Below are positions 1 to 64,000 of a DNA stretch of 64,000 nucleotides, piece by piece; position 1 is the first letter of the stretch; the number at the start of each line of letters is the position of its first letter. The DNA comes from Anaeromyxobacter diazotrophicus (lineage in GTDB: Bacteria > Myxococcota > Myxococcia > Myxococcales > Anaeromyxobacteraceae): positions 1-64,000 of the forward strand of contig NZ_BJTG01000012.1 in the NCBI RefSeq assembly GCF_013340205.1, given 5' to 3'. The position numbers and the translations under genes were made by a program. Below the pieces are notes generated by a model. That model was not told where the DNA came from and did not search any database. It was given only the letters and a program-made list of their open reading frames with translations.

Positions 1-1
1 C

Positions 2-1030
2 GCCTCGCTCTTCCAGTACCTCGAGCGCGAGCTCCGGCTCACGAGCAGCGCCGCCGCCCGGCGCATGACGGCCGCCGCGCTCGTCCAGCGCTTCCCCGCC
101 GTCGTGGAGCCGCTCCGCGATGGGCGCGTGTGCATGTCGGTCGTCTACGAGCTCTCGAAGGCGCTCACCCCTGAGAACGCGAGCGAGGTGCTGCCGCGCT
201 TCTACGGGCTCTCGAAGCGCGAGGCGGAGGCGCTCGTCGCCGAGCTGAGGCCGGTCGCGAATCCGCCGCGGCGCGAGGTGGTCACGGCGCTCGCGCGCAC
301 CACGCCGCCACTGCGCGCGAGCGCGCCCGCGGAGGCGCGGACCGCCTCGCCTGTACCCGAACGGACTTCGCCGGTGAAGTCCGAAAGGGTACAGCAGGGC
401 GAGGCGACCGACCTCTTCTCCGCGCCGGCTCGCCCGCGCGACGAGGTGGTGCCCCTCGACGCTGACCTCCGCCGCTACCACCTCACCGTCTCGAAGGCGT
501 TCCTCGCCAAGCTCGACGCCGCCAAGGACGCGCTCTCCCACGCCATCCCCGACGGCGACACCGAGGCGGTGCTCTCCGCCGCGCTCGACCTCCTCCTCGA
601 GAAGACCGACCGCCGGCGCGGCCTCGTGAAGCGGCCGCGGCCGGCGCCTCAGAAGCCCTCCGCTGACCCGCGCCACGTCCCGGCGGCGGTCGCGCGGGAG
701 GTGTGGAAGCGGGACGGCGGCCGCTGCAGCTTCCGCCTGCCGGACGGGAGCGTCTGCGGCTCGACGAAGCGACTCGAGCTCGACCACATCCGCCCGGTGG
801 CGCTCGGTGGGCGCAGCACCGCCGACAACCTGAGAGTGGCTTGCTGGGATCACAACTCCCTGCACGCTGTGCAAGTCTTCGGCAGGGAGCACATGGACCA
901 GTTCCGGAAGGACGCGGACCGAAGCGCTCCATCCACCGCCGCTGGCGGAAGCACTTCTGGGGCGTGCGGAGAGGGCGCTGAGGCCGCTGGCTCGACGCGG
1001 ACGCAGCGACGACGCGGTACCGGATCGTGA
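2..1030 (+). CDS. HNH endonuclease domain protein (5' end outside window)
   Basis: The reading frame is open from base 2, so the true start lies upstream; the first ATG (65) falls inside a helical segment that reads continuously from the edge (ends SAAARRMTAAALVQRFP). The visible 342 residues are an alpha-helical N-terminal part, a variable Pro/Ala-rich middle and a C-terminal HNH module. In that module, Cys residues flank a KRLELDHIRPVALGG segment (the D-H of HNH) followed by TADNLRVACWDHN. The family comprises nucleases of unknown target that are often multicopy in myxobacterial genomes. It converges on the OPT transporter gene with 236 bp between them. Nuclease activity is inferred from the motif only. 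Confidence 0.8.
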   Translation, partial: ASLFQYLERELRLTSSAAARRMTAAALVQRFPAVVEPLRDGRVCMSVVYELSKALTPENASEVLPRFYGLSKREAEALVAELRPVANPPRREVVTALARTTPPLRASAPAEARTASPVPERTSPVKSERVQQGEATDLFSAPARPRDEVVPLDADLRRYHLTVSKAFLAKLDAAKDALSHAIPDGDTEAVLSAALDLLLEKTDRRRGLVKRPRPAPQKPSADPRHVPAAVAREVWKRDGGRCSFRLPDGSVCGSTKRLELDHIRPVALGGRSTADNLRVACWDHNSLHAVQVFGREHMDQFRKDADRSAPSTAAGGSTSGACGEGAEAAGSTRTQRRRGTGS

Positions 1031-1266
1031 GCCGATCTCGCGGACGGCGCCGCGGACGTGGGGGTGGCGCCTCGCCGGCGGCGCTCGCCGGACGGTGCCG
1101 CCTGGCTCGACGAGGCGGCGACCGCTGGACGGCCACGCACCTCTCGGCCGGCTGGAACGTGCCTAGGGGGACTTGTGGCGAATCGTGAGGCGCAGCGGGG
1201 AGAGGGCCGGGGAGGGGCCTCTCACGACCGGTCGAGCGCGCAGCCTGGAGCGGCTGCTCACGCTCC

Positions 1267-2979
1267 TCAGCGCCCGGGCCCCAGCACCGACCAGGCGGCG
1301 ACCGCCACCCCCGCGATGGACTCGCCGGCGATGGCGCCCGCGCCGACCAGGGGAACGAGCGCGCCCGCGCGGGCGGGGCGGAGCGCCCGCCAGGCGGCGC
1401 CGGCGAGCGCCCCCGCCGCGATGGCGGCGGCGTAGTGCGCGGGGGCGATGAAGCCCATCCCGACGGCGCCCGCGGCCGGCAGGAAGCGGGCGGCGCGCGT
1501 GCGGCCGAGCAGCTCGAGCGCCGCCCCGGCGGCGAACGCCACGGCGGCGGCCACCCCGGCGCCGGGCGGCATCGCCGCGAGGCCTCCCGCCGCCGTCTCG
1601 GCGATCGCCTTCCAGGGGAGCGCCCCCGGGACCGGCAGCGCCGCCGTCCCGAGCCCCTGCGATCGCGCCAGGAGCAGGTACGCCGGCACCGCCACCGCGG
1701 CCCCGACCGCCGTGCCCGCGAGCAGCGCCAGCGCCTGCCGGCGCGGGGAGGCGCCCAGGTCGCTCCCCGCCTTGAGCGCCCAGAGCGACACGCCGGCCTG
1801 CGAGGCGGTCCCCGCCACCACCGCGCCCATCCCGGCGTTGGAGGCGAGCGTGGTCCGGGAGACGACCCCGCCGGCGACCTGCGCCAGCTGTCCGACCTCG
1901 CCCGCCGGGATCATGTCGGTCTGCCCGGCGGCGCGGGCGCTCACGCCGCCCAGCACCGCGGCGAGCGCCAGGGCCGCGGCCACCTGCCACGGGCGCAGCC
2001 CGAAGCCGGCGGCGCCCACCACGGCGATCCCCGCCACCGCCGCGCCGCCGAGCCACAGCGCCGACCGCCCCCCGCCGCGCAGCCTCGCCAGGTCGCCGAG
2101 CGCGCGCGGCAGGGTCCGCGCCTGGCCCGCCAGCGCGACCGAGGCCGAGCCGAGCATGAGGGCCACGCCCGGCCAGGCCAGCCACCCCACCAGCGGGCCG
2201 TAGGCGGCCTCCGGCACCGCGCCCGAGCGCAGCAGCGCGGGCGCGACGAGGGCCCACGCCACCACCGAGCCGGCCAGCACGCCGAGCCCGTTGTGCAGTC
2301 CGGCGACCAGCCCGGCGCCCGCCATCATGGGGCTCCAGGCGATCCCCAGCCCGAGCGCGGCCGCGGGCGCGCCGGCCACCGTCCCCGGCCAGGCGGTCAC
2401 CGCCGGCCACCAGCCGGCCACGTCGCGCGCGGCGGTGAGCGCCGCCGACGCGCCGCCCACGCCGGCGAGCAGGCGCGTCCCCGAGCGTTCCCCCCCGTGC
2501 GCGGCGCGGATGACGCCCGCCGTGGCGACGCCGGTCGGGAACGGAAGCCGCTCCTCCTCGACCAGCCGGCGTCGCAGCGCCAGCGCCAAGAGGACGCCCA
2601 GCGCCCCCACGCCGAGCCCCCACGCGCCGGCGACCCAGCCCGGCGTGTCCCGCCCCAGGAGCGCGAGCGCGGGGATGGCGCCGAGCAGCCCGGCGGCGGC
2701 CGGCGCCGCGCCCACCGCCACCGCCGCCGTCTGCGCCAGGTTCGTCTCGAGGGCGGTGGCGCGCCGGCCGCTCACCCCCGCCCACGCCGAGAGGCCCGCG
2801 AAGGCGAGCAGCGAGGCGGTGATGGAGCCGGAGTCCCACCAGCCCGTCTTGAGCCCCATGTAGACGTTGCCGACCGCGATGAGCGCGCCGATGGCGAGGC
2901 CCGCCGCGAGCGCGCGCGCCGTGAGCTCGGGTGCGCCGGGTGCGTCGCCGGGGGGGTCGCTCGTCGCCACGGCCGGCAT
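1267..2979 (-). CDS. OPT/YSL-family oligopeptide or metal-chelate transporter
   Basis: A 570-residue polytopic membrane protein made almost entirely of Ala/Gly/Leu/Val helices, a dozen or more predicted by eye. The N-terminal signature, a LTARALAAGLAIGAL helix followed by NVYMGLKTGWWDSGS, is that of OPT-superfamily transporters (proton-coupled uptake of oligopeptides or siderophore-metal complexes). Length is within the range of bacterial OPT proteins (about 500-700). The ATG at 2979 lies 17 bp from the divergent kinase start. Substrate cannot be read from the sequence. Confidence 0.75.
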   Translation of the reverse strand: MPAVATSDPPGDAPGAPELTARALAAGLAIGALIAVGNVYMGLKTGWWDSGSITASLLAFAGLSAWAGVSGRRATALETNLAQTAAVAVGAAPAAAGLLGAIPALALLGRDTPGWVAGAWGLGVGALGVLLALALRRRLVEEERLPFPTGVATAGVIRAAHGGERSGTRLLAGVGGASAALTAARDVAGWWPAVTAWPGTVAGAPAAALGLGIAWSPMMAGAGLVAGLHNGLGVLAGSVVAWALVAPALLRSGAVPEAAYGPLVGWLAWPGVALMLGSASVALAGQARTLPRALGDLARLRGGGRSALWLGGAAVAGIAVVGAAGFGLRPWQVAAALALAAVLGGVSARAAGQTDMIPAGEVGQLAQVAGGVVSRTTLASNAGMGAVVAGTASQAGVSLWALKAGSDLGASPRRQALALLAGTAVGAAVAVPAYLLLARSQGLGTAALPVPGALPWKAIAETAAGGLAAMPPGAGVAAAVAFAAGAALELLGRTRAARFLPAAGAVGMGFIAPAHYAAAIAAGALAGAAWRALRPARAGALVPLVGAGAIAGESIAGVAVAAWSVLGPGR

Positions 2980-2996
2980 GCTAGCCTATCGCCCGG

Positions 2997-4334
2997 ATGA
3001 GCACGGGCATGGACGACACGGTCCCCGCGCCGCCGCCGTTCGGGGCGAACGAGGAGGGCGTCCCCCTCGGCGCCGAGGTGGGCGAGTACCTGGTGCTGGG
3101 CTTCCTCGGGGCGGGCGCGCACGGCGGCGTCTACCTGGCGGAGCACCGGCTGGCCGGGCACCGCGCCGCGGTCAAGATCCTCCACCGGGACGCGGCGGAG
3201 TCGAGCGAGATCACGGCCCGCTTCATCCTCGAGGCGCGGGCCGTGAACCAGATCCGGCACCCGGGGATCGTCGACATCTACGACATCGACACCCTCCCCG
3301 ACGGCCGGCCGTTCTGCGTGATGGAGCTGCTCGCGGGGCGGACGCTGCACGCGCTGCTCCTCGAGCGCGCGCCGCTCCTCCCCGCGGAGGCGGTCGGCTA
3401 CCTGACGCCGGTCTGCGAGGCGCTGCAGGCCGCGCACGAGGCGGGCGTCGTCCACCGCGACGTCAAGGCCAGCAACGTCATGCTGGTGTCGGAGGGGACC
3501 GCGCCGCAGGTGAAGCTCCTCGACTTCGGGGTGGCGAAGCTGCTCGAGCCGGGGGCGGGCGGGCTCACCGCCGTCGGGCAGCGGATCGGGACGCCCGCCT
3601 CGATGTCGCCGGAGCAGATCCGGGGGGCGCCCATCGACCTGCGCGCCGACGTCTACGCGCTCGGCGTGCTCCTGCACCGGATGCTCACCGGCCAGCTGCC
3701 GTTCGACTCCCCGGATCCGGCCGAGGTGGAGCGCATGCACCTCGAGGCGGCGCCGCCGCGGCCGAGCGCGCTCGCGCCGGTGCCGCCGGCCTTCGACGCG
3801 GTGGTGGCGCGCTGCCTGGAGAAGGATCGGGAGCGGCGCTGGCCCTCCGCGATGGCCGTCGCCGAGGCGGCCCGGGCGGCCCTGGGCGACGCGCCGGCGA
3901 GCGCGCTGCAGACCGCGCCCGCGGTGGCCGTCCACGTCGGGGTGAAGCCGCGCGGCAGCGCCGACATGGAGTCGCTCACCGCGCAGGCCGACGTGGGCGA
4001 CGCCGCCGAGGCGGCGCTCCGCGAGGCGGGCTACGCGCTCACGCTCGGCACGGCGGGCAGCGTGCTGGGGGTCCGCTTGCTCCCCGCCGAGCCCGAGGCC
4101 GCGAGCGCCGCGCGGACCGAGGCGGTGGCGTGGGCCTGCGCCCTCGCGGCCGGGCTGACGCGCCCAGCCCTCGCGGTCATGGTATGCGTGCACGCCGCCG
4201 ACGCGGCGGTGCGCGCGGGCGCGGCGGGCCCCGAGGTCGTCGGGGGGCCCATCTGCGAGCTCGACCGCTGGCTGCCGGAGGGCGGCGCGGGCTTCGTGGC
4301 GACGCCCGCGGCCCTCGCCGGCCGGCCCGGCTAG
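2997..4334 (+). CDS. Serine/threonine protein kinase with unknown C-terminal module
   Basis: 445 residues. Residues about 30-285 form a Hanks-type kinase: Gly-rich loop GAGAHG (39-44), catalytic Lys60 in AAVKIL, catalytic loop HRDVKASN (His153-Asp155), DFG at 176-178 and an SPEQ activation-segment end near 204. All catalytic residues are present. No transmembrane helix or PASTA repeat is seen, so it is probably cytosolic. The last 130 residues (from about 320) are a separate alpha/beta region that I do not recognise. The start ATG lies 17 bp from the divergent OPT gene. The target is unknown; myxobacteria carry many such kinases. Confidence 0.88.
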
Positions 4335-4353
4335 CGACGGAGGAACACACGAC

Positions 4354-5388
4354 ATGAAGGCCCTGGCGAAGACGGAGCGGCGGGAGGGGATCTGGATGGT
4401 GCGGGACGCGCCGGAGCCCGAGGTGGGCGTCCACGACGTCCTCATCCGGATCCGCGAGAGCGCGATCTGCGGCACCGACGTGCACATCTACAACTGGGAC
4501 GCGTGGAGCCAGCGCACCATCCCGGTGCCGATGATCGTCGGCCACGAGTACGTCGGGGTGGTGGAGCGCGTCGGCGCGGAGGTCACGGCCTTCAAGCCCG
4601 GCGACCGGGTGAGCGGCGAGGGGCACCTCACCTGCGGCTTCTGCCGCAACTGCCGCGCCGGCCGGCGCCACCTGTGCCGGCACTCGGTCGGCGTCGGCGT
4701 CCACCGGCCCGGCTCGTTCGCGGAGCTGCTCTCGCTGCCCTCGGTCAACGTCTACCGGATCCCGGACGACGTCCCCGACGACATCGCGGCCATCTTCGAC
4801 CCGTACGGCAACGCGGTGCACACGGCGCTCTCCTTCGACCTGGTCGGCGAGGACGTGCTCATCACCGGCGCCGGCCCCATCGGCGCCATGGCCGCCGCCG
4901 TGGCGCGGCACGTCGGCGCCCGCCACGTCGTGGTGACCGACGTGAACGACTACCGGCTCGGGCTCGCCGCGAAGCTCGGCGCCACCCGCACCGTCAACGT
5001 CGGCAAGGAGGACCTCAAGACGGTCATGGCGGACCTCGGCATGACCGAGGGGTTCGACGTCGGCCTGGAGATGAGCGGCAACGGCAGCGCCTTCCGCCAG
5101 CTCCTCGAGGTGATGAACCACGGCGGCAAGGTCGCGCTGCTCGGCATCATGGCGGGGCAGGAGGCGATCGACTGGAGCCAGGTGGTGTTCAAGGGGCTCT
5201 TCCTGAAGGGCATCTACGGCCGGGAGATGTTCGAGACCTGGTACAAGATGGTCGCCATGCTCCAGACCGGCCTGCACCTCTCACCGGTCGTGACGCACCG
5301 GTTCCCCATCGACCGCTTCCAGGAAGCCTTCGACGTGATGCGCAGCGGCCGGTCGGGGAAGGTGATCCTCGACTGGAACGCGACCTGA
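4354..5388 (+). CDS. tdh: L-threonine 3-dehydrogenase
   Basis: 344 residues, matching the usual 341-345 of bacterial Tdh. This zinc medium-chain dehydrogenase oxidises L-threonine to 2-amino-3-ketobutyrate with NAD+. Catalytic zinc ligands Cys39 (AICGTD) and His64-Glu65 (GHEYVG) are visible. Structural zinc cysteines are at 94, 97, 100 and 108, and the nucleotide-binding [10 protein letters not shown] sits near 170. The ATG follows the kinase by 19 bp. The usual partner Kbl (2-amino-3-ketobutyrate CoA ligase) is not adjacent; a class V aminotransferase follows instead. Confidence 0.93.
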
Positions 5389-5507
5389 CGGCTCGGCTCG
5401 CTCGGGGGGGCGCCCGCCGCGCCCGTCCGGCCGGCGGCCCCGCCGGGCGGCCGGTGTTAAGCTCTCGCCCGCCGTTCGCGCGGTGGCCTCTTCCCAGCGG
5501 AGAACCC

Positions 5508-6635
5508 ATGCCTGCCCTGCTGCCCGACGTCGATCCGGACGGTCTGCTCGAGTACTCGGTCGTCTACACCGACCGTGCGCTGAACCACATGTCGAAGCGG
5601 TTCCAGCGCGTCATGTGCGACCTGTCGGCGACTCTGAAGCAGGTCTACGGCGCGCGCTCCGCCATCGTGGTGCCGGGCAGCGGCACCTTCGGCATGGAGG
5701 CGGTGGCGCGCCAGTTCGCCCAGGGCCAGCGGTGCCTCGTCCTCCGCAACGGCTGGTTCAGCTACCGCTGGACGCAGATCTTCGAGGTGGGCCGCATCCC
5801 GGCCGAGGCGACGGTGCTGAAGGCGCGCCGCCAGGGCACGCAACGCCAGGCGCCCTTCGCCCCGGCGCCCATCGACGAGGTCACGGCGGCGATCCGCAGC
5901 CAGCGCCCCGACCTGGTGTTCGCGCCGCACGTCGAGACGGCCTCCGGGATCCTGCTCCCGGACGCCTACCTGCGCGCCGTCGCGGCGGCGGTGCACGAGG
6001 TGGGTGGGCTGTTCGTGCTCGACTGCGTCGCCTCCGGCGCGCTGTGGGTCGACATGGCCGCCACCGGCGTCGACGTGCTCGTCACCGCCCCGCAGAAGGG
6101 CTGGAGCGGCTCACCCTGCTGCGCGCTCGTGATGCTGGGCGAGGCGGCCCGCGCCCGCATCGACGCCACCACCAGCACGAGCTTCGCCGCCGACCTGCGC
6201 AAGTGGCTGCAGATCATGGAGGCGTACGAGGCCGGCGGCCACGCCTACCACGCGACGCCCCCGACCGACGGCCTGCGGAAGCTGCGCGACACGATGTTCG
6301 AGGCGCGCGACCACGGCTTCGCGAAGCTCGCGGCGGCGCAGCTCGAGCTCGGCCGCGAGGTGCGCGCGCTGCTCGCCAGGAAGGGCTTCCCCAGCGTCGC
6401 CGCGCCCGGCTTCGAGGCGCCGAGCGTGGTCGTGAGCTACAGCGACGACCCGGGCGTCGTCAACGGCAGCAAGTTCGCCGCCGCGGGCCTGCAGACCGCC
6501 GGCGGCGTGCCGCTCCAGTGCGACGAGGGCCCGGACTTCCGCACCTTCCGCATCGGCCTGTTCGGGCTCGACAAGCTGACGCACGTCGAGCGGACGGTGC
6601 GCCTGCTCGAGGACGCGCTGAAGAAGATCGCCTGA
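5508..6635 (+). CDS. PLP-dependent class V aminotransferase
   Basis: 375 residues. Fold type I aminotransferase of the alanine-glyoxylate / serine-pyruvate (class V) group. A Gly-rich cofactor segment (PGSGTFGMEAVARQF) sits near residue 50, an Asp for the pyridine nitrogen lies in FVLDCVASGALWVD, and the PLP lysine is in TAPQKGWSG near 195. ATG 5508 is chosen because homology begins there; the frame is open for another kilobase upstream only because of high GC. It lies 119 bp after tdh on the same strand, so a role in glycine/serine/threonine turnover is possible but inferred. Substrate unknown. Confidence 0.85.
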   Translation: MPALLPDVDPDGLLEYSVVYTDRALNHMSKRFQRVMCDLSATLKQVYGARSAIVVPGSGTFGMEAVARQFAQGQRCLVLRNGWFSYRWTQIFEVGRIPAEATVLKARRQGTQRQAPFAPAPIDEVTAAIRSQRPDLVFAPHVETASGILLPDAYLRAVAAAVHEVGGLFVLDCVASGALWVDMAATGVDVLVTAPQKGWSGSPCCALVMLGEAARARIDATTSTSFAADLRKWLQIMEAYEAGGHAYHATPPTDGLRKLRDTMFEARDHGFAKLAAAQLELGREVRALLARKGFPSVAAPGFEAPSVVVSYSDDPGVVNGSKFAAAGLQTAGGVPLQCDEGPDFRTFRIGLFGLDKLTHVERTVRLLEDALKKIA

Positions 6636-6657
6636 GCGGGAGGGCCTGACGGCGCGC

Positions 6658-7536
6658 TCACGGGGCGAGCTGCGCCGGGACCGCCGCCGCCCGCGCCCGC
6701 GCCTCGCCGATGCGCCCCAGCGCCGACGGCCCCACGCCCTCGACGCAGATGGACGCCGCCGCGGCGCCGAGCCGGGCCGCGTCCGCCGGCTCCGCCCCGC
6801 CGGCCAGCGCGAGGAAGAAGCCCGCCGAGAACACGTCGCCCGCGCCGGTGGGATCGACCTCGCGCGCCGGATGGACCCCGACCCTCCACGTGCGGCCGCG
6901 CGCGATCACCTCGCAGCCGCGCCGGCCGTGCGTGAAGGCGACCACCGGGACGTGGCGGGCGAGCCGGCCGACGAGATCGCCCTGCCCCGGGACGTCGTCC
7001 TCGCCCAGGACGGCCGCGTCGATCCCGGCGAGCTCCTCGGGGGCCGGGTCCCAGCGCGGCTGCGAGACGCTCCCGTCCGGCTCGAGCCGCCGCACCCAGC
7101 CCTGCACGCCCAGACCGGAGAAGCGGGCCTGCACGGCGCGGCGGAACGCGGCCAGCTCCACCTCCGCGAGGATGGGGGCGAGGTGCAGGAGGTCGGCGGC
7201 TCGCCAGGCCGGGGGGAGGCGCGCCGGGTCGAGCGGCGGCGCGGCCGCGAGCACGCGCTGCGAGCGGAGCCCGTCGGGGCCATAGGCGTTCGCGAAGGTG
7301 GTGGTGCGCGGCGCCGGCGCGAACGCCACCTCCGCGCGCCCGAGGGCGCCCGCCGGGAACTCGGGCCCGGCCGCGCTCAGGACGCGCACCCGCGCGCCGA
7401 GCCCCGCGTAGGCGAGCGCGCAGTAGGTCGCCGCGCCGCCGGGCACGAACCCGCTCCCGTGGCGGTCGAGCGTCACGTGGCCGGCGAGGAGGACGGTGGG
7501 CGCTCCCGCCCCGGGCGCCTGCGCGAGCGGGCTCAC
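6658..7536 (-). CDS. PfkB-family carbohydrate/nucleoside kinase
   Basis: 292 residues, the usual ribokinase-family size. The N-terminal substrate-side motif VPGGAATYCALAYAGLG and the C-terminal PfkB signature DPTGAGDVFSAGFFLALAGG (catalytic Asp, oxyanion GAGD) are both intact. Start is GTG 7536, whose bases overlap the stop of the Hsp70-like gene (GTGA), indicating translational coupling. Family members phosphorylate sugars, nucleosides or inositols with ATP; the specific substrate cannot be told. No sugar transporter is near. Confidence 0.88.
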   Translation of the reverse strand: MSPLAQAPGAGAPTVLLAGHVTLDRHGSGFVPGGAATYCALAYAGLGARVRVLSAAGPEFPAGALGRAEVAFAPAPRTTTFANAYGPDGLRSQRVLAAAPPLDPARLPPAWRAADLLHLAPILAEVELAAFRRAVQARFSGLGVQGWVRRLEPDGSVSQPRWDPAPEELAGIDAAVLGEDDVPGQGDLVGRLARHVPVVAFTHGRRGCEVIARGRTWRVGVHPAREVDPTGAGDVFSAGFFLALAGGAEPADAARLGAAAASICVEGVGPSALGRIGEARARAAAVPAQLAP

Positions 7537-8819
7537 GGCGCCGCCCCTCCCCGCTCGACCGCCTGGGCCTCGCGGGCGAGCCCCTCCACCACCGAGTGGA
7601 AGCCCTTGAACTGCTCCAGCCGGGCCGCCGGCAGGAGCCGCCGGACCTCGGCGGCGATCCGCGGCACCTTCGCGGTGCCCCCCGTGCAGCAGACCACGCC
7701 GATGTCGCCGGGCGCGACGCCGGCGCTCCGGACCGTGTCCTCCAGGCAGCGGGCGATGGCGTCCACCTCGCGCCGGCTCGCGTCCTCGAAGCCGGGGCGC
7801 GTGACCGGCTCCCGCACCTCGATGCCCGGGTACGAGAAGGCGATCTCGGCGCGCGGCGCCGACGAGAGCTCGCGCTTGGCGCGCTCGATGGCCTCGAAGA
7901 GCTGGAACCCCTGGGTGTCGTCCACGAGGGTGGTGAGCTGGTCCAGCCGGCGGCGGTCCTCGTCGGAGACCGACCAGCGGCGGACGTCGGCGAGGAAGCT
8001 GGCGATGTCCCGCCGCTGCAGCATCGACAGGTGCGCCGGGGAGCAGAGGTGCTGCATCACCCCGTGCGGCATCCGCAGCACGTTGCTCCCGAACGGCGCC
8101 CGGTACTGGACCTCCGCGCCGAAGTGCTTGCTGACGCGGGTGCGCATGAGCGAGGCGTCGAGCGCGTCCCCCGCCACCGCCACGCCGCCCACCGCGAGCA
8201 CGTCGGCCCGCTCGAGCGCGCGCGGGCCGACGCGGAGCACCGTGAAGTCGGAGGTGCCGCCGCCGAAGTCGCCGATGAGCGCCACCTCGTCGCGATCGGC
8301 CGCCGCGCCGAAGGCCCGCGCCGCCGCGATGGGCTCCGGCAGGAAGTGCACCTCCTCGAAGCCGGCGAGCTCGGCCGCCTTGCGGAGCCGCCCCTCCGCG
8401 AAGGCGTCGTCCCCGCCGTCGAAGTGGACCGGCCGGCCCAGCAGGGCGCGCCGGACCTCGGTCCCGAAGAAGGCGTCGGCGCGCTGCCGCATGTTGCGGA
8501 GCAGCGACCCGACGAGCTGCTCCGCCGTCAGCTGGCGCCCGCGGATGACCGTGCCGCGGAACGACCGGGACCCCAGGTAGTGCTTGATGGAGCGCAGCAG
8601 GCGCGCCTCCGCGCCGTGCTCGATGAACTGCCGCAGGGCGTCGGAGCCCACGAACGCGCCCCCCGCGTCGGGGAAGCAGAGGATGCTCCGGAGGATGGTG
8701 GGATCCGGGGCCGACGGGTCGAGCGGCACCGGATCGAACACCCGGCGGGCGTTCGCCGCGGCGAGCAGCGAGTTGCTGGTGCCGAAGTCGATCGCGTAGA
8801 GGGTCGGGAGGTCGGACAT
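7533..8819 (-). CDS. YegD-type Hsp70-fold ATPase
   Basis: 428 residues: an Hsp70/actin-fold nucleotide-binding domain only. Phosphate 1 motif AIDFGTSNS is at residues 9-17, phosphate 2 is LIGDFGGGTSDF near 190, and a GGT adenosine-type motif is in VVCCTGGTAKVPRI near 385. There is no beta-sandwich substrate domain and no lid, so it is not a canonical DnaK; size and motifs fit E. coli YegD. Start ATG 8819 is where homology begins. The stop overlaps the GTG start of the PfkB kinase. Cellular role unknown for this family. Confidence 0.85.
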   Translation of the reverse strand: MSDLPTLYAIDFGTSNSLLAAANARRVFDPVPLDPSAPDPTILRSILCFPDAGGAFVGSDALRQFIEHGAEARLLRSIKHYLGSRSFRGTVIRGRQLTAEQLVGSLLRNMRQRADAFFGTEVRRALLGRPVHFDGGDDAFAEGRLRKAAELAGFEEVHFLPEPIAAARAFGAAADRDEVALIGDFGGGTSDFTVLRVGPRALERADVLAVGGVAVAGDALDASLMRTRVSKHFGAEVQYRAPFGSNVLRMPHGVMQHLCSPAHLSMLQRRDIASFLADVRRWSVSDEDRRRLDQLTTLVDDTQGFQLFEAIERAKRELSSAPRAEIAFSYPGIEVREPVTRPGFEDASRREVDAIARCLEDTVRSAGVAPGDIGVVCCTGGTAKVPRIAAEVRRLLPAARLEQFKGFHSVVEGLAREAQAVERGGAAP

Positions 8820-8921
8820 GCCGGCTCGACGTAGCACGAGCCGGCGCCGGGCGCCCCCCGAAGATGGACCCCAGATCCGCGCGTGATCCTGGCACCCCGG
8901 CCCGTCTAGAGTCGCGGGGCC

Positions 8922-9398
8922 ATGACCTTCTCGCTGCAGTCTCCGGCGTTCCAGCAAGGGCGCGAGATCCCCTCCGTCCATACCTGCGAGGGCGAGGACG
9001 CCTCTCCGCCGCTCGCCTGGTCCGGCGCGCCCGCCGGCACGAAGAGCCTCGCCCTCATCGTCGACGATCCGGACGCGCCCGATCCGAAGGCGCCGAAGAT
9101 GACCTGGGTCCACTGGGTGCTCTACGGCCTCCCCGCCACCTCGACCGGCCTGCCGGGCGCGGTGGCGTCGAAGGAGCTGCCCGCCGGGACGCGGGAGGGC
9201 GTGAACGACTGGAAGCGCACCGGCTACGGCGGCCCCTGCCCGCCCATCGGCCGGCACCGCTACTTCTTCAAGCTGTACGCGCTCGACACCGTCCTCCCGG
9301 ACCTCGGCTCGCCGACGAAGCCGAAGCTCGAGCAGGCGATGGAGGGCCACGTGCTGGCGAAGGCCGAGCTCATGGGGACGTACCAGAAGCAGCGGTGA
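8922..9398 (+). CDS. YbhB/YbcL-type PEBP (Raf kinase inhibitor-like) protein
   Basis: 158 residues. Hallmarks of bacterial PEBP-like proteins are present: DDPDAPDPKAPKMTWVHWV (ligand-pocket DPDAP and HW), a GYGGPCPPIGRHRYFFKLYALD segment and a C-terminal AKAELMGTYQK. No signal peptide, so probably cytoplasmic. Biochemical function of bacterial members is poorly defined. A TAGAGT sequence 9 bp before the ATG could be a -10 box with a very short leader. Confidence 0.92.
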   Translation: MTFSLQSPAFQQGREIPSVHTCEGEDASPPLAWSGAPAGTKSLALIVDDPDAPDPKAPKMTWVHWVLYGLPATSTGLPGAVASKELPAGTREGVNDWKRTGYGGPCPPIGRHRYFFKLYALDTVLPDLGSPTKPKLEQAMEGHVLAKAELMGTYQKQR

Positions 9399-9434
9399 CC
9401 CGCGGCGGACCCGCGCCCGCTGGGAGTGGCCCTC

Positions 9435-9890
9435 ATGAGCGCGTTCCAGCCCGCCGACCCGCGGTTCGACGCCCGCGTCCGGGCCAGCTTCGCGCGCCAG
9501 GCGATGATGGCGACGCTCGGGGCGACGCTGGAGCGCGTGGCGCCGGGCGAGGTGGACCTCCGCCTGCCCTTCCGCGCCGACCTGACGCAGCAGCACGGGT
9601 TCCTGCACGCCGGGGCGATGACCGCGGTCGCCGACAGCGCCTGCGGCTACGCGGCGCTCACCCTGATGCCGGCGGACGCCGCGGTGCTCACCGTCGAGTT
9701 CAAGGTGAACCTGCTCGCGCCAGGGAAAGGCGAGAGCTTCGTGGCGCGGGGGCGCGTGCTCAAGGCGGGGCGCACGCTGACGACCTGCGCCGGCGACGTG
9801 TTCGCCAGCGCGGGCAGCGAGGAGCGGCTCGTCCTCACCATGCTCGCGACGATGATGGCGGTGCGGGACCGTGCCGGCTTGGCGGACTAG
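9435..9890 (+). CDS. PaaI-family hotdog thioesterase
   Basis: 151 residues with the hotdog motif QHGFLHAGAMTAVADSACGY (His and Gly at the helix start, Asp as catalytic candidate) and the edge strand VLTVEFKVNLLAPGKGE. Family members hydrolyse acyl- or aryl-CoA thioesters in the cytoplasm. ATG 9435 is preferred over the in-frame GTG 9426 because GGGAG (9422-9426) is correctly placed as a ribosome-binding site for the ATG. The gene is 36 bp after the PEBP gene. Substrate unknown. Confidence 0.86.
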   Translation: MSAFQPADPRFDARVRASFARQAMMATLGATLERVAPGEVDLRLPFRADLTQQHGFLHAGAMTAVADSACGYAALTLMPADAAVLTVEFKVNLLAPGKGESFVARGRVLKAGRTLTTCAGDVFASAGSEERLVLTMLATMMAVRDRAGLAD

Positions 9891-10067
9891 CTCGCTACGG
9901 CGTACAGGGCACGCGGTTGCGTGGGCCGACGGACCGCGCTAGATGGGGCTCGCGACGCGCGAGCGTCGCACCCATGATCGACCGCTCCTAGAGACCGAAG
10001 CCCTCTTCCGCCGACCTCCTGGCCGGCCCCCGCCGCCGCCGCGCGCGGCGCGTCTCCCGGAGCACCC

Positions 10068-11555
10068 ATGCCACGCCTCCGCCTCGAGCGGCTCACGTTC
10101 GCGTACGCGGACGCCGCTCCCATCCTCGACGGCGCCGACCTCACCCTGGACCCGGGCTACACCGGCCTCGTGGGCGAGAACGGCGCCGGGAAGTCCACCC
10201 TCCTCGCACTCGTCGCCGGCGCGCTCGAGCCGAGCTCGGGCGCGGTGCGCGTCGAGCCCGGCGGAGCGCGCGTGGTGCTCTGCCCGCAGCGCGTGGACGA
10301 CCCGGGCCCCGACGCGCTCGCCCTCGCCGCCCGCGAGGATGGCGAGGCGCGGCGCCTCCGCGACGCGCTCCACCTCGAGCCGGCCGACCTCGCGCGCTGG
10401 GCGACCTGCTCCCCGGGCGAGCGCAAGCGCTGGCAGCTCGGGGCGGCGCTCGCGGCCGGCCCCGACGTGCTCCTGCTCGACGAGCCGACGAACCACGTCG
10501 ACGAGGCCGCGCGCGCCCTGCTCCTCGACGCGCTCCGGCGGTTTCGCGGGCTGGGCGTGGTCGTGTCGCACGACCGCGCGCTGCTCGAGGCGCTCACCTC
10601 GACCACGCTCCGCCTCCACCGCGGCGAGGCGCGCCTGTACCGGGGCGCGTACGGCGTCGCGCGCGCGGCGTGGGAGGCCGAGACGGCCGCGGCCTGGGAC
10701 GCGCGCGCCGCGGCGCAGGACGCCCGGCGCCGGGCCGAGCGCCGCCTCGACGACGCGCGTCGGGCGCGGGCGGCCGCGGAGCGCTCGCGCAGCGGACGCG
10801 GGCGAGACCCCAGGGATCGGGACGCGCGCGGGATGCCCGCCAAGAACCTCGCCGGCTGGGCCGAGGATCGCCTGGGGCGGCAAGTCGGCGTGCTCCGGCG
10901 CGAGGCGGCGCGCGCCGCGGAGGCGGTGCCGGTCGCCGCGGTCGAGAAGGCGATCGGGCGCTCGGTGTTCGCGGGGTTCGAGCGCGCGCCGCGTCCCTGG
11001 CCCCTCGCGCTGGCGCGCCCGCTCCTCCAGGTGGACGGCCGGCCCCTGCTCCGCGGCGTCGAGGTCCGGCTCGGCCGCGCCGATCGCGTGCGGCTCGCCG
11101 GGCCGAACGGCGCCGGCAAGACGACGCTCCTCGTCGCGCTGCTCGAGGCCTCCGCGCTCCCGCCGGAGAAGGTGCTGGTCCTGCCGCAGGAGCTCGCCCC
11201 CGGGGAGGCGCGGCGCGCGCTCGAGGCGGTGCGCCGCCTGCCGCCCGAGGTGCGGGGGCGGGTGCTCTCGATCGTCGCCGCGCTCGGGAGCGACCCCGAG
11301 CGGCTCCTCGCCAGCCTGGAGCCGTCTCCCGGCGAGGCCCGGAAGCTCCTGCTCGCGCTCGGCCTCGGCCGGCATGCGTGGGCGCTCGTGCTCGACGAGC
11401 CCACGAACCACCTCGACCTGCCGACCGTCGAGCGGCTGGAGGCGACGCTCGCGGCCTACCCGGGCGCGCTCCTGCTCGTCACGCACGACGACGCCTTCGC
11501 GGCGCGGTGCACGACGTCGACGTGGCGCATCGTGTCGGGGCGCGTCGAGCGGTGA
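10068..11555 (+). CDS. ABC-F family ATPase (translation factor/resistance type)
   Basis: 495 residues with two ABC domains and no membrane segment. Domain 1: Walker A GENGAGKSTLL near 36, signature SPGERKRW, Walker B VLLLDEPTNHVD. Domain 2: Walker A GPNGAGKTTLL near 345, signature SPGEAR, Walker B LVLDEPTNHLD. A charged Arg/Ala helical linker (about 200-260) joins them. DEPTNH(V/L)D is diagnostic of ABC-F proteins, which act on the ribosome. Which subfamily cannot be told. Confidence 0.9.
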   Translation: MPRLRLERLTFAYADAAPILDGADLTLDPGYTGLVGENGAGKSTLLALVAGALEPSSGAVRVEPGGARVVLCPQRVDDPGPDALALAAREDGEARRLRDALHLEPADLARWATCSPGERKRWQLGAALAAGPDVLLLDEPTNHVDEAARALLLDALRRFRGLGVVVSHDRALLEALTSTTLRLHRGEARLYRGAYGVARAAWEAETAAAWDARAAAQDARRRAERRLDDARRARAAAERSRSGRGRDPRDRDARGMPAKNLAGWAEDRLGRQVGVLRREAARAAEAVPVAAVEKAIGRSVFAGFERAPRPWPLALARPLLQVDGRPLLRGVEVRLGRADRVRLAGPNGAGKTTLLVALLEASALPPEKVLVLPQELAPGEARRALEAVRRLPPEVRGRVLSIVAALGSDPERLLASLEPSPGEARKLLLALGLGRHAWALVLDEPTNHLDLPTVERLEATLAAYPGALLLVTHDDAFAARCTTSTWRIVSGRVER

Positions 11556-11590
11556 GCGGAGGGGCGGGCGCGCGCTGCGCCGGAGCGGGG

Positions 11591-13204
<1,614 letters not shown>

Positions 13205-13667
13205 GGAAACCCTCGTTCGGATCACGGCCGAGAACTGTACCTCCCTTCCACCCCCGCAGCGCACCGGAGCGGCCTCGCCTGCCACCAACGGGTGCGCGGC
13301 CTTGTCGGGTCATGCCCTTCCTCCGCCTCGCTCGTCAGCTCGCTCCTGCTCGGCGCGTCGAGGTGACGAGCCCACCGATCACGACGGTCGCGAGGGGACC
13401 TGGCGGAGCGCCGCAGCCGGGTCAGGACGGAGTGGTGCAACGCGCGTAGCTTGATGCCGATGGCGATCGAGCTCGTCCCGTCCAGTGGCGACGCTACCCT
13501 CATCCTGAGTGGAGACCTCGACGCCGCGGCCGCGTCGCCCGAAGCAGGATCCTTCGCCATCTCCGGCCGGAGGGCGCGATCGCCTCTCCGAGCACGTGAC
13601 ACCAGGCGGGCTGGTGAAGACGTCGGCAGGACGCCTGCAGCGGACGGGCTCTCCAGGAGTGAACGTC
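13205..13667. other. Intergenic region with possible STAS-domain relic
   Basis: 463 bp between the histidine kinase (minus) and the first UspA gene (plus). No complete gene is seen. From ATG 13463 the plus strand encodes MAIELVPSSGDATLILSGDL followed by DAAAASP, which resembles the first strand and turn of a STAS (anti-sigma antagonist) domain. The resemblance stops near 13560 and the rest of the frame is not STAS-like. If real it is a truncated remnant. Promoters for both flanking genes must also lie here. Confidence 0.3.
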
Positions 13668-14114
13668 ATGCCTGAATGGAGCAAGGTCTGCTGTGCGCTC
13701 GACCTCTCGGACTCGTCGGGCGTCATCGTAGGGAAAGCAGCATCCCTCGTGCGGCGGCTCCAGGGCGCGCTGACATTGCTCCACGTTTACGAGGCGCACG
13801 CACCGTCCCCCGACCTCTTGCTGGAGAGATACGAGCACGCGGCGCCGGAGATCGAGCAGAAGCTGGCCGCCCATCAGCGTGAAGCCGAGCGCGTCATCGG
13901 CGGCCCGGTGCGCACCGTGATCCTGACCGAGGGTCCGCCCGCGGCGGCGATCGTGCGGTTCGCCCGCGAAGGATCGTTCGATCTCGTGGTGACCGGGACC
14001 CACGCCGACAAGGGCCTCGCTCGCGTCCTCCTCGGCTCTGTCGCCCAGCGGGTGGTCCGCGAAGCGCCGTGTCCCGTCATGGTCGTGCGACAAGCCGGCG
14101 CGCTCCAGGGCTGA
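13668..14114 (+). CDS. Universal stress protein (UspA family), copy 1
   Basis: 148 residues of UspA alpha/beta fold. It starts MPEWSKVCCALDLSDSSG, where the first strand and Asp bind ATP in family members, and ends with GTHADKGLARVLLGSVAQRVV, the G-x2-G-x9-G-S type ATP loop. ATG 13668 is preceded by AGGAG at -13; the longer open frame upstream has no homology. The next gene is a paralogue beginning MPEWKNICCAVDFSDSS, so the pair arose by tandem duplication. Confidence 0.9.
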   Translation: MPEWSKVCCALDLSDSSGVIVGKAASLVRRLQGALTLLHVYEAHAPSPDLLLERYEHAAPEIEQKLAAHQREAERVIGGPVRTVILTEGPPAAAIVRFAREGSFDLVVTGTHADKGLARVLLGSVAQRVVREAPCPVMVVRQAGALQG

Positions 14115-14151
14115 CGTAGCGACGCGACGCACGGGACAGGAAGGTGCCGGA

Positions 14152-14574
14152 ATGCCCGAGTGGAAGAACATCTGCTGCGCGGTGGACTTCTCGGACTCGT
14201 CGCGCGTCGCCATGGACTACGCGGCCGAGATCGCGCGGCGGTACGAGGCGAGCCTCACGCTCGTTCACGTGCACGATGCGACGCGGGCTTCGGGCGCCGA
14301 CATGACCCTGCGTCACCGCCAGCAGCTGCTGGAGGCATGGCGGCGCGAGGCCGAGTTCCTGGCCGGACGTCCGGTCGCGGGCAGGATGCTGGAAGGTCAT
14401 CCAGCCGAGACGATCCTGCGGTTCGCCAGCGAGGGCTCCTCCGAGCTCATCGTCATCGGGACGCACGGTCGCGGCGGCTTGAAGCGCCTCGTGCTCGGCT
14501 CGGTCGCGGAGCACGTCGTGCACCGCGCCGACTGCCCCGTGCTCGTCTCGCGCCACTTCCATCGGCCGACGTGA
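14152..14574 (+). CDS. Universal stress protein (UspA family), copy 2
   Basis: 140 residues, paralogous to the gene 37 bp upstream. The nucleotide loop IGTHGRGGLKRLVLGSVAEHVV is closer to the consensus GxxGxxxxxxxxxGS than that of copy 1, so ATP binding is likely. An AGGAAGG sequence just before the ATG serves as ribosome-binding site. It converges on groEL with a 16-bp gap. Its place among a hybrid kinase and a stand-alone GroEL suggests a stress-response role (inferred). Confidence 0.92.
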   Translation: MPEWKNICCAVDFSDSSRVAMDYAAEIARRYEASLTLVHVHDATRASGADMTLRHRQQLLEAWRREAEFLAGRPVAGRMLEGHPAETILRFASEGSSELIVIGTHGRGGLKRLVLGSVAEHVVHRADCPVLVSRHFHRPT

Positions 14575-14590
14575 GGCCCCGCGCTCCGCT

Positions 14591-16201
14591 TCACTCGGCG
14601 GCGACCTGCTCCGGCTTCGCCGGCCGAGCCTCGGTCAGGGTCGCCTCCGTGAGCAGGAGCACGCTCGCCACCGAGACCGCATTCTCGAGCGCCAGCCGCA
14701 CCACCTTCGTCGCGTCGACGATGCCGGCCTCCACCAGGTCGACGTACTGCCCGGTGGCGGCGTTGAACCCGAAGCTCCCCGCTCCGGTCCGCATCCGCTC
14801 GACCACCACCGCGCCATCCGCGCCGGAGTTGGCGGCGATCTGACGGGTCGGGACGGTGAGCGCGTGCTTCAGGACCGCGAGCCCGGTGCGCTCGTCCCCC
14901 TCGCACCTCGCCTCCTCCGCTGCGACGGCCTCGATGAGCCTCAGCAGCGCGAGCCCGCCGCCCGGCACGACCCCCTCCGCCACGGCGGCCTTGGTCGCGC
15001 TGATGGCGTCCTCGAACGCCTCCTTGCGACTCTTCAGCTCGGCTTCGGTCGGCGCGCCGACATGGATGACCGCCACGCCGCCCACCAGTCTCCCCAGCCG
15101 CTCCTCCAGCTTCTCGCGGTCGTAGTCGCTGTTCTCCTCCTTCAGCTGGCGCCGGAGCTGCTCGGCGCGGGCGCCGATCGCGTCCCGGTCGCCCGCTCCC
15201 TTGATGACGGTGGTGGTCTCGCGGGCCACCACCACGCGCCGGGCGCTCCCGAGCTGTGCCGCCGTGACGTGCTCCAGCTTCAGCCCGACGTCCTCCGAGG
15301 CGACCTGGCCCCCGGTCACGACCGCCAGGTCCTCCAGGATCGCCTTGCGGCGATCACCAAACCCCGGTGCCTTCACGGCTGCGCACTGGATCGCGGCGCG
15401 GAGCTTGTTCACGACCAGCGTCGCGAGCGCGTCCCCGTCCACGTCGTCGGCGACGATGAGCAGGGGGCGCCCCAGCTTCACGACCTCCTCCATGACCGGC
15501 AGCAGGTCCTTCATGAGCGAGATGCGCCGGTCCGTGAGCAGGATGAGCGGTCGCTCGAGGACGCACTCCATCCGGTCGGCGTCGGTGACGAAGTACGGCG
15601 AGAGGTAGCCCCGGTCGAGCTGCATGCCCTCGACGAGCTCGAGGCGGGTCTCGGTCCCCTTCGCCTCCTCCACCGAGATGACCCCCTCCCCGCCGACGCG
15701 CTCGACCGCGTCCGCCACCAGCGCCCCCATCACCGCGTCGTTATGAGCGGAGATGGTCGCGACCTGCTCCTTCTCGAGCCGGCTCTTCACGGGGCGCGAG
15801 AGCTTCCGGAGCGCCCCCACCGCCGCCCGCACGCCGCGTTCGAGCCCGTGCTTCAGCTCGATCGCGCTCGCCCCGGCCGCCACGTTGCGGACGCCGTCGG
15901 CGAAGATGGCGTGGGCGAGGAGGGTCGCGGTCGTCGTGCCGTCGCCCACCTCGTCTCCCGTGCGCTGCGCGGCCTCGCGCATCATCCGCGCCCCGAGGTT
16001 CTCCGTCGCGTCGTCGAGCTGTAGCTCCTTCGCGATGGTCACGCCGTCGTTGCAGACGATCGGCTCGCCCCACCCCTTGTCGATGAGGACGCACTTGGAG
16101 CGGGGCCCGAGGGTGACTCGCACCGCATTCGCCAGGACCGTCGCGCCGCGCAGGACCTCCTCGCGCGCAGCGCTGTCGAACAGGAGCTGCTTGGCCGCCA
16201 T
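14591..16201 (-). CDS. groL: GroEL-type chaperonin (stand-alone copy)
   Basis: 536 residues, full-length Hsp60. ATPase motifs are intact: VTLGPRSKCVLIDKGWG, NDGVTIAKE, and GDEVGDGTTTATLLAHA with catalytic Asp near 87; GGVAVIHVGAPTE is near 410. Start ATG 16201 has a strong AGCGGAGG ribosome-binding site. Two differences from a housekeeping GroEL: no groES is upstream or downstream, and the C-terminus ends AKPEQVAAE instead of a Gly-Gly-Met tail. The core residue in the family's RSKCVLIDK is Cys/Val rather than the usual GRNVVL. It is probably an accessory copy that borrows GroES from elsewhere (inferred). Confidence 0.92.
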   Translation of the reverse strand: MAAKQLLFDSAAREEVLRGATVLANAVRVTLGPRSKCVLIDKGWGEPIVCNDGVTIAKELQLDDATENLGARMMREAAQRTGDEVGDGTTTATLLAHAIFADGVRNVAAGASAIELKHGLERGVRAAVGALRKLSRPVKSRLEKEQVATISAHNDAVMGALVADAVERVGGEGVISVEEAKGTETRLELVEGMQLDRGYLSPYFVTDADRMECVLERPLILLTDRRISLMKDLLPVMEEVVKLGRPLLIVADDVDGDALATLVVNKLRAAIQCAAVKAPGFGDRRKAILEDLAVVTGGQVASEDVGLKLEHVTAAQLGSARRVVVARETTTVIKGAGDRDAIGARAEQLRRQLKEENSDYDREKLEERLGRLVGGVAVIHVGAPTEAELKSRKEAFEDAISATKAAVAEGVVPGGGLALLRLIEAVAAEEARCEGDERTGLAVLKHALTVPTRQIAANSGADGAVVVERMRTGAGSFGFNAATGQYVDLVEAGIVDATKVVRLALENAVSVASVLLLTEATLTEARPAKPEQVAAE

Positions 16202-16535
16202 ACCCGCCTCCGCTGCTGCCTCGAGGATCGGACACATTGTGCGCCTTCGACCGGCGCCCGGCGCTGCGCGTCCGGGCCGCATCCCGAGCGGTCTCCCGGG
16301 CTCATCACCGGCGGCGTGGCCAACCGCACGCGCATGGGCTCGGCGCGCACCCGGCCCACGAGGCGAGCGCGCAGGCGCTCGTTGCACCGGCCGACCGTTC
16401 TTCGAGCAGCGGCCGAGGCGGGCGTGAGCTCATGGCACCAGGCAGAGAGCCGCTGGCTCACCTGGACCTCGAGCGCGCCCCGCGCCCGTGGCTCCTCGCG
16501 CTCGCGCGGCCGGTCCTCAGAGGCGCTGCGCGAGC
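16202..16535. other. 334-bp region upstream of groEL, no gene recognised
   Basis: This lies between the stop of the beta-propeller gene and the groEL start, both on minus. I saw no CIRCE inverted repeat (TTAGCACTC-N9-GAGTGCTAA) and no convincing -35/-10 pair. A short open frame at 16237-16539 on plus resembles no family. A 48-base stretch at 16469-16516 is about 85% identical by eye to 10980-11027 inside the ABC-F gene; it may be chance in GC-rich sequence or a duplicated scrap. Confidence 0.35.
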
Positions 16536-17198
16536 CTAGCGCGCCGAGCGGCGGCGCGGCTTCCGAATGGCGCGCACCTTGCTGCGCTCGGGATCGCCCG
16601 CGTAGAAGAGGTCGCCCCGGTCCGACTCCAGCCCGCTCACCCCCGCCCCCTCGGGCATCGTCAGGCGGGTGAGCACCTCCCCCGTCTCCGGGTCCACCTG
16701 GCGGAGGTCGGACTCGCCTCCCTCCCAGGTCCCGTGCCAGAGCTCGCCGTCCACCCAGGTGACCCCGGTGACGAAGCGGCTCGACTCGATCGTGCGCAGG
16801 ATCGCGCCCGTCTCGGGGTCGATCTGGTGGATCTTACGGTCCTGGTATTGCCCGACCCACAAGGTCCCTTCGGCCCAGGCCAGCCCCGAGTCGCGCCCGC
16901 CGCCCGGCGCCGGAATGGTCGACAGCACCGCGCCGGTCGCCGGGTCGATCCGGTGGATGCGGCCGCCCGCGAGCTGGAAGAGGTGCCGGCCGTCGAAGGC
17001 CGTCCCGGCCTCGGCGGCGACGTCCAGGGTGCGCGCGATCCCGCCGTTGCCGGGCTCGAAGGCCTGCAGCGCGCCGCCGCTGGCGAACCAGACCAGGCGG
17101 CCGTCGAAGCTCACGCCGTGCACGCGCTCCACGCCCGGGAAGGGCCCGTACTCGCGCACCGTCTCCGCCGGCTGCCCCGCGTCGCGCACCTTGCCCAT
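16536..17198 (-). CDS. Beta-propeller protein of glutamine cyclotransferase / streptogramin-lyase-like type
   Basis: 220 residues with five to six repeats of about 40 residues ending in DPxTGxV/I: IDPATGAVLSTI, IDPETGAILRTI, VDPETGEVLTRL. Each is preceded by LxWxxGxLWVG-like strands. This is the blade pattern of PQQ/NHL-like propellers, closest in style to the glutamine-cyclotransferase and Vgb groups. No signal peptide is evident. It is the last gene of a minus-strand set after the TPR/HTH regulator (gap 21 bp). Catalysis cannot be inferred. Confidence 0.65.
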   Translation of the reverse strand: MGKVRDAGQPAETVREYGPFPGVERVHGVSFDGRLVWFASGGALQAFEPGNGGIARTLDVAAEAGTAFDGRHLFQLAGGRIHRIDPATGAVLSTIPAPGGGRDSGLAWAEGTLWVGQYQDRKIHQIDPETGAILRTIESSRFVTGVTWVDGELWHGTWEGGESDLRQVDPETGEVLTRLTMPEGAGVSGLESDRGDLFYAGDPERSKVRAIRKPRRRSAR

Positions 17199-17219
17199 GG
17201 CCCGCTCCTCTCCTCTACC

Positions 17220-18440
17220 CTAACCGGCCTCGCCGGAGCCGGGGAGCAACAACGTCGTCGCGAATCCGGCCACGGGCGCGGCGAGCCAGCGCCGGGAGCG
17301 GCCGCCGCCCAGCGCGCGCACCTGGCCCGCCTCCTCCAGGGCCCGCAGCGCCCGCTGCACCGTCCGCTGGCTCGCCCCCAGCGCCAGCGCCAGCGCCGAG
17401 GTCGACCAGGCCTCGCCGTCGGCGAGCAGCGCCAGGAGGGCGGCCTCTGGGCTGTCGACGGGCGGCGCCAGCAGCCGCACGGTGGCCGCTCCTCGCGCCA
17501 CCAGCGTGAAGCCCCCGGCGCTGGCCCGGATCTCGGCGAGCGGCCAGATCGCGCGGCGCAGGCGTCCCACCGCCACTCGCAAGCGCGCGCGGTGGGACGG
17601 GTTCGCCCGGCGCGCCTCGAAGGCGCGCGCGATGAGCGCGCCCCGGCCCGCCTCGCCCGGCCACGCCTCCGCCAGCCCGTGCAGCAGCGCGAACAGCGCC
17701 GGCCGCCGCGCGAGCCGCACCACGCGCGCACCCCGGCGCACCGCCCGCCGGCAGCCGTCGACGACCAGGTCCGCCGAGGCGAGCACGGCCTCGACGTCGG
17801 CCAGGGTCAAGGGCCGCGCCTCTCCCGCGGCGACGAGGCGCGCCGCCGGGAGGGCGAGCGCCCTCCCCGCCTGCTCGACCTCGGCGCGCAGCGCTCCGAT
17901 GCCGGCGCGCGCCGCCGCCTCCCGCGCCCGGGCGAGGGCCTCGCGCGCCCCGTCGGCGCGCCCGCGGCGCAGCGCGACCTCGAAGGCGACCAGGCCGGCG
18001 ACGGCCGCGAGCCGGGCGGGCGCGCCGCCGAGCTCGAGCGCCTCGTATGCGCCGGCCGCCTCGCCGATCCGGCCGAGCAGCACGAGCCGCCGGAGCTGCA
18101 GCAGCCGCGCGTGGAGCGCGTTCTCCCGATCGCCGTGGGCGGCGAACGTGCGCAGGGCTTCGGCCAGCGGCCGCGCCGGCCCAGCCAGGTCGCGCGCCGC
18201 CAGCGCCACCTCCGCCTCGGCCGCGAGGCAGCGCGCCCGCGCGAGCGGCGCCCGCGGCCCGAAGCGCCGCGCCGCGCGCCGCAGCAGCTCCCGCGCCCGC
18301 CCCAGGTCCCCGAGCTGCGCCATGGCGATCCCGCGCAGCGCGAGGGCGGCCGGGTCGCTCCGCAGGGCGACGCGCTTCAGCGCGCCCAGCGGATCCCCGG
18401 CGCGCAGCGCGAGCCCTGCCGCGGTGACCGCGAGATCCAT
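17220..18440 (-). CDS. TPR-like transcriptional regulator with C-terminal helix-turn-helix domains
   Basis: 406 residues. Residues 1-200 are Ala/Arg/Leu-rich helices typical of degenerate TPR repeats. Residues about 245-320 (HRARLRVAVGRLRRAIWPLAEIRASAGGF) resemble an OmpR/BTAD-type winged helix. The last 60 (SPEAALLALLADGEAWSTSA, then LALGASQRTVQRALRALEEAG) form a clear helix-turn-helix. It is divergent from the DUF899-DUF2182 pair with 137 bp between starts, so it probably controls that pair and itself (inferred). No sensor domain is seen. Confidence 0.75.
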   Translation of the reverse strand: MDLAVTAAGLALRAGDPLGALKRVALRSDPAALALRGIAMAQLGDLGRARELLRRAARRFGPRAPLARARCLAAEAEVALAARDLAGPARPLAEALRTFAAHGDRENALHARLLQLRRLVLLGRIGEAAGAYEALELGGAPARLAAVAGLVAFEVALRRGRADGAREALARAREAAARAGIGALRAEVEQAGRALALPAARLVAAGEARPLTLADVEAVLASADLVVDGCRRAVRRGARVVRLARRPALFALLHGLAEAWPGEAGRGALIARAFEARRANPSHRARLRVAVGRLRRAIWPLAEIRASAGGFTLVARGAATVRLLAPPVDSPEAALLALLADGEAWSTSALALALGASQRTVQRALRALEEAGQVRALGGGRSRRWLAAPVAGFATTLLLPGSGEAG

Positions 18441-18577
18441 CGCCCGGTCTTAACCGCGTCGCCCTTGTTACTCCCGCCCCGCTGCGCCGGACCTTACCTC
18501 TCGACTGCGCAGGGACTGGACCCTGCCACGGCGGGGCCATCCAGGCTCCCCGCAGCCGAGGGAAGGGAGACGCGGCG

Positions 18578-19363
18578 ATGACGACGCACAAGACCGGGAC
18601 CCGCCAGCAGTGGACGGCGGCGCGGCTGGCGCTGCTCGAGGCGGAGAAGGAACTGACGCGGCGCAGCGACGAGCTGGCGCGCCGGCGGCAGGAGCTGCCG
18701 TGGGTGCGGGTCGAGAAGGCCTACCAGTTCGAGACCGCCGAGGGGAGGGCCACGCTGGCGGACCTGTTCCAGGGGCGCTCCCAGCTCCTCGTCTACCACT
18801 TCATGTTCGGACCCGACTACGCCGCGGGGTGCGCGACCTGCTCCACGATCGCGGACGGCTTCGACGGCTTCGTCAGCCACCTGGCCCACCACGACGTCAC
18901 GCTCGCGGCGGTGTCGCGGGCGCCGCTCGCGAAGCTGCTCGCGTACCGGCAGCGCATGGGCTGGAAGTTCCCGTGGGCCTCCTCGTTCGGCGGCGACTTC
19001 AACGCCGACTTCAACGTCGGCTTCACGCCGGAGGAGCAGCGTCAGGGCGGCATCGAGTACAACTACCGGCGCGAGCCGGCCTGGGAGGTCCGCGGCGACG
19101 CGGGGATGGCGAGCCGCATGTCGGGGGACCCCGTCGGCGACAACGCCGCCATGGCGGGCACCGACCCCGCCACCTACACGCGCGAGCGTCCGGGCATGAG
19201 CGCGTTCGCGCTGGAGGACGGCGTCGTCTACCACGCCTACTCCGCCTACGCGCGCGGGCTGGACGGCCTCTGGGGCATGTACCAGTGGCTCGACCGCGCG
19301 CCCAGGGGCCGCAACGAGACCGGCGTCTGGTGGCGGCGCCACGACGAGTACGCCCAGCGCTGA
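18578..19363 (+). CDS. DUF899 thioredoxin-fold protein
   Basis: 261 residues. Family hallmarks: TRRSDELARRRQELPWVRVEKAYQFET, a YHFMFGPDYAAGCATCSTIADGF segment with two Cys in C-x2-C spacing replacing the thioredoxin active site, LAAVSRAPLAKL and the WKFPWASS strand. The C-terminal YQWLDRAPRGRNE is also typical. Predicted cytoplasmic oxidoreductase-like protein with no established function. AAGGGAG lies upstream of the ATG. The gene starts 7 bp before a DUF2182 membrane protein gene and is divergent from the TPR/HTH regulator. Confidence 0.88.
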   Translation: MTTHKTGTRQQWTAARLALLEAEKELTRRSDELARRRQELPWVRVEKAYQFETAEGRATLADLFQGRSQLLVYHFMFGPDYAAGCATCSTIADGFDGFVSHLAHHDVTLAAVSRAPLAKLLAYRQRMGWKFPWASSFGGDFNADFNVGFTPEEQRQGGIEYNYRREPAWEVRGDAGMASRMSGDPVGDNAAMAGTDPATYTRERPGMSAFALEDGVVYHAYSAYARGLDGLWGMYQWLDRAPRGRNETGVWWRRHDEYAQR

Positions 19364-19370
19364 GGCCGAC

Positions 19371-20204
19371 ATGACCACCGCCGCGCACCCCCGAGCCCTG
19401 GCCCCGCCTCCAGCGACCTCCGGGCGAGCCTCTCCGCGGGCGTTCCTGGCCCTCACCACCTCGCTCTTCGCCGCCAGCGCGGCGCTGACGATCGCCTGGT
19501 GCGCCTCCATGTCGGGGATGGGCGAGATGCCGATGCCCGGCGGCTGGTCGATGTCGATGGCGTGGATGCGGATGCCCGGACAGAGCTGGCCCGCCGCCGC
19601 GGCGTCGTTCCTCGGCATGTGGCTGGCGATGATGGTGGCGATGATGGTGCCGTCCGTCGCCCCAGCGCTCTGGCGCTACCGCCTGGCGCTGGGCGGCGCC
19701 GGCGAGGCGCACCCCGGGCGGCTGACCGCGCTCGCCGGCGCCGGCTACTTCCTGGTGTGGAGCGCGCTGGGGGCGGCCGCCTTCCCCCTCGGGATCGCGC
19801 TGGCGGCGGCCGAGATGGAGGAGCCGGCGCTCGCGCGCGCCGTGCCGGCCGCGATCGGCCTGGTCGTCCTGGTCGCCGGCTCGCTCCAGCTCACCGCGTG
19901 GAAGGCGCGCCACCTGGCCTGCTGCCGGGAGGCGCCCGGGCCCGGCCTCCCGCTGGGGACCGGCGCCGGGGCGGCCCTCCGCCACGGGGTGCGCCTGGGA
20001 CGACACTGCGCCGCCTGCTGCGCCGGGCCGACGGCGATCCTCCTCGTCGCCGGGGTCATGGACCTGCGCGCGATGGCGGTGGTGGGCGCCGCCATCACCG
20101 CGGAGCGCCTCGCGCCCGCCGGCGAGCGCGTGGCGAGGGCCACCGGGGCGGTGGCGGTCGGGGCGGGGCTGCTGCTCGTCGCCCGCGCCGCCGGGCTCGG
20201 GTGA
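19371..20204 (+). CDS. DUF2182 Met-rich integral membrane protein
   Basis: 277 residues with about seven hydrophobic helices. A striking Met-rich loop, SMSGMGEMPMPGGWSMSMAW, follows the first helix. The second helix contains WLAMMVAMMVPSVAP, the DUF2182 signature, and a late Cys cluster GRHCAACCAGPT occurs near 210. Met and Cys clusters suggest binding of soft metals such as copper, but that is inference. It lies 7 bp after DUF899 and is presumably cotranscribed. Confidence 0.85.
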   Translation: MTTAAHPRALAPPPATSGRASPRAFLALTTSLFAASAALTIAWCASMSGMGEMPMPGGWSMSMAWMRMPGQSWPAAAASFLGMWLAMMVAMMVPSVAPALWRYRLALGGAGEAHPGRLTALAGAGYFLVWSALGAAAFPLGIALAAAEMEEPALARAVPAAIGLVVLVAGSLQLTAWKARHLACCREAPGPGLPLGTGAGAALRHGVRLGRHCAACCAGPTAILLVAGVMDLRAMAVVGAAITAERLAPAGERVARATGAVAVGAGLLLVARAAGLG

Positions 20205-20219
20205 CCTCGCGGCCGCGCG

Positions 20220-21368
20220 CTAGGTGATCGCGCCGCGCGCGTCGACGCGGATGAGGCGATCGACGCGCCCCTCCACCAGCCCGCCCCGGACCGCGACGTA
20301 CCCGTCGTGCAGGTTCACGGTCGGATCGCAGTGGCCCGGGACGAGCCAGACGGCGTCGCCCAGGGCGGGGAGCGGGCTCCCTCCCACCGGCCACAGGAGC
20401 CCGTGCTCGTCGCCGGCGGTCTCGAAGCGCAGGTCGAACCTCCCGCTCGGGTCGTGCACGCGCGGGGCCCCGGAGTCCACCGCGTGGCTCTTGTGGCCCG
20501 CGTCCACGACGGCGTAGCGCGGGCCCACGCTCATGACCTCGGCCTTCACGAAGAGCGCGTGCTCGAACCGGGGCACCGCAGGATCGCGCTCATTGTCGGC
20601 GTAGTCGCGGTCCATGAAGAGGTAGCTCCCCGGCTGCAGCTCGCCGTAGACGCCGCTCGCGGCCTCGTAGGCGAAGGTGCCCGTGCCCGCCCCGGTGACG
20701 AGCGGGACCGGGATCCCCGCCTGTTCCAGCGCCTGCCGCGCCGCGCGGGCGCGCTCCGCGCTCGCGGCCACCGCGGCGCGCCGGGCCTCGACCGAGCGCA
20801 CGTGCTGCGCGTTCCCGTGGTACGCCTGCAGCCCGGCGAACCGGAGGCCTGGTGATCGCGCGACCGCGCGGGCCAGGGCGATCGCGGCGGAGGCGTCGCC
20901 CTCCGGCACCGGGACGCCGCAGCGCCCCTGGCCCACGTCGATCTCGACCAGCACGTCGAGCTCCGCGCGCCGGGCCGCCACCGCCGCCGCGAGCCGGGCG
21001 ACCCCCAGCGGCGAGTCCACCGCGAGGGCGAGCCGCCCGCCCCGCGCGGCGAGCGCCCCGGCGAGCGCCGCGACGCGCTCGAGCTTCTCCGGCGAGACGA
21101 CCTCGTTCGAGAGGTAGAGGTCGTCGACGCCGCCCTCCGCGAGCCGCTCCGCCTCCGAGGGCTTCTGCACGCAGACGCCGACCGCGCCCGCCGCGAGCTG
21201 CAGGCGCGCCAGCTCGGCGCTCTTGTGCATCTTCGCGTGCGGGCGCAGCCGCACCCCGGCCGAGCGCGCGAAGGCGGCCATCCGCTCGAGGTTGCGCTCC
21301 ATCGCGTCCAGGTCGAGGACGAGCGCCGGCGTGTCCACCGCCGCCACGGGGTCTCCAGGTCGCGTCAT
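20220..21368 (-). CDS. D-threonine aldolase / D-serine dehydratase-like PLP enzyme (DSD1 type)
   Basis: 382 residues of alanine-racemase N-fold. The PLP lysine is in RLRPHAKMHKSAELARLQ near 45, a GYG-like cofactor segment is VTGAGTGTFAYEA near 230, and the C-terminal metal/substrate domain has DAGHKSHAVDSGAP and the family motif LVPGHCDPTVNLHDGY (His and Cys ligands). Family members cleave D-threonine or dehydrate D-serine and usually need a divalent metal. ATG 21368 overlaps the stop of the upstream MFS gene (ATGA), so the two are translated together. Confidence 0.88.
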   Translation of the reverse strand: MTRPGDPVAAVDTPALVLDLDAMERNLERMAAFARSAGVRLRPHAKMHKSAELARLQLAAGAVGVCVQKPSEAERLAEGGVDDLYLSNEVVSPEKLERVAALAGALAARGGRLALAVDSPLGVARLAAAVAARRAELDVLVEIDVGQGRCGVPVPEGDASAAIALARAVARSPGLRFAGLQAYHGNAQHVRSVEARRAAVAASAERARAARQALEQAGIPVPLVTGAGTGTFAYEAASGVYGELQPGSYLFMDRDYADNERDPAVPRFEHALFVKAEVMSVGPRYAVVDAGHKSHAVDSGAPRVHDPSGRFDLRFETAGDEHGLLWPVGGSPLPALGDAVWLVPGHCDPTVNLHDGYVAVRGGLVEGRVDRLIRVDARGAIT

Positions 21369-22582
21369 GTCGCCTCCACCTCGGTTGCGGCGGACCGGGC
21401 CGCCCGGGCGCGCTGCTCGAGGTCGGGCAGGAACGCCGTGAGCAGCCCAATGGCCGGCAAGAACGAGCAGACGCGGTACACGAACTCGATGCCGTGCCGG
21501 TCGGCGACTTCGCCGAGCAGCGCCGCGCCGACGCCGCCGACGCCGAACGCGACCCCGAAGAACAGGCCCGCCACGGCGCCGACCCGCCCCGGCATGAGCT
21601 CCTGCGCGTAGACGACGATGGCCGAGAAGGCCGACGAGAGGACCAGGCCGATGACGACGGTGAGCACGGTGGTGAGGGACCGGTTCGCGTACGGCAAGGC
21701 CAGCGTGAACGGCAGGACGCCCAGGATCGAGCCCCAGATGACGTACCGCCGGCCGATCCGATCGCCGATGGGGCCGCCCGCCAGCGTGCCCACGGCCACG
21801 GCTCCGAGGAAGAGGAAGAGCTGGAGCTGCGCCTCGCGCACCGAGAGGTGGAACCGCTGGATGAGGAAGAACGTGTAGTAGCTGTTGAGGCTCGCCAGGT
21901 AGAAGTACTTCGAGAACACCAGCGCCACGAGGACGGCCACCGCGGCGAGCACGCGCCGGCGCGGGAGCCTCGCGCCCTCCCCCGCGGCCCGGCCGCCCTG
22001 CGCGCGCCGCCCGGCATACCACCGCCCCACCCCGAGCAGCACCAGGATGGCCGCCGCGGCGCCCAGCGAGAAGAGCGCGATGCTGTGCTGGCCGAACGGC
22101 AGGATGACGAACGCCGCCAGCAGCGGCCCGACCGCCGAGCCGACGTTGCCGCCCACCTGGAAGAAGGACTGCGCGAGCCCGTGCCGTCCGCCGGACGCCA
22201 TCCGCGCCACGCGCGAGGACTCCGGATGGAACACCGCCGAGCCCACCCCCACGCAGGCCACCGCGGCCAGGACGAACGGGTAGCTCGGAGCCACCGCCAG
22301 GAGCAGCAGCCCGGCGAGCGTGAAGCACATGCCGATCGCGAGCGAATACGGGAGCGGCCGGCGATCGGTGTACATCCCGACCACGGGCTGGAGCAGCGAG
22401 GCGGTGAACTGCGAGGTCAGCGTGATGACGCCGATCTGGCCGAAGTCGAGGTGGTAGGCGCCCTTGAAGATCGGGTACGCGGACGGGATGGCCGACTGGA
22501 GCATGTCGTTCAGCAGGTGACAGAAGCTCACCGCCGCCAGCACCCGGAACCCGGTTCGACCACCATCGCTCGATCTGATCAT
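21365..22582 (-). CDS. MFS transporter, Fsr (fosmidomycin resistance)-like
   Basis: 405 residues with 12 hydrophobic helices. An N-terminal SFCHLLNDMLQSAIPSAYPI and VGMYTDRRPLPYSL loop (MFS motif A position), and GPIGDRIGRRYVIWGS in the second half, are typical of Fsr-type drug or metabolite exporters. ATG 22582 is chosen because TM1 starts right after it and it has a GAGG site; an in-frame ATG at 22618 is possible. The stop overlaps the aldolase start, so export or uptake of an amino-acid related compound is plausible (inferred). Confidence 0.83.
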   Translation of the reverse strand: MIRSSDGGRTGFRVLAAVSFCHLLNDMLQSAIPSAYPIFKGAYHLDFGQIGVITLTSQFTASLLQPVVGMYTDRRPLPYSLAIGMCFTLAGLLLLAVAPSYPFVLAAVACVGVGSAVFHPESSRVARMASGGRHGLAQSFFQVGGNVGSAVGPLLAAFVILPFGQHSIALFSLGAAAAILVLLGVGRWYAGRRAQGGRAAGEGARLPRRRVLAAVAVLVALVFSKYFYLASLNSYYTFFLIQRFHLSVREAQLQLFLFLGAVAVGTLAGGPIGDRIGRRYVIWGSILGVLPFTLALPYANRSLTTVLTVVIGLVLSSAFSAIVVYAQELMPGRVGAVAGLFFGVAFGVGGVGAALLGEVADRHGIEFVYRVCSFLPAIGLLTAFLPDLEQRARAARSAATEVEAT

Positions 22583-22811
22583 CTGCCTCGAGGGGACGCG
22601 CTGCCCGCGGGCGGCCATCGCCCGCGGAGGGGAAAGCTGTCTTGCCCTGCTTCGGCCGGGTCTGTCCAGCCCGCCGGGCGGGCGCCGCGCGATGCTGGAC
22701 GCTGCTGGCGGCGCGCTCGTGGCGCGAAAGGAGCTGGCGCGGCACACTCGGCTGAACTGGTCGTGGCGGCCGCCAGCGCCAAAAGAGAGCCTGGCGCGGC
22801 AGGCGCGAAGA

Positions 22812-22828
22812 CCGTACGTACAGTACGG
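22812..22828. promoter_or_regulatory. Inverted repeat, possible operator
   Basis: CCGTAC-N5-GTACGG, a perfect 6-bp inverted repeat with the spacer GTACA, in the 269-bp divergent region between the MFS gene (minus) and the small lipoprotein gene (plus). It ends 23 bp before the lipoprotein ATG, where a dimeric repressor could block initiation. No regulator is adjacent. Function is inferred from symmetry and position only. Confidence 0.35.
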
Positions 22829-22851
22829 GTACGCAACGCGGAGGAGCGATC

Positions 22852-23160
22852 ATGGTGGCGAGCGGTGGCGGACACGCGGTGGTGAGGGCGTTCGGCGCCG
22901 TCGTCGCGCTGACGGCCGCTTGTGCCCATGACACCCAGGCGACGGCGCGAGCGCCTGCGGTCGAGCGCACGTCCGCTCCCGTCTTCGTCACGGGGTCGCG
23001 CCTCCCACAGCCGGGGAGCGGCGCGTGCCAGCCAACGCTCGCCACCACCGATCCGCTGCGCGTCTACTGCCGCGAGAAGCTCGACCAGACCGGCCGGGAC
23101 GGGGACCTCGGCGCCACGCTGCGCGCCCTGGATCCGTCGATCACGACGACCCACCGCTGA
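22852..23160 (+). CDS. Small putative lipoprotein, unknown function
   Basis: 102 residues. A hydrophobic signal (VVRAFGAVVALTAACAHD) ends in a lipobox-like TAAC, so Cys24 or so would be lipidated. The mature part has three further Cys (SGACQP, VYCREK) and ends ALDPSITTTHR. A segment APVFVTGSRLPQP resembles a TonB-box region but the protein is far too short for a receptor. A strong GGAGGAG site precedes the ATG. It resembles no family I know. It is followed directly by a decayed NHL-repeat sequence. Confidence 0.55.
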   Translation: MVASGGGHAVVRAFGAVVALTAACAHDTQATARAPAVERTSAPVFVTGSRLPQPGSGACQPTLATTDPLRVYCREKLDQTGRDGDLGATLRALDPSITTTHR

Positions 23161-23400
23161 GACGAGGTGGTCTTCTCCGACCCGGGCAGCCTGCGCGTCC
23201 GGGCGTCGCGGCGGGACCGAGCGCCGCCCAGAGCACGGTTCACACCCTCGCCGGCTCGGGCCGGAGCGGGGGTGACGATGGCACGGGCGCGAGCGCGACG
23301 TTCGCGCTGCCCCTCGGCCTGGCGGCCGGCGCGGACGGGACGATCCACGTCGCGGACGCGGGCGGCGGACCGTGCGCGCCATCCGCTGACCTGCCCCCCG
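23161..23400 (+). pseudogene. NHL-repeat protein relic (frameshifted)
   Basis: Two adjoining plus-strand frames carry pieces of NHL-propeller repeats. The first (from about 23167) reads VFSDPGSLRVRA; the second (from about 23230) reads STVHTLAGSGRSGGDDGTGA and then FALPLGLAAGADGTIHVADA. Together they match one and a half blades of an NHL protein (FSDxGxxRVR, TLAGSG, DGTIHVAD). They are joined by a frameshift near 23213, with no start and no continuation after about 23365. It is a fragment of a larger gene. Confidence 0.6.
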
Positions 23401-23429
23401 ACTACCTGCTCAACGAGGCCACCGCGGAG

Positions 23430-23801
23430 CTAGGCGTTCTCGGGGCTCTCCCCGTAACGGCTGAACTGGCTCCGCCATTCGAAGGGCTCGCCCTGAAGAC
23501 CATCACTCAACGCCGCGGCATTCTGACCGTCCACCAGCAGGACGACCCGCTCGCTCCCGCGATCCGTCTCCTCGGCCAGCGCGAAGAGGAAATCGTGGAT
23601 CGCGCCGTCGACGACCCTGCGGCAGCAGCGCCGGACGAGCTCCCGCTGCTCACCGCTGAGCGCCGCCAGCTCATGCTGGAGCGGCTGCAACGCCGGAGCC
23701 TTCCACTCGCCTGCGACGAGCCGGTCGGTGGTCTCGAACGCAGCATCGCGAAGGTGCTGCATGATGAACCGGCCGAGGTGATCGAGGGCCTCGCGACTCA
23801 T
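23430..23801 (-). CDS. Conserved-looking hypothetical protein
   Basis: 123 residues, mostly helical and acidic/basic balanced: MSREALDHLGRFIMQHLRD start, ALQPLQHELAALSGEQRELV in the middle, a DGAIHDFLFALAEETDR segment, and a C-terminal LLVDGQNAAALSDGLQGEP. Sequence complexity and codon choice look like a real gene, and GGAG precedes the ATG. I do not recognise the function. It is convergent with the NHL relic and divergent from the small stress-region genes. Confidence 0.6.
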   Translation of the reverse strand: MSREALDHLGRFIMQHLRDAAFETTDRLVAGEWKAPALQPLQHELAALSGEQRELVRRCCRRVVDGAIHDFLFALAEETDRGSERVVLLVDGQNAAALSDGLQGEPFEWRSQFSRYGESPENA

Positions 23802-24185
23802 GGCGTACTCCGGAGGATGGCGATGAACGGGTTCGAGCCCCGGTCAGGCGGTCACGACCGCGGGAGGATCCGCGGGGGGCGACGGTACGACATCGTGGAG
23901 GAGCAGGACCAGCAGGCCGCGATCGCTCGGGGTTGACGTTGGCGGCGCCGGGCGCACCCGCGACGGCGACTTGGAGGGCGCTTCCGCAGTGCAACCGTGC
24001 TGTCGCTCGCGATCAGGAACAGAGAGCGACCGTGAGATCGGGGTGCGCATACCTGGTTCAACGCAGCGTCGAGTATTTCCGTCACGACCATTGCGGTCGA
24101 CTCCCCTCGTCCGCAGGGTTCGCTGAACCCGCCGAGAACGGTGGCAGGTACGCGTGGGTTCGAGCGCGCGGTCGAGGGAGAGATC
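23802..24185. other. 384-bp non-coding stretch in the stress region
   Basis: No gene recognised. The plus strand holds a 39-codon frame from ATG 23820 ending at 23936 (GRRYDIVEEQDQQAAIARG at its end) with no family match and no clear ribosome-binding site. Base composition looks less GC-biased than the flanking housekeeping genes. Promoters for the minus-strand hypothetical gene and the plus-strand small protein should lie here, but I could not pick a convincing box. Confidence 0.35.
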
Positions 24186-24350
24186 ATGGCGAACGACAGT
24201 CCGAGCGCTTCGACGACAGGTTCATCGAGCAGCCGCGAGGAGGCGAGCCGGAGGGAGACGCAGCAGGCCGGTGGTAAGGGCCAGCAACCGTCGCAACAGA
24301 GTGGCGAGCAACTGTCAGCGGAGAGCCCAGGGGAGCGCAACGTTCACTGA
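24186..24350 (+). CDS. Small Ser/Gln/Glu-rich protein, unknown
   Basis: 54 residues, low complexity: MANDSPSASTTGSSSSREEA, then Gln/Gly-rich QQAGGKGQQPSQQSGEQ. GAGGGAG lies at the right distance before ATG 24186; a longer in-frame start at 24141 lacks such a site. It has no hydrophobic segment and is probably disordered and cytosolic. It lies 68 bp before hdeD-like and may be cotranscribed. Small hydrophilic proteins are common in stress loci, but function here is unknown. Confidence 0.45.
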   Translation: MANDSPSASTTGSSSSREEASRRETQQAGGKGQQPSQQSGEQLSAESPGERNVH

Positions 24351-24418
24351 ACGGCCTCGGGCAGCGGGCGGCTCGGGTCGAGTCACAGGGCGCTGCTTCG
24401 CGGAGGGATGGGGGTGTT

Positions 24419-25015
24419 ATGCCGGTGCTGATGGCGATCGGTCCGTGGTGGGCATTCGTGGTGCGAGGAGTCGCGGCGGTCCTGTTCGGGGTTCTGACGT
24501 TCGTCGTGCCGGGGATGGCACTCCTGACGCTCGTCTTCCTTTTCGGTGCGTACGCCCTCGTCGAGGGAGCGTTCAACGTCGCGGGTGCCGTACGGACGGA
24601 CGCATCGCGCCGCCAGCCGCGCTGGGTGCTCCTCGTCGAGGGCATCGTCAGCATCCTCGCGGGGTTTCTCGCCTTCTTCGTTCCCGGGCTCACCGCGCTG
24701 TCGCTGCTCTACATCATCGCCGCGTGGTCGGTGGTGACGGGCGTCCTCGAGGTCGCGGCCGCGATTCGCCTGCGACGCCAGATCCGGGGGGAGTGGCTCA
24801 TGGCGCTGAGCGGCGCCCTCTCGATCGTGTTCGGGTTGCTCGTCGCGGTGTTCCCCGGCGCCGGCGCGCTCGCCGTCGTCTTCTGGATCGGAGCTTACGC
24901 GGTGGTCTTCGGAGGGCTCCTGATCGCGCTCGGGGTGAGGGTCCGCCACTTCACGCGCGCCGGGAAGAAGGCGGGCACCGGCTTCGGCGAGCTCGCGCCG
25001 AGCGCGAGTCATTGA
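24419..25015 (+). CDS. HdeD-family acid-resistance membrane protein
   Basis: 198 residues with six hydrophobic helices in three hairpin pairs, each containing a G-x-L-xF-VPG pattern: VLFGVLTFVVPGMALLTLVF, ILAGFLAFFVPGLTALSLLY, IVFGLLVAVFPGAGALAVVF. This threefold repeat is the DUF308/HdeD signature. HdeD proteins sit in the inner membrane and contribute to acid or heat tolerance in some bacteria. GGAGGGATGGGGG precedes the ATG. It is followed 33 bp later by the Clp N-domain gene. Confidence 0.9.
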   Translation: MPVLMAIGPWWAFVVRGVAAVLFGVLTFVVPGMALLTLVFLFGAYALVEGAFNVAGAVRTDASRRQPRWVLLVEGIVSILAGFLAFFVPGLTALSLLYIIAAWSVVTGVLEVAAAIRLRRQIRGEWLMALSGALSIVFGLLVAVFPGAGALAVVFWIGAYAVVFGGLLIALGVRVRHFTRAGKKAGTGFGELAPSASH

Positions 25016-25048
25016 ACGAGTTCCTCGACGTCGAGGGAGGGGGGCACC

Positions 25049-25696
25049 ATGGCCGAGACTGCACGCGGGGACGTGGAAGGGCTGTGCGACATCTGTCACC
25101 GTCGGCCCGCCGCGGTACGAGTCGCCGTCTCCCAGAACGGACGCCGACAGACGCTCAAGGTCTGCGATGACGACTACGCGCGACTCCAGGCCCAGGCGCG
25201 GGGCTCCTCGCCGTTCGAGTCGCTCTTCGGCGGCAGCCTCTTCGGGGACGACGTCTTCGGAGACTTCTTCGGGGGCGACGGCGTCGAAGGGGGCGACGAG
25301 GCCGACGTCGACCGTGGCAGGGGGCGTGCGCGAACCCGCCCGCGCGGCAGGGCGGCCGACCGCGAGGCGGTCGACCTCGCCGACTACCTGAGCCAGCAAG
25401 GCGAGGAGATCCTCCAGCAGGCCGCGCGTACCGCCGTCGACTGGGGCGCGCGCGACGTCGACTCGGAGCACCTCCTCCACGTGCTCGCCGACAACGACGT
25501 GGTCCAGGCCGTCCTGGCGCGCTTCAAGCTCTCACCGCAGGATCTGAAGCGGCAGGTCGAGGAGCTGCGTCCGCGGCGCCAGGGGAAGGCCCCCGAGGGC
25601 CGCGAGCAGGTGGGCGTCTCTCCACGGGTCAAGGCGGCGCTCGAGGCGGCGTTCCGCGCCTCGCGCGACCTCGGCCATAGCTACGTGGCCGGGTGA
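25049..25696 (+). CDS. Truncated zinc-finger Clp ATPase (N-terminal part only)
   Basis: 215 residues. An N-terminal zinc-finger-like module has CDICHRRPAAVRV and KVCDDDYARLQAQ. It is followed by a Gly/Phe/Asp-rich linker (SPFESLFGG, FGDFFGG) and the double-helical Clp-N repeats (VDLADYLSQQGEEILQQAAR, VDSEHLLHVLADNDVVQAVL, GVSPRVKAALEAAFRASRDL). The frame stops right after GHSYVAG, where ClpC/ClpG/ClpK-type proteins read GHSYVGPEHLL and continue for over 600 residues with two AAA+ modules. No AAA+ sequence follows; the peroxiredoxin gene starts 61 bp later. It is either a decayed disaggregase or a free N-domain adaptor. Confidence 0.85.
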   Translation: MAETARGDVEGLCDICHRRPAAVRVAVSQNGRRQTLKVCDDDYARLQAQARGSSPFESLFGGSLFGDDVFGDFFGGDGVEGGDEADVDRGRGRARTRPRGRAADREAVDLADYLSQQGEEILQQAARTAVDWGARDVDSEHLLHVLADNDVVQAVLARFKLSPQDLKRQVEELRPRRQGKAPEGREQVGVSPRVKAALEAAFRASRDLGHSYVAG

Positions 25697-25756
25697 CGAG
25701 CAGCGGGCGGCGCCGGAGCAGCACGCACCGAAGACGTGAGAGGACGGGGGTCTACC

Positions 25757-26347
25757 ATGCCGGAAATCGAAGCGCGTCGAGAGCCATTGCCGTCGGGCAC
25801 TGCCGCCCCACCCTTCCGCATGCTGGCCGCGGACGCGGCGGTCATGCCCCCCGGGAGCCGCTTCCCGCCCGAGGATTGGATGTCGCTCGACGACCAGCGG
25901 GGGTCGCCCGTCGTGCTCGTCTTCTACCCCGCCGACTTCACGCCCGTGTGCGGCGAGGAGCTCGCGATCTTCAACGAGGTCCTCCCGGAGCTCGAGCGCC
26001 ACGGGGCGAAGGTGTTCGGGATCTCCGTCGACTCGGCCTGGTGCCACCGTGCGTTCGCGCAGGACCGGCACCTCCGGTTCCCGCTGCTCGCCGACTTCCA
26101 CCCAAAGGGCGAGGTCTCCCGCCGCTACCGCTCCTATCGGGAGCAGGACGGGCTCGCCGAGCGATCGCTGTTCGTCCTCGATCGCGACGGCAAGGTGTTC
26201 TGGAGCTACGTGTCCCCGATCGACGTGAACCCGGGCGTCGACGGAGTCCTCGACGCGCTAGAGAGGCTCGACGACGAGCAGTCGGCGGACTCGAGCGACG
26301 CGCCATCCCGGTCCGGCGACACCGCGCACGGGGAGCCGCGGCCATGA
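25757..26347 (+). CDS. Peroxiredoxin (AhpC/TSA family)
   Basis: 196 residues. The peroxidatic cysteine is Cys65 in FYPADFTPVCGEEL (PxxxTxxC). A second cysteine (Cys96, DSAWCHRAF) could resolve it, as in 2-Cys enzymes; the strand VFGISVDSAW and LFVLDRDGKVFWSY are typical. It reduces hydrogen peroxide or alkyl hydroperoxides in the cytoplasm. ATG 25757 is chosen as the start of homology, with GAGGACGGG upstream. The stop overlaps the next start (ATGA), coupling it to the DsbA-like gene. Confidence 0.9.
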   Translation: MPEIEARREPLPSGTAAPPFRMLAADAAVMPPGSRFPPEDWMSLDDQRGSPVVLVFYPADFTPVCGEELAIFNEVLPELERHGAKVFGISVDSAWCHRAFAQDRHLRFPLLADFHPKGEVSRRYRSYREQDGLAERSLFVLDRDGKVFWSYVSPIDVNPGVDGVLDALERLDDEQSADSSDAPSRSGDTAHGEPRP

Positions 26348-26880
26348 CGCCCCTCCGGATCCGGATCGGCCCCGGCGATCACGCGGACGGCCCGCGCGAC
26401 GCGCCCATCCAGCTGCTGGAGTACGGTGACTACGAGTGCCCGTACTGCGGCCGCGCGTATGCAGAGGTGGAGGAGGTCCGGCGGGCGCTCGCGGGGCGGC
26501 TCCTCTTGGTGTACCGCCATTTCCCGCTCACGCAGGTCCACCCCCACGCGATGCTCGCGGCCGAGGCCGCCGAGGCCGCCGGGGCGCAGGGCCGCTTCTG
26601 GGAAATGCACGGCGTGCTGTTCCAGAACCAGCACGCGCTCGAGCCGCAGGACCTCGTCGCCTACGCCGACGCGATCGCGCTCGAGCCCGACCGGTTCACG
26701 GAGGACCTCGAGGAGCACCGGTTCGAGGGAAAGGTCCGCCGCGATTTCCTGAGCGGCGCCCGCACCGGGGTGAACGGCACGCCGACGTTCTTCGTGAACG
26801 GGCGCCGGCACGACGGCGTCTTCACCGCGGACGCGCTCATCGAGGCGCTCCAGGGCGGCGCGCCCGGGGCGGCGTACTAG
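26344..26880 (+). CDS. DsbA/thioredoxin-fold disulfide oxidoreductase
   Basis: 178 residues with a CxxC active site CPYC in EYGDYECPYCGRAY near 37, the helical insertion of DsbA/FrnE-like proteins (AEAAEAAGAQGRFWEMHGVL), and a cis-Pro loop GVNGTPTFFVNGRR near 145. There is no signal peptide, so it probably acts in the cytoplasm, perhaps in reducing the peroxiredoxin encoded immediately upstream with an ATGA overlap (inferred). The family includes NhaA-associated and stress-locus thiol oxidoreductases. Confidence 0.9.
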   Translation: MTPLRIRIGPGDHADGPRDAPIQLLEYGDYECPYCGRAYAEVEEVRRALAGRLLLVYRHFPLTQVHPHAMLAAEAAEAAGAQGRFWEMHGVLFQNQHALEPQDLVAYADAIALEPDRFTEDLEEHRFEGKVRRDFLSGARTGVNGTPTFFVNGRRHDGVFTADALIEALQGGAPGAAY

Positions 26881-26900
26881 CCTCGACGTGGAGGGTCGCC

Positions 26901-27749
26901 ATGGCGTCCGCCGTCCGCACCGTCGCGCTCCCCTTCGGCGACCGGATCCCCGCCCTGGGGCTCGGCACGTGGCACATGGGCGAGGATCCCGACCGGCGGG
27001 AGATGGAGCTCGCCGCGCTGGAGCGCGGTCTCGACCTCGGCCTCGGGCTCGTCGACACGGCGGAGATGTACGGCGACGGCGCCGCCGAGGAGCTCGTCGG
27101 CGACGCCATCGCCGGGCGGCGCGACGACGTGTTCGTCGTGACCAAGGTGCTGCCGACCAACGCCTCGCACGCGAAGACGATCGCTGCGTGCGAGCGTAGC
27201 CTGCGGCGCCTCGGAACGGACTACATCGACCTGTACCTGCTGCACTGGCGCGGCGTCACCCGTCTCGAGGAAACGGTCGAGGCGTTCCACGAGCTCGTCG
27301 AGGCCGGAAAGATCCTGTCCTGGGGCGTCAGCAATTTCGACGTGGCGGACATGGAAGAGCTCTTCCGCGTCGCACCGGAAGGGCCGCACGCGCAGGTCGA
27401 CCAGGTTCTCTACAACCTCACGCGGCGCGGGATCGAGCTCGACCTGTTGCCCTGGTGCCGCGCCCACGGGATCCCGATCATGGCGTACTCGCCGATCGAA
27501 CAGGGCCGGCTCGCCGGGCACCCCGCGCTGAGCAAGATCGCCGACCGTCACGGCGTCACGCCGGCGCAGGTGGCGCTCGCGTGGGTGCTCCGGCAGGAGA
27601 GCGTGTGCGCGATCCCGAAGGCGGGGACGCCGGCGCACGTCGACGAGAACCGTGCCGCGCTCGACCTCCGGTTCGGGCCGATGGATATGGCCGAGCTCGA
27701 CGCCGCCTTTCCCCCGGCGGCCGAGCCGCGCCCGCTCGAGATGCTGTGA
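26901..27749 (+). CDS. Aldo/keto reductase
   Basis: 282 residues, a TIM-barrel AKR. The tetrad is visible: Asp and Tyr in VDTAEMYGDGAAEELVG (near 52 and 57), Lys in VFVVTKVLP near 83, His in LYLLHWRG near 116. SNFD in the GVSNFDVAD strand and the late SVCAIPKAGTP bind NADPH in family members. GGAGGG precedes ATG 26901, 20 bp after the DsbA-like gene. It likely detoxifies reactive carbonyls alongside the peroxide-handling genes (inferred). Confidence 0.92.
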   Translation: MASAVRTVALPFGDRIPALGLGTWHMGEDPDRREMELAALERGLDLGLGLVDTAEMYGDGAAEELVGDAIAGRRDDVFVVTKVLPTNASHAKTIAACERSLRRLGTDYIDLYLLHWRGVTRLEETVEAFHELVEAGKILSWGVSNFDVADMEELFRVAPEGPHAQVDQVLYNLTRRGIELDLLPWCRAHGIPIMAYSPIEQGRLAGHPALSKIADRHGVTPAQVALAWVLRQESVCAIPKAGTPAHVDENRAALDLRFGPMDMAELDAAFPPAAEPRPLEML

Positions 27750-27784
27750 GCCGGCGCGGGGCCGCTCCGGTGGCGCGCCGCATG

Positions 27785-28014
27785 CGCGCCGCGTAGGGCG
27801 GGCCGTAGACGCCGACGACCGAGATCGTGCCGCCCTTGCGTGTCCCGTGGACGCACCAGTTGAACGCGCTGGTCGAGCCGGCCTGCATCTTGCCGAAGAC
27901 GCCGAACGCGCGCTGAACAGGGCCGCCCGCCGCCTCGCAGCCGACCGCGTCGATCGAGCAGTCTGCGCCACGGTCGTCGGTGAGCCCCTTGATCGTCGTG
28001 ATGATCGGCGTGGC
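27785..28014 (-). pseudogene. Zinc alcohol dehydrogenase relic
   Basis: The minus strand reads an uninterrupted piece of the NAD-binding half of a zinc alcohol/formaldehyde-dehydrogenase-like protein: TPIITTIKGLTDDRGADCSI, then DAVGCEAAGGPVQRAFGVFG and FNWCVHGTRKGGTISVVGVY. It has neither the zinc-binding N-terminal half nor the C-terminus. The right edge abuts a recombinase fragment near 28015, so the truncation probably came from an insertion or deletion at this site. Confidence 0.7.
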
Positions 28015-28369
28015 GGCGAGGTTCCGCGCCGAGGAGGTGAAGCTGCTCGACGCTCGGCAGGCACTGGCCGAGGCAGCCGTGGCTGCGACGCCCGCCCTCC
28101 CCTCGCCGGCCTACTCGACTCGCGCCATGCTGTCGGTCATCGAGAACATCGCCACGGCGGCAACGGTGAAGCCCCATAAGGCCAGGGAGCTGCTGCGCGG
28201 CGTGGTGGACTCGATCCTGATGACCCCCACACCCGACGGATACGCGGTGCGCGTGGCCCTCAAGAACATCAGCCCCGCCGCCTGGGAGGGCGACGGGGCC
28301 GAGGACTACAAGACTGGTTGCGGGGGCGCGACCGTGACCTTCTCTGAGGCGTTCGTGGCGCGGGCCTGA
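28015..28369 (+). pseudogene. Serine recombinase C-terminal relic
   Basis: A plus-strand frame carries the coiled-coil tail and last beta strand of a large serine recombinase: FRAEEVKLLDARQALAEAA, VKPHKARELLRGVVDSILMT, TPDGYAVRVALKN. The resolvase and zinc-ribbon parts are absent. Layout matches the tail of the recombinase at 30657-31573, but the sequences are diverged. The frame runs across the 13-bp repeat at 28315-28327, just as the other recombinase tail runs into the tRNA copy. It is probably the last remnant of an older element. Confidence 0.6.
28315..28327. repeat. Left attachment-site repeat (copy of tRNA-fMet 3' end)
   Basis: TGGTTGCGGGGGC, identical to 31552-31564. Read on minus it is GCCCCCGCAACCA, the acceptor 3' strand plus CCA of the initiator tRNA. 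It lies inside the recombinase-relic frame, at the matching place to the other copy. Confidence 0.65.
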
Positions 28370-28380
28370 GAAGGGCTCCG

Positions 28381-28716
28381 TCAGCTCTTCGCGAGCGGCT
28401 CGAGGGCGGCGACGAGCCGCGGGATCTCCTCGACCGACGTCTTCCAGACGACGTCCTCGTCCACGTCCATGTAGTCGTGCACGACCTTGTGGCGCATCCC
28501 GACGATCCCGCCCCACGGGATCTCCGGATGCGCCTTCTGGTACTCGCGCGAGACGCGCCGCGCGGCCTCTCCGATGGTCTGCAGCAGGTGGGCGAGCGCG
28601 AGGCGGAGGTTCTCGTCCCGGTCGAAGTCCTCTCGCCGAACGCCGGCGGTCTTGGAGGCGACCTTGCGCGAGAGGTCGAGCATGTGCCCGACGTACACCT
28701 CGTCATCCCGCTGCAT
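28381..28716 (-). CDS. hepT: HepT-like HEPN toxin (DUF86)
   Basis: 111 residues, all helical. The HEPN RNase motif RX4HXY is intact in GMRHKVVHDYMDVDEDVVW near 75-85, with the usual LRLALAHLLQTIGEAARRVS helix before it. HepT toxins are ribonucleases neutralised by MntA, which AMPylates the conserved tyrosine. The start overlaps the mntA stop region by 14 bp, and the antitoxin gene is upstream, as usual. It is cargo of the tRNA-fMet element. Confidence 0.93.
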   Translation of the reverse strand: MQRDDEVYVGHMLDLSRKVASKTAGVRREDFDRDENLRLALAHLLQTIGEAARRVSREYQKAHPEIPWGGIVGMRHKVVHDYMDVDEDVVWKTSVEEIPRLVAALEPLAKS

Positions 28717-29008
28717 ACTGGACCTCGGCGCCGGCGAGCACGCGATCGCGGATGCGTTGGTTCAAGAATCGCTCGGTCACGAGGTCCACGGTGCGTCCGC
28801 CGAGGAGGCCCGAGAGCTCCCGTTCCATCTCGTGCAGCGCGATGAAGCCAGGAACGTGGTCCGGCTCGAACTCCACCAGGACGTCGACGTCGCTGTCCGG
28901 CCTGAAGTCCTGGCGCAGGACCGACCCGAACAAGGACAGCTTGCGGACGTGGTGGCGCCCGCAGAAGTCGGCCAGCGCTCCGCGGTCGATGGGGATCCTC
29001 GTCGCCAC
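28703..29008 (-). CDS. mntA: MntA-like nucleotidyltransferase antitoxin
   Basis: 101 residues of minimal nucleotidyltransferase fold. The catalytic motif GSX10DXD is perfect: GSVLRQDFRPDSDVDVLVEF near 28-45. The third carboxylate would be in TVDLVTERFL. Family members AMPylate the paired HepT toxin. Start is GTG 29008. It overlaps hepT by 14 bp, so the two are translationally coupled. Confidence 0.93.
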   Translation of the reverse strand: MATRIPIDRGALADFCGRHHVRKLSLFGSVLRQDFRPDSDVDVLVEFEPDHVPGFIALHEMERELSGLLGGRTVDLVTERFLNQRIRDRVLAGAEVQYAAG

Positions 29009-29253
29009 GATCGGATTCTAGCCCGAACCGTCGCTCGGAGCATTCTCGGTCGTCGACGGCATCTGCTTCGTGCGCGGGTACGCGGCGCGGGCTCACGATA
29101 GGATTCACCTGGCGTCGGCCGTGCTGCTGCACCCGGCGCGGTGGCCGGCGTCTCGGTCGCGGGGCGGCGAGGCGGAAGGGCTTGGCCCGCTCGGCACTGC
29201 AGCGGTTCCTTGCAACTTGAGAACGCCCTCGGATCAACGGAACTGCGAGTAGT

Positions 29254-30015
29254 ATGAGGCCCGCCATGCGCGACCTCGACAAGCTGCGACAGGCGTACAA
29301 CGAGGGCGGACTAGGAAATGTGCTGCGTGGCGTCGAGCGCCGGGCGCTCTTGAGGCTGGTGGAGCTGCTCAAGCGGCCCTTCCATCGCGGCACCACACCT
29401 GAGCCGTGCCACGCGGTCTTCCAGCACTTCATCGAGAGCGTGAACGCGCTCCAGCGCCCTCGCGTACTGGAAATCGGCTCGCGCGCACGCTCCGGGAACG
29501 TGCAGACGCACCATTTCAAGGATGCGGACTATGTCGGCTTCGACGTGGTCCCCGGCGAGAACGTTCAGGTCGTCGGGGACGCCCACGACCTCTCCGCGTA
29601 CTTCCCTGCCGAGTCGTTCGACGCCGCGTTCGCGGTGTCGGTCTTTGAGCACCTGGCGATGCCATGGAAGGTCGTGCTGGAACTCAACCGCGTCCTCAAG
29701 CCTGGTGGGCTCGTCTGCGTCTTCACGCACCCGACCTACCCACCTCACGACCGGCCCTGGGACTTCTGGCGGTACGCCCCGGAGGCATTCGAGGTTCTGT
29801 TCGGCGCACCCACGGGTTTCGAACTCCTCGAATGCGCCGAGGGTCTGCCGTGCTCGGTCGTGCCGCTTGCTAGTGAGCCGGCCCTGGTCGGTTTGTGGCG
29901 CGAGCCGGCCTACCTAGCCGTTGCGGCTATCGCGAAGAAGACCAGTGTGCCTGACACGAGACTCCGTTGGGATGTTCCGCTCACGGCGGTCCTCTCGACG
30001 CGCTATCCACGCTGA
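29254..30015 (+). CDS. Class I SAM-dependent methyltransferase, substrate unknown
   Basis: 253 residues. SAM-binding motif I is PRVLEIGSRARSGN near 70; a motif II-like Asp is in DYVGFDVVPGENVQVVGDAH; the motif IV/post IV part reads FAVSVFEHLAMPWKVVLELN then RVLKPGGLVCVFTHPTYPPH, which is the Methyltransf_11 type. The late HPTYPPHDRPWDFWRY resembles methyltransferases that act on glycans or small molecules. It sits alone between the TA pair and the hypothetical gene. Codon use is less GC-biased than that of chromosomal neighbours, consistent with transfer. An alternative start is ATG 29266. Confidence 0.8.
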   Translation: MRPAMRDLDKLRQAYNEGGLGNVLRGVERRALLRLVELLKRPFHRGTTPEPCHAVFQHFIESVNALQRPRVLEIGSRARSGNVQTHHFKDADYVGFDVVPGENVQVVGDAHDLSAYFPAESFDAAFAVSVFEHLAMPWKVVLELNRVLKPGGLVCVFTHPTYPPHDRPWDFWRYAPEAFEVLFGAPTGFELLECAEGLPCSVVPLASEPALVGLWREPAYLAVAAIAKKTSVPDTRLRWDVPLTAVLSTRYPR

Positions 30016-30209
30016 CCGCCGCCCCCCCACGCTGCCCACTCACCTGGGCCCCGCCGCTCCTAGACCCCTACCGGCGCAGAGGATCACGACAGGACGCTCG
30101 TAGAGCATCGACCCGCCTCTCCCACGGGCTCGATGCGGGTGTGGCGCTCGCTGCTGTCGGCCTGCGGGCCGCTAGGATCTTGCCCCGCCGCGTCGACAAG
30201 GATGCAGCG

Positions 30210-30590
30210 TCATGACCTTGTTCTCGACGGTTCACGCCTGGCGTCCGTATCGCCCTCTGCCAGGTGATCCATCAGCGCCACGATCCGCGCTCGCAGGTCC
30301 CGCTTGAACTCTCGAACGCGCTCGTAGTCCGCCGGAAGCTGCGGGACCTCCGCGATCCGCTCGCCCGCCTCGACCTTCTTCTGGAGCACCTTGAACGCCT
30401 TCTCGAGATCGAGGTCGTAGTTGAAGAAGCGGCGCAGCTCATGGAGAGGAACCGTGATCGAGGGTTCCGGGGTCGCGAGCAACTTCCGCGCCCGCGAGAT
30501 CGCGGAGGCCGTCCGCGGGCGGTCGCTCGTGCGGCGCTCCGAGGCGGTCGCGCGCTTCGACCGCGCGATCGCGTCGAGGAAGTGTGCCAT
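30210..30590 (-). CDS. Hypothetical protein, probably N-terminally truncated
   Basis: 126 residues from ATG 30590, which has a very good GGAGGAGGCG site in front. However, protein-like sequence continues upstream in the same frame (AAQLPELAASGRFHLFLPEE) to about 30657, where the recombinase fragment begins on the other strand. The C-terminal half (RRFFNYDLDLEKAFKVLQKK, VPQLPADYERVREFKRDLRA) is charged and helical. I recognise no family. It either is a short gene or is the stump of a longer one cut at the junction. Confidence 0.5.
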   Translation of the reverse strand: MAHFLDAIARSKRATASERRTSDRPRTASAISRARKLLATPEPSITVPLHELRRFFNYDLDLEKAFKVLQKKVEAGERIAEVPQLPADYERVREFKRDLRARIVALMDHLAEGDTDARREPSRTRS

Positions 30591-31500
30591 CGCCTCCTCC
30601 GGCAAGAACAGGTGAAACCGCCCGGAGGCGGCCAGCTCGGGGAGCTGGGCTGCGAATACCTTTCGTCTGGAACCGCCGGAAGTGGGTCCGCTCGGCGCGC
30701 ACCGGGAAGCGCGTCCACCGCCTTCGGCCGCCCGAGGAGCACGTCGCGCTGCGAATCCCGGAGCTCGCGATCGTCTCCGAGGCGCTGTGGGCTCGCGTCC
30801 AGGCGCGGGTCTCGGCGACTCGCAAGGCGGGAGGACGTCCCCCTGGCTCGGGCAAGCACCCGCTCCTCCTCTCGGGACTGCTTCGCTGCGGCACATGCGG
30901 CGCGAGCATGGTCGTCATCGGCGCCAGGGTGAAAGACGGTCGACGCTACCCGGCCTACGGCTGCGCCGCTCATCACTCCAAGGGCTCGTCGATCTGCAAC
31001 AACGCGCTGACGATCTCCGAGGGCAAGCTTTCGCGCGCGATCTTCGCCGCGCTGCACGAGCTTCTCGCCTCCCACGACTTCCGGCAGCGGTTCGCTGACC
31101 GGTTCGCCCAGCGCGTCGCTGCGCACAAGCCCGCAGCAGACGAGGAGCGCGCCCGGCTCGAGGCCGAAGTTGGAACGCAGGAAGCTCGACTTCGTCGCGT
31201 GACCGAGGCGTTCGCCACGGTTGGCCAGTCCGAGGCGCTCGTGGCACAGCTTCGCCGGGAGGAGGAGAGGCTTCGCGAGCTCCGGAGCCGCCTCGCGGCC
31301 TCCAAGGCGAGCACGAAGCCCGCCGCCTCGGCCGTCACCGTGAGCCTGGAGAAGCTCGCGAAGTACCTCCGGCATGTCGAGAAGCTCGCCGAGGAGGCTC
31401 CCCAGAGCGCCAGGGCGGCCCTCGCCCGCGTGCTCGCTCCAGTGGTGCTCCACGCCGTCGAGAAGGACGGGAAGCGCTCCTACGAGGCCCGCGGAGCCCT

Positions 31501-31540
31501 GAAAATCGAAGACCCGGTCTCCCTCTCGGGCGACCGGGTC
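31501..31540 (-). terminator. Rho-independent terminator-like hairpin downstream of tRNA-fMet
   Basis: GACCCGGTC (31511-31519) and GACCGGGTC (31532-31540) form a perfect 9-bp stem with a 12-nt loop. Read on minus, the stem is followed by TTCGATTTTC (31510 to 31501), a T-rich tract. It starts 12 bp after the tRNA 3' end. It also lies inside the last codons of the recombinase fragment. Confidence 0.7.
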
Positions 31541-31550
31541 CTAGAAAAGG

Positions 31551-31631
<81 letters not shown>

Positions 31632-31647
31632 GGTCTGTGGGAGCGGG

Positions 31648-31676
31648 TTTCTACGCTCTAGGGGGCTGCGGGTCAA
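31648..31676 (-). promoter_or_regulatory. Sigma-70-type promoter of tRNA-fMet
   Basis: On minus: -35 TTGACC (31671-31676), 17-bp spacer, -10 TAGAAA (31648-31653). The predicted start is about 12 bp before the mature tRNA 5' end. Spacing and position fit a housekeeping promoter. Confidence 0.75.
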
Positions 31677-31703
31677 GAGCTTTTCTGACGGCGAGCGGGC
31701 TGG

Positions 31704-32549
31704 CTACCGCCGGCGCAGGAACGCGCCGGGGACGGCGCAGAGGCCGGCCAGGACCACCATGGTCGCGCCGGTGGGGAGCTGCCAGAACCACGAGGCGAGG
31801 TAGCCCCCGGCGGCGGCGAAGACCCCGATGGCGGTGGCCAGCGCGAACACGGCGCGGAGGCGGCTGGCGAGGAGCAAGGCGGCGGCGGCGGGGATGGTCA
31901 GGAAGGCGAAGACGGGCAGCGCGCCGAGCGCCCGGGCGGACACGGGGATTGCGAGGCCCAGCGTCAGGAAGAGCAGCGCGTTCCACCGCCCGGTCCGGTA
32001 GCCGAGCGCGGCGGCGGTCTCGCCGTCGAACGAGACGAAGACGAGCTCCTTCGCGAACAGGGCGTGCACGACCGCGCAGGCGAGCGCCACGCCGGTCAGG
32101 ATGAGCAGGTCCGCGACCGGCACGGCCACCGCGTTGCCGAACACCATCGCGTTGAGGTCGTGCGCGGCGTGGACGAGCCGGTTCGCGCCGAGCACCACCA
32201 GGGCGCCGGCGAGCACGTAGGTGGTGCCGACCCCCGACTCGGCCGGCAGCTTGCGGCCGCGCAGCGCCATCCCGAGCGCGAGCGCGCCCGCCACCGAGAA
32301 GGCGAGCGCCACCGCGAGCTGCACGCCGGCGTGCTCCACCTCGACGCCGAGCGACTCCTCCAGCATCAGCGCGGCGATGAGGCCCAGGGTCGAGAGCTGG
32401 GTCAGGGCGGCCGACACGAACACCGTCCGCCGCAGCACCACGTACACGCCGAGGAAGCCGCACAGCGCCCCCGCCACCAGGGACGCGAGCAGCGGCTCGC
32501 GCCAGATCTCGCGCGCCGCCAGGAAGTCCTGCCAGGACGTGTGGATCAC
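31704..32549 (-). CDS. Zinc/manganese ABC transporter permease (ABC-3 / ZnuB type)
   Basis: 281 residues with eight or so hydrophobic helices. ABC-3 features: LVAGALCGFLGVYVVLRRTV near the N-terminus, SAALTQLSTLGLIAA, and the cytoplasmic loop FVSFDGETAAALGYRTGRWN, the coupling region that touches the ATPase. Start GTG 32549 overlaps the stop of the ATPase gene (GTGA). Last gene of the three-gene transporter operon. Zinc versus manganese cannot be settled. Confidence 0.9.
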   Translation of the reverse strand: MIHTSWQDFLAAREIWREPLLASLVAGALCGFLGVYVVLRRTVFVSAALTQLSTLGLIAALMLEESLGVEVEHAGVQLAVALAFSVAGALALGMALRGRKLPAESGVGTTYVLAGALVVLGANRLVHAAHDLNAMVFGNAVAVPVADLLILTGVALACAVVHALFAKELVFVSFDGETAAALGYRTGRWNALLFLTLGLAIPVSARALGALPVFAFLTIPAAAALLLASRLRAVFALATAIGVFAAAGGYLASWFWQLPTGATMVVLAGLCAVPGAFLRRR

Positions 32550-33316
32550 CGCGCCTCCGCCTCGGGGTAGACGAAGCGCCGTCCCCCCTCCTCGCGCACC
32601 GCCACCCGTCGGCCGTAGAGCGCCCCGAGCGCCTCGGGGGTGAGCATCGCCTCGAGGGCGCCCACCCGGAACAGCCGCTTGTCCTTGTCCACGAAGCAGA
32701 GCCGCTGGGCGTAGTTCGCCACCGCCTCCAGCCGGTGCGAGACCATCACCACCGCCAGGCCGCCGCCGCGGTGCAGCGCACGCAGCACGTCCATCGCGTC
32801 GAGCTCGGCGGCCGGGTCCATGCCGTTCGTCGGCTCGTCCAGCGCGAGCAACTCGGGCTCCGAGGCGAGCGCCCGCGCGATGAGCGTGCGCTGCCGCTGC
32901 CCGCCGGAGAGGGTCCGGAACGGCACGCCGGCGAGCTCCTCGATGCCCACCCGCGCCAGCGCCGCCCGCACCGCCTCCCGGTCCGCCGCGCCGGGGCGCC
33001 GGCCGGGGGCGAGCAGGCGGTAGCGCCCCATCACCGCCACCTCGGCGGCGGTGAGCGGCCAGTAGGCGTCCACGTGGTCGCGCTGCGGCACGTAGCCGAC
33101 GCGGAGCGGCCGCGGCTGCCGGCGCGCCCCGCCGAGCGGCGGCTGCACCCCCAGCAGCGTGCGCAGGAGCGTGGTCTTGCCGCCGCCGTTCGGGCCGACG
33201 ATGGCGAGGAAGTCGCCCGCGCTCACGCCGAGGGTGAGGTCCCGGAGCAGCACCTCGCGGCCGTAGCCGATGGCCGCGTCCTCGAGCGCCAGGATGGGCG
33301 CCGGCGCGCCCGTCAT
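32546..33316 (-). CDS. Metal ABC transporter ATP-binding protein (ZnuC type)
   Basis: 256 residues. Walker A GPNGGGKTTLLRTLLG near 40, Q-loop GYVPQRDHVD, signature LSGGQRQRTLIARAL near 145, Walker B LLALDEPTNGMD near 168, H-loop VMVSHRLE. The YVPQR and TNGMD forms are typical of zinc/manganese importers. ATG 33316 overlaps the stop of the binding-protein gene (ATGA), so all three genes are translationally coupled. Confidence 0.93.
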   Translation of the reverse strand: MTGAPAPILALEDAAIGYGREVLLRDLTLGVSAGDFLAIVGPNGGGKTTLLRTLLGVQPPLGGARRQPRPLRVGYVPQRDHVDAYWPLTAAEVAVMGRYRLLAPGRRPGAADREAVRAALARVGIEELAGVPFRTLSGGQRQRTLIARALASEPELLALDEPTNGMDPAAELDAMDVLRALHRGGGLAVVMVSHRLEAVANYAQRLCFVDKDKRLFRVGALEAMLTPEALGALYGRRVAVREEGGRRFVYPEAEAR

Positions 33317-34257
33317 CGCACCGCTCCGGCGACGAGCCGCACCAGCGTGTCGAGGTAGCTCTCGTACGTGCTCGTCCCGGGCATCCCGCCCACGTCGCCG
33401 GGGATGAGCACCACCTTCGCGCCGGTGTGCCGCGCGACCACCTCCGCCGAGCGCGGGTCGTAGTAGTTCTCGACCAGGATCGCCTTCACGCCCTGCGCCT
33501 TCACGAGCTGCACCACCTCGGCGAGGTGCGAGGGCGGCGGCGGCACGCCGGGCTTGGGCTCCAGGTAGGCGACGGCGCGGAGCCCGGTCCAGTCGAGGAA
33601 GTAGCTCATCGTCTGGTGCTGGGCCACGATCGGCCTCCCGCGCAAGGGCGCGAGCGCCGCCTTCCAGCGCGCCAGGTCCGCGTCGAGGCGGCGCTGGAAG
33701 TCGGCGCCGCGCTGCGCGTACTTCGCCGCGTTGGCCGGGTCGAGCTGCGCGAGCTTCTTCGCCAGCCCGGCCACCACCGCCACCGCGGCGCGCGGGTCGT
33801 CCATGAAGTGCGGGTTGCCGGCCGGGTGCAGGTCGCCCAGGCTCCGGTCCACCGGGCCGGTGGGGATGTCGAGGACATGGATGGCGCTCGCGGCGGTGAA
33901 GCGGCGCGCGCCGCCGGGCTGGATGTCCGGGTTGCGCGACTGGTTCACGAGCGGCGGCAGCCAGCCGATCTCGAGGTCGAGGCCGACGTCCACCAGGAGC
34001 CCGGCCTGGCGCAGCTTCACCGCCAGCATGGGGTTCGCGTCCACGAAGTGCGGGTCCTGGATGCCGCGCGAGAGGCTCTCCACCTGCACCTGGTCGCCGC
34101 CGGCCTCCTTCACCAGCGCCGCGAGCCCTTCGGTGGTGGTGACCACCCGCAGCGCGGCGGCGGCCGGCCGAGGGAGGAGCGGCGAGAAGACGGCCAGCGC
34201 CACCGCGGCCAGGCGCAGGCGGGCCGCGACGGAACGACGGACGTTGCGGAGGGTCAT
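33313..34257 (-). CDS. Metal ABC transporter substrate-binding protein (ZnuA type)
   Basis: 314 residues. An N-terminal hydrophobic signal (LRLAAVALAVFSPLLPRPAAA) indicates export to the periplasm. Candidate metal ligands of cluster A-I proteins: His in GIQDPHFVDANPML, His in AGNPHFMDDPRAA, His in PIVAQHQTMSYFL and an acidic residue in PGDVGGMPG. The His-rich loop of classical ZnuA is absent, so manganese or another divalent metal is possible. First gene of the transporter operon, 12 bp after the outer-membrane protein gene. Confidence 0.9.
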   Translation of the reverse strand: MTLRNVRRSVAARLRLAAVALAVFSPLLPRPAAAALRVVTTTEGLAALVKEAGGDQVQVESLSRGIQDPHFVDANPMLAVKLRQAGLLVDVGLDLEIGWLPPLVNQSRNPDIQPGGARRFTAASAIHVLDIPTGPVDRSLGDLHPAGNPHFMDDPRAAVAVVAGLAKKLAQLDPANAAKYAQRGADFQRRLDADLARWKAALAPLRGRPIVAQHQTMSYFLDWTGLRAVAYLEPKPGVPPPPSHLAEVVQLVKAQGVKAILVENYYDPRSAEVVARHTGAKVVLIPGDVGGMPGTSTYESYLDTLVRLVAGAVR

Positions 34258-34269
34258 GGTCGCGGTCTC

Positions 34270-35505
34270 CTAGAACGGGTGCGCGCCGTGCGCGCCGATG
34301 ACGAACTCGAGGTGGAGCGTCGCTTCGAAGCCGTCGCGGCCGCCGGGCAGGTGATCCCACGCGACCTGAGCTCGGAGTCGCTGGAACTCGCTCGGGAGCC
34401 ACTCCGCGAGCGCGCTCACCCGCCGCTCGGTGCCGCTCCCGGACGTGACGAGGGTCGTGCCCGGCACCACCGCCGGCGCCAGCTCGCCCCGGACCCCGTA
34501 GGCGTAGAACGGCCCGTCGCGGAAGACGGCCTGCAGGTACCCGCCGCTCGCCGTCCCCTCCTCCTCGGTGCCCCGCATCCGGCGCGCGAACACCTCGCCT
34601 TGGAGCACCACGTAGGAGCGGCTGTTCACCGGGCGCACCTTGAGCATCAGGTCGGCGCCCCCCACCTCCCGGCTCGCCCCGCGGAGCGGCTCCTGGATGC
34701 GCGCCCCGGAGAGCCCCACACCCAGCGTCGCGCCCTCGCCCACCTCGAAGTACTGCTGCAGCCGCGCCACCACCGTCCGCCGGTCCTCCTCCACGAACGA
34801 GGGCCGGGTGGTTTGCCCGGCGAGGTGCAGCTCGGCGAACCAGGGCAGCGGCGCCAGCCAGGCGACGTCCACGCCGGGGCCCTTGAGCGCGTCGGCCGAG
34901 AGCAGTCGGTCCATCGCCAGCGGCGCGTCCACGAAGTCCCACACGTGCGGGTGCTGCTGGTTGAGCCGGCCGAAGGGCGAGAGGAACTTCCCCGCGCGCA
35001 CCTGGAAGCCGGCCGGCAGCGTGAGCGTGGTGAGGTAGGCCTCCTCCACGTCCACTCCGGCCGGCGTGAAGGAGATGAAGATGTCGGCGCGTGCGTAGGG
35101 GTCGACGACCGACTGGAGCCCGAGCTCCAGCTCCTCGAAGTGCGGGGTCACCTCGTGGGGCGCGCCGTAGAGGCCGCTCCGGGGCGAGAGGCTCCCCACG
35201 TCGAGGTTGTGGTAGGTGCCGGCGAAGTCCCCGATGGCGGAGATGTCGGGGAGCATCAGGATGCGCGCGTAGGGGTTCCCCCCGGTCGCGGCCTGGCCGC
35301 CCGGCCCGGGCGCCGGGGCCGGCGCGGCGTCGACCGGTGGCGCGCCGGCCGGCGCGGGCGCGGCGGCGGCCCCGCCTGGCGCGGCGCCGAGCTCCTTCGC
35401 GATCTCCTCCTCCAGCTTCTTCTGCTCTTCGGCGGACGGCTGCGGCGGTGGGGCCGCGGCCGGCTCGGCGGCCAGGGCCAGCGCCGCCACGAGGAACCAG
35501 TGCAT
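34270..35505 (-). CDS. Outer-membrane beta-barrel protein associated with metal uptake
   Basis: 411 residues. Signal peptide (MHWFLVAALALAAEP), a short charged coiled segment (SAEEQKKLEEEIAKELG), a Pro/Ala-rich linker, then alternating strands from about residue 80 to a C-terminal FVIGAHGAHPF. Segments such as ELELGLQSVVDPYARADIFI and EEAYLTTLTLPAGFQVRAGK (then FLSPFGRLNQQHPH) are typical of porin-like barrels. It lies directly upstream of the metal ABC operon on the same strand, so a role in passing metal across the outer membrane is likely but inferred. Confidence 0.7.
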   Translation of the reverse strand: MHWFLVAALALAAEPAAAPPPQPSAEEQKKLEEEIAKELGAAPGGAAAAPAPAGAPPVDAAPAPAPGPGGQAATGGNPYARILMLPDISAIGDFAGTYHNLDVGSLSPRSGLYGAPHEVTPHFEELELGLQSVVDPYARADIFISFTPAGVDVEEAYLTTLTLPAGFQVRAGKFLSPFGRLNQQHPHVWDFVDAPLAMDRLLSADALKGPGVDVAWLAPLPWFAELHLAGQTTRPSFVEEDRRTVVARLQQYFEVGEGATLGVGLSGARIQEPLRGASREVGGADLMLKVRPVNSRSYVVLQGEVFARRMRGTEEEGTASGGYLQAVFRDGPFYAYGVRGELAPAVVPGTTLVTSGSGTERRVSALAEWLPSEFQRLRAQVAWDHLPGGRDGFEATLHLEFVIGAHGAHPF

Positions 35506-35627
35506 GTGTCACCTCGGCGCGCCCAGGCGCGCCACGAGAACCGACAGCGACGGCGGGAGAGGTCCGGCACGCGGCACCTGGCGCGAGGACGTCTCGCGAC
35601 GGCGCCGGAGAGGCCGGACCCGGGTCG

Positions 35628-35885
35628 CTAGACGGCGGGAGGTGACTGCCCGGGGATCGCCCCCAGCGGAAGGCCGAAGACGGGGGCCGCCGGAAGGACC
35701 ACCACCACCGCGGCGGGCTCGAGCGGGCGGGGGGCGACGTCCGGCGTGTGGCCGGTGGCCTCCTCGCCGCCGGCGGCGACGCAGGCGAGGCACGCGTGCG
35801 TACCGAGCGGGCCCTCGTGGACGTGCGGCGCCACCGCGGCCGTCAGGACGAGGACGATCGTCGCGATGGCGAGGGCTGCGCGCAC
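35628..35885 (-). CDS. Small exported Cys/His protein (DUF2946-like)
   Basis: 85 residues from GTG 35885. One hydrophobic signal/anchor (LAIATIVLVLTAAVAPHVHE) is followed by HVHEGPLGTHACLACVAAGG, a His/C-x2-C cluster able to bind metal, and a second hydrophobic stretch (LEPAAVVVVLPAAPVFGLPL). Small proteins of this layout (DUF2946 and relatives) occur with metal transport genes. It lies 122 bp upstream of the barrel gene on the same strand. The start codon is uncertain. Confidence 0.5.
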   Translation of the reverse strand: MRAALAIATIVLVLTAAVAPHVHEGPLGTHACLACVAAGGEEATGHTPDVAPRPLEPAAVVVVLPAAPVFGLPLGAIPGQSPPAV

Positions 35886-35916
35886 CGCGGCAGTCTTATC
35901 GTCGCGCGCCGGGGTG

Positions 35917-37116
35917 TCAAGCGGCGGTCGGGTCGCCCGGCGCTCCGGGCCCGACTGCGCCGCCCGCGCGGAGCTCGGCGATCTCGCCCGGGGTGAACCC
36001 CGCCTCCGCCAGCACGCGGTCGGTGTCGGCGCCGAGCCCTGGCGCCGGACGGAACGGGGCGCGCGCGCCGTCGAGGCGCACCGGGCTCGCGAGCACCGGG
36101 ATCGCGCCCTCCCCGCCGGACCGCGCCACCTCGCCGAAGGCGCCGCGCGCGCGGAGCTGCGGATCGGCGCGCGGCTCGTCACCCTCCAGCACCGGGGTGA
36201 GGCACACGTCCTGCTCCCGCCCGAGCCGCGTCCACTCCTCGCGCGTCCGGCTGGCGAAGAGCGCGGTGAGCTCCTCGACCGGTCCGCGGCCGCAGCCGTC
36301 GAGCTGGCGCTCGGCCAGCTCGGGGCGCCCCGCCGCGGCGCAGAAGCGCGCGAAGAAGTGCGGCTCCAGCGCGCCGAGCGCCACGAACCGCCCGTCGCGC
36401 GTGCGGTAGGTGCGGTAGCAGGCGGCGCCGCCGTCCAGCAGCTCCGCCCCGCGCCGCAAGGGCGCGCCGCGCGCCCAGGCCATCCCGAGCGGCAGCGCCA
36501 TCATCCCGAGCACGCCGTCGGTCATGGCGACGTCCAGGAGCCCGCCCTCCCCCGTCGCCGTGCGCCGGTGCAGGGCGGCGAGGATGCCCGCCACCGCCAC
36601 CCACGCGCCGCCCGCCACGTCGGCCGGCGGCACGCCGAAGGGGAGCGGCGCCTCCGGGGGGCCGTTCAGCGCCAGCGCGCCGGCGATGGCGGCGTAGTTG
36701 AGGTCGTGCCCGGCCAGCTCGCGGTACGGCCCCTCCTGCCCGTAGCCGGTGATCGCGCACACCACCAGCCGCGGGTTCGCGGCGCGCAGCGCGGCGTGGC
36801 CGGCGCCGAGCCGCTCCAGCACCCCCGGCCGGAAGGACTCGACCAGCACGTCGAAGGCGCCTGCGAGCCGCAGGAGCGCCGCCGCGCCCCCCCGCGCCTT
36901 GAGGTCGAGCGCGAGCGAGCGCTTGTTCCGGTTCAGCACCTGGAAAGCGCCCGAGGCCTCGCCGGCGAGCGGCGGGAGGTGGCGCAGGTAGTCGCCGCCG
37001 CGCGGGTCCTCCAGCTTCACCACCTCGGCGCCGAGGTCGGCCAGCACCAGCGTGGCGTACGGGCCCGGGAGCAGCCGGGAGAGGTCGAGGACGCGGACGC
37101 CGGCGAGCGGGAGCAC
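35917..37116 (-). CDS. CaiB/BaiF (class III) CoA-transferase or alpha-methylacyl-CoA racemase-like
   Basis: 399 residues. It opens with LAGVRVLDLSRLLPGPYATL then VLADLGAEVVKLEDPRGGDY, the N-terminal signature of family III enzymes. NRNKRSLALDLKA (CoA binding), VLVESFRPGVLERLG and YGQEGPYRELAGHDLNYAAI follow. AGHDLNY has the catalytic Asp expected in both CoA-transferases and AMACR-type racemases. Sequence style favours the racemase group but the reaction is not certain. Start GTG 37116. It is 36 bp after the SCP2 gene. Confidence 0.88.
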   Translation of the reverse strand: MLPLAGVRVLDLSRLLPGPYATLVLADLGAEVVKLEDPRGGDYLRHLPPLAGEASGAFQVLNRNKRSLALDLKARGGAAALLRLAGAFDVLVESFRPGVLERLGAGHAALRAANPRLVVCAITGYGQEGPYRELAGHDLNYAAIAGALALNGPPEAPLPFGVPPADVAGGAWVAVAGILAALHRRTATGEGGLLDVAMTDGVLGMMALPLGMAWARGAPLRRGAELLDGGAACYRTYRTRDGRFVALGALEPHFFARFCAAAGRPELAERQLDGCGRGPVEELTALFASRTREEWTRLGREQDVCLTPVLEGDEPRADPQLRARGAFGEVARSGGEGAIPVLASPVRLDGARAPFRPAPGLGADTDRVLAEAGFTPGEIAELRAGGAVGPGAPGDPTAA

Positions 37117-37152
37117 GCTATTCCTGGGTGGGGGCCCCGGCGGCGTGCCCCG

Positions 37153-37491
37153 TCATGAAAGTATCTGCTGGAGCTTCATGGCGAGGCCCATGTCGCCCTG
37201 GATCTTGAGCTTGCCCGCCATGAACGCCATCTGCGCGTTGAGCTTGCCGTTCACGATGTTGAGGAAGTCCGCGTCGGTGCAGGCCACGGTGCACTTCGCG
37301 GCGGCGTCGGTCCCGGCGGCGACGGCGCCGCCCGGCTTGGTGCAATCCACTGACCACTGCCCGCCGGTCGGGCCGGAGATGTTGAACTGGTAGACGGCGG
37401 CGATCTTCGCCACCACGTCGGGCTTGTTCTTGAGCCGCTCCGGCATGTGCCGCTCGAACACGTCCTTCACGCTCTCGGCCTGACCCGCCAT
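37153..37491 (-). CDS. SCP2 sterol-transfer-family protein
   Basis: 112 residues. The SCP2 fold is indicated by VKDVFERHMPERLKNKPDVV, YQFNISGPTGGQWSVDC and the C-terminal CTDADFLNIVNGKLNAQMAF then GKLKIQGDMGLAMKLQQIL, where DFLxxxxGKL...GKLKxxGD is diagnostic. It binds lipids or acyl-CoA in the cytoplasm. ATG 37491 has GGAG before it; an open frame 66 bp longer has no homology. Its neighbours (CoA-transferase, acyl-CoA synthetase) support a lipid-metabolism role. Confidence 0.92.
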   Translation of the reverse strand: MAGQAESVKDVFERHMPERLKNKPDVVAKIAAVYQFNISGPTGGQWSVDCTKPGGAVAAGTDAAAKCTVACTDADFLNIVNGKLNAQMAFMAGKLKIQGDMGLAMKLQQILS

Positions 37492-37585
37492 GGACTCTCC
37501 GCTCGAGTTGATTGAGAAATCAACCCTGAACGTAGGGGCCGCGCGGCGCGGTGTCAACGCGTCAGGCGTCCGAGGGCTGGCGCGC

Positions 37586-37963
37586 TCAGCGGGGCTTCAC
37601 CATCTGGTCCACCGCCGCGGTGAGCGACGCAGGGTCGACCGGCTTCACCAGCACCGCGTCCACCTCGTGGCCTCGCGCGCGCGCGATGTCCTCGCGCTCG
37701 GCGTACCCGGTCACCAACACCACCGGGACGGTGGGGGCGATCTCCTTGGCGGCGCGCGCCACCTCCAGCCCGCCCATCCCCGGCATGCCGACGTCCGTCA
37801 CCAGCACGTCGATCGAGTGCTCGGCCAGCGTGCGCAGGCCGGCGGCCCCGCTGGCGGCGAGCAGGACCTGATAGCCGGCGTCCTGCAGCACCTCGCCCAT
37901 GAGCTCCCGGTTGTCCTCGTCGTCCTCGATGAGGAGGACGCGCGCCCCACCCTCGGCCACCAT
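37586..37963 (-). CDS. Single-domain response regulator (receiver only)
   Basis: 125 residues, a complete CheY-like receiver. Acidic pair EDDED near 13-17, phospho-Asp in DVLVTDVGMPGMGGLEV near 55, Thr in VVLVTGYAE, Lys in AVLVKPVDP. It has no output domain. It starts 2 bp after the stop of the acyl-CoA synthetase gene, so it is the second gene of that operon. A partner kinase is not adjacent. Confidence 0.92.
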   Translation of the reverse strand: MVAEGGARVLLIEDDEDNRELMGEVLQDAGYQVLLAASGAAGLRTLAEHSIDVLVTDVGMPGMGGLEVARAAKEIAPTVPVVLVTGYAEREDIARARGHEVDAVLVKPVDPASLTAAVDQMVKPR

Positions 37964-37965
37964 CG

Positions 37966-39783
37966 TCACTCCGCGTAGAACGCGTCCAGCACGTCCCGGT
38001 ACTTCTGGGTGCAGTACTTCCGCTTCACCTTGAGCGTGGGGGTGAGCTCCCCCGCCTCCTGCGTGAAGTCGCGCGGGAGGATGGCGAACCGCTTGATGGT
38101 CGAGTAGCTCGCCTGCTTGGCGTTGAGCGCGTCGACGGCGGCCTGCACCCGGGCGCGCACCCGCGGGTCCTCGTGCAGCGGGCCGGTCAGCGCCAGGCCG
38201 CCGTCCTGCGCCCACTTGCGCACGTTCTCCTCGTTGAGCGTGACGAGCGCCGAGAGGAACTTGCGCTTGTCGCCGTGCACCATGACCTGCGAGATGAGCG
38301 GCTCGGTCTTGAGCTCGTTCTCGAGGTTCTGCGGCGCCACGTTCTTGCCGCCGGCGGTGACGATGATGTCCTTCTTGCGGTCGGTGATGCGCAGGCACCC
38401 GTCGCGGGTGAGCTCGCCGATGTCGCCGGTGTAGAGCCAGCCGTCGCGCAGGATCTCGGCGGTGGCCGCGGGGTTCTGGTGGTACTCCTTCATCACCCCC
38501 GGCCCGCGGATGAGGATCTCGCCGTCCTCGGCGATGCGCACCTCGGTGCCGGGGACCGGCGGCCCGACGGTGCCGATCTTCGCCTGCCCGGGACGGTTCA
38601 CGAACGTGCCCGCGGCCGACTCCGTGAGGCCGTAGCCCTCCAGGATCTCGAAGCCGATCATCTGGAAGAACCAGGCGATGCGCGGCGACAGCGGCGCGCC
38701 GCCCGACACGAAGAGGCGCATGCGCCCGCCGAAGCGGTCCTTGAGCGCCTTCTCCAGCTTGGGGAACACCAGCCGCCGCGCCACCGCCAGGCCGATCCCG
38801 CCCCGCCCCGGCTCGCCGCGCTCGAGGCCGTCCACCTCGGCCTCCAGGCTCTTCAACGACCAGGCGAAGAGCTTCCCCTTCACGCCCGGCGTGGAGAGGC
38901 CCTTCGAGACCACCGCGTTGTAGGCCTTCTCGAAGATGCGGGGCACCGAGGGCATCACGGTGGGCCGCACCTCGGCCGCGTTGTCCACGATCTTCTCGAT
39001 CGACTCGACGAAGGCGGCGGTGGCGCCGACCTTGAACCAGACCGCCTCGATCACCTTCGCGAACGAGTGGGCCATGGGGAGGAAGCACAGGACGAGGTCG
39101 TCCTCGCGGATGATGCGGAGCTCCTCGACCGCCTCCGCCTCGTAGACCCAGTTGCCGTGGGTGAGGACCACGCCCTTCGGGTTACCGGTGGTGCCGGAGG
39201 TGTAGATGAAGCAGGCGGGCTCGGAGAGCGAGAGCTGCGCCAGCCGAGCCGCGTGCGCGCCCTCGTGGCCGGCGCGCCAGGCGGCCCCGGCCTGCTCCAG
39301 CTCGGCCAGCGTCCGCTCGAAGCCGTCCCGCGCCGCGCCCTCGAAGCGGATGATGCCCTCGAGGCGCGGCAGCTTCTCGCGCACCTCGCGGATCTTGGCC
39401 ACCTGCGCCTCGGAGTCGCAGAAGACGAAGCGGGCGCCTGAGTTCTCGAGGATGTACTGGCAGTCGTGCGCCTTGTTGGACTGGTAGATCGGCACCACGA
39501 TCGCGGCGGCGCCCATCACGCCCAGGTCGGCGACGATCCACTCGGTGGTCGTCTCGCCCAGGATCGCCACCCGGTCGCCGCGGCCGACGCCCAGCGCGGC
39601 CAGCCCGTCCGCGGCGTCGCGGGCCCGGTGGGCCAGCTCGGCCCAGCTCGTCTCCTCCCAGCGGCCGGCGCGCTTCTGCTTCGTGGCGGCCCGGCTCCCG
39701 AGCCGCACGGCGGTGGCCTCGAAGAGGTCGACCAGGCTGCGGGGCTTGCCCGCGCCACGCTGGAGCTCTTCGCGCGCGATCAT
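37966..39783 (-). CDS. Long-chain acyl-CoA synthetase (AMP-forming, FadD15-like)
   Basis: 605 residues. P-loop-like ATP motif ACFIYTSGTTGNPKGVVLTH near 190; A5 motif FEILEGYGLTESA near 340; GWLYTGDIGE (A7) and DRKKDIIVTAGGKNVAPQNL (A8) near 440; C-terminal lysine in GELTPTLKVKRKY near 585. The last motif and AHSFAKVIE are typical of the FadD15/ACSL group. It activates long-chain fatty acids for degradation or lipid synthesis. ATG 39783 is 14 bp after the TPR gene stop. Confidence 0.92.
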   Translation of the reverse strand: MIAREELQRGAGKPRSLVDLFEATAVRLGSRAATKQKRAGRWEETSWAELAHRARDAADGLAALGVGRGDRVAILGETTTEWIVADLGVMGAAAIVVPIYQSNKAHDCQYILENSGARFVFCDSEAQVAKIREVREKLPRLEGIIRFEGAARDGFERTLAELEQAGAAWRAGHEGAHAARLAQLSLSEPACFIYTSGTTGNPKGVVLTHGNWVYEAEAVEELRIIREDDLVLCFLPMAHSFAKVIEAVWFKVGATAAFVESIEKIVDNAAEVRPTVMPSVPRIFEKAYNAVVSKGLSTPGVKGKLFAWSLKSLEAEVDGLERGEPGRGGIGLAVARRLVFPKLEKALKDRFGGRMRLFVSGGAPLSPRIAWFFQMIGFEILEGYGLTESAAGTFVNRPGQAKIGTVGPPVPGTEVRIAEDGEILIRGPGVMKEYHQNPAATAEILRDGWLYTGDIGELTRDGCLRITDRKKDIIVTAGGKNVAPQNLENELKTEPLISQVMVHGDKRKFLSALVTLNEENVRKWAQDGGLALTGPLHEDPRVRARVQAAVDALNAKQASYSTIKRFAILPRDFTQEAGELTPTLKVKRKYCTQKYRDVLDAFYAE

Positions 39784-39797
39784 GCGATCTCCCGAGG

Positions 39798-40580
39798 CTA
39801 GTGCTTCAGCTCCGCCAAAAGCTCGCGCGCCCGCTTCTGGGACCGCCGCTCCTCCGGCGCGTCGTAAGCGCCGGGCTCGTGAGCCAGCGCCTCCTCCAGG
39901 AGCTTGCGCGCTTCCTTGGGGTGGCCCTCTTTGATGTATAGCTCGGCCAGGTAGACGCGCCCGCGGACATTCGAGGGGTTGAGCTGGATGGACTTGCGGA
40001 GGTTCTGCTCGCTCTTCTTCGCGTCGTACTTCGGCCACGGCAGCTTGAAGTAGAACCGGCCCCAGGCGTTGTAGACCCCGCCCTCGTGGTACCTGGGGTC
40101 GAGCTTCTCCGCCTTCGAGAGGCGCTCCTTGAACTTGCCCTCGATCCCCTGCCCCAGCGCCTTCAGGATGCCGATGCCGAGGGAGTAGTTGCCCATCCCG
40201 AGCGCGGCGAAGTACCAGCCCTCGACCCCGTTCGGGTTCACGGCCGCGGCGCGGTCGCCGAGCTCCCAGGCGCGCTTGCCGAGGCGGCTGCGATCCTCCT
40301 CCGGCAACGCCGGGTCGTCGCTCACCCAGAAGTCGAGCCGAGCCAGCCGCCACAGCACGCCGTAGTCGTCCGGCGCGAGCTTCTGCGCACGCTCCAGCTC
40401 GGCGCGCATCTGGTCGAGCACGCCGGGCTCGTCGCGCACCTTCCACTGCTCATCCGAGCGCGAAACGAGGGTGGCCACGTCCTGTCCCTCCGGAGCGGCG
40501 GTGTTGGGGGTCTGCCCTCGAGCGGTGGTCGCGAGAGCGAGCGCCGCCGACAGGGCGAGCGAGCGAAAGGCGGGGGTCAT
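39798..40580 (-). CDS. Exported TPR protein
   Basis: 260 residues. N-terminal signal (FRSLALSAALALATTARGQ) then tetratricopeptide helices: LERAQKLAPDDYGVLWRLAR, AAAVNPNGVEGWYFAALGMG, LRKSIQLNPSNVRGRVYLAE, ARKLLEEALAHEPGAYDAPE. The layout resembles TatT-like periplasmic TPR proteins. It is upstream of the acyl-CoA synthetase on the same strand, so an operon link is likely, but its partner is unknown. Confidence 0.75.
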   Translation of the reverse strand: MTPAFRSLALSAALALATTARGQTPNTAAPEGQDVATLVSRSDEQWKVRDEPGVLDQMRAELERAQKLAPDDYGVLWRLARLDFWVSDDPALPEEDRSRLGKRAWELGDRAAAVNPNGVEGWYFAALGMGNYSLGIGILKALGQGIEGKFKERLSKAEKLDPRYHEGGVYNAWGRFYFKLPWPKYDAKKSEQNLRKSIQLNPSNVRGRVYLAELYIKEGHPKEARKLLEEALAHEPGAYDAPEERRSQKRARELLAELKH

Positions 40581-40661
40581 GGTGCGTCAACCGTATGTGA
40601 ACGGAGGACGCGGCGCTAGCTCGGCGCCGCTGCTCGCTTGGGCCGCGCGCCGGCGCCCGGC

Positions 40662-41831
40662 CTACCCGGCGCAGAGCAGCTCGACGTGGACGTCGTCGCC
40701 CTGACCCAGGGTGCAGTTGCCCCCGAAGGTGAGCGCCGCCGGCCGCCCCTCGAGGGGGGGTGTGTAGACCACGTCCTTGCCGCTCGCGGAGGGATCGCCT
40801 TCGAGGCCGACCGTGCAGGCGGCGGTGCCGCCGGCGGCGCGGGTCACGCTCACCGCCAGGAGCCGCCAGTCGGTGGGCGCCTCGGAGAGGGGCACCGTCT
40901 GCGTGGCGAGGAGCCCGGCGATGGCGTCGAGCGTCGAGGTGAAGTCGCCCTGGCAGACGTCTGCGACGAGCGCCTGGCCGCCGCCGGTCTTCACGCCCTG
41001 CGCGAAGGCGGTGTAGCGGTAGCCGCCGTAGCCGGCGGCGTTGCAGGCGAGGGTCTTCACCGGCTGCCCGGACGCGTCCACCCCCACCAGCTCCGCCACG
41101 ATGAGGTCGCGCTTCTCGCCGGCGAGCGGCTGGCGGAAGGCGTCGAGGTACGTCGCCACCGGCGGGAGCAGCGCCTGGTCGGCGTCGGTGTGGCACCGGT
41201 CGGATCCCCCGCTGCTGTAGATGATGGCCGGCGGGGTGGCGGGGTCGGAGCAGTCGTCCTCGTCCGAGACCAGGATGACGGCCAGGCGCGCGCCGGGCCG
41301 GAGGAAGCCGGCGTTCGCGCCGTCGGCGACGCGGTCGGTGACGGCCAGCAGCGCGGCGCGGAGCCCCTGCTCCTTGCCCGAGCCGTCGACCCCCACGTTC
41401 ACGTTGGCCTGGAAGTCCTGCACGAGCGTCGCCGACGAGGCGGAGAGGATGCGCGTCGCCGCCGGCCCGACCAGCTTCCCCTGCGGATACGGCCGCGCCG
41501 GGTCGCCGAGGTAGGTGGTCTGCAGGTGATACACCCCCGACGCGTCGGTGTACGGGTAGTCCACCGAGGTGGTGGTGATCCCGATCTGGAACGAGCCCTT
41601 CACCGGCAGGCTCGCCAGCCGGTCGATGAACTGCTTGAACCCGCCGGCGAGGAGCGTCTGCTCCGCGCGCATCGACCCGGAGTCGTCCACCACGAACAGG
41701 ATGTCGGTCCTGGGGACCTCGGGGACGACGGCGGACGTCTGGCACTTCGTCACGGCGCCCGGAGGCGCGCTGCTGCACGCGCAGGCGAGCGCGGCGAGGA
41801 GCGTGGCGAGCTGGCGTCCGCGGGCGCTCAT
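40662..41831 (-). CDS. VWA-domain lipoprotein, copy A
   Basis: 389 residues. Lipoprotein signal LATLLAALACACSS with lipobox Cys near 18. The VWA domain starts VPRTDILFVVDDSGSMRAEQ with MIDAS motif DDSGS near 49-53; later VILVSDEDDCSDP contributes the metal-site Asp. C-terminal part has Cys pairs (AACTVGLEG, GGNCTLGQG, VELLCAG), suggesting disulfides. It is 7 bp downstream of a second, larger VWA lipoprotein with the same design, so the two are paralogous and cotranscribed. Ligand unknown. Confidence 0.85.
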   Translation of the reverse strand: MSARGRQLATLLAALACACSSAPPGAVTKCQTSAVVPEVPRTDILFVVDDSGSMRAEQTLLAGGFKQFIDRLASLPVKGSFQIGITTTSVDYPYTDASGVYHLQTTYLGDPARPYPQGKLVGPAATRILSASSATLVQDFQANVNVGVDGSGKEQGLRAALLAVTDRVADGANAGFLRPGARLAVILVSDEDDCSDPATPPAIIYSSGGSDRCHTDADQALLPPVATYLDAFRQPLAGEKRDLIVAELVGVDASGQPVKTLACNAAGYGGYRYTAFAQGVKTGGGQALVADVCQGDFTSTLDAIAGLLATQTVPLSEAPTDWRLLAVSVTRAAGGTAACTVGLEGDPSASGKDVVYTPPLEGRPAALTFGGNCTLGQGDDVHVELLCAG

Positions 41832-41838
41832 CGCGGCT

Positions 41839-43602
41839 CTACTGCGCGGAGGCGCAGGTGCAGGTGCCGCGCCCGGAGGTGCCGATGGGCGTGCACTGCC
41901 AGTCGGTCGCGGCGCCGCCCATGGACGCCTGGCAGTCGGTCGACGCGCCGCCCGCCAGCACCTTCGTCGGGTCGCACCCGCCGAGCGGGTTCGCCGGCGT
42001 CGGCGAGGGCACGACCCCGAGGTACTGGGCGATGTACGACTCGCCCGCGCCCGCCTCGCAGTGCTTGGTGGCGTGGTTGATGTTGATGCAGTTGGAGGTG
42101 GAGCCGCCGAGGACGGGCTGGCCGGTCTTGCAGTCGACGAACCACCAGTCGAACGTGGCGAGGTCGGCCTGGGTCAGGGCGGGACCGGTGCAGTAGCGCG
42201 AGGACTTGCCGTCGGCGCTCTCGACGCGGAGCAGCGCCACCTCGGTGGCGGCCGGCTGCGTCGGGAGGGTGAGCCCGGGCGGCGGCTTCACGAGCTGGGC
42301 GATGCCCTGCAGCGTGGCGCCCCAGTTCGCGTCGCAGACCGAGGCCTCGAACGTGCTCACACCCTGCCGCCGGAGCAGGCCCGAGAAGGTGGCGTAGCGC
42401 GAGCCGTAGGGGGTCGTGCCGACCACGTCGGCCGGCGCGTCGCTGAGGAACGGGATCTTCCCGGAGCAATCGCTGGGGACGTTGCACTCCCCGGTCTTCC
42501 CGGGGCCGCAACCGCCCGAGGCGAGGCAGCTCGCCGGACAGTCGCAGGTGCACGTCCCCGCCTTGCACACCCGGTTGCCGTTGCCGTCGTCGACGCAGGT
42601 CTTCTGGTCGGCGGAGTAGATGAACGCGGCGCCGAAGGAGCGGTTGAGGCTCGTGAAGTAGCTCACGTACCGGTCGAGCGCGTACATCTTGTGCGTCGCG
42701 GCGCGCTGGTCGTTCACGCACACGTCCGAGCCGGGGGTGCTCGACCCGAAGTTGTTCGGGTCGAAGGCGAGCGCGTGGGTGGGATCGTCCGGGTTCGAGC
42801 AGTCGTCCTCGTCGCCCAGCCACACCACCACCAGCTTCGCGCCCGCGTGCGGCCACTCGTCGGCGGTGACGCCGGGCTGCTTCCCGGCCAGCGCCTTCTC
42901 CACCGCGAGCCGACCGGCCTCGAAGTGCTGCTCCATGCCCGAGCCGCAGGTGCCGACCGCGATGTTGGCCTGGAACTGCTTCGTCAGCAGGTCGAGCTTG
43001 GCGGCGGCGGTGGAGCTCGTGGTGTCCCAGATGTCCTTCGTGAAGTGCAGCACGGACGGGTTGCCCGCGGCGGCGACGAAGTTGCCGTGCGGGTAGGTCG
43101 CCCCGGGGCTCGCGACCCCGCCGGTGCACCCGGCCACCGAGAAGCTCGGGAAGAAGTTCTCGACCAGGTCCTCGCAGGTCGCGCCCGCCTCGGTGCACAC
43201 CTCCGAGCTCGCGGTGCGCGTGTAGTGCGAGTCGCTGATGGCGCACTGCAGCGGGGTGCCGCCGCAGGTGGTCGCCTGGTAGGGCGTCCACCCCTCGAAG
43301 ACCGAGGAGGTCGTGATCGCGACGTGGAAGTCGAACGGATCGAGCCCGGCGGCCTGCCGGTCCTTCTGCGCCTGCGCGAGCGCGCTCACGAACGAGCCGA
43401 AGTTCCGCGCCATGCTCGCCTGCTCGGAGGACATGGAGCCCGAGTCGTCCACGACGAACAGGATGTCGGCCACGGCGAGGCTCGACAGCTTGATGCGCGA
43501 GGACCCCGGCTGGATGACGCACTTGCCGACCGGGTTGAAGTTGTAGTCCTGGCAACCGGCCAGGGCGCACAGCACGAGCGCGGCGAACGAGCGACGAAGC
43601 AT
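41839..43602 (-). CDS. VWA-domain lipoprotein, copy B
   Basis: 587 residues. Signal peptide FAALVLCALAGCQDY with lipobox LAGC. VWA with AVADILFVVDDSGSMSSEQA (MIDAS DDSGS) near 45-60 and VVVWLGDEDDCSNPDDP. A Cys-rich insert near 345-400 (VCKAGTCTCDCPASCLASGG) looks like an EGF- or granulin-like disulfide knot. The protein ends in another Cys-rich tail. GGAGGCCTCCGG lies before the ATG. Expected on the outer membrane; possible adhesion or assembly role is inferred. Confidence 0.85.
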   Translation of the reverse strand: MLRRSFAALVLCALAGCQDYNFNPVGKCVIQPGSSRIKLSSLAVADILFVVDDSGSMSSEQASMARNFGSFVSALAQAQKDRQAAGLDPFDFHVAITTSSVFEGWTPYQATTCGGTPLQCAISDSHYTRTASSEVCTEAGATCEDLVENFFPSFSVAGCTGGVASPGATYPHGNFVAAAGNPSVLHFTKDIWDTTSSTAAAKLDLLTKQFQANIAVGTCGSGMEQHFEAGRLAVEKALAGKQPGVTADEWPHAGAKLVVVWLGDEDDCSNPDDPTHALAFDPNNFGSSTPGSDVCVNDQRAATHKMYALDRYVSYFTSLNRSFGAAFIYSADQKTCVDDGNGNRVCKAGTCTCDCPASCLASGGCGPGKTGECNVPSDCSGKIPFLSDAPADVVGTTPYGSRYATFSGLLRRQGVSTFEASVCDANWGATLQGIAQLVKPPPGLTLPTQPAATEVALLRVESADGKSSRYCTGPALTQADLATFDWWFVDCKTGQPVLGGSTSNCININHATKHCEAGAGESYIAQYLGVVPSPTPANPLGGCDPTKVLAGGASTDCQASMGGAATDWQCTPIGTSGRGTCTCASAQ

Positions 43603-43728
43603 CCGGAGGCCTCCGCCGGGGATGATACCCGGATCGCGGGACAGCGCGACGAATCGCGCTGCGCGCGCGCAACATGCGACATGTAGGGGGTGCGGGAAGG
43701 TGCGCCCCCGGGGAGGGAGGCGCCCGCG

Positions 43729-45285
43729 CTACTCCCACTCGATGGTGGCCGGCGGCTTCGACGAGATGTCGTAGACGACGCGGTTGATCCCGCGGACCTC
43801 GTTGATGATGCGCGAGGACAGGCGCGCGAGGAGCTCGTACGGGAGCCGCGCCCAGTCGCCGGTCATGCCGTCGGTGGACTCGATGGCGCGGATGGCGCAG
43901 GTCGACTCGTAGGTGCGCTCGTCGCCCATGACGCCGACGCTCCGCACCGGCAGGAGCACCGCGAACGCCTGCCAGAGCTTCTCGTACAGGCCGGCGGCGC
44001 GGATCTCCTCCTGCACGATGACGTCGGCGCGCCGGACCAGCTCGAGCCGCGCCTCGGTCACCTCGCCGAGGACGCGGATGGCGAGGCCCGGCCCCGGGAA
44101 GGGCTGGCGCTGGACGCTCTCCTTCGGCAGCCCGAGCTCGAGCCCGAGCCGGCGCACCTCGTCCTTGAAGAGCTCGCGCAGCGGCTCCACCAGGGCGAGC
44201 TTCATCTTCTCGGGCAGGCCGCCCACGTTGTGGTGGCTCTTGATGGTGGCCGACGGGCCCTTGAAGGACACCGACTCGATGACGTCGGGGTAGAGCGTGC
44301 CCTGGACGAGGAAGGCCGCGCGCTCGCCGTGCTGGGCGAGCCGCTCCACCTCCTCCTCGAACACCCCGATGAACTCCCGGCCGATGATCTTGCGCTTCTG
44401 CTCCGGGTCGGTGACCCCGGCGAGCTGGCCGAGGAACCTGGCGCGCGCGTCCACCGTGACGAGCGGCAGGTGGAACATGCGGCCGAAGACCTCCTCCACC
44501 TGCTGGCGCTCGTTCGCGCGGAGGACGCCGTTGTCCACGAAGATGCAGCGCAGCCGGTCGCCGATGGCGCGGTGCACGAGCAGCGCCGCCACCGCCGAGT
44601 CGACGCCGCCGGAGAGGGCGCAGATGGCGTGCCCATCCTTCACCTGGGCCCGGATCTGCTCCACCGCCACCTCGGCGTAGGCGCGCATCGACCAGGTCCC
44701 GGAGCAGCCGCACACCCGGTAGGCGAAGTTCCGGAGCAGGTCCTTCCCCTGCGGCGTGTGGACCACCTCGGGGTGGAACTGCACGCCGTAGAAGCGGCGC
44801 GCCCGATCCTCGACCGCGGCGAAGGGCGAGGAGCCGGTGGAGGCGATGGGCTCGAAGCCGGCCGGCAGCGCCTCGACCCGGTCGCCGTGGCTCATCCACA
44901 CGTCGAGCCGGGGCGGGAGCCCCTGGAAGAGCGGCGAGCCCTGCTTCACGTCGATGAAGGCGGGGCCGAACTCGCGGTGGTCGGCCGGGTGCACCTTCCC
45001 GCCCAGCTCGTGGGCGAGGAGCTGCAGGCCGTAGCAGATGCCGAGCACCGGCACGCCCAGCTCGAAGACCGCGCGGTCGGCGCGGGGGCTCCCCGCGGCG
45101 AGCACGCTGGCCGGGCCGCCGGACAGCACCACGCCCCGCGGCGCGAAGGCGCGGATCTGCGCGGCCGGGACGGTGCACGGGTGGATCTCGCAGTAGACGC
45201 CCAGCTCGCGCAGCCGCCGCGCGATGAGCTGGGTGTACTGCGAGCCGAAGTCGAGGATGAGGATCTTCTCGGAGTGGATGTCCAC
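43729..45285 (-). CDS. guaA: GMP synthase (glutamine-hydrolysing)
   Basis: 518 residues, normal length. Glutaminase domain: nucleophile Cys84 in [15 protein letters not shown], His/Glu in [13 protein letters not shown] near 170. ATP pyrophosphatase: [20 protein letters not shown] near 225. C-terminal dimer domain ends [17 protein letters not shown], specifically DISSKPPxTIEWE, the universal end of GuaA. It makes GMP from XMP. Starts 9 bp after guaB. Confidence 0.97.
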
Positions 45286-45294
45286 GATGTCGTC

Positions 45295-48604
<3,310 letters not shown>

Positions 48605-48645
48605 CCGCGGCGGGGGGTACGAGCCCCCGCCCAACCGGACGCGCG

Positions 48646-49314
48646 TCACCGCTCGGGCGCGCCGGCGCGCTCCGCCCGGCGCCGCTGCACCCAGCGGAAG
48701 GCGAGCGCGAGCACCACCACCGCCACCGCGAGCAGGATGTAGTGGGAGAAGCGGGACGCCTCGAGCGCCGCCTTCTCGATGTCGTCCCCGAACCAGAAGC
48801 CGAGGCAGACCCACAGCGGCGCCGAGACCAGCGCCGCCAGCCCGTCGAAGAGGAGGAACTGCCAGTAGGGCAGGCGCGAGTGGCCGACCGTGAAGTAGGT
48901 CGGCGCCCGCAGCCCGGGCAGGTAGCGGGCGATGACCACCACCACGTTGCCGCGCCGGCGCAGGAGCTGCTCGACGTGCTGCAGCTTCTCGGGCGGCACC
49001 AGCCGGCGCAGGAGCCGGAACTCGGCGATGCGCGCGCCGAGGCGCCGGCCCATCCAGTAGATGACCGAGTCGCCGGCCAGGATCCCGAGCAGCCCCACCA
49101 GCACCATCCGGCGCAGCCCGTCGTCGAACGGCAGCGCCCGGAGCGCCGGCGTCTCCATGGGCGAGGCGAGCCAGGCCAGCACGCCGCCGGTGACGAGCAC
49201 CACGTCCTCGGGCATGGGCAGCCCGAAGCCGCACAGGAGCAGCACGCCGAAGACGAAGGCGTAGCCCACGTCGAGCGAGCGCTCCCCCAGGAGGTCGACC
49301 AGCTGCTGGAGCAT
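48646..49314 (-). CDS. DedA-family membrane protein
   Basis: 222 residues. DedA/SNARE-associated signature: VFGVLLLCGFGLPMPEDVVL near 30, GILAGDSVIYWMGRRLGARI near 85, and GNVVVVIARYLPGLRAPTYF near 125 (the conserved R-x3-P-G-x-R). Four to five hydrophobic helices. DedA proteins move lipids such as undecaprenyl phosphate across the inner membrane. It is 6 bp before the stop region of the cyclic-nucleotide-binding gene, on the same strand. Confidence 0.92.
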   Translation of the reverse strand: MLQQLVDLLGERSLDVGYAFVFGVLLLCGFGLPMPEDVVLVTGGVLAWLASPMETPALRALPFDDGLRRMVLVGLLGILAGDSVIYWMGRRLGARIAEFRLLRRLVPPEKLQHVEQLLRRRGNVVVVIARYLPGLRAPTYFTVGHSRLPYWQFLLFDGLAALVSAPLWVCLGFWFGDDIEKAALEASRFSHYILLAVAVVVLALAFRWVQRRRAERAGAPER

Positions 49315-49320
49315 CGTCCG

Positions 49321-49770
49321 CTACCGCCCCGCCAGGTCGCGCAGCGCCGCGCGGCTCGCCTCGACCCGGCGGGCGATCTCGCCCGCCACCACCGCCGCCA
49401 GCTTGAGGCACGTCACCGGCTTGTCCTGCGCCTTCTTGAAGAAGGCGCGGCGGGTGAGCTCGAGGAGCTCGCAGTCGGTCGCGGCGCTGGCGGTCACGAG
49501 GCGCACCGTCCGCGCCAGGAGGCCCAGGTCGCCGAGGTGCTCGCCCGGCCCTAGCGTGCCGACCTCGCGCTCCCCGCCCTCGAGGCGCTGGGTCAGGCGC
49601 ACCGTCCCGCTGCGGATGACGAAGAGCGAGTCGCCGGGTGCGTCCTCCTGGAAGAGGACCTCGCCCGCGGCGAGCTTCCGCTCCTGCGCGATCTCCGCCA
49701 GCGCCTCCAGCCCCGTCGGGCTGAAGTCCTTGAAGAGCGGCGCGCGCTGCAGCGCGTCGACGACGTTCAT
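49321..49770 (-). CDS. Cyclic-nucleotide-binding domain protein
   Basis: 149 residues, a stand-alone cNMP-binding beta barrel: RKLAAGEVLFQEDAPGDSLF, IRSGTVRLTQR, LGPGEHLGDLGLLARTVRLV, CELLELTRRAFFKK. The phosphate cassette (GDLGLL..VRLVTASA) departs from the consensus GE(L/I)AL..PRxAT, so cNMP binding is uncertain. No HTH or kinase domain. ATG 49770 overlaps the stop of the upstream carbonic anhydrase-like gene (ATGA). Confidence 0.85.
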   Translation of the reverse strand: MNVVDALQRAPLFKDFSPTGLEALAEIAQERKLAAGEVLFQEDAPGDSLFVIRSGTVRLTQRLEGGEREVGTLGPGEHLGDLGLLARTVRLVTASAATDCELLELTRRAFFKKAQDKPVTCLKLAAVVAGEIARRVEASRAALRDLAGR

Positions 49771-50297
49771 CGGCCGGACCAGCCTTCCCGGAGGTACTGC
49801 TGCGCGTAGCGCACGTAGTTCTGGGCCGAGGTGCGGAAGAAGGCGATCTCGTCCGCGGTGAGCTCCCGCTTCACCTTCGCCGGCGAGCCCAGGGCGAGCG
49901 TCCGCGGCGGCACCACCATCCCGGGCGGCACGAGGGCGCCTGCGCCGACCAGCGTCTCCTCGCCCACCACCGCCCCGTCCAGCACCGTCGCCGCGATCCC
50001 GATGAGGCAGCGATCCCGGATGGTGCAGCCGTGGAGCGTCACGCGATGGCCGATGGTGACGTCCTCGCCCACCACCGTCGGGTGGGTGTGGCTGGTGACG
50101 TGGATCACCGCGTGGTCCTGCACGTTCGTGCGAGCGCCGATGCGGACGTGGTTGACGTCACCGCGCACGATGGCGCCGAACCAGAGGGACGCGTGCTCGC
50201 CGACGACGACGTCGCCCACCACCACCGCGCTCTCGACGGCGAACACGGTGTCGTGGAGCTGTGGGGTCTTGCCGCCGAACGGTCTGATCGTCGCCAC
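49767..50297 (-). CDS. Gamma-carbonic anhydrase-like hexapeptide-repeat protein (YrdA type)
   Basis: 176 residues of left-handed beta helix: AVVVGDVVVGEHASLWFGAI, VRIGARTNVQDHAVIHV, VVGEDVTIGHRVTLHGCTIR, CLIGIAATVLDGAVV. Three His (VQDHAV, IGHRV, TLHGC) sit at the zinc positions of the family. Members bind zinc and resemble gamma-carbonic anhydrase, though many show no activity. Start GTG 50297, where family homology begins. Stop overlaps the next gene (ATGA). Confidence 0.9.
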   Translation of the reverse strand: MATIRPFGGKTPQLHDTVFAVESAVVVGDVVVGEHASLWFGAIVRGDVNHVRIGARTNVQDHAVIHVTSHTHPTVVGEDVTIGHRVTLHGCTIRDRCLIGIAATVLDGAVVGEETLVGAGALVPPGMVVPPRTLALGSPAKVKRELTADEIAFFRTSAQNYVRYAQQYLREGWSGR

Positions 50298-50640
50298 GTG
50301 CAGGAGTCTCCCGTTGGGGCCGTGGATGCTAGCCCGCGTCCCAGCGCGCCGCAAGGCGCCGGACCGGCGAGCGCCTCGGCTCCATCCGGACGGCCGGCTC
50401 CACCGGGGCGCGGCGGGCGACCGCGCTCGAACGTGGCAGAAGCGATTTGCCTCACGTCGTACCACAGTTCGCCGCATGGTGAAGCGAGCGCCTGCCCCGA
50501 CGGCGCGTGACGGCGGCCCGGTGCCTGGAATCAGTGACCTGGCGGTCGTGCCACGGCCGGCTCGACGCATGCTTGTAGGCCTCCTCGCTCGGCGGGCGGT
50601 GGAGGAACCGCGCGCTCGGGCTGCCCAACAGGGCGGGGGG
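50298..50640. other. 343-bp divergent intergenic region
   Basis: Lies between the carbonic anhydrase-like gene (minus) and the large lipoprotein gene (plus). No gene recognised. It must carry promoters for both; I found no convincing -35/-10 pair. A TGGCAG...TTTGC stretch near 50430 was considered for sigma-54, but the GG-GC spacing is 12 rather than 10. Confidence 0.4.
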
Positions 50641-53037
50641 ATGATCATGAGGATGTCGAAGCGCCTCGGTTCGTCGCTGGCGATCGCGATCGGACTCGCG
50701 GTGCTCATCGCGTGCGGCGGGAACCAGAGCACACCCACGACGCCGGGGGCGCCCGGCGGTCCATCGGTGAACCAGGGGACAGGCGGCGGAGGGGATCCGG
50801 GGGCGCCCCAGCAGCCCGGCGCGAGCGACACGCCGACCTCGCCTCCCACCACCTCCACCGATGCCGGAGCTCCGCCCGACGTGAGCGGGCCACCAACGCC
50901 GCCACCCCCGCCGCCGCCGCCGCCGCCGCCGACCGGACCGCGCGCGCTGCCGCCCGCGCCCCAGGGCTGGGCTCCCCCCGACGACGCCGCCGAGAGCCTG
51001 GCGCAGCTCGCCCACTTCTGGGCCGAGGAGCGCTTCGAGTGGAACGAGGACCGCAACCTCATCGAGCAGGTGCAGGAGCTCGATCACGAGCTGCTCGCCA
51101 AGGCGGACGTGGACGAGTGCTTCAACGGCGTCGGCCAGGCGAGCGGGGTCCCTGTCGACGGGCGCTGCGCGACGGGCACTCCGAAGCGGAACCAGTCGTA
51201 CGTCTGGGGGCTCACGCGGACCGGACGTGACCTCTGGTTCGGGACGGCCGCCAACGTCGTGTGCCAGGTCGTGCTCGGCGTGCTCGCGCCCGATCCGAAG
51301 GCCTCGCTGCAGAACCAGTACTTCGTGTGCGAGGGCCAGAACAACGCCGCCGGGATGGGCGACTTCCGCCCGCCGCACCTCTACCGGTACAACCTCGACT
51401 CGGGCACCCTCACCCTGCTCGACGCCGCGGACGGCACCGAGGCCGATCAGCTGCGCAAGGCGACCTTCGGGTTCCGCTCGGCAGGCGCGGCGGACGGCGT
51501 GGTGTTCCTGGCTGGCCCGGGCCTGCAGGGAGGCATCAACATGTTCGCCTTCGACGACGCGACCGGCGAGCTGCTCGGCGCGAAGAGCCTCCCCCAGTTC
51601 AGCGACATTCGCACCTGGGTGAACGTGCGGGGCGTGCTGTACGCGGGCGTCGGCAACACGCTGGACGCGCTGGGGACGGACGCCACCGCCTCGGCCTGCC
51701 TCGCGAGCGCCGCCCCCTGCGATCCGCAGCCGGCGGGCTCGATCCTCCGCTGGAGGGGCAAGAAGTGCGAGCCCCAGACGCTGTTCGACTTCGAGGTCGT
51801 CGGCGTCATCGACAACGAGGCGGCGAACCTGGCCTTCCACGAGGGGCACCTGTTCGTCACCACCTGGCCGACATTCGGGGGCGACATCTCCAAGGTGCGC
51901 CCGGCCGGCCTCTTCATGAGCCCGTGGCTCGGCGCGGCCGGGCTCTCCGTGTCCGACGTCGGCTGCTGGCGAGAGATCTGGTCAGTCGCCGAGTACGACC
52001 CCGACCCCATCGCCCGGCTCAGCACCGGCGGAGGCGCCATCGCCTCCTTCGGCGGCAAGCTCTACTGGGGCACGATGAGCGTCCCGTTCCTGGCGACCAC
52101 CATCGCCGCCCAGCTGCAGCAGGCCGGGAAGCTCGATCTCGACGCGAACCAGGACGGCAAGATCGACGCGGACGAGCAGCTCGCCCTGGCGCTCGGCAGC
52201 CACCGCTCGGTGGCGGTGTTCGCGCTCGTGGGCGACCCGGACGCGTCGCCGTTCACCCCGGGTTCGGATTGGCCGACCCGGTGGATCGAGCTCGTGTTCG
52301 GCGAGCGGTACCTGCCGCGTTACGACGCGGAGCGCCGCATGTACACCGTCGTCGCAGACGAGGCGCATCAGAACGTCGCCGGCCTCATGCCGGAGTGCGG
52401 CTCCTCCGGGTTCGGCAACTTCTTCAACGCGTACGTGTGGAGCATGACCGTCTACCGGGACGCGCTCTACATCGGGACGTTCGACTGGGTGCAGGTCGCG
52501 CGCGGGACCCTGGAAGGCCTCCTCGGGATCGACCCCAACGTGCCGCCACCGCCTGACTGGGGCACCGACGGGGAGGTGCAGTGCATCAGCTACGACGGCG
52601 AGGCCTGCGAGGAGTCCCTCAAGGGAAGCTACCAGCTCACGCTCGAGCAGCTCGGGGAGCGACTGCCGCGCGACGGCGCCGATCTCGTCCGCATCGGATG
52701 CGACGGCAACGTCGCGGCCGAGACCTTGACCGGGCTGGGAAACGACACCAACTACGGCATCCGCAACATGGTGACGGACGGAGCCGCGCTCTACGTCGGC
52801 ACCGCCAACGCCATGAACATCCACCCCAGCGGCGGATGGGAGCTCCTCCAGTTGACGCCACGGCACACCTGCGCCGAGCCTCGGCCCCCGCAGATCGAGC
52901 TGGAGCAGGTGCAGGCCACGCTGGACGAGCTGCTCAGCTCGCCCGAGGTGCTCGCGTGGGCCCACACCATGATCGGCGAGCTCGCCTCGCGGGCGGCGTC
53001 GCCGCCACCGCAGGCCGCGCCGCCGACGTCGCCGTAG
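50641..53037 (+). CDS. Large lipoprotein with poly-Pro linker and EF-hand loop
   Basis: 798 residues (796 if ATG 50647 is used). Signal RLGSSLAIAIGLAVLIACGG with lipobox LIAC. A low-complexity Thr/Pro/Gly linker (about 30-105) with a run of about 12 prolines follows. The rest is a strand-rich body with repeated propeller-like phrases (LWFGTAANV, LYAGVGNTL, LYWGTMSVP, LYIGTFDWV, LYVGTANAM), each perhaps one blade. One canonical calcium loop, LDANQDGKIDADEQL, near residue 500 has D-x-N-x-D-G-x-I-D-x-x-E. Ten or more Cys suggest disulfides. No family recognised; predicted surface lipoprotein. Confidence 0.7.
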   Translation: MIMRMSKRLGSSLAIAIGLAVLIACGGNQSTPTTPGAPGGPSVNQGTGGGGDPGAPQQPGASDTPTSPPTTSTDAGAPPDVSGPPTPPPPPPPPPPPTGPRALPPAPQGWAPPDDAAESLAQLAHFWAEERFEWNEDRNLIEQVQELDHELLAKADVDECFNGVGQASGVPVDGRCATGTPKRNQSYVWGLTRTGRDLWFGTAANVVCQVVLGVLAPDPKASLQNQYFVCEGQNNAAGMGDFRPPHLYRYNLDSGTLTLLDAADGTEADQLRKATFGFRSAGAADGVVFLAGPGLQGGINMFAFDDATGELLGAKSLPQFSDIRTWVNVRGVLYAGVGNTLDALGTDATASACLASAAPCDPQPAGSILRWRGKKCEPQTLFDFEVVGVIDNEAANLAFHEGHLFVTTWPTFGGDISKVRPAGLFMSPWLGAAGLSVSDVGCWREIWSVAEYDPDPIARLSTGGGAIASFGGKLYWGTMSVPFLATTIAAQLQQAGKLDLDANQDGKIDADEQLALALGSHRSVAVFALVGDPDASPFTPGSDWPTRWIELVFGERYLPRYDAERRMYTVVADEAHQNVAGLMPECGSSGFGNFFNAYVWSMTVYRDALYIGTFDWVQVARGTLEGLLGIDPNVPPPPDWGTDGEVQCISYDGEACEESLKGSYQLTLEQLGERLPRDGADLVRIGCDGNVAAETLTGLGNDTNYGIRNMVTDGAALYVGTANAMNIHPSGGWELLQLTPRHTCAEPRPPQIELEQVQATLDELLSSPEVLAWAHTMIGELASRAASPPPQAAPPTSP

Positions 53038-53085
53038 CGGCGGGCCGGTCAGGCGGGTCGGCGGGCGCCACGCCCGCCGTCGCAC

Positions 53086-53118
53086 GCGCCGCGCCCCGCC
53101 GGTCCGGGGGCGCGGCGC
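53086..53118. terminator. Strong hairpin between convergent genes
   Basis: GCGCCGCGCCCC (53086-53097) and GGGGCGCGGCGC (53107-53118) form a perfect 12-bp stem with a 9-nt loop in the 85-bp gap between the large lipoprotein gene and miaB. It has no T tract on either side, so it could be a bidirectional attenuating structure more than a classical terminator. Confidence 0.5.
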
Positions 53119-53122
53119 GCTC

Positions 53123-54448
53123 TCACGCGGGGAGCTCGCCGCTCAGCGAGTTCGCGTGCGCCCTCGTCACCCGGACCCGCAGCACCGCCCCCGCCGGCGC
53201 GCGCAGCTCGTCCGCGTCGAGGTGGACCACGCGGTTCTCCGGCGTCCGCCCGAAGCGGCGGCCCTCCTCGCCCTCCAGCGCGCCCTCGACCAGCACCTCG
53301 ACCGTGCGCCCGAGCTGGCCCGCCATGACCTCGGAGGCGATGCGCCGCTGGACCGCCTGGAGCGCCTCGAGGCGCGGCACCGCCACCTCGCGCGGCACCT
53401 CCTGCCACTCGGGCGCCGAGCCGAGCCGCCGGGCGGCGCCGGTGTGCGGGCGCGGGCTGTAGACGAAGGAGAAGGAGTTGTCGAAGCGCGCCCGCTCCAG
53501 CAGCGCCAGCGACCGCCGGAAGTCCTCGTCCGACTCGCCGGGGAAGCCGACGATGAAGTCGGTGGTGATCGCGATCCCCGGCCGCGCCGCGCGCAGGAGC
53601 TCGAAGCGGCCCAGGTACTCCTCCACCGTGTAGTCGCGCCGCATGCGCGCCAGCACCGGGTCGGAGCCCGACTGCACCGGCAGGTGGAAGTGCGGCATCA
53701 CCTTCGGCTCGTCGCGGAACGCCTCCACCAGCGCGTCGGAGAGGTCGTGGGGGTGGCTGGTCGTGAAGCGCACGCGGGCCAGGTCCGGCACCGCGGCCAC
53801 CCGCCGGAGGAGCGCGGCGAAGTCGCAGCCCCCGGCGTACGAGTTCACGTTCTGCCCGATGAGCGTCACCTCGCGCACGCCCACCGCGGCCAGCGCGGCG
53901 CACTCCGCCACGATCTCCGGGTAGGGCCGCGAGATCTCGCGCCCCCGCGTGTGCGGCACGATGCAGAAGGAGCAGACGTTGTCGCAGCCCTTCATGGCGG
54001 TGACGAACGCCGTCGCGCGGCCGCGCGCCGCCTCGGGGTCGGCGCCGGGGAAGACGTACTCCTCCGAGGCCATCCAGCCCGTCTCCGCGAACCGCTCGCG
54101 GGCGGCGCGCTCGATCATCTCGGGGAGCCGGGCCAGGTTGTCGGGCCCGAAGACGAAGTCGAGGTACGGGACGCGCGCCAGCAGGCGGTCCTTCTCCTGC
54201 TGCGCGACGCAGCCGCCCACCGCCAGCAGCGTGCCGCGGCGCGCCTTGTGCGCGCGGTAGCGGCCCAGCGCCGAGAGGAGCTTCTGCTCCGCCTTCTCGC
54301 GGACGGCGCAGGTGTTGACGAGGATGAGGTCCGCGTCCTCCGGGTGGGCGGTGGCGGCGAAGGCGTGCCGCCCGAGCAGCTCGACCATGCGGGAGCTGTC
54401 GGCCTCGTTCATCTGGCAGCCGAAGGTGTGGACGAAGACCTTGCGCAT
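53123..54448 (-). CDS. miaB: tRNA-2-methylthio-N6-dimethylallyladenosine synthase
   Basis: 441 residues. N-terminal methylthiotransferase domain with three cluster Cys: VHTFGCQMNEADS (Cys10), VNTCAVREKAEQK and AVGGCVAQQEKDRL. Radical SAM motif CDNVCSFCIVPHTRGRE near 153 (CxxxCxxC). C-terminal TRAM domain (GRTVEVLVEGALEGEEGRRF). It adds the methylthio group at position 37 of tRNAs reading UNN codons. Order and lengths match MiaB; no close MtaB features. Confidence 0.96.
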   Translation of the reverse strand: MRKVFVHTFGCQMNEADSSRMVELLGRHAFAATAHPEDADLILVNTCAVREKAEQKLLSALGRYRAHKARRGTLLAVGGCVAQQEKDRLLARVPYLDFVFGPDNLARLPEMIERAARERFAETGWMASEEYVFPGADPEAARGRATAFVTAMKGCDNVCSFCIVPHTRGREISRPYPEIVAECAALAAVGVREVTLIGQNVNSYAGGCDFAALLRRVAAVPDLARVRFTTSHPHDLSDALVEAFRDEPKVMPHFHLPVQSGSDPVLARMRRDYTVEEYLGRFELLRAARPGIAITTDFIVGFPGESDEDFRRSLALLERARFDNSFSFVYSPRPHTGAARRLGSAPEWQEVPREVAVPRLEALQAVQRRIASEVMAGQLGRTVEVLVEGALEGEEGRRFGRTPENRVVHLDADELRAPAGAVLRVRVTRAHANSLSGELPA

Positions 54449-54484
54449 CGGGCCGAGGAAACTAGGTGGGAGGCCCGGCGCGAG

Positions 54485-54958
54485 TCAATCGGAACGGCCG
54501 AGCGAGGCCAGATCGCCCGGCGAGACGTCGCGGGCGCGGGCGAAGCCCGCCACCAGGCGCCCGGCGCGGACGCGCAGCGCGTAGAGCCCGAAGTCGGCGA
54601 GCTCGAAGGTCCTCGCGGCGTCGGGGAAGCGGGCGAGGAAGCGCGCCTTCGCCGCCTCGTGCTCGGGCGTGCCCTCCGCGAGCCGGCGCACCTCGCCGGA
54701 GAGCGTCACCCGCCCGACCTGGAGCGGGTCTCCGGCCGGGTCGTCCGGCAGGTGGAGCAGCGCCGACCACGGCGCGCCGTCTCCGAGCCCCCTCGTGTGC
54801 CGCGCCAGCCCCGAGGCGTGGACGAGGAGCGCCTGGAGGTCGCCGGAGAGGGCGAAGGGCAGGAGCCCGACGTAGGGCGCTCCGTCCACCAGCACCCCCA
54901 GGGAGAGCACCCGCTGATCGAGGAGCTGCCGCAGGAGGCTGGCGTCGTCGGAGTTCAT
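54485..54958 (-). CDS. Pyridoxamine 5'-phosphate oxidase-fold protein
   Basis: 157 residues with the split-barrel FMN-binding fold: LGVLVDGAPYVGLLPFALSG, LLVHASGLARHTRGLGDGAP, QVGRVTLSGEVRRL, KARFLARFPDAARTFELADF, GLYALRVRAGRLVAGFARAR. This is the layout of the HugZ/heme-utilisation-like and PNPOx-related group, which bind FMN or heme. It lies 36 bp upstream of miaB on no shared promoter evidence. Activity unknown. Confidence 0.85.
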   Translation of the reverse strand: MNSDDASLLRQLLDQRVLSLGVLVDGAPYVGLLPFALSGDLQALLVHASGLARHTRGLGDGAPWSALLHLPDDPAGDPLQVGRVTLSGEVRRLAEGTPEHEAAKARFLARFPDAARTFELADFGLYALRVRAGRLVAGFARARDVSPGDLASLGRSD

Positions 54959-54998
54959 GAGGGAGTTGTAACCAGCCCCATCCCCCTCGCCCGCGCCC

Positions 54999-56411
54999 TC
55001 ACCGCCTCCCCGCGCTCCTCGGCACCAGCGCCTCCGCCAGCCCCTCCAGGTCCGCCAGCGTGGTCACCGTCGCCACCCGCTCCACCTTCGCGGCGTACAG
55101 CGGCATCTCGCTGTCCCCCTGCCCCCACGCCCAGCGCTCCTCGGGGCAGATCCACACCACGCGCCGCGCGCGACGGCGCAGCGCCTCCAGCACCCAGGCC
55201 TGCGGCGGGTGGTAGTTCGTGCGCCCGTCGCCGATCACGAGCACGGTGGTGCGGCGGGTCACGGCGGCGAGGTGCCGCGCGTGGAAGGCCGTCAGCGCCC
55301 GCCCGTAGTTGGAGTTCCCGGCCAGGCTCACCACCTGGCCGGCGGTGGCGAGGTCGGCGGCGCGCGCCACGTCGGGCTCGCGCCGGAACGCCTCCGTCAC
55401 CTCCCCGACGTCCGAGACGAACACGAAGCTGCGGACGCGCGTGAAGAGCGCCTGCAGCGTGTAGACGAAGACGAGCATGAGCCGCGAGACGTGGCGGACG
55501 GAGTCGGACACGTCGCACAGCACCACCACGTCCGGCCGCTCGGGCCGCCGGCGCCGGAAGGCGAGCCGCGCCGGGAGGCCGCCGAGCGCCAGGTTCTTGC
55601 GCAAGGTCCGGCGCAGGTGCAGCGCGCCGCGCCGGGCGCGCGCGCGGGAGGCGAGCCGCGCCTGGAGCCGCTCCGCCAGCCGCCGCACCGCCTCCTCGGC
55701 GCGGGCGAGCTCCTCCCGCGAGAGCGCGGCCAGGCCCGCGGGCGCGAGCGCGCGCTGCCGCCGCCCCGCCGCCCGCGCCCGGAGCTCCAGCTCCGCGTAG
55801 CGGCGCGCCGCCTGCTCCAGCGCGTCGAGGAGCTCCCGCAGCCGCCCGGACACGAGCTCGAGCGCGCGCGGGGAGAGCCCGCGGGCGCGCAGGGCCTCCG
55901 GCAGCCCGGTCAGCTCCCGGCCCGCGTCCGGCCCCCCCGCCGCCGCGAACAGGCGCCGCGCGTAGAAGCCGAGCTGGGCCGAGGTGACGAGCGCGGCGAA
56001 GTCGACCTGGCGCGCCGCCCCCTCGAACAGCCGCGCCGCCGCGCCGCGCTCGCCGGTGAGGGCCGCCCGCGCCAGCGGCGACAGGCCCGGCCCGAGCTCC
56101 TGCAGCGCCAGCGCCGCCGCCCGCAGCTCCTCTCCCGAGAGCGCCCCCTCCGGCAGCCCCTCGAGGAGCCCGCGCCCCAGGCCGTCGAGGAGCCGGCCCA
56201 GGCCGGAGAAGTACAGCTCGAAGAGCGCGTCGAAGACCGGCGCGTCGGCGGCGCGCTTCACGAGCGTCACCCGCAGCGCCGCCCGGAGCGCCTCGCGCTC
56301 CTCCACGCCCAGCAAGGCGGCCGCGCGCGCGGCGTCGGCCACCTCGGCCGGCGACACCCGCACGCCGTTCTGGCGCAGCAGCCGCGCGAACTCGACGAGG
56401 CGCGCCTCCAC
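54999..56411 (-). CDS. CoxE-like VWA-domain protein
   Basis: 470 residues. N-terminal helical region (LVEFARLLRQNGVRVSPAEV, DALFELYFSG) is typical of CoxE/DUF58-adjacent VWA proteins. A VWA domain spans about 275-460 with MIDAS-like DVSDSVRHVSRLMLVFVYTL; DVSDS matches the DxSxS form. Later strands are VLVIGDGRTNYHPPQAWVLE and VVWICPEERWAWGQGDSEMP. CoxE normally works with a MoxR AAA+ ATPase, which is not adjacent. Start GTG 56411 is 23 bp from the divergent ABC ATPase start. Confidence 0.85.
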   Translation of the reverse strand: MEARLVEFARLLRQNGVRVSPAEVADAARAAALLGVEEREALRAALRVTLVKRAADAPVFDALFELYFSGLGRLLDGLGRGLLEGLPEGALSGEELRAAALALQELGPGLSPLARAALTGERGAAARLFEGAARQVDFAALVTSAQLGFYARRLFAAAGGPDAGRELTGLPEALRARGLSPRALELVSGRLRELLDALEQAARRYAELELRARAAGRRQRALAPAGLAALSREELARAEEAVRRLAERLQARLASRARARRGALHLRRTLRKNLALGGLPARLAFRRRRPERPDVVVLCDVSDSVRHVSRLMLVFVYTLQALFTRVRSFVFVSDVGEVTEAFRREPDVARAADLATAGQVVSLAGNSNYGRALTAFHARHLAAVTRRTTVLVIGDGRTNYHPPQAWVLEALRRRARRVVWICPEERWAWGQGDSEMPLYAAKVERVATVTTLADLEGLAEALVPRSAGRR

Positions 56412-56434
56412 GGGGCGACTATAGTTCCCGCCGC

Positions 56435-58015
56435 GTGACCGCGCCCCTCGTCGAGCTGTGCGACGTCGACGTCCGCCTCGGCGGCCGCGACGTGCTGACC
56501 GGCCTCTCGCTCGCGCTCCGCGAGGGCGAGTCGTGGGGGCTCGTCGGCGCGAACGGCTCGGGCAAGTCCACCCTGCTGCGGCTGCTCCGGGGCGAGCTGT
56601 GGCCGGCCCACGGCCGCGGCCGCCGCGTCTTCCACCTGGCGGGCGCGCCCGAGGAGAGCCCCATCGGCGTCCGCGAGCGGATCGGCCTCGTCTCGCCCGA
56701 GCTGCAGCAGGAGTACGTGCGGCGGGACTGGGCGCTGCCGGCGGAGGCGGTGGTCCGCAGCGGCTTCACCGACAGCGTCTACCCTCCCGAGGCGGCGACG
56801 CCGGCTCAGGCGGCGCGGGTGGAGGAGACGCTGGCGGCGCTGGGGGCGGCGCCGCTCGCCCGCCGCTCCATCCTCGAGCTGAGCTCCGGCGAGGCGCGCC
56901 GGGTCCTCCTCGCCCGCGCGCTGGTGGGGCGGCCGCGGCTCCTCTTCCTCGACGAGCCCTGCCACGGGCTCGACGCCGCGGCGCGGGCGGGGTTCCTCGC
57001 GCTCGTCTCGGCGGTGGCGCGCGGCGGCACGCCGGTGGTGGTCGCGACCCACCGGCGCGACGAGCTGGTCCCGGAGATCACCCGGGTGGCGGTGCTGCAC
57101 GGGGGGAAGATCCTGGCGCAGGGGGGGCGGGAGGAGGTGCTCGGGCGGCACCGGGGGGGGCCGGCGGCCTCGACCGCGACCGCGACCGCGACCGCGAACC
57201 CGACCGCGAACCCGACCGCGACCTCGACCTCGACCCCGACCGCGAACCCGACTGCGACCGCGAACCCGACGCCGGCGGCCGGCCCGGCGACCGCGGGGCC
57301 CCCCTCGAGCTCGATCCTCCTCTCCATCTCCCACGCCGACGTGAACGTCGAGGGGCGGCCGGCGCTGCGGGATCTCTCCTGGACGGTGCGGCGGGGCGAG
57401 AGCTGGGCCGTGGTGGGGCCGAACGGCGCCGGGAAGTCCACCCTGCTGCGCCTCGTGGTGGGCGACGAGCAGGCGATGCCGGGCGGGCGGGTGGCGCGGC
57501 TCGACCTGGGCGAGCGCGCCAGCGTCTTCGAGGTGAAGGCGCGGGTGGGCTTCGTGTCGCCCGACCTGCAGGCGCGCCACCGCGGCGACGTGCTGGCCGA
57601 GGAGGTCGTGGCCTCCGGCTTCACCGCCAGCATCGGCGCGGTCGAGCCCGCCACCGAGGCGCAGCGCGCCGCCGCCTCCCGCGCCATGGAGCGCCTGCGG
57701 GTGGCGCACCTCGCCGGCCGGCGCATCCACGGCCTCTCCTTCGGGGAGCTGCGGCGGCTGCTCCTGGCGCGCGCGCTGGTGGCCGGGCCCGAGCTGCTCG
57801 TGCTCGACGAGCCGTGCGACGGCCTCGACCCCGAGGCGCGCGCGGCGCTGCTGGACGACGTCGAGCGCCTCGCCCGGTCCGGCACGCCGCTCGTGCTCGT
57901 CACCCACCACGCGGAGGACCTCGTGGCCGCCCTCGACCACGTCCTCGAGCTCGCCGCCGGGCGGGCCGTCTACCAGGGCCCGCGCGCCGGCTGGCGCGCC
58001 GGAGGGAGCGCGTGA
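56435..58015 (+). CDS. Twin ABC ATPase (ModF-like) with repeat-encoded linker
   Basis: 526 residues with two ABC modules and no membrane span. Module 1: Walker A GANGSGKSTLL near 40, signature LSSGEARRVLLARAL, Walker B LLFLDEPCHGLD. Module 2: Walker A GPNGAGKSTLL near 330, signature LSFGELRRLLLARAL, Walker B LLVLDEPCDGLD. DEPCxGLD and two modules resemble E. coli ModF. Between them, residues about 246-279 (TATATATANPTANPTATSTS) are encoded by short tandem repeats. GTG 56435 follows TATAGT by 9 bp. Stop overlaps the M48 start. Confidence 0.88.
   Translation: MTAPLVELCDVDVRLGGRDVLTGLSLALREGESWGLVGANGSGKSTLLRLLRGELWPAHGRGRRVFHLAGAPEESPIGVRERIGLVSPELQQEYVRRDWALPAEAVVRSGFTDSVYPPEAATPAQAARVEETLAALGAAPLARRSILELSSGEARRVLLARALVGRPRLLFLDEPCHGLDAAARAGFLALVSAVARGGTPVVVATHRRDELVPEITRVAVLHGGKILAQGGREEVLGRHRGGPAASTATATATANPTANPTATSTSTPTANPTATANPTPAAGPATAGPPSSSILLSISHADVNVEGRPALRDLSWTVRRGESWAVVGPNGAGKSTLLRLVVGDEQAMPGGRVARLDLGERASVFEVKARVGFVSPDLQARHRGDVLAEEVVASGFTASIGAVEPATEAQRAAASRAMERLRVAHLAGRRIHGLSFGELRRLLLARALVAGPELLVLDEPCDGLDPEARAALLDDVERLARSGTPLVLVTHHAEDLVAALDHVLELAAGRAVYQGPRAGWRAGGSA
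57171..57270 (+). repeat. Tandem GACCGC/GAACCC hexanucleotide repeat in ABC linker
   Basis: About 100 bp of imperfect 6- and 12-base units (CGACCG, GACCGCGAACCC) within the twin ABC gene. The unit length is a multiple of three, so gain or loss would alter only linker length. It encodes alternating Thr-Ala and Asn-Pro-Thr. Confidence 0.75.
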
Positions 58016-59283
58016 CCCAGCTCGTGACCGGCCTCTTCCTCGCCTTCTTCCTGGCGCAGCTCGCCGTCGAGAGCGGGCTCGCGCTCGCCAACCTCCGCCA
58101 CGTCGCGCGCGCCGGCGACGCGGTGCCGCCGCCGCTCGCCGGGCGGCTCGACCCGGACACCGCCCGCCGCAGCCGCGCCTACACGCTGGCGCGCGGCCGC
58201 TTCGGCCTCGCCCAGGCCGCCTGGGGCACCGCCGTCACGCTCGCCCTGCTCTTCTCCGGCGTCCTGCCCGCGCTCGACGCGTGGCTCGCCGGTCGCGGCC
58301 TCGGCGGCGCGCACCGCTTCGCCGCCTTCCTGGCGGCGCTCGCGGCCGCCACCGCGCTCCTCGACCTGCCCTTCTCGCTCTACTCCACCTTCGCGCTCGA
58401 GCAGCGCTTCGGCTTCAACCGCGCCACGCCCGCGCTCTGGCTGAAGGACCGGCTGAAGGGGCTCCTGCTCGCGGCGGCCCTGGGGCTCCCGCTCCTCTAC
58501 GCGACCTACGGCTTCTTCGCCCTCACCGGGCGCGCCTGGTGGCTGTGGCTGTTCGCGTTCCTGGCGGCGGTCCAGATCGCGCTCGTCTGGCTCTACCCCA
58601 CCCTCATCGCGCCGCTCTTCAACCGCTTCGCCCCGCTGCCGGAGGGCCCGCTGCGCGCGCGGCTGGAGGAGATGGCCCGCCAGGCCGGCTTCGCCACCCG
58701 CGGCCTCTACGTCATGGACGCCTCGCGCCGCTCCGGCCACTCCAACGCCTACTTCACCGGCTTCTTCCGGCCGCGCATCGTGCTCTTCGACACGCTGGTG
58801 GCGCAGATGACGGTGGACGAGACCGCGGCGGTGCTCGCCCACGAGATCGGCCACTACCAGGCGCGCCACGTCCACCGGCGGCTCGCGCTCGGGCTCGGGG
58901 TCCAGCTCGCCTCGCTGGCGGCGCTGGCCTGGCTCGTGCGCTGGCCGCCGCTCTTCCAGGCGTTCGGCTTCGCGGCGCCCTCGCTGGAGGCGGCGGTGGC
59001 CCTCGCCTCGCTCGGCGGCGGCGCCTTCACCTTCTTCCTCGCGCCGCTCTCGAGCTTCGTGTCGCGCCGGCACGAGTACGAGGCCGACCGGCGCTCGGTC
59101 GCCCTGGCGCGGGCGCCGGCGGCGCTCGCCTCGGCGCTCGTCAAGCTGAACCGGGAGAACCTCTCGAACCTGCACCCGCACCCCTGGTACAGCGCCTGGC
59201 ACTACAGCCACCCCACCCTGCTGGAGCGGCTGGCCGCGCTGGAGGCGCTGCCCGCCCCCGCTCAGGAGCGCGCCGGCGCGTAG
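58012..59283 (+). CDS. M48-family membrane zinc metalloprotease (Ste24-like)
   Basis: 423 residues with several hydrophobic helices. The zinc motif HExxH is AVLAHEIGHYQARHVH near 280, and the third ligand Glu is in RHEYEADRRSVALA near 350. LDLPFSLYSTFALEQRFGFN and SRRSGHSNAYFTGFF are characteristic of CAAX-protease-like Ste24 homologues. In bacteria these do membrane-protein quality control. GTG 58012 overlaps the ABC stop and has GGAGGG upstream. Its last 22 bp overlap the convergent acyl-CoA ligase gene. Confidence 0.93.
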   Translation: MTQLVTGLFLAFFLAQLAVESGLALANLRHVARAGDAVPPPLAGRLDPDTARRSRAYTLARGRFGLAQAAWGTAVTLALLFSGVLPALDAWLAGRGLGGAHRFAAFLAALAAATALLDLPFSLYSTFALEQRFGFNRATPALWLKDRLKGLLLAAALGLPLLYATYGFFALTGRAWWLWLFAFLAAVQIALVWLYPTLIAPLFNRFAPLPEGPLRARLEEMARQAGFATRGLYVMDASRRSGHSNAYFTGFFRPRIVLFDTLVAQMTVDETAAVLAHEIGHYQARHVHRRLALGLGVQLASLAALAWLVRWPPLFQAFGFAAPSLEAAVALASLGGGAFTFFLAPLSSFVSRRHEYEADRRSVALARAPAALASALVKLNRENLSNLHPHPWYSAWHYSHPTLLERLAALEALPAPAQERAGA

Positions 59284-60974
59284 AGCGCCTCCACCTGCGC
59301 CGCGGCCCAGCGCAGGAAGGCGTCGCGCTTCACCTTGAGCGTGGGGGTGACGAGCGCCGGGTGCTGGTCGAGCGAGCCCGGGATGATCAGCACCCGCTTC
59401 GGCTTCTCGTACTCGGAGAAGCCGGCCAGGGCGGCGCGGGCCTGCTCGAGCAGCTCGACCGCCGGGTCGCGGCCCGCCGCCCCGAGCCGCTCCAGCTCGG
59501 CCGGCGGCACGAACAGCGCCGCCGCCACGAAGGGCCGGCCGTCCCCCAGCAGCACCGCGCCGCTGAAGGGCGGGGTCGAGGCGAGGACCTGCTCGATGGG
59601 CTCGGGCGAGAGCTTCTTGCCGGTGGAGAGCACGAGCAGGCTCTTCTTGCGCCCCTCCACGTGCAGGGTCCCGTCCTCCGCGAACCGCGCCAGATCGCCG
59701 GTGCGGAAGTAGCCGTCGGCGGTGAAGGCGCCCTCCTCGTCCTCCGGGTCGAGGTAGCCCGTCATGAGCGTGCCGCCGCGCACGCACAGCTCGCCGTCCG
59801 GCTCGAGCCGCGCCTCGACCACCGAGGAGAGGTGGCCGGCCGAGCCGGGCACGCGCCGGCCGGAGAAGAGGTTCGAGGAGATGAGCCCGGCCGTCTCGGT
59901 CATGCCGTAGAGCTCGACGAAGGGCAGCCCGAGCTCCTCGAAGAAGGTCTCGAGCCCGGGCGCCGCGCCGGCGCCGCCGGAGAAGAGCCCGCGGACCCGG
60001 CCGCCCAGCTTCCGGCGCACGGCCCGGGGCGCGAGCCGCCGCCCGAGGGGCCTCGCCCAGCGCGGCAGGCGCGCCAGGCGCGCCTCGACCTCGCCGCGGA
60101 TGCGCTCGTACAAGAGCGGCACCGAGAAGAGGTAGGTCGGCCCGAGCGCGAGCCCGCGCGGCACGTCCTCGCGCCGCGCCACCAGGATGAGCCGGTGCCC
60201 CTGCGCCAGCGCCAGCATGAACTGGTCGTGGCCCGCCACGTGCCCGAAGGGCAGGAAGTGCAGCCCGTCGTCCTCCTCGGTGACGGCGGTCGAGGCGCGG
60301 CCGTCCTCGATGGCGCGCAGCATGGCGCGCTGGGGGAGGCGCACGCCCTTGGGCCGGCCGGTGGTGCCGCTGGTGAAGAGGAGCAGGAACGGGTCCTCGC
60401 CGTCGCCCCCGGCGACGAGCGCGTCCAGCTCGGCGGGGGAGAGCTCGGGGGCCGCGCCCTCGAAGATCTCGCCGTAGGAGACGGCGGCGACCCCGGGCGG
60501 CAGCGCGCCGGCCGCGAGCGGCTCGCGCGCCACCACCGTCGCGAGCCCGGCGGCCGCGAGCGCGCCGGCCGCGCCGGAGAGCTTCGACCACTGCGCCGCG
60601 TCGGAGACGACGAGGAGCCGCGGCTTCACCCTGAGCCCGATGGCGGCCGCCTGCTCCCCGCCGAGCTGCGCGAAGATCGCGGCCGGCTCGGCCTTGAGCG
60701 CCTGCGCGGCCAGCGAGAGCGCCTGCCACTCGGCGCCGTTCTCGGCGAAGAAGAGCAGCCGGTCGCCCGCGCCCACGCCGCGGCCGCGCAGGAAGGCGAC
60801 GGCGCGGCGCACGGCCCGCTCGAAGTCTCCGAAGGTGAGCTGGCGCGGCGGGGCCTCGGGCGCGCGGGGGTCGACGACGCGCAGGAAGAGCGCGCCGGGC
60901 TTGCGGCGCGCCACCGCCACCAGCGCCTGGGGGAGCGTCTTGGAACCGAAGGGTGCCGTGCCGGGGATGGCCAT
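59262..60974 (-). CDS. AMP-dependent long-chain acyl-CoA synthetase
   Basis: 570 residues. ATP motif FLLLFTSGTTGRPKGVRLPQ near 205; A5 LPFVELYGMTETAGLISSNL near 345; GYFRTGDLARFAEDGTLH (A7); EGRKKSLLVLSTGKKLSPEP (A8) near 440; C-terminal catalytic Lys in VTPTLKVKRDAF near 550. Same class as the ligase at 37966-39783, but clearly a separate lineage with a shorter central region. It converges on and overlaps the M48 gene by 22 bp. Chain length preference unknown. Confidence 0.9.
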   Translation of the reverse strand: MAIPGTAPFGSKTLPQALVAVARRKPGALFLRVVDPRAPEAPPRQLTFGDFERAVRRAVAFLRGRGVGAGDRLLFFAENGAEWQALSLAAQALKAEPAAIFAQLGGEQAAAIGLRVKPRLLVVSDAAQWSKLSGAAGALAAAGLATVVAREPLAAGALPPGVAAVSYGEIFEGAAPELSPAELDALVAGGDGEDPFLLLFTSGTTGRPKGVRLPQRAMLRAIEDGRASTAVTEEDDGLHFLPFGHVAGHDQFMLALAQGHRLILVARREDVPRGLALGPTYLFSVPLLYERIRGEVEARLARLPRWARPLGRRLAPRAVRRKLGGRVRGLFSGGAGAAPGLETFFEELGLPFVELYGMTETAGLISSNLFSGRRVPGSAGHLSSVVEARLEPDGELCVRGGTLMTGYLDPEDEEGAFTADGYFRTGDLARFAEDGTLHVEGRKKSLLVLSTGKKLSPEPIEQVLASTPPFSGAVLLGDGRPFVAAALFVPPAELERLGAAGRDPAVELLEQARAALAGFSEYEKPKRVLIIPGSLDQHPALVTPTLKVKRDAFLRWAAAQVEALYAPARS

Positions 60975-61001
60975 GAGCGAGATCGATCGTGCGGGGACCG
61001 C

Positions 61002-62345
61002 TCAGCGGGTGAGCAGCGCCACCGCCTCCACGTGGTGGGTCTGGGGGAACATGTCGACGGGCTGGATCGCCTCGACGGTGTACCCCACCTGGCCGCAGGC
61101 GCGCAGGTCCCGCGCGAGCGTGGCGGGGTCGCAGGAGACGTACACCGCGCGCGGGACGTCGAGCTCGCGCAGGACGGCGCCCACCCCGGGCGCGCCCTGG
61201 CGCGGCGGGTCGAGGAGCGCGGCCCCGTAGCGGCGGGAGGCCGCCCCGCGCTCGCGGGCGAGCCCGCGCGCCACCGCCAGCGCGTCGCCGGCCAGGAACC
61301 GCACGCGCGAGGCGCCGCGCGCGCCGGCGGCCTCCGCGGCCTCCGCGGCGTCGAGGCGCGCCAGCTCGAGGGCGGGGCCCTGCCCCTCCACCGCGTCCAC
61401 GTGGCGCGCGCGCGCGGCCAGCGGGCCGGTGAAGTTGCCGGCGCCGCAGTACAGCTCGAGCACCTCCTCGCCGTCGGGGCGGAGGAGCTCCAGCGCCGAG
61501 GCCACCAGGAGCGCGTTGGCGCCGCGGTTCGCCTGCTGGAAGACGTCGGGGCGCGAGCGCTGCCGCCCGGCGGCGGGCTCGCCGGGGCGCCGCGCGTGGC
61601 GCAGCACCGGGTCGCCCACGGCGGCGGAAGGCGCGCCCTCGGCGCCGAGCACCACGCCCGCCAGCGCCGGCACGGCGGCGAGGAGCGCCTCGGCGCGGGC
61701 GCGCGCGGCGGGGGTGATCGCGGCGAGCTGCAGGAAGGCGGCGCCCTTCCCGTCCAGCGCCGACCACTCGAGCGTCACCTCGCGCGCCTCGAGGCGGGCC
61801 GCGAGGAGCGCCGGGCCGGCCACCTCGCGCAGCGCGTCCAGCTCCTCGGCGAGGAGGTGGCAGCCGGTGAGCTGCACCGGATCGTGCGAGCGGCGCCGGA
61901 AGAAGACGAGCCGGCCGGTGTGGCGGTCGAGGTGGAACTTGGCGCGGCTCCGGTAGCGCAGCGGCCGCGGCGACGGGAGGATGGGGAGCGCGCGGTAGCG
62001 GCCCGCCTCGAGCCGCCCGATCCGGCGCAGCGTCTCGGCGAAGGCGCGCTCCTTCGCCTCGACCTGCGCGCCGTAGGCGAGGTGGAGCCACTCGCAGCCG
62101 CCGCACATCGCCTCGGCGAGCGGCTCGCTCATCCCGAAGTGCGGGCACGGGGCGGCCACCCGCGCCGGCCCCTCGCGCAGGAGCCGCGCCGGCGGGACGT
62201 GGGCGGGGCCCTCGCCCCCGGGCAGCTCCACCTCGACCCGGTCGCCGGGCGCGGTGAAGGGCGCGAACACGGGTCGGCCCTCGCCGGTGCGGCCGACGCC
62301 CTCGCCGCCCGGGGCGAGATCGACGATGTCGAGGGTGGTCCTCAC
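61002..62345 (-). CDS. 23S rRNA/tRNA uracil-5-methyltransferase (RlmD/TrmA family)
   Basis: 447 residues. N-terminal TRAM domain (LDIVDLAPGGEGVGRTGEGR), an iron-sulfur Cys set (APCPHF, MCGGCEWLHL, LTGCHLL) as in RlmD/RlmCD, and a Rossmann methyltransferase with VLELYCGAGNFTGPLAA near 305. The catalytic nucleophile Cys is in AVYVSCDPATLARDLRACG near 405; the base-binding FQQANRGAN is also typical. It methylates C5 of a uridine in RNA; which one cannot be told. Start GTG 62345. Confidence 0.92.
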   Translation of the reverse strand: MRTTLDIVDLAPGGEGVGRTGEGRPVFAPFTAPGDRVEVELPGGEGPAHVPPARLLREGPARVAAPCPHFGMSEPLAEAMCGGCEWLHLAYGAQVEAKERAFAETLRRIGRLEAGRYRALPILPSPRPLRYRSRAKFHLDRHTGRLVFFRRRSHDPVQLTGCHLLAEELDALREVAGPALLAARLEAREVTLEWSALDGKGAAFLQLAAITPAARARAEALLAAVPALAGVVLGAEGAPSAAVGDPVLRHARRPGEPAAGRQRSRPDVFQQANRGANALLVASALELLRPDGEEVLELYCGAGNFTGPLAARARHVDAVEGQGPALELARLDAAEAAEAAGARGASRVRFLAGDALAVARGLARERGAASRRYGAALLDPPRQGAPGVGAVLRELDVPRAVYVSCDPATLARDLRACGQVGYTVEAIQPVDMFPQTHHVEAVALLTR

Positions 62346-62393
62346 CGGAGGGGAGAGTCGTAAAGGACGCGCCTGCGCCGCGCCCGGCGGGCG

Positions 62394-62756
62394 CTAGCCG
62401 GCGCCGAGGTCGCGCCGGAGCCGCTCGACCAGCTCCTCGATGCGGGCGCGCGTGCCCGGGTCCAGCTCGAGGAGCTCGACCGCCATCCCGGCCGCCGCGC
62501 CGCCGTCCTCGTCCGGCTCGACGGCGCGGGTGACGCGCCCGGCCACGTCGATGGGCGAGCCGTCGCCGGGGAGCTGGACGATGAGCTTCAGCACCGTGCC
62601 CACCGGCAGTGGCTTGCGGGAGTTGATGAACAGCCCGCCGATGGAGATGTCGGTGGCCCAGTCCGTGAGGAAGCTCCCCTCCGACCGGTACGCCACCGGC
62701 ACCTCGTGGTGGAGGCGCGCCGAGCGGCGGCGGTTGTCTTCCTTCGTCTTCGGCAC
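62394..62756 (-). CDS. PilZ-domain protein
   Basis: 120 residues, a single PilZ domain. The c-di-GMP motif is complete: RRRSARLHH (RxxxR) near 10 and TDISIGGLFI (D/N-x-S-x-x-G) near 35. Strands LKLIVQLPGDGSPIDVAGRV and AAGMAVELLELD follow. It is expected to bind c-di-GMP and act in motility or surface behaviour. Start GTG 62756 lies 9 bp after a good promoter. Confidence 0.92.
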   Translation of the reverse strand: MPKTKEDNRRRSARLHHEVPVAYRSEGSFLTDWATDISIGGLFINSRKPLPVGTVLKLIVQLPGDGSPIDVAGRVTRAVEPDEDGGAAAGMAVELLELDPGTRARIEELVERLRRDLGAG

Positions 62757-62765
62757 GCGACGTCG

Positions 62766-62794
62766 AGTGTAGCAGGCGGCGGCGGGACGTCCAA
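62766..62794 (-). promoter_or_regulatory. PilZ gene promoter, very short leader
   Basis: On minus: -35 TTGGAC (62789-62794), 17-bp spacer, -10 TACACT (62766-62771). The predicted start is about 3 bp before the GTG, leaving no room for a Shine-Dalgarno site. Confidence 0.55.
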
Positions 62795-62832
62795 CGGTGC
62801 GGCGCGCCCGCGCGACGAGCGGCCGCGCCGCT

Positions 62833-63489
62833 TCACACCGCCATCGGCTTCACGTCCGGCGCCACGATGAGCTTCGGCTCGGTGAGCTTCTGGACCTGCT
62901 CCACCGTCGCCCCCGGCGCCAGCTCGCGCAGGATGAGGCCGTCCTGCGCCACGTCGATCCAGGCGAGGTCGGTGCACACCGCCGACACGCAGCGCTTGCC
63001 GGTGAGCGGCAGCGCGCACTGGCGCAGGAGCTTCGGCTTCCCCTCGCGGTTGGCGTGCTCCATCATCACCACCACCCGCCGCGCGCCCACCACCAGGTCC
63101 ATCCCCCCGCCCATCCCCTTCACCATCTTCCCGGGGACCACCCAGTTGGCGAGGTCACCGCGCTCGGAGACCTCGAGCGCGCCCAGGATGGCGAGGTCGA
63201 TGTGCCCGCCGCGGATCATGGCGAACGACTCGGCCGACGAGAAGTAGGCGGTGCCCGGGATCTCGGTGACGGTCTCCTTCCCGGCGTTGATGAGGTCGGG
63301 GTCGACCTCGTCGTCGCGCGGGTAGGGGCCGACCCCCAGCATCCCGTTCTCGGACTGGAGCACCACCTCCACGCCCGGCGGCACGTAGTTCGCGACCAGG
63401 GTCGGCATGCCGATGCCGAGGTTGACGTAGAAGCCGTCCTGGAGCTCGCGCGCGACGCGCTGGGCGATCTGCTCTCGGGTGAGGGGCAT
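62833..63489 (-). CDS. 3-oxoacid CoA-transferase subunit B
   Basis: 218 residues, the usual size. Catalytic Glu is in [14 protein letters not shown] near 47 (SENG). Other family motifs: [60 protein letters not shown]. Together with subunit A upstream (6 bp gap) it transfers CoA from succinyl- or acetyl-CoA to a 3-oxoacid such as acetoacetate (ScoB/AtoA/PcaJ type). Which acid is not clear. Confidence 0.95.
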
Positions 63490-63495
63490 TCCTCG

Positions 63496-64000
63496 CTACC
63501 TCCGGGTCGTCCGGCGCTCGACGGGTTTCTGGTAGTGCGTCCCCAGCACGAGCCGCTGCACGTAGATGGACGGGACGTGGATGGCGTCGGGGTCGAGCGC
63601 GCCCACCGGCACGATCTCCTCCACCTCCGCCACCGTCACGTGGGCCGCCCCGCACATCACGGCGTTGAAGTTCCGCGTCGTCTTGCGGAACACCAGGTTG
63701 CCCCAGGCGTCCGCCTTCCACGCCTTCACCAGCGCGAAGTCCGCCTTGAGCGGCAGCTCGAGCAGGTACTCGCGCCCGCCGATGACGCGCGTCTCCTTGC
63801 CCTCCGCCACCTGCGTCCCGACCCCGGTCGCGGTGTAGAAGCCGCCGATGCCCGCCGCGCCGGCCCGGATGCGCTCCGCCAGCGTGCCCTGCGGGTTCAG
63901 CTCCACCTCGAGCTCGCCGGAGAGGAACTGGCGCTCGAACTCCTTGTTCTCGCCCACGTACGACGCGACCATCTTGCGGAGCTGCTTCTGCTGCAGGAGC
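63496..64000 (-). CDS. 3-oxoacid CoA-transferase subunit A (N-terminus outside window)
   Basis: 167 residues visible; the frame runs off the right edge, so the start is outside. From the edge: [20 protein letters not shown], then [40 protein letters not shown], and [20 protein letters not shown]. These are standard ScoA motifs. The first ATG (63972) is internal (RKMVASYVG is conserved). It is coupled to subunit B with 6 bp between. Confidence 0.94.

Follow-up and report, generated by a model that had tools for sequence, protein, structure and literature searches.

A short clpG reading frame in Anaeromyxobacter diazotrophicus is very probably the remnant of a 3'-deleted gene

An open reading frame that begins like a protein disaggregase and stops before any ATPase module raises the question of whether it is the debris of a motor protein or a targeting domain that has been set free. 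Such an ORF, of 215 codons, lies at 25049..25696 on the forward strand of the window analyzed here, the first 64,000 nucleotides of contig NZ_BJTG01000012.1 from Anaeromyxobacter diazotrophicus (genome G000, 4.83 Mb in 17 contigs, rated 100% complete). The first-pass annotation described a zinc-finger Clp protein with both Clp-N repeats intact, cut exactly before the AAA+ modules, and offered two explanations, namely, a decayed disaggregase and a domesticated free N-domain.

The ORF has an ATG start and a TGA stop directly after GHSYVAG, as annotated, and its 215 codons are open and coding-like, with a GC3 of 0.89. It aligned with the NCBIfam ClpG and ClpK models (NF033607 and NF033606) from near model residue 1 to positions 188 and 209, with E values of 2.3e-49 and 1e-41 and scores of 168 and 143 bits, respectively; the curated cut-off for a whole ClpG/ClpK protein, 1900 bits, was not reached. 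The ORF is thus the N-terminal part of a ClpG/ClpK-type disaggregase, laid out as a zinc-binding N1 domain, a linker, Clp_N repeat 1, and the first helix of repeat 2. The zinc finger and the linker are present as the annotation had it: residues C13, C16, C39, and D42 are identical to those of full-length homologues, the hydrophobic strand is conserved in the same alignment, the linker is acidic and Gly-containing, and residues 12 to 51 match PDB 8p66, whose chain is annotated as ClpC/ClpK. By contrast, the N2 domain is incomplete. Pfam (PF02861) recognized a single Clp_N repeat at residues 129 to 174 (E 3e-8) rather than the two-repeat domain, and an alignment with full-length homologues showed that GHSYVAG closes the first helix of repeat 2. 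Past this point, the homologues go on with EHLLVGLAEEEEG..., and their first AAA+ module starts (LDKYSRD) approximately 55 residues further on. Because the stop falls inside repeat 2, approximately 55 residues ahead of AAA+1, neither the intact repeats nor the exact cut of the first-pass annotation holds. Solved ClpC N-domain chains matched the ORF only up to approximately residue 104 of approximately 145 to 150. In an AlphaFold2 model from a three-row alignment, the zinc domain alone was fairly confident (10-residue block means of 74 to 86 over residues 11 to 50), and values elsewhere were mostly below 50; three rows give too little depth for a verdict on the truncated N2.

The nearest orthologues are full-length ClpG proteins of 935 and 934 amino acid residues in a genome of the same family (G009) and one of the same order (G053), with about 70% (71%) and 65% identity over the stretch covered by the ORF, respectively. 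In both genomes, a gene for an HdeD-like membrane protein (DUF308) lies directly upstream of clpG, as in the window (24419..25015, forward strand). The blastn homology to these loci spans HdeD and clpG and ends at window position 25692, which places a deletion junction at 25687..25696 on the forward strand, with the stop codon at 25694 to 25696. That the homology to full-length orthologues breaks off cleanly, within a shared gene order, supports the decayed disaggregase of the first-pass annotation. The 60-nt spacer that follows (25697..25756, forward strand) contains no recognizable clpG or AAA+ sequence. A candidate ClpG C-terminal tail in its +1 frame (GDEQRAAPEQHAPKT, then a stop) was rejected, as it matched the tails of homologues no better than shuffled sequences did (0.21, 0.09, and 0.81 of the shuffles scored at least as high).

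A search of the window with full-length ClpG by tblastn gave a single real match, covering residues 2 to 195. The M domain, the two AAA+ modules, and the C-terminal extension are absent downstream of the stop in all frames, from the rest of the window, and from the rest of the genome. Since none of the reading frames past the stop encodes AAA+ sequence, the ORF cannot be explained by a simple frameshift; on this point, the absence of AAA+ sequence reported by the first-pass annotation was upheld, and the downstream AAA+ region that it thought resequencing might reveal was not found. In the whole genome, tblastn retrieved the window fragment and three Clp loci (on contigs C8, C10, and C2) with 37 to 53% identity; there was no second ClpG and no AAA+ piece with more than 53% identity to ClpG. 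Translocation of the AAA+ part is ruled out by this search, which yielded only other Clp proteins; the part is missing from the assembly rather than moved. A mis-joined contig hiding an intact clpG would be conceivable in a draft of 17 contigs. However, the junction is internal to a contig of 93 kb, a mis-join would be expected to leave the AAA+ part elsewhere whereas the genome, rated complete, lacks it, and a simple frameshift is excluded; an assembly or sequencing artefact is therefore quite improbable.

The first-pass annotation had counted the absence of the short form from other genomes, together with a lack of expression, against its own proposal, and no homologue of the same length was found in searches of the phylum, the class, and relatives. 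Among the 195 genomes of the phylum search, matches that reached the zinc finger were open frames of approximately 896 to 962 amino acid residues, with the sole exception of G132. This genome was rejected as a second case of the short form, since its copy is frameshifted and the AAA+ sequence goes on in another frame. The second genome from this genus, G001, gave no match. A relative was present in 1,322 of 72,556 plasmid records; where the listed records had a feature at the matching position, its annotation was in most cases ClpK or AAA family ATPase. Three halomonad loci (Salinicola and Billgrantia) also have a broken clpG: L004 and L006 have a frameshift plus a 3' loss after approximately residue 719, and L005 is interrupted by an in-frame TAG. 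The decay of clpG is not confined to the A. diazotrophicus genome.

Downstream of the spacer, a peroxiredoxin gene (AhpC/TSA; 25757..26347) and a DsbA-like thioredoxin gene (26344..26880) form a pair on the forward strand, the peroxiredoxin starting 60 nt past the stop. The pair is also conserved in five further Myxococcota, where the approximately 7 to 9 kb read on either side contained no clpG. A peroxiredoxin is thus ruled out as a usual ClpG neighbor, and the pair is not the missing continuation of the ORF. In G009, an incomplete DsbA-like sequence lies approximately 5 kb downstream of the intact clpG (locus L061, reverse-strand coordinates 16268 to 16527), which is consistent with an ancestral stretch that held clpG and DsbA and is possibly a remnant of that neighborhood. 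The shared strand, the close spacing of 60 nt, and the lack of a terminator-like site between the ORF and position 26000 would suit another reading, in which the ORF is kept not as a protein but only as a transcribed and translated leader, or operon head, for the pair. This reading, compatible with a deletion, is nevertheless unlikely, given that the pairs of other Myxococcota manage without such a leader and that no promoter evidence was found.

The surroundings also contain other gene fragments. From approximately 24 to 31.5 kb, the GC content is 66 to 73%, compared with 73 to 81% in most flanking kilobases. This low-GC region ends at a tRNA-Met gene (31552-31628, reverse strand), which marks an island boundary because homology to several family members begins exactly there. 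A recombinase-like ORF (30584-31573, forward strand) runs into the 3' end of the tRNA gene; the sole Pfam matches in it were a zinc ribbon and, weakly, a recombinase domain, with no resolvase domain recognized. Another gene remnant, similar to the C-terminal part of zinc-dependent alcohol dehydrogenases, lies at approximately 27770 to 28110 on the reverse strand (weak Pfam match, E 6e-4). The same island holds a HepT-like ribonuclease and MNT nucleotidyltransferase pair (28381-29008, reverse strand), apparently an intact toxin-antitoxin module. The left boundary was sought but not located, and the tRNA end did not recur as a direct repeat on that side of the island. In a relative (G002, contig C9, locus L106), a 48-nt copy of one end of the same tRNA-Met occurs at 12158 to 12205, approximately 6.6 kb from the tRNA gene (18767 onward). 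This copy suggests that the tRNA-Met gene is a recurrent integration site. An acquired, eroding island is the natural reading of the low-GC region.

Taken together, the ORF is very probably a clpG pseudogene that has lost its 3' part. Approximately 2.2 kb (some 730 codons) would have been removed by recombination or deletion. Both AAA+ modules and the C-terminal extension would have gone with it, as would the greater part of the second Clp-N repeat, and the surviving 5' quarter would have been joined to DNA that lies shortly before the separate peroxiredoxin-DsbA pair. A relative-rate test gave 19 versus 10 changes with G053 as the outgroup and 12 versus 12 with Vreelandella; neither shows a significant acceleration, which fits a recent deletion and a retained function alike. 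The open frame, the coding-like codons, and the kept zinc ligands count against a pseudogene, but a recent truncation predicts the same. Recent decay is favored because the short form is absent from other genomes, and by the position of the cut and the neighborhood.

Whether the fragment could still work was considered in light of P. aeruginosa ClpG, in which the N1 zinc domain (C6, C9, C31, and H34) binds aggregates and about four N1 domains are needed per hexamer (PMC10641755). A retained free N-domain might bind aggregates through its zinc domain and hand them to, or shield them from, another Clp, such as that encoded on C8; the open ORF, the conserved zinc ligands and hydrophobic strand, and the other Clp ATPases of the genome would agree with this. 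However, no second genome with the short form was found among those searched, the cut lies inside a folding unit, and the genome has no full-length ClpG as a partner. Moreover, isolated P. aeruginosa N1, in up to 20-fold excess, neither competed with ClpG nor inhibited disaggregation (PMC10641755). Lacking a motor or hexamerization domain and most of the second N2 repeat, a peptide made from the ORF could amount to no more than a zinc domain in monomeric form, followed by a tail that is in part unfolded; by analogy with the P. aeruginosa data, its binding to aggregates should be weak, and competition with a hexamer would not be expected. The domesticated N-domain of the first-pass annotation thus drew no positive evidence and is opposed by published data. 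A retained free N-domain is very improbable, and the specific case of N1 with a partial N2 working with the other Clp ATPases of the genome is extremely so. Since the other three quarters of clpG are deleted in this one genome, the ORF is most likely not a new stand-alone adaptor but a dead remnant in a stress-resistance island that is eroding, and any product is presumably non-functional. It should be labeled as a clpG fragment and not as a functional Clp protein. A working free N-domain, were there one, would be a natural separation of a targeting domain from its motor.

The conserved short form in independent genomes that would be expected of a stand-alone Clp N-domain adaptor was not encountered when the phylum, the class, and relatives were searched. 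With the ClpG/ClpK autonomous AAA+ disaggregases (PMC10641755, PMC6995612, PMC2976762), the remnant shares the zinc-binding N1, the linker, and the start of the Clp-N (N2) domain but has no AAA1, M domain, AAA2, or C-terminal extension, and its N2 is incomplete. The fourth zinc ligand is Asp in the remnant and its close full-length relatives, whereas it is His34 in P. aeruginosa ClpG. A nearby HdeD gene is common to these systems and is immediately upstream in the window, G009, and G053. The tLST/LHR module comprises sHsp20, ClpK/G, FtsH, YfdX, HdeD, Trx, KefB, and DegP; sHsp20, FtsH, YfdX, KefB, and DegP were not identified beside the remnant in the subset of neighboring ORFs scanned, which did include HdeD-like, clpG-derived, and thiol-redox genes. 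The tLST/LHR island likewise carries clpG/clpK and hdeD together with redox genes, moves by horizontal transfer, and has known truncated forms. The locus described here shows a ClpG-HdeD stress locus that reaches the Myxococcota and decays there.
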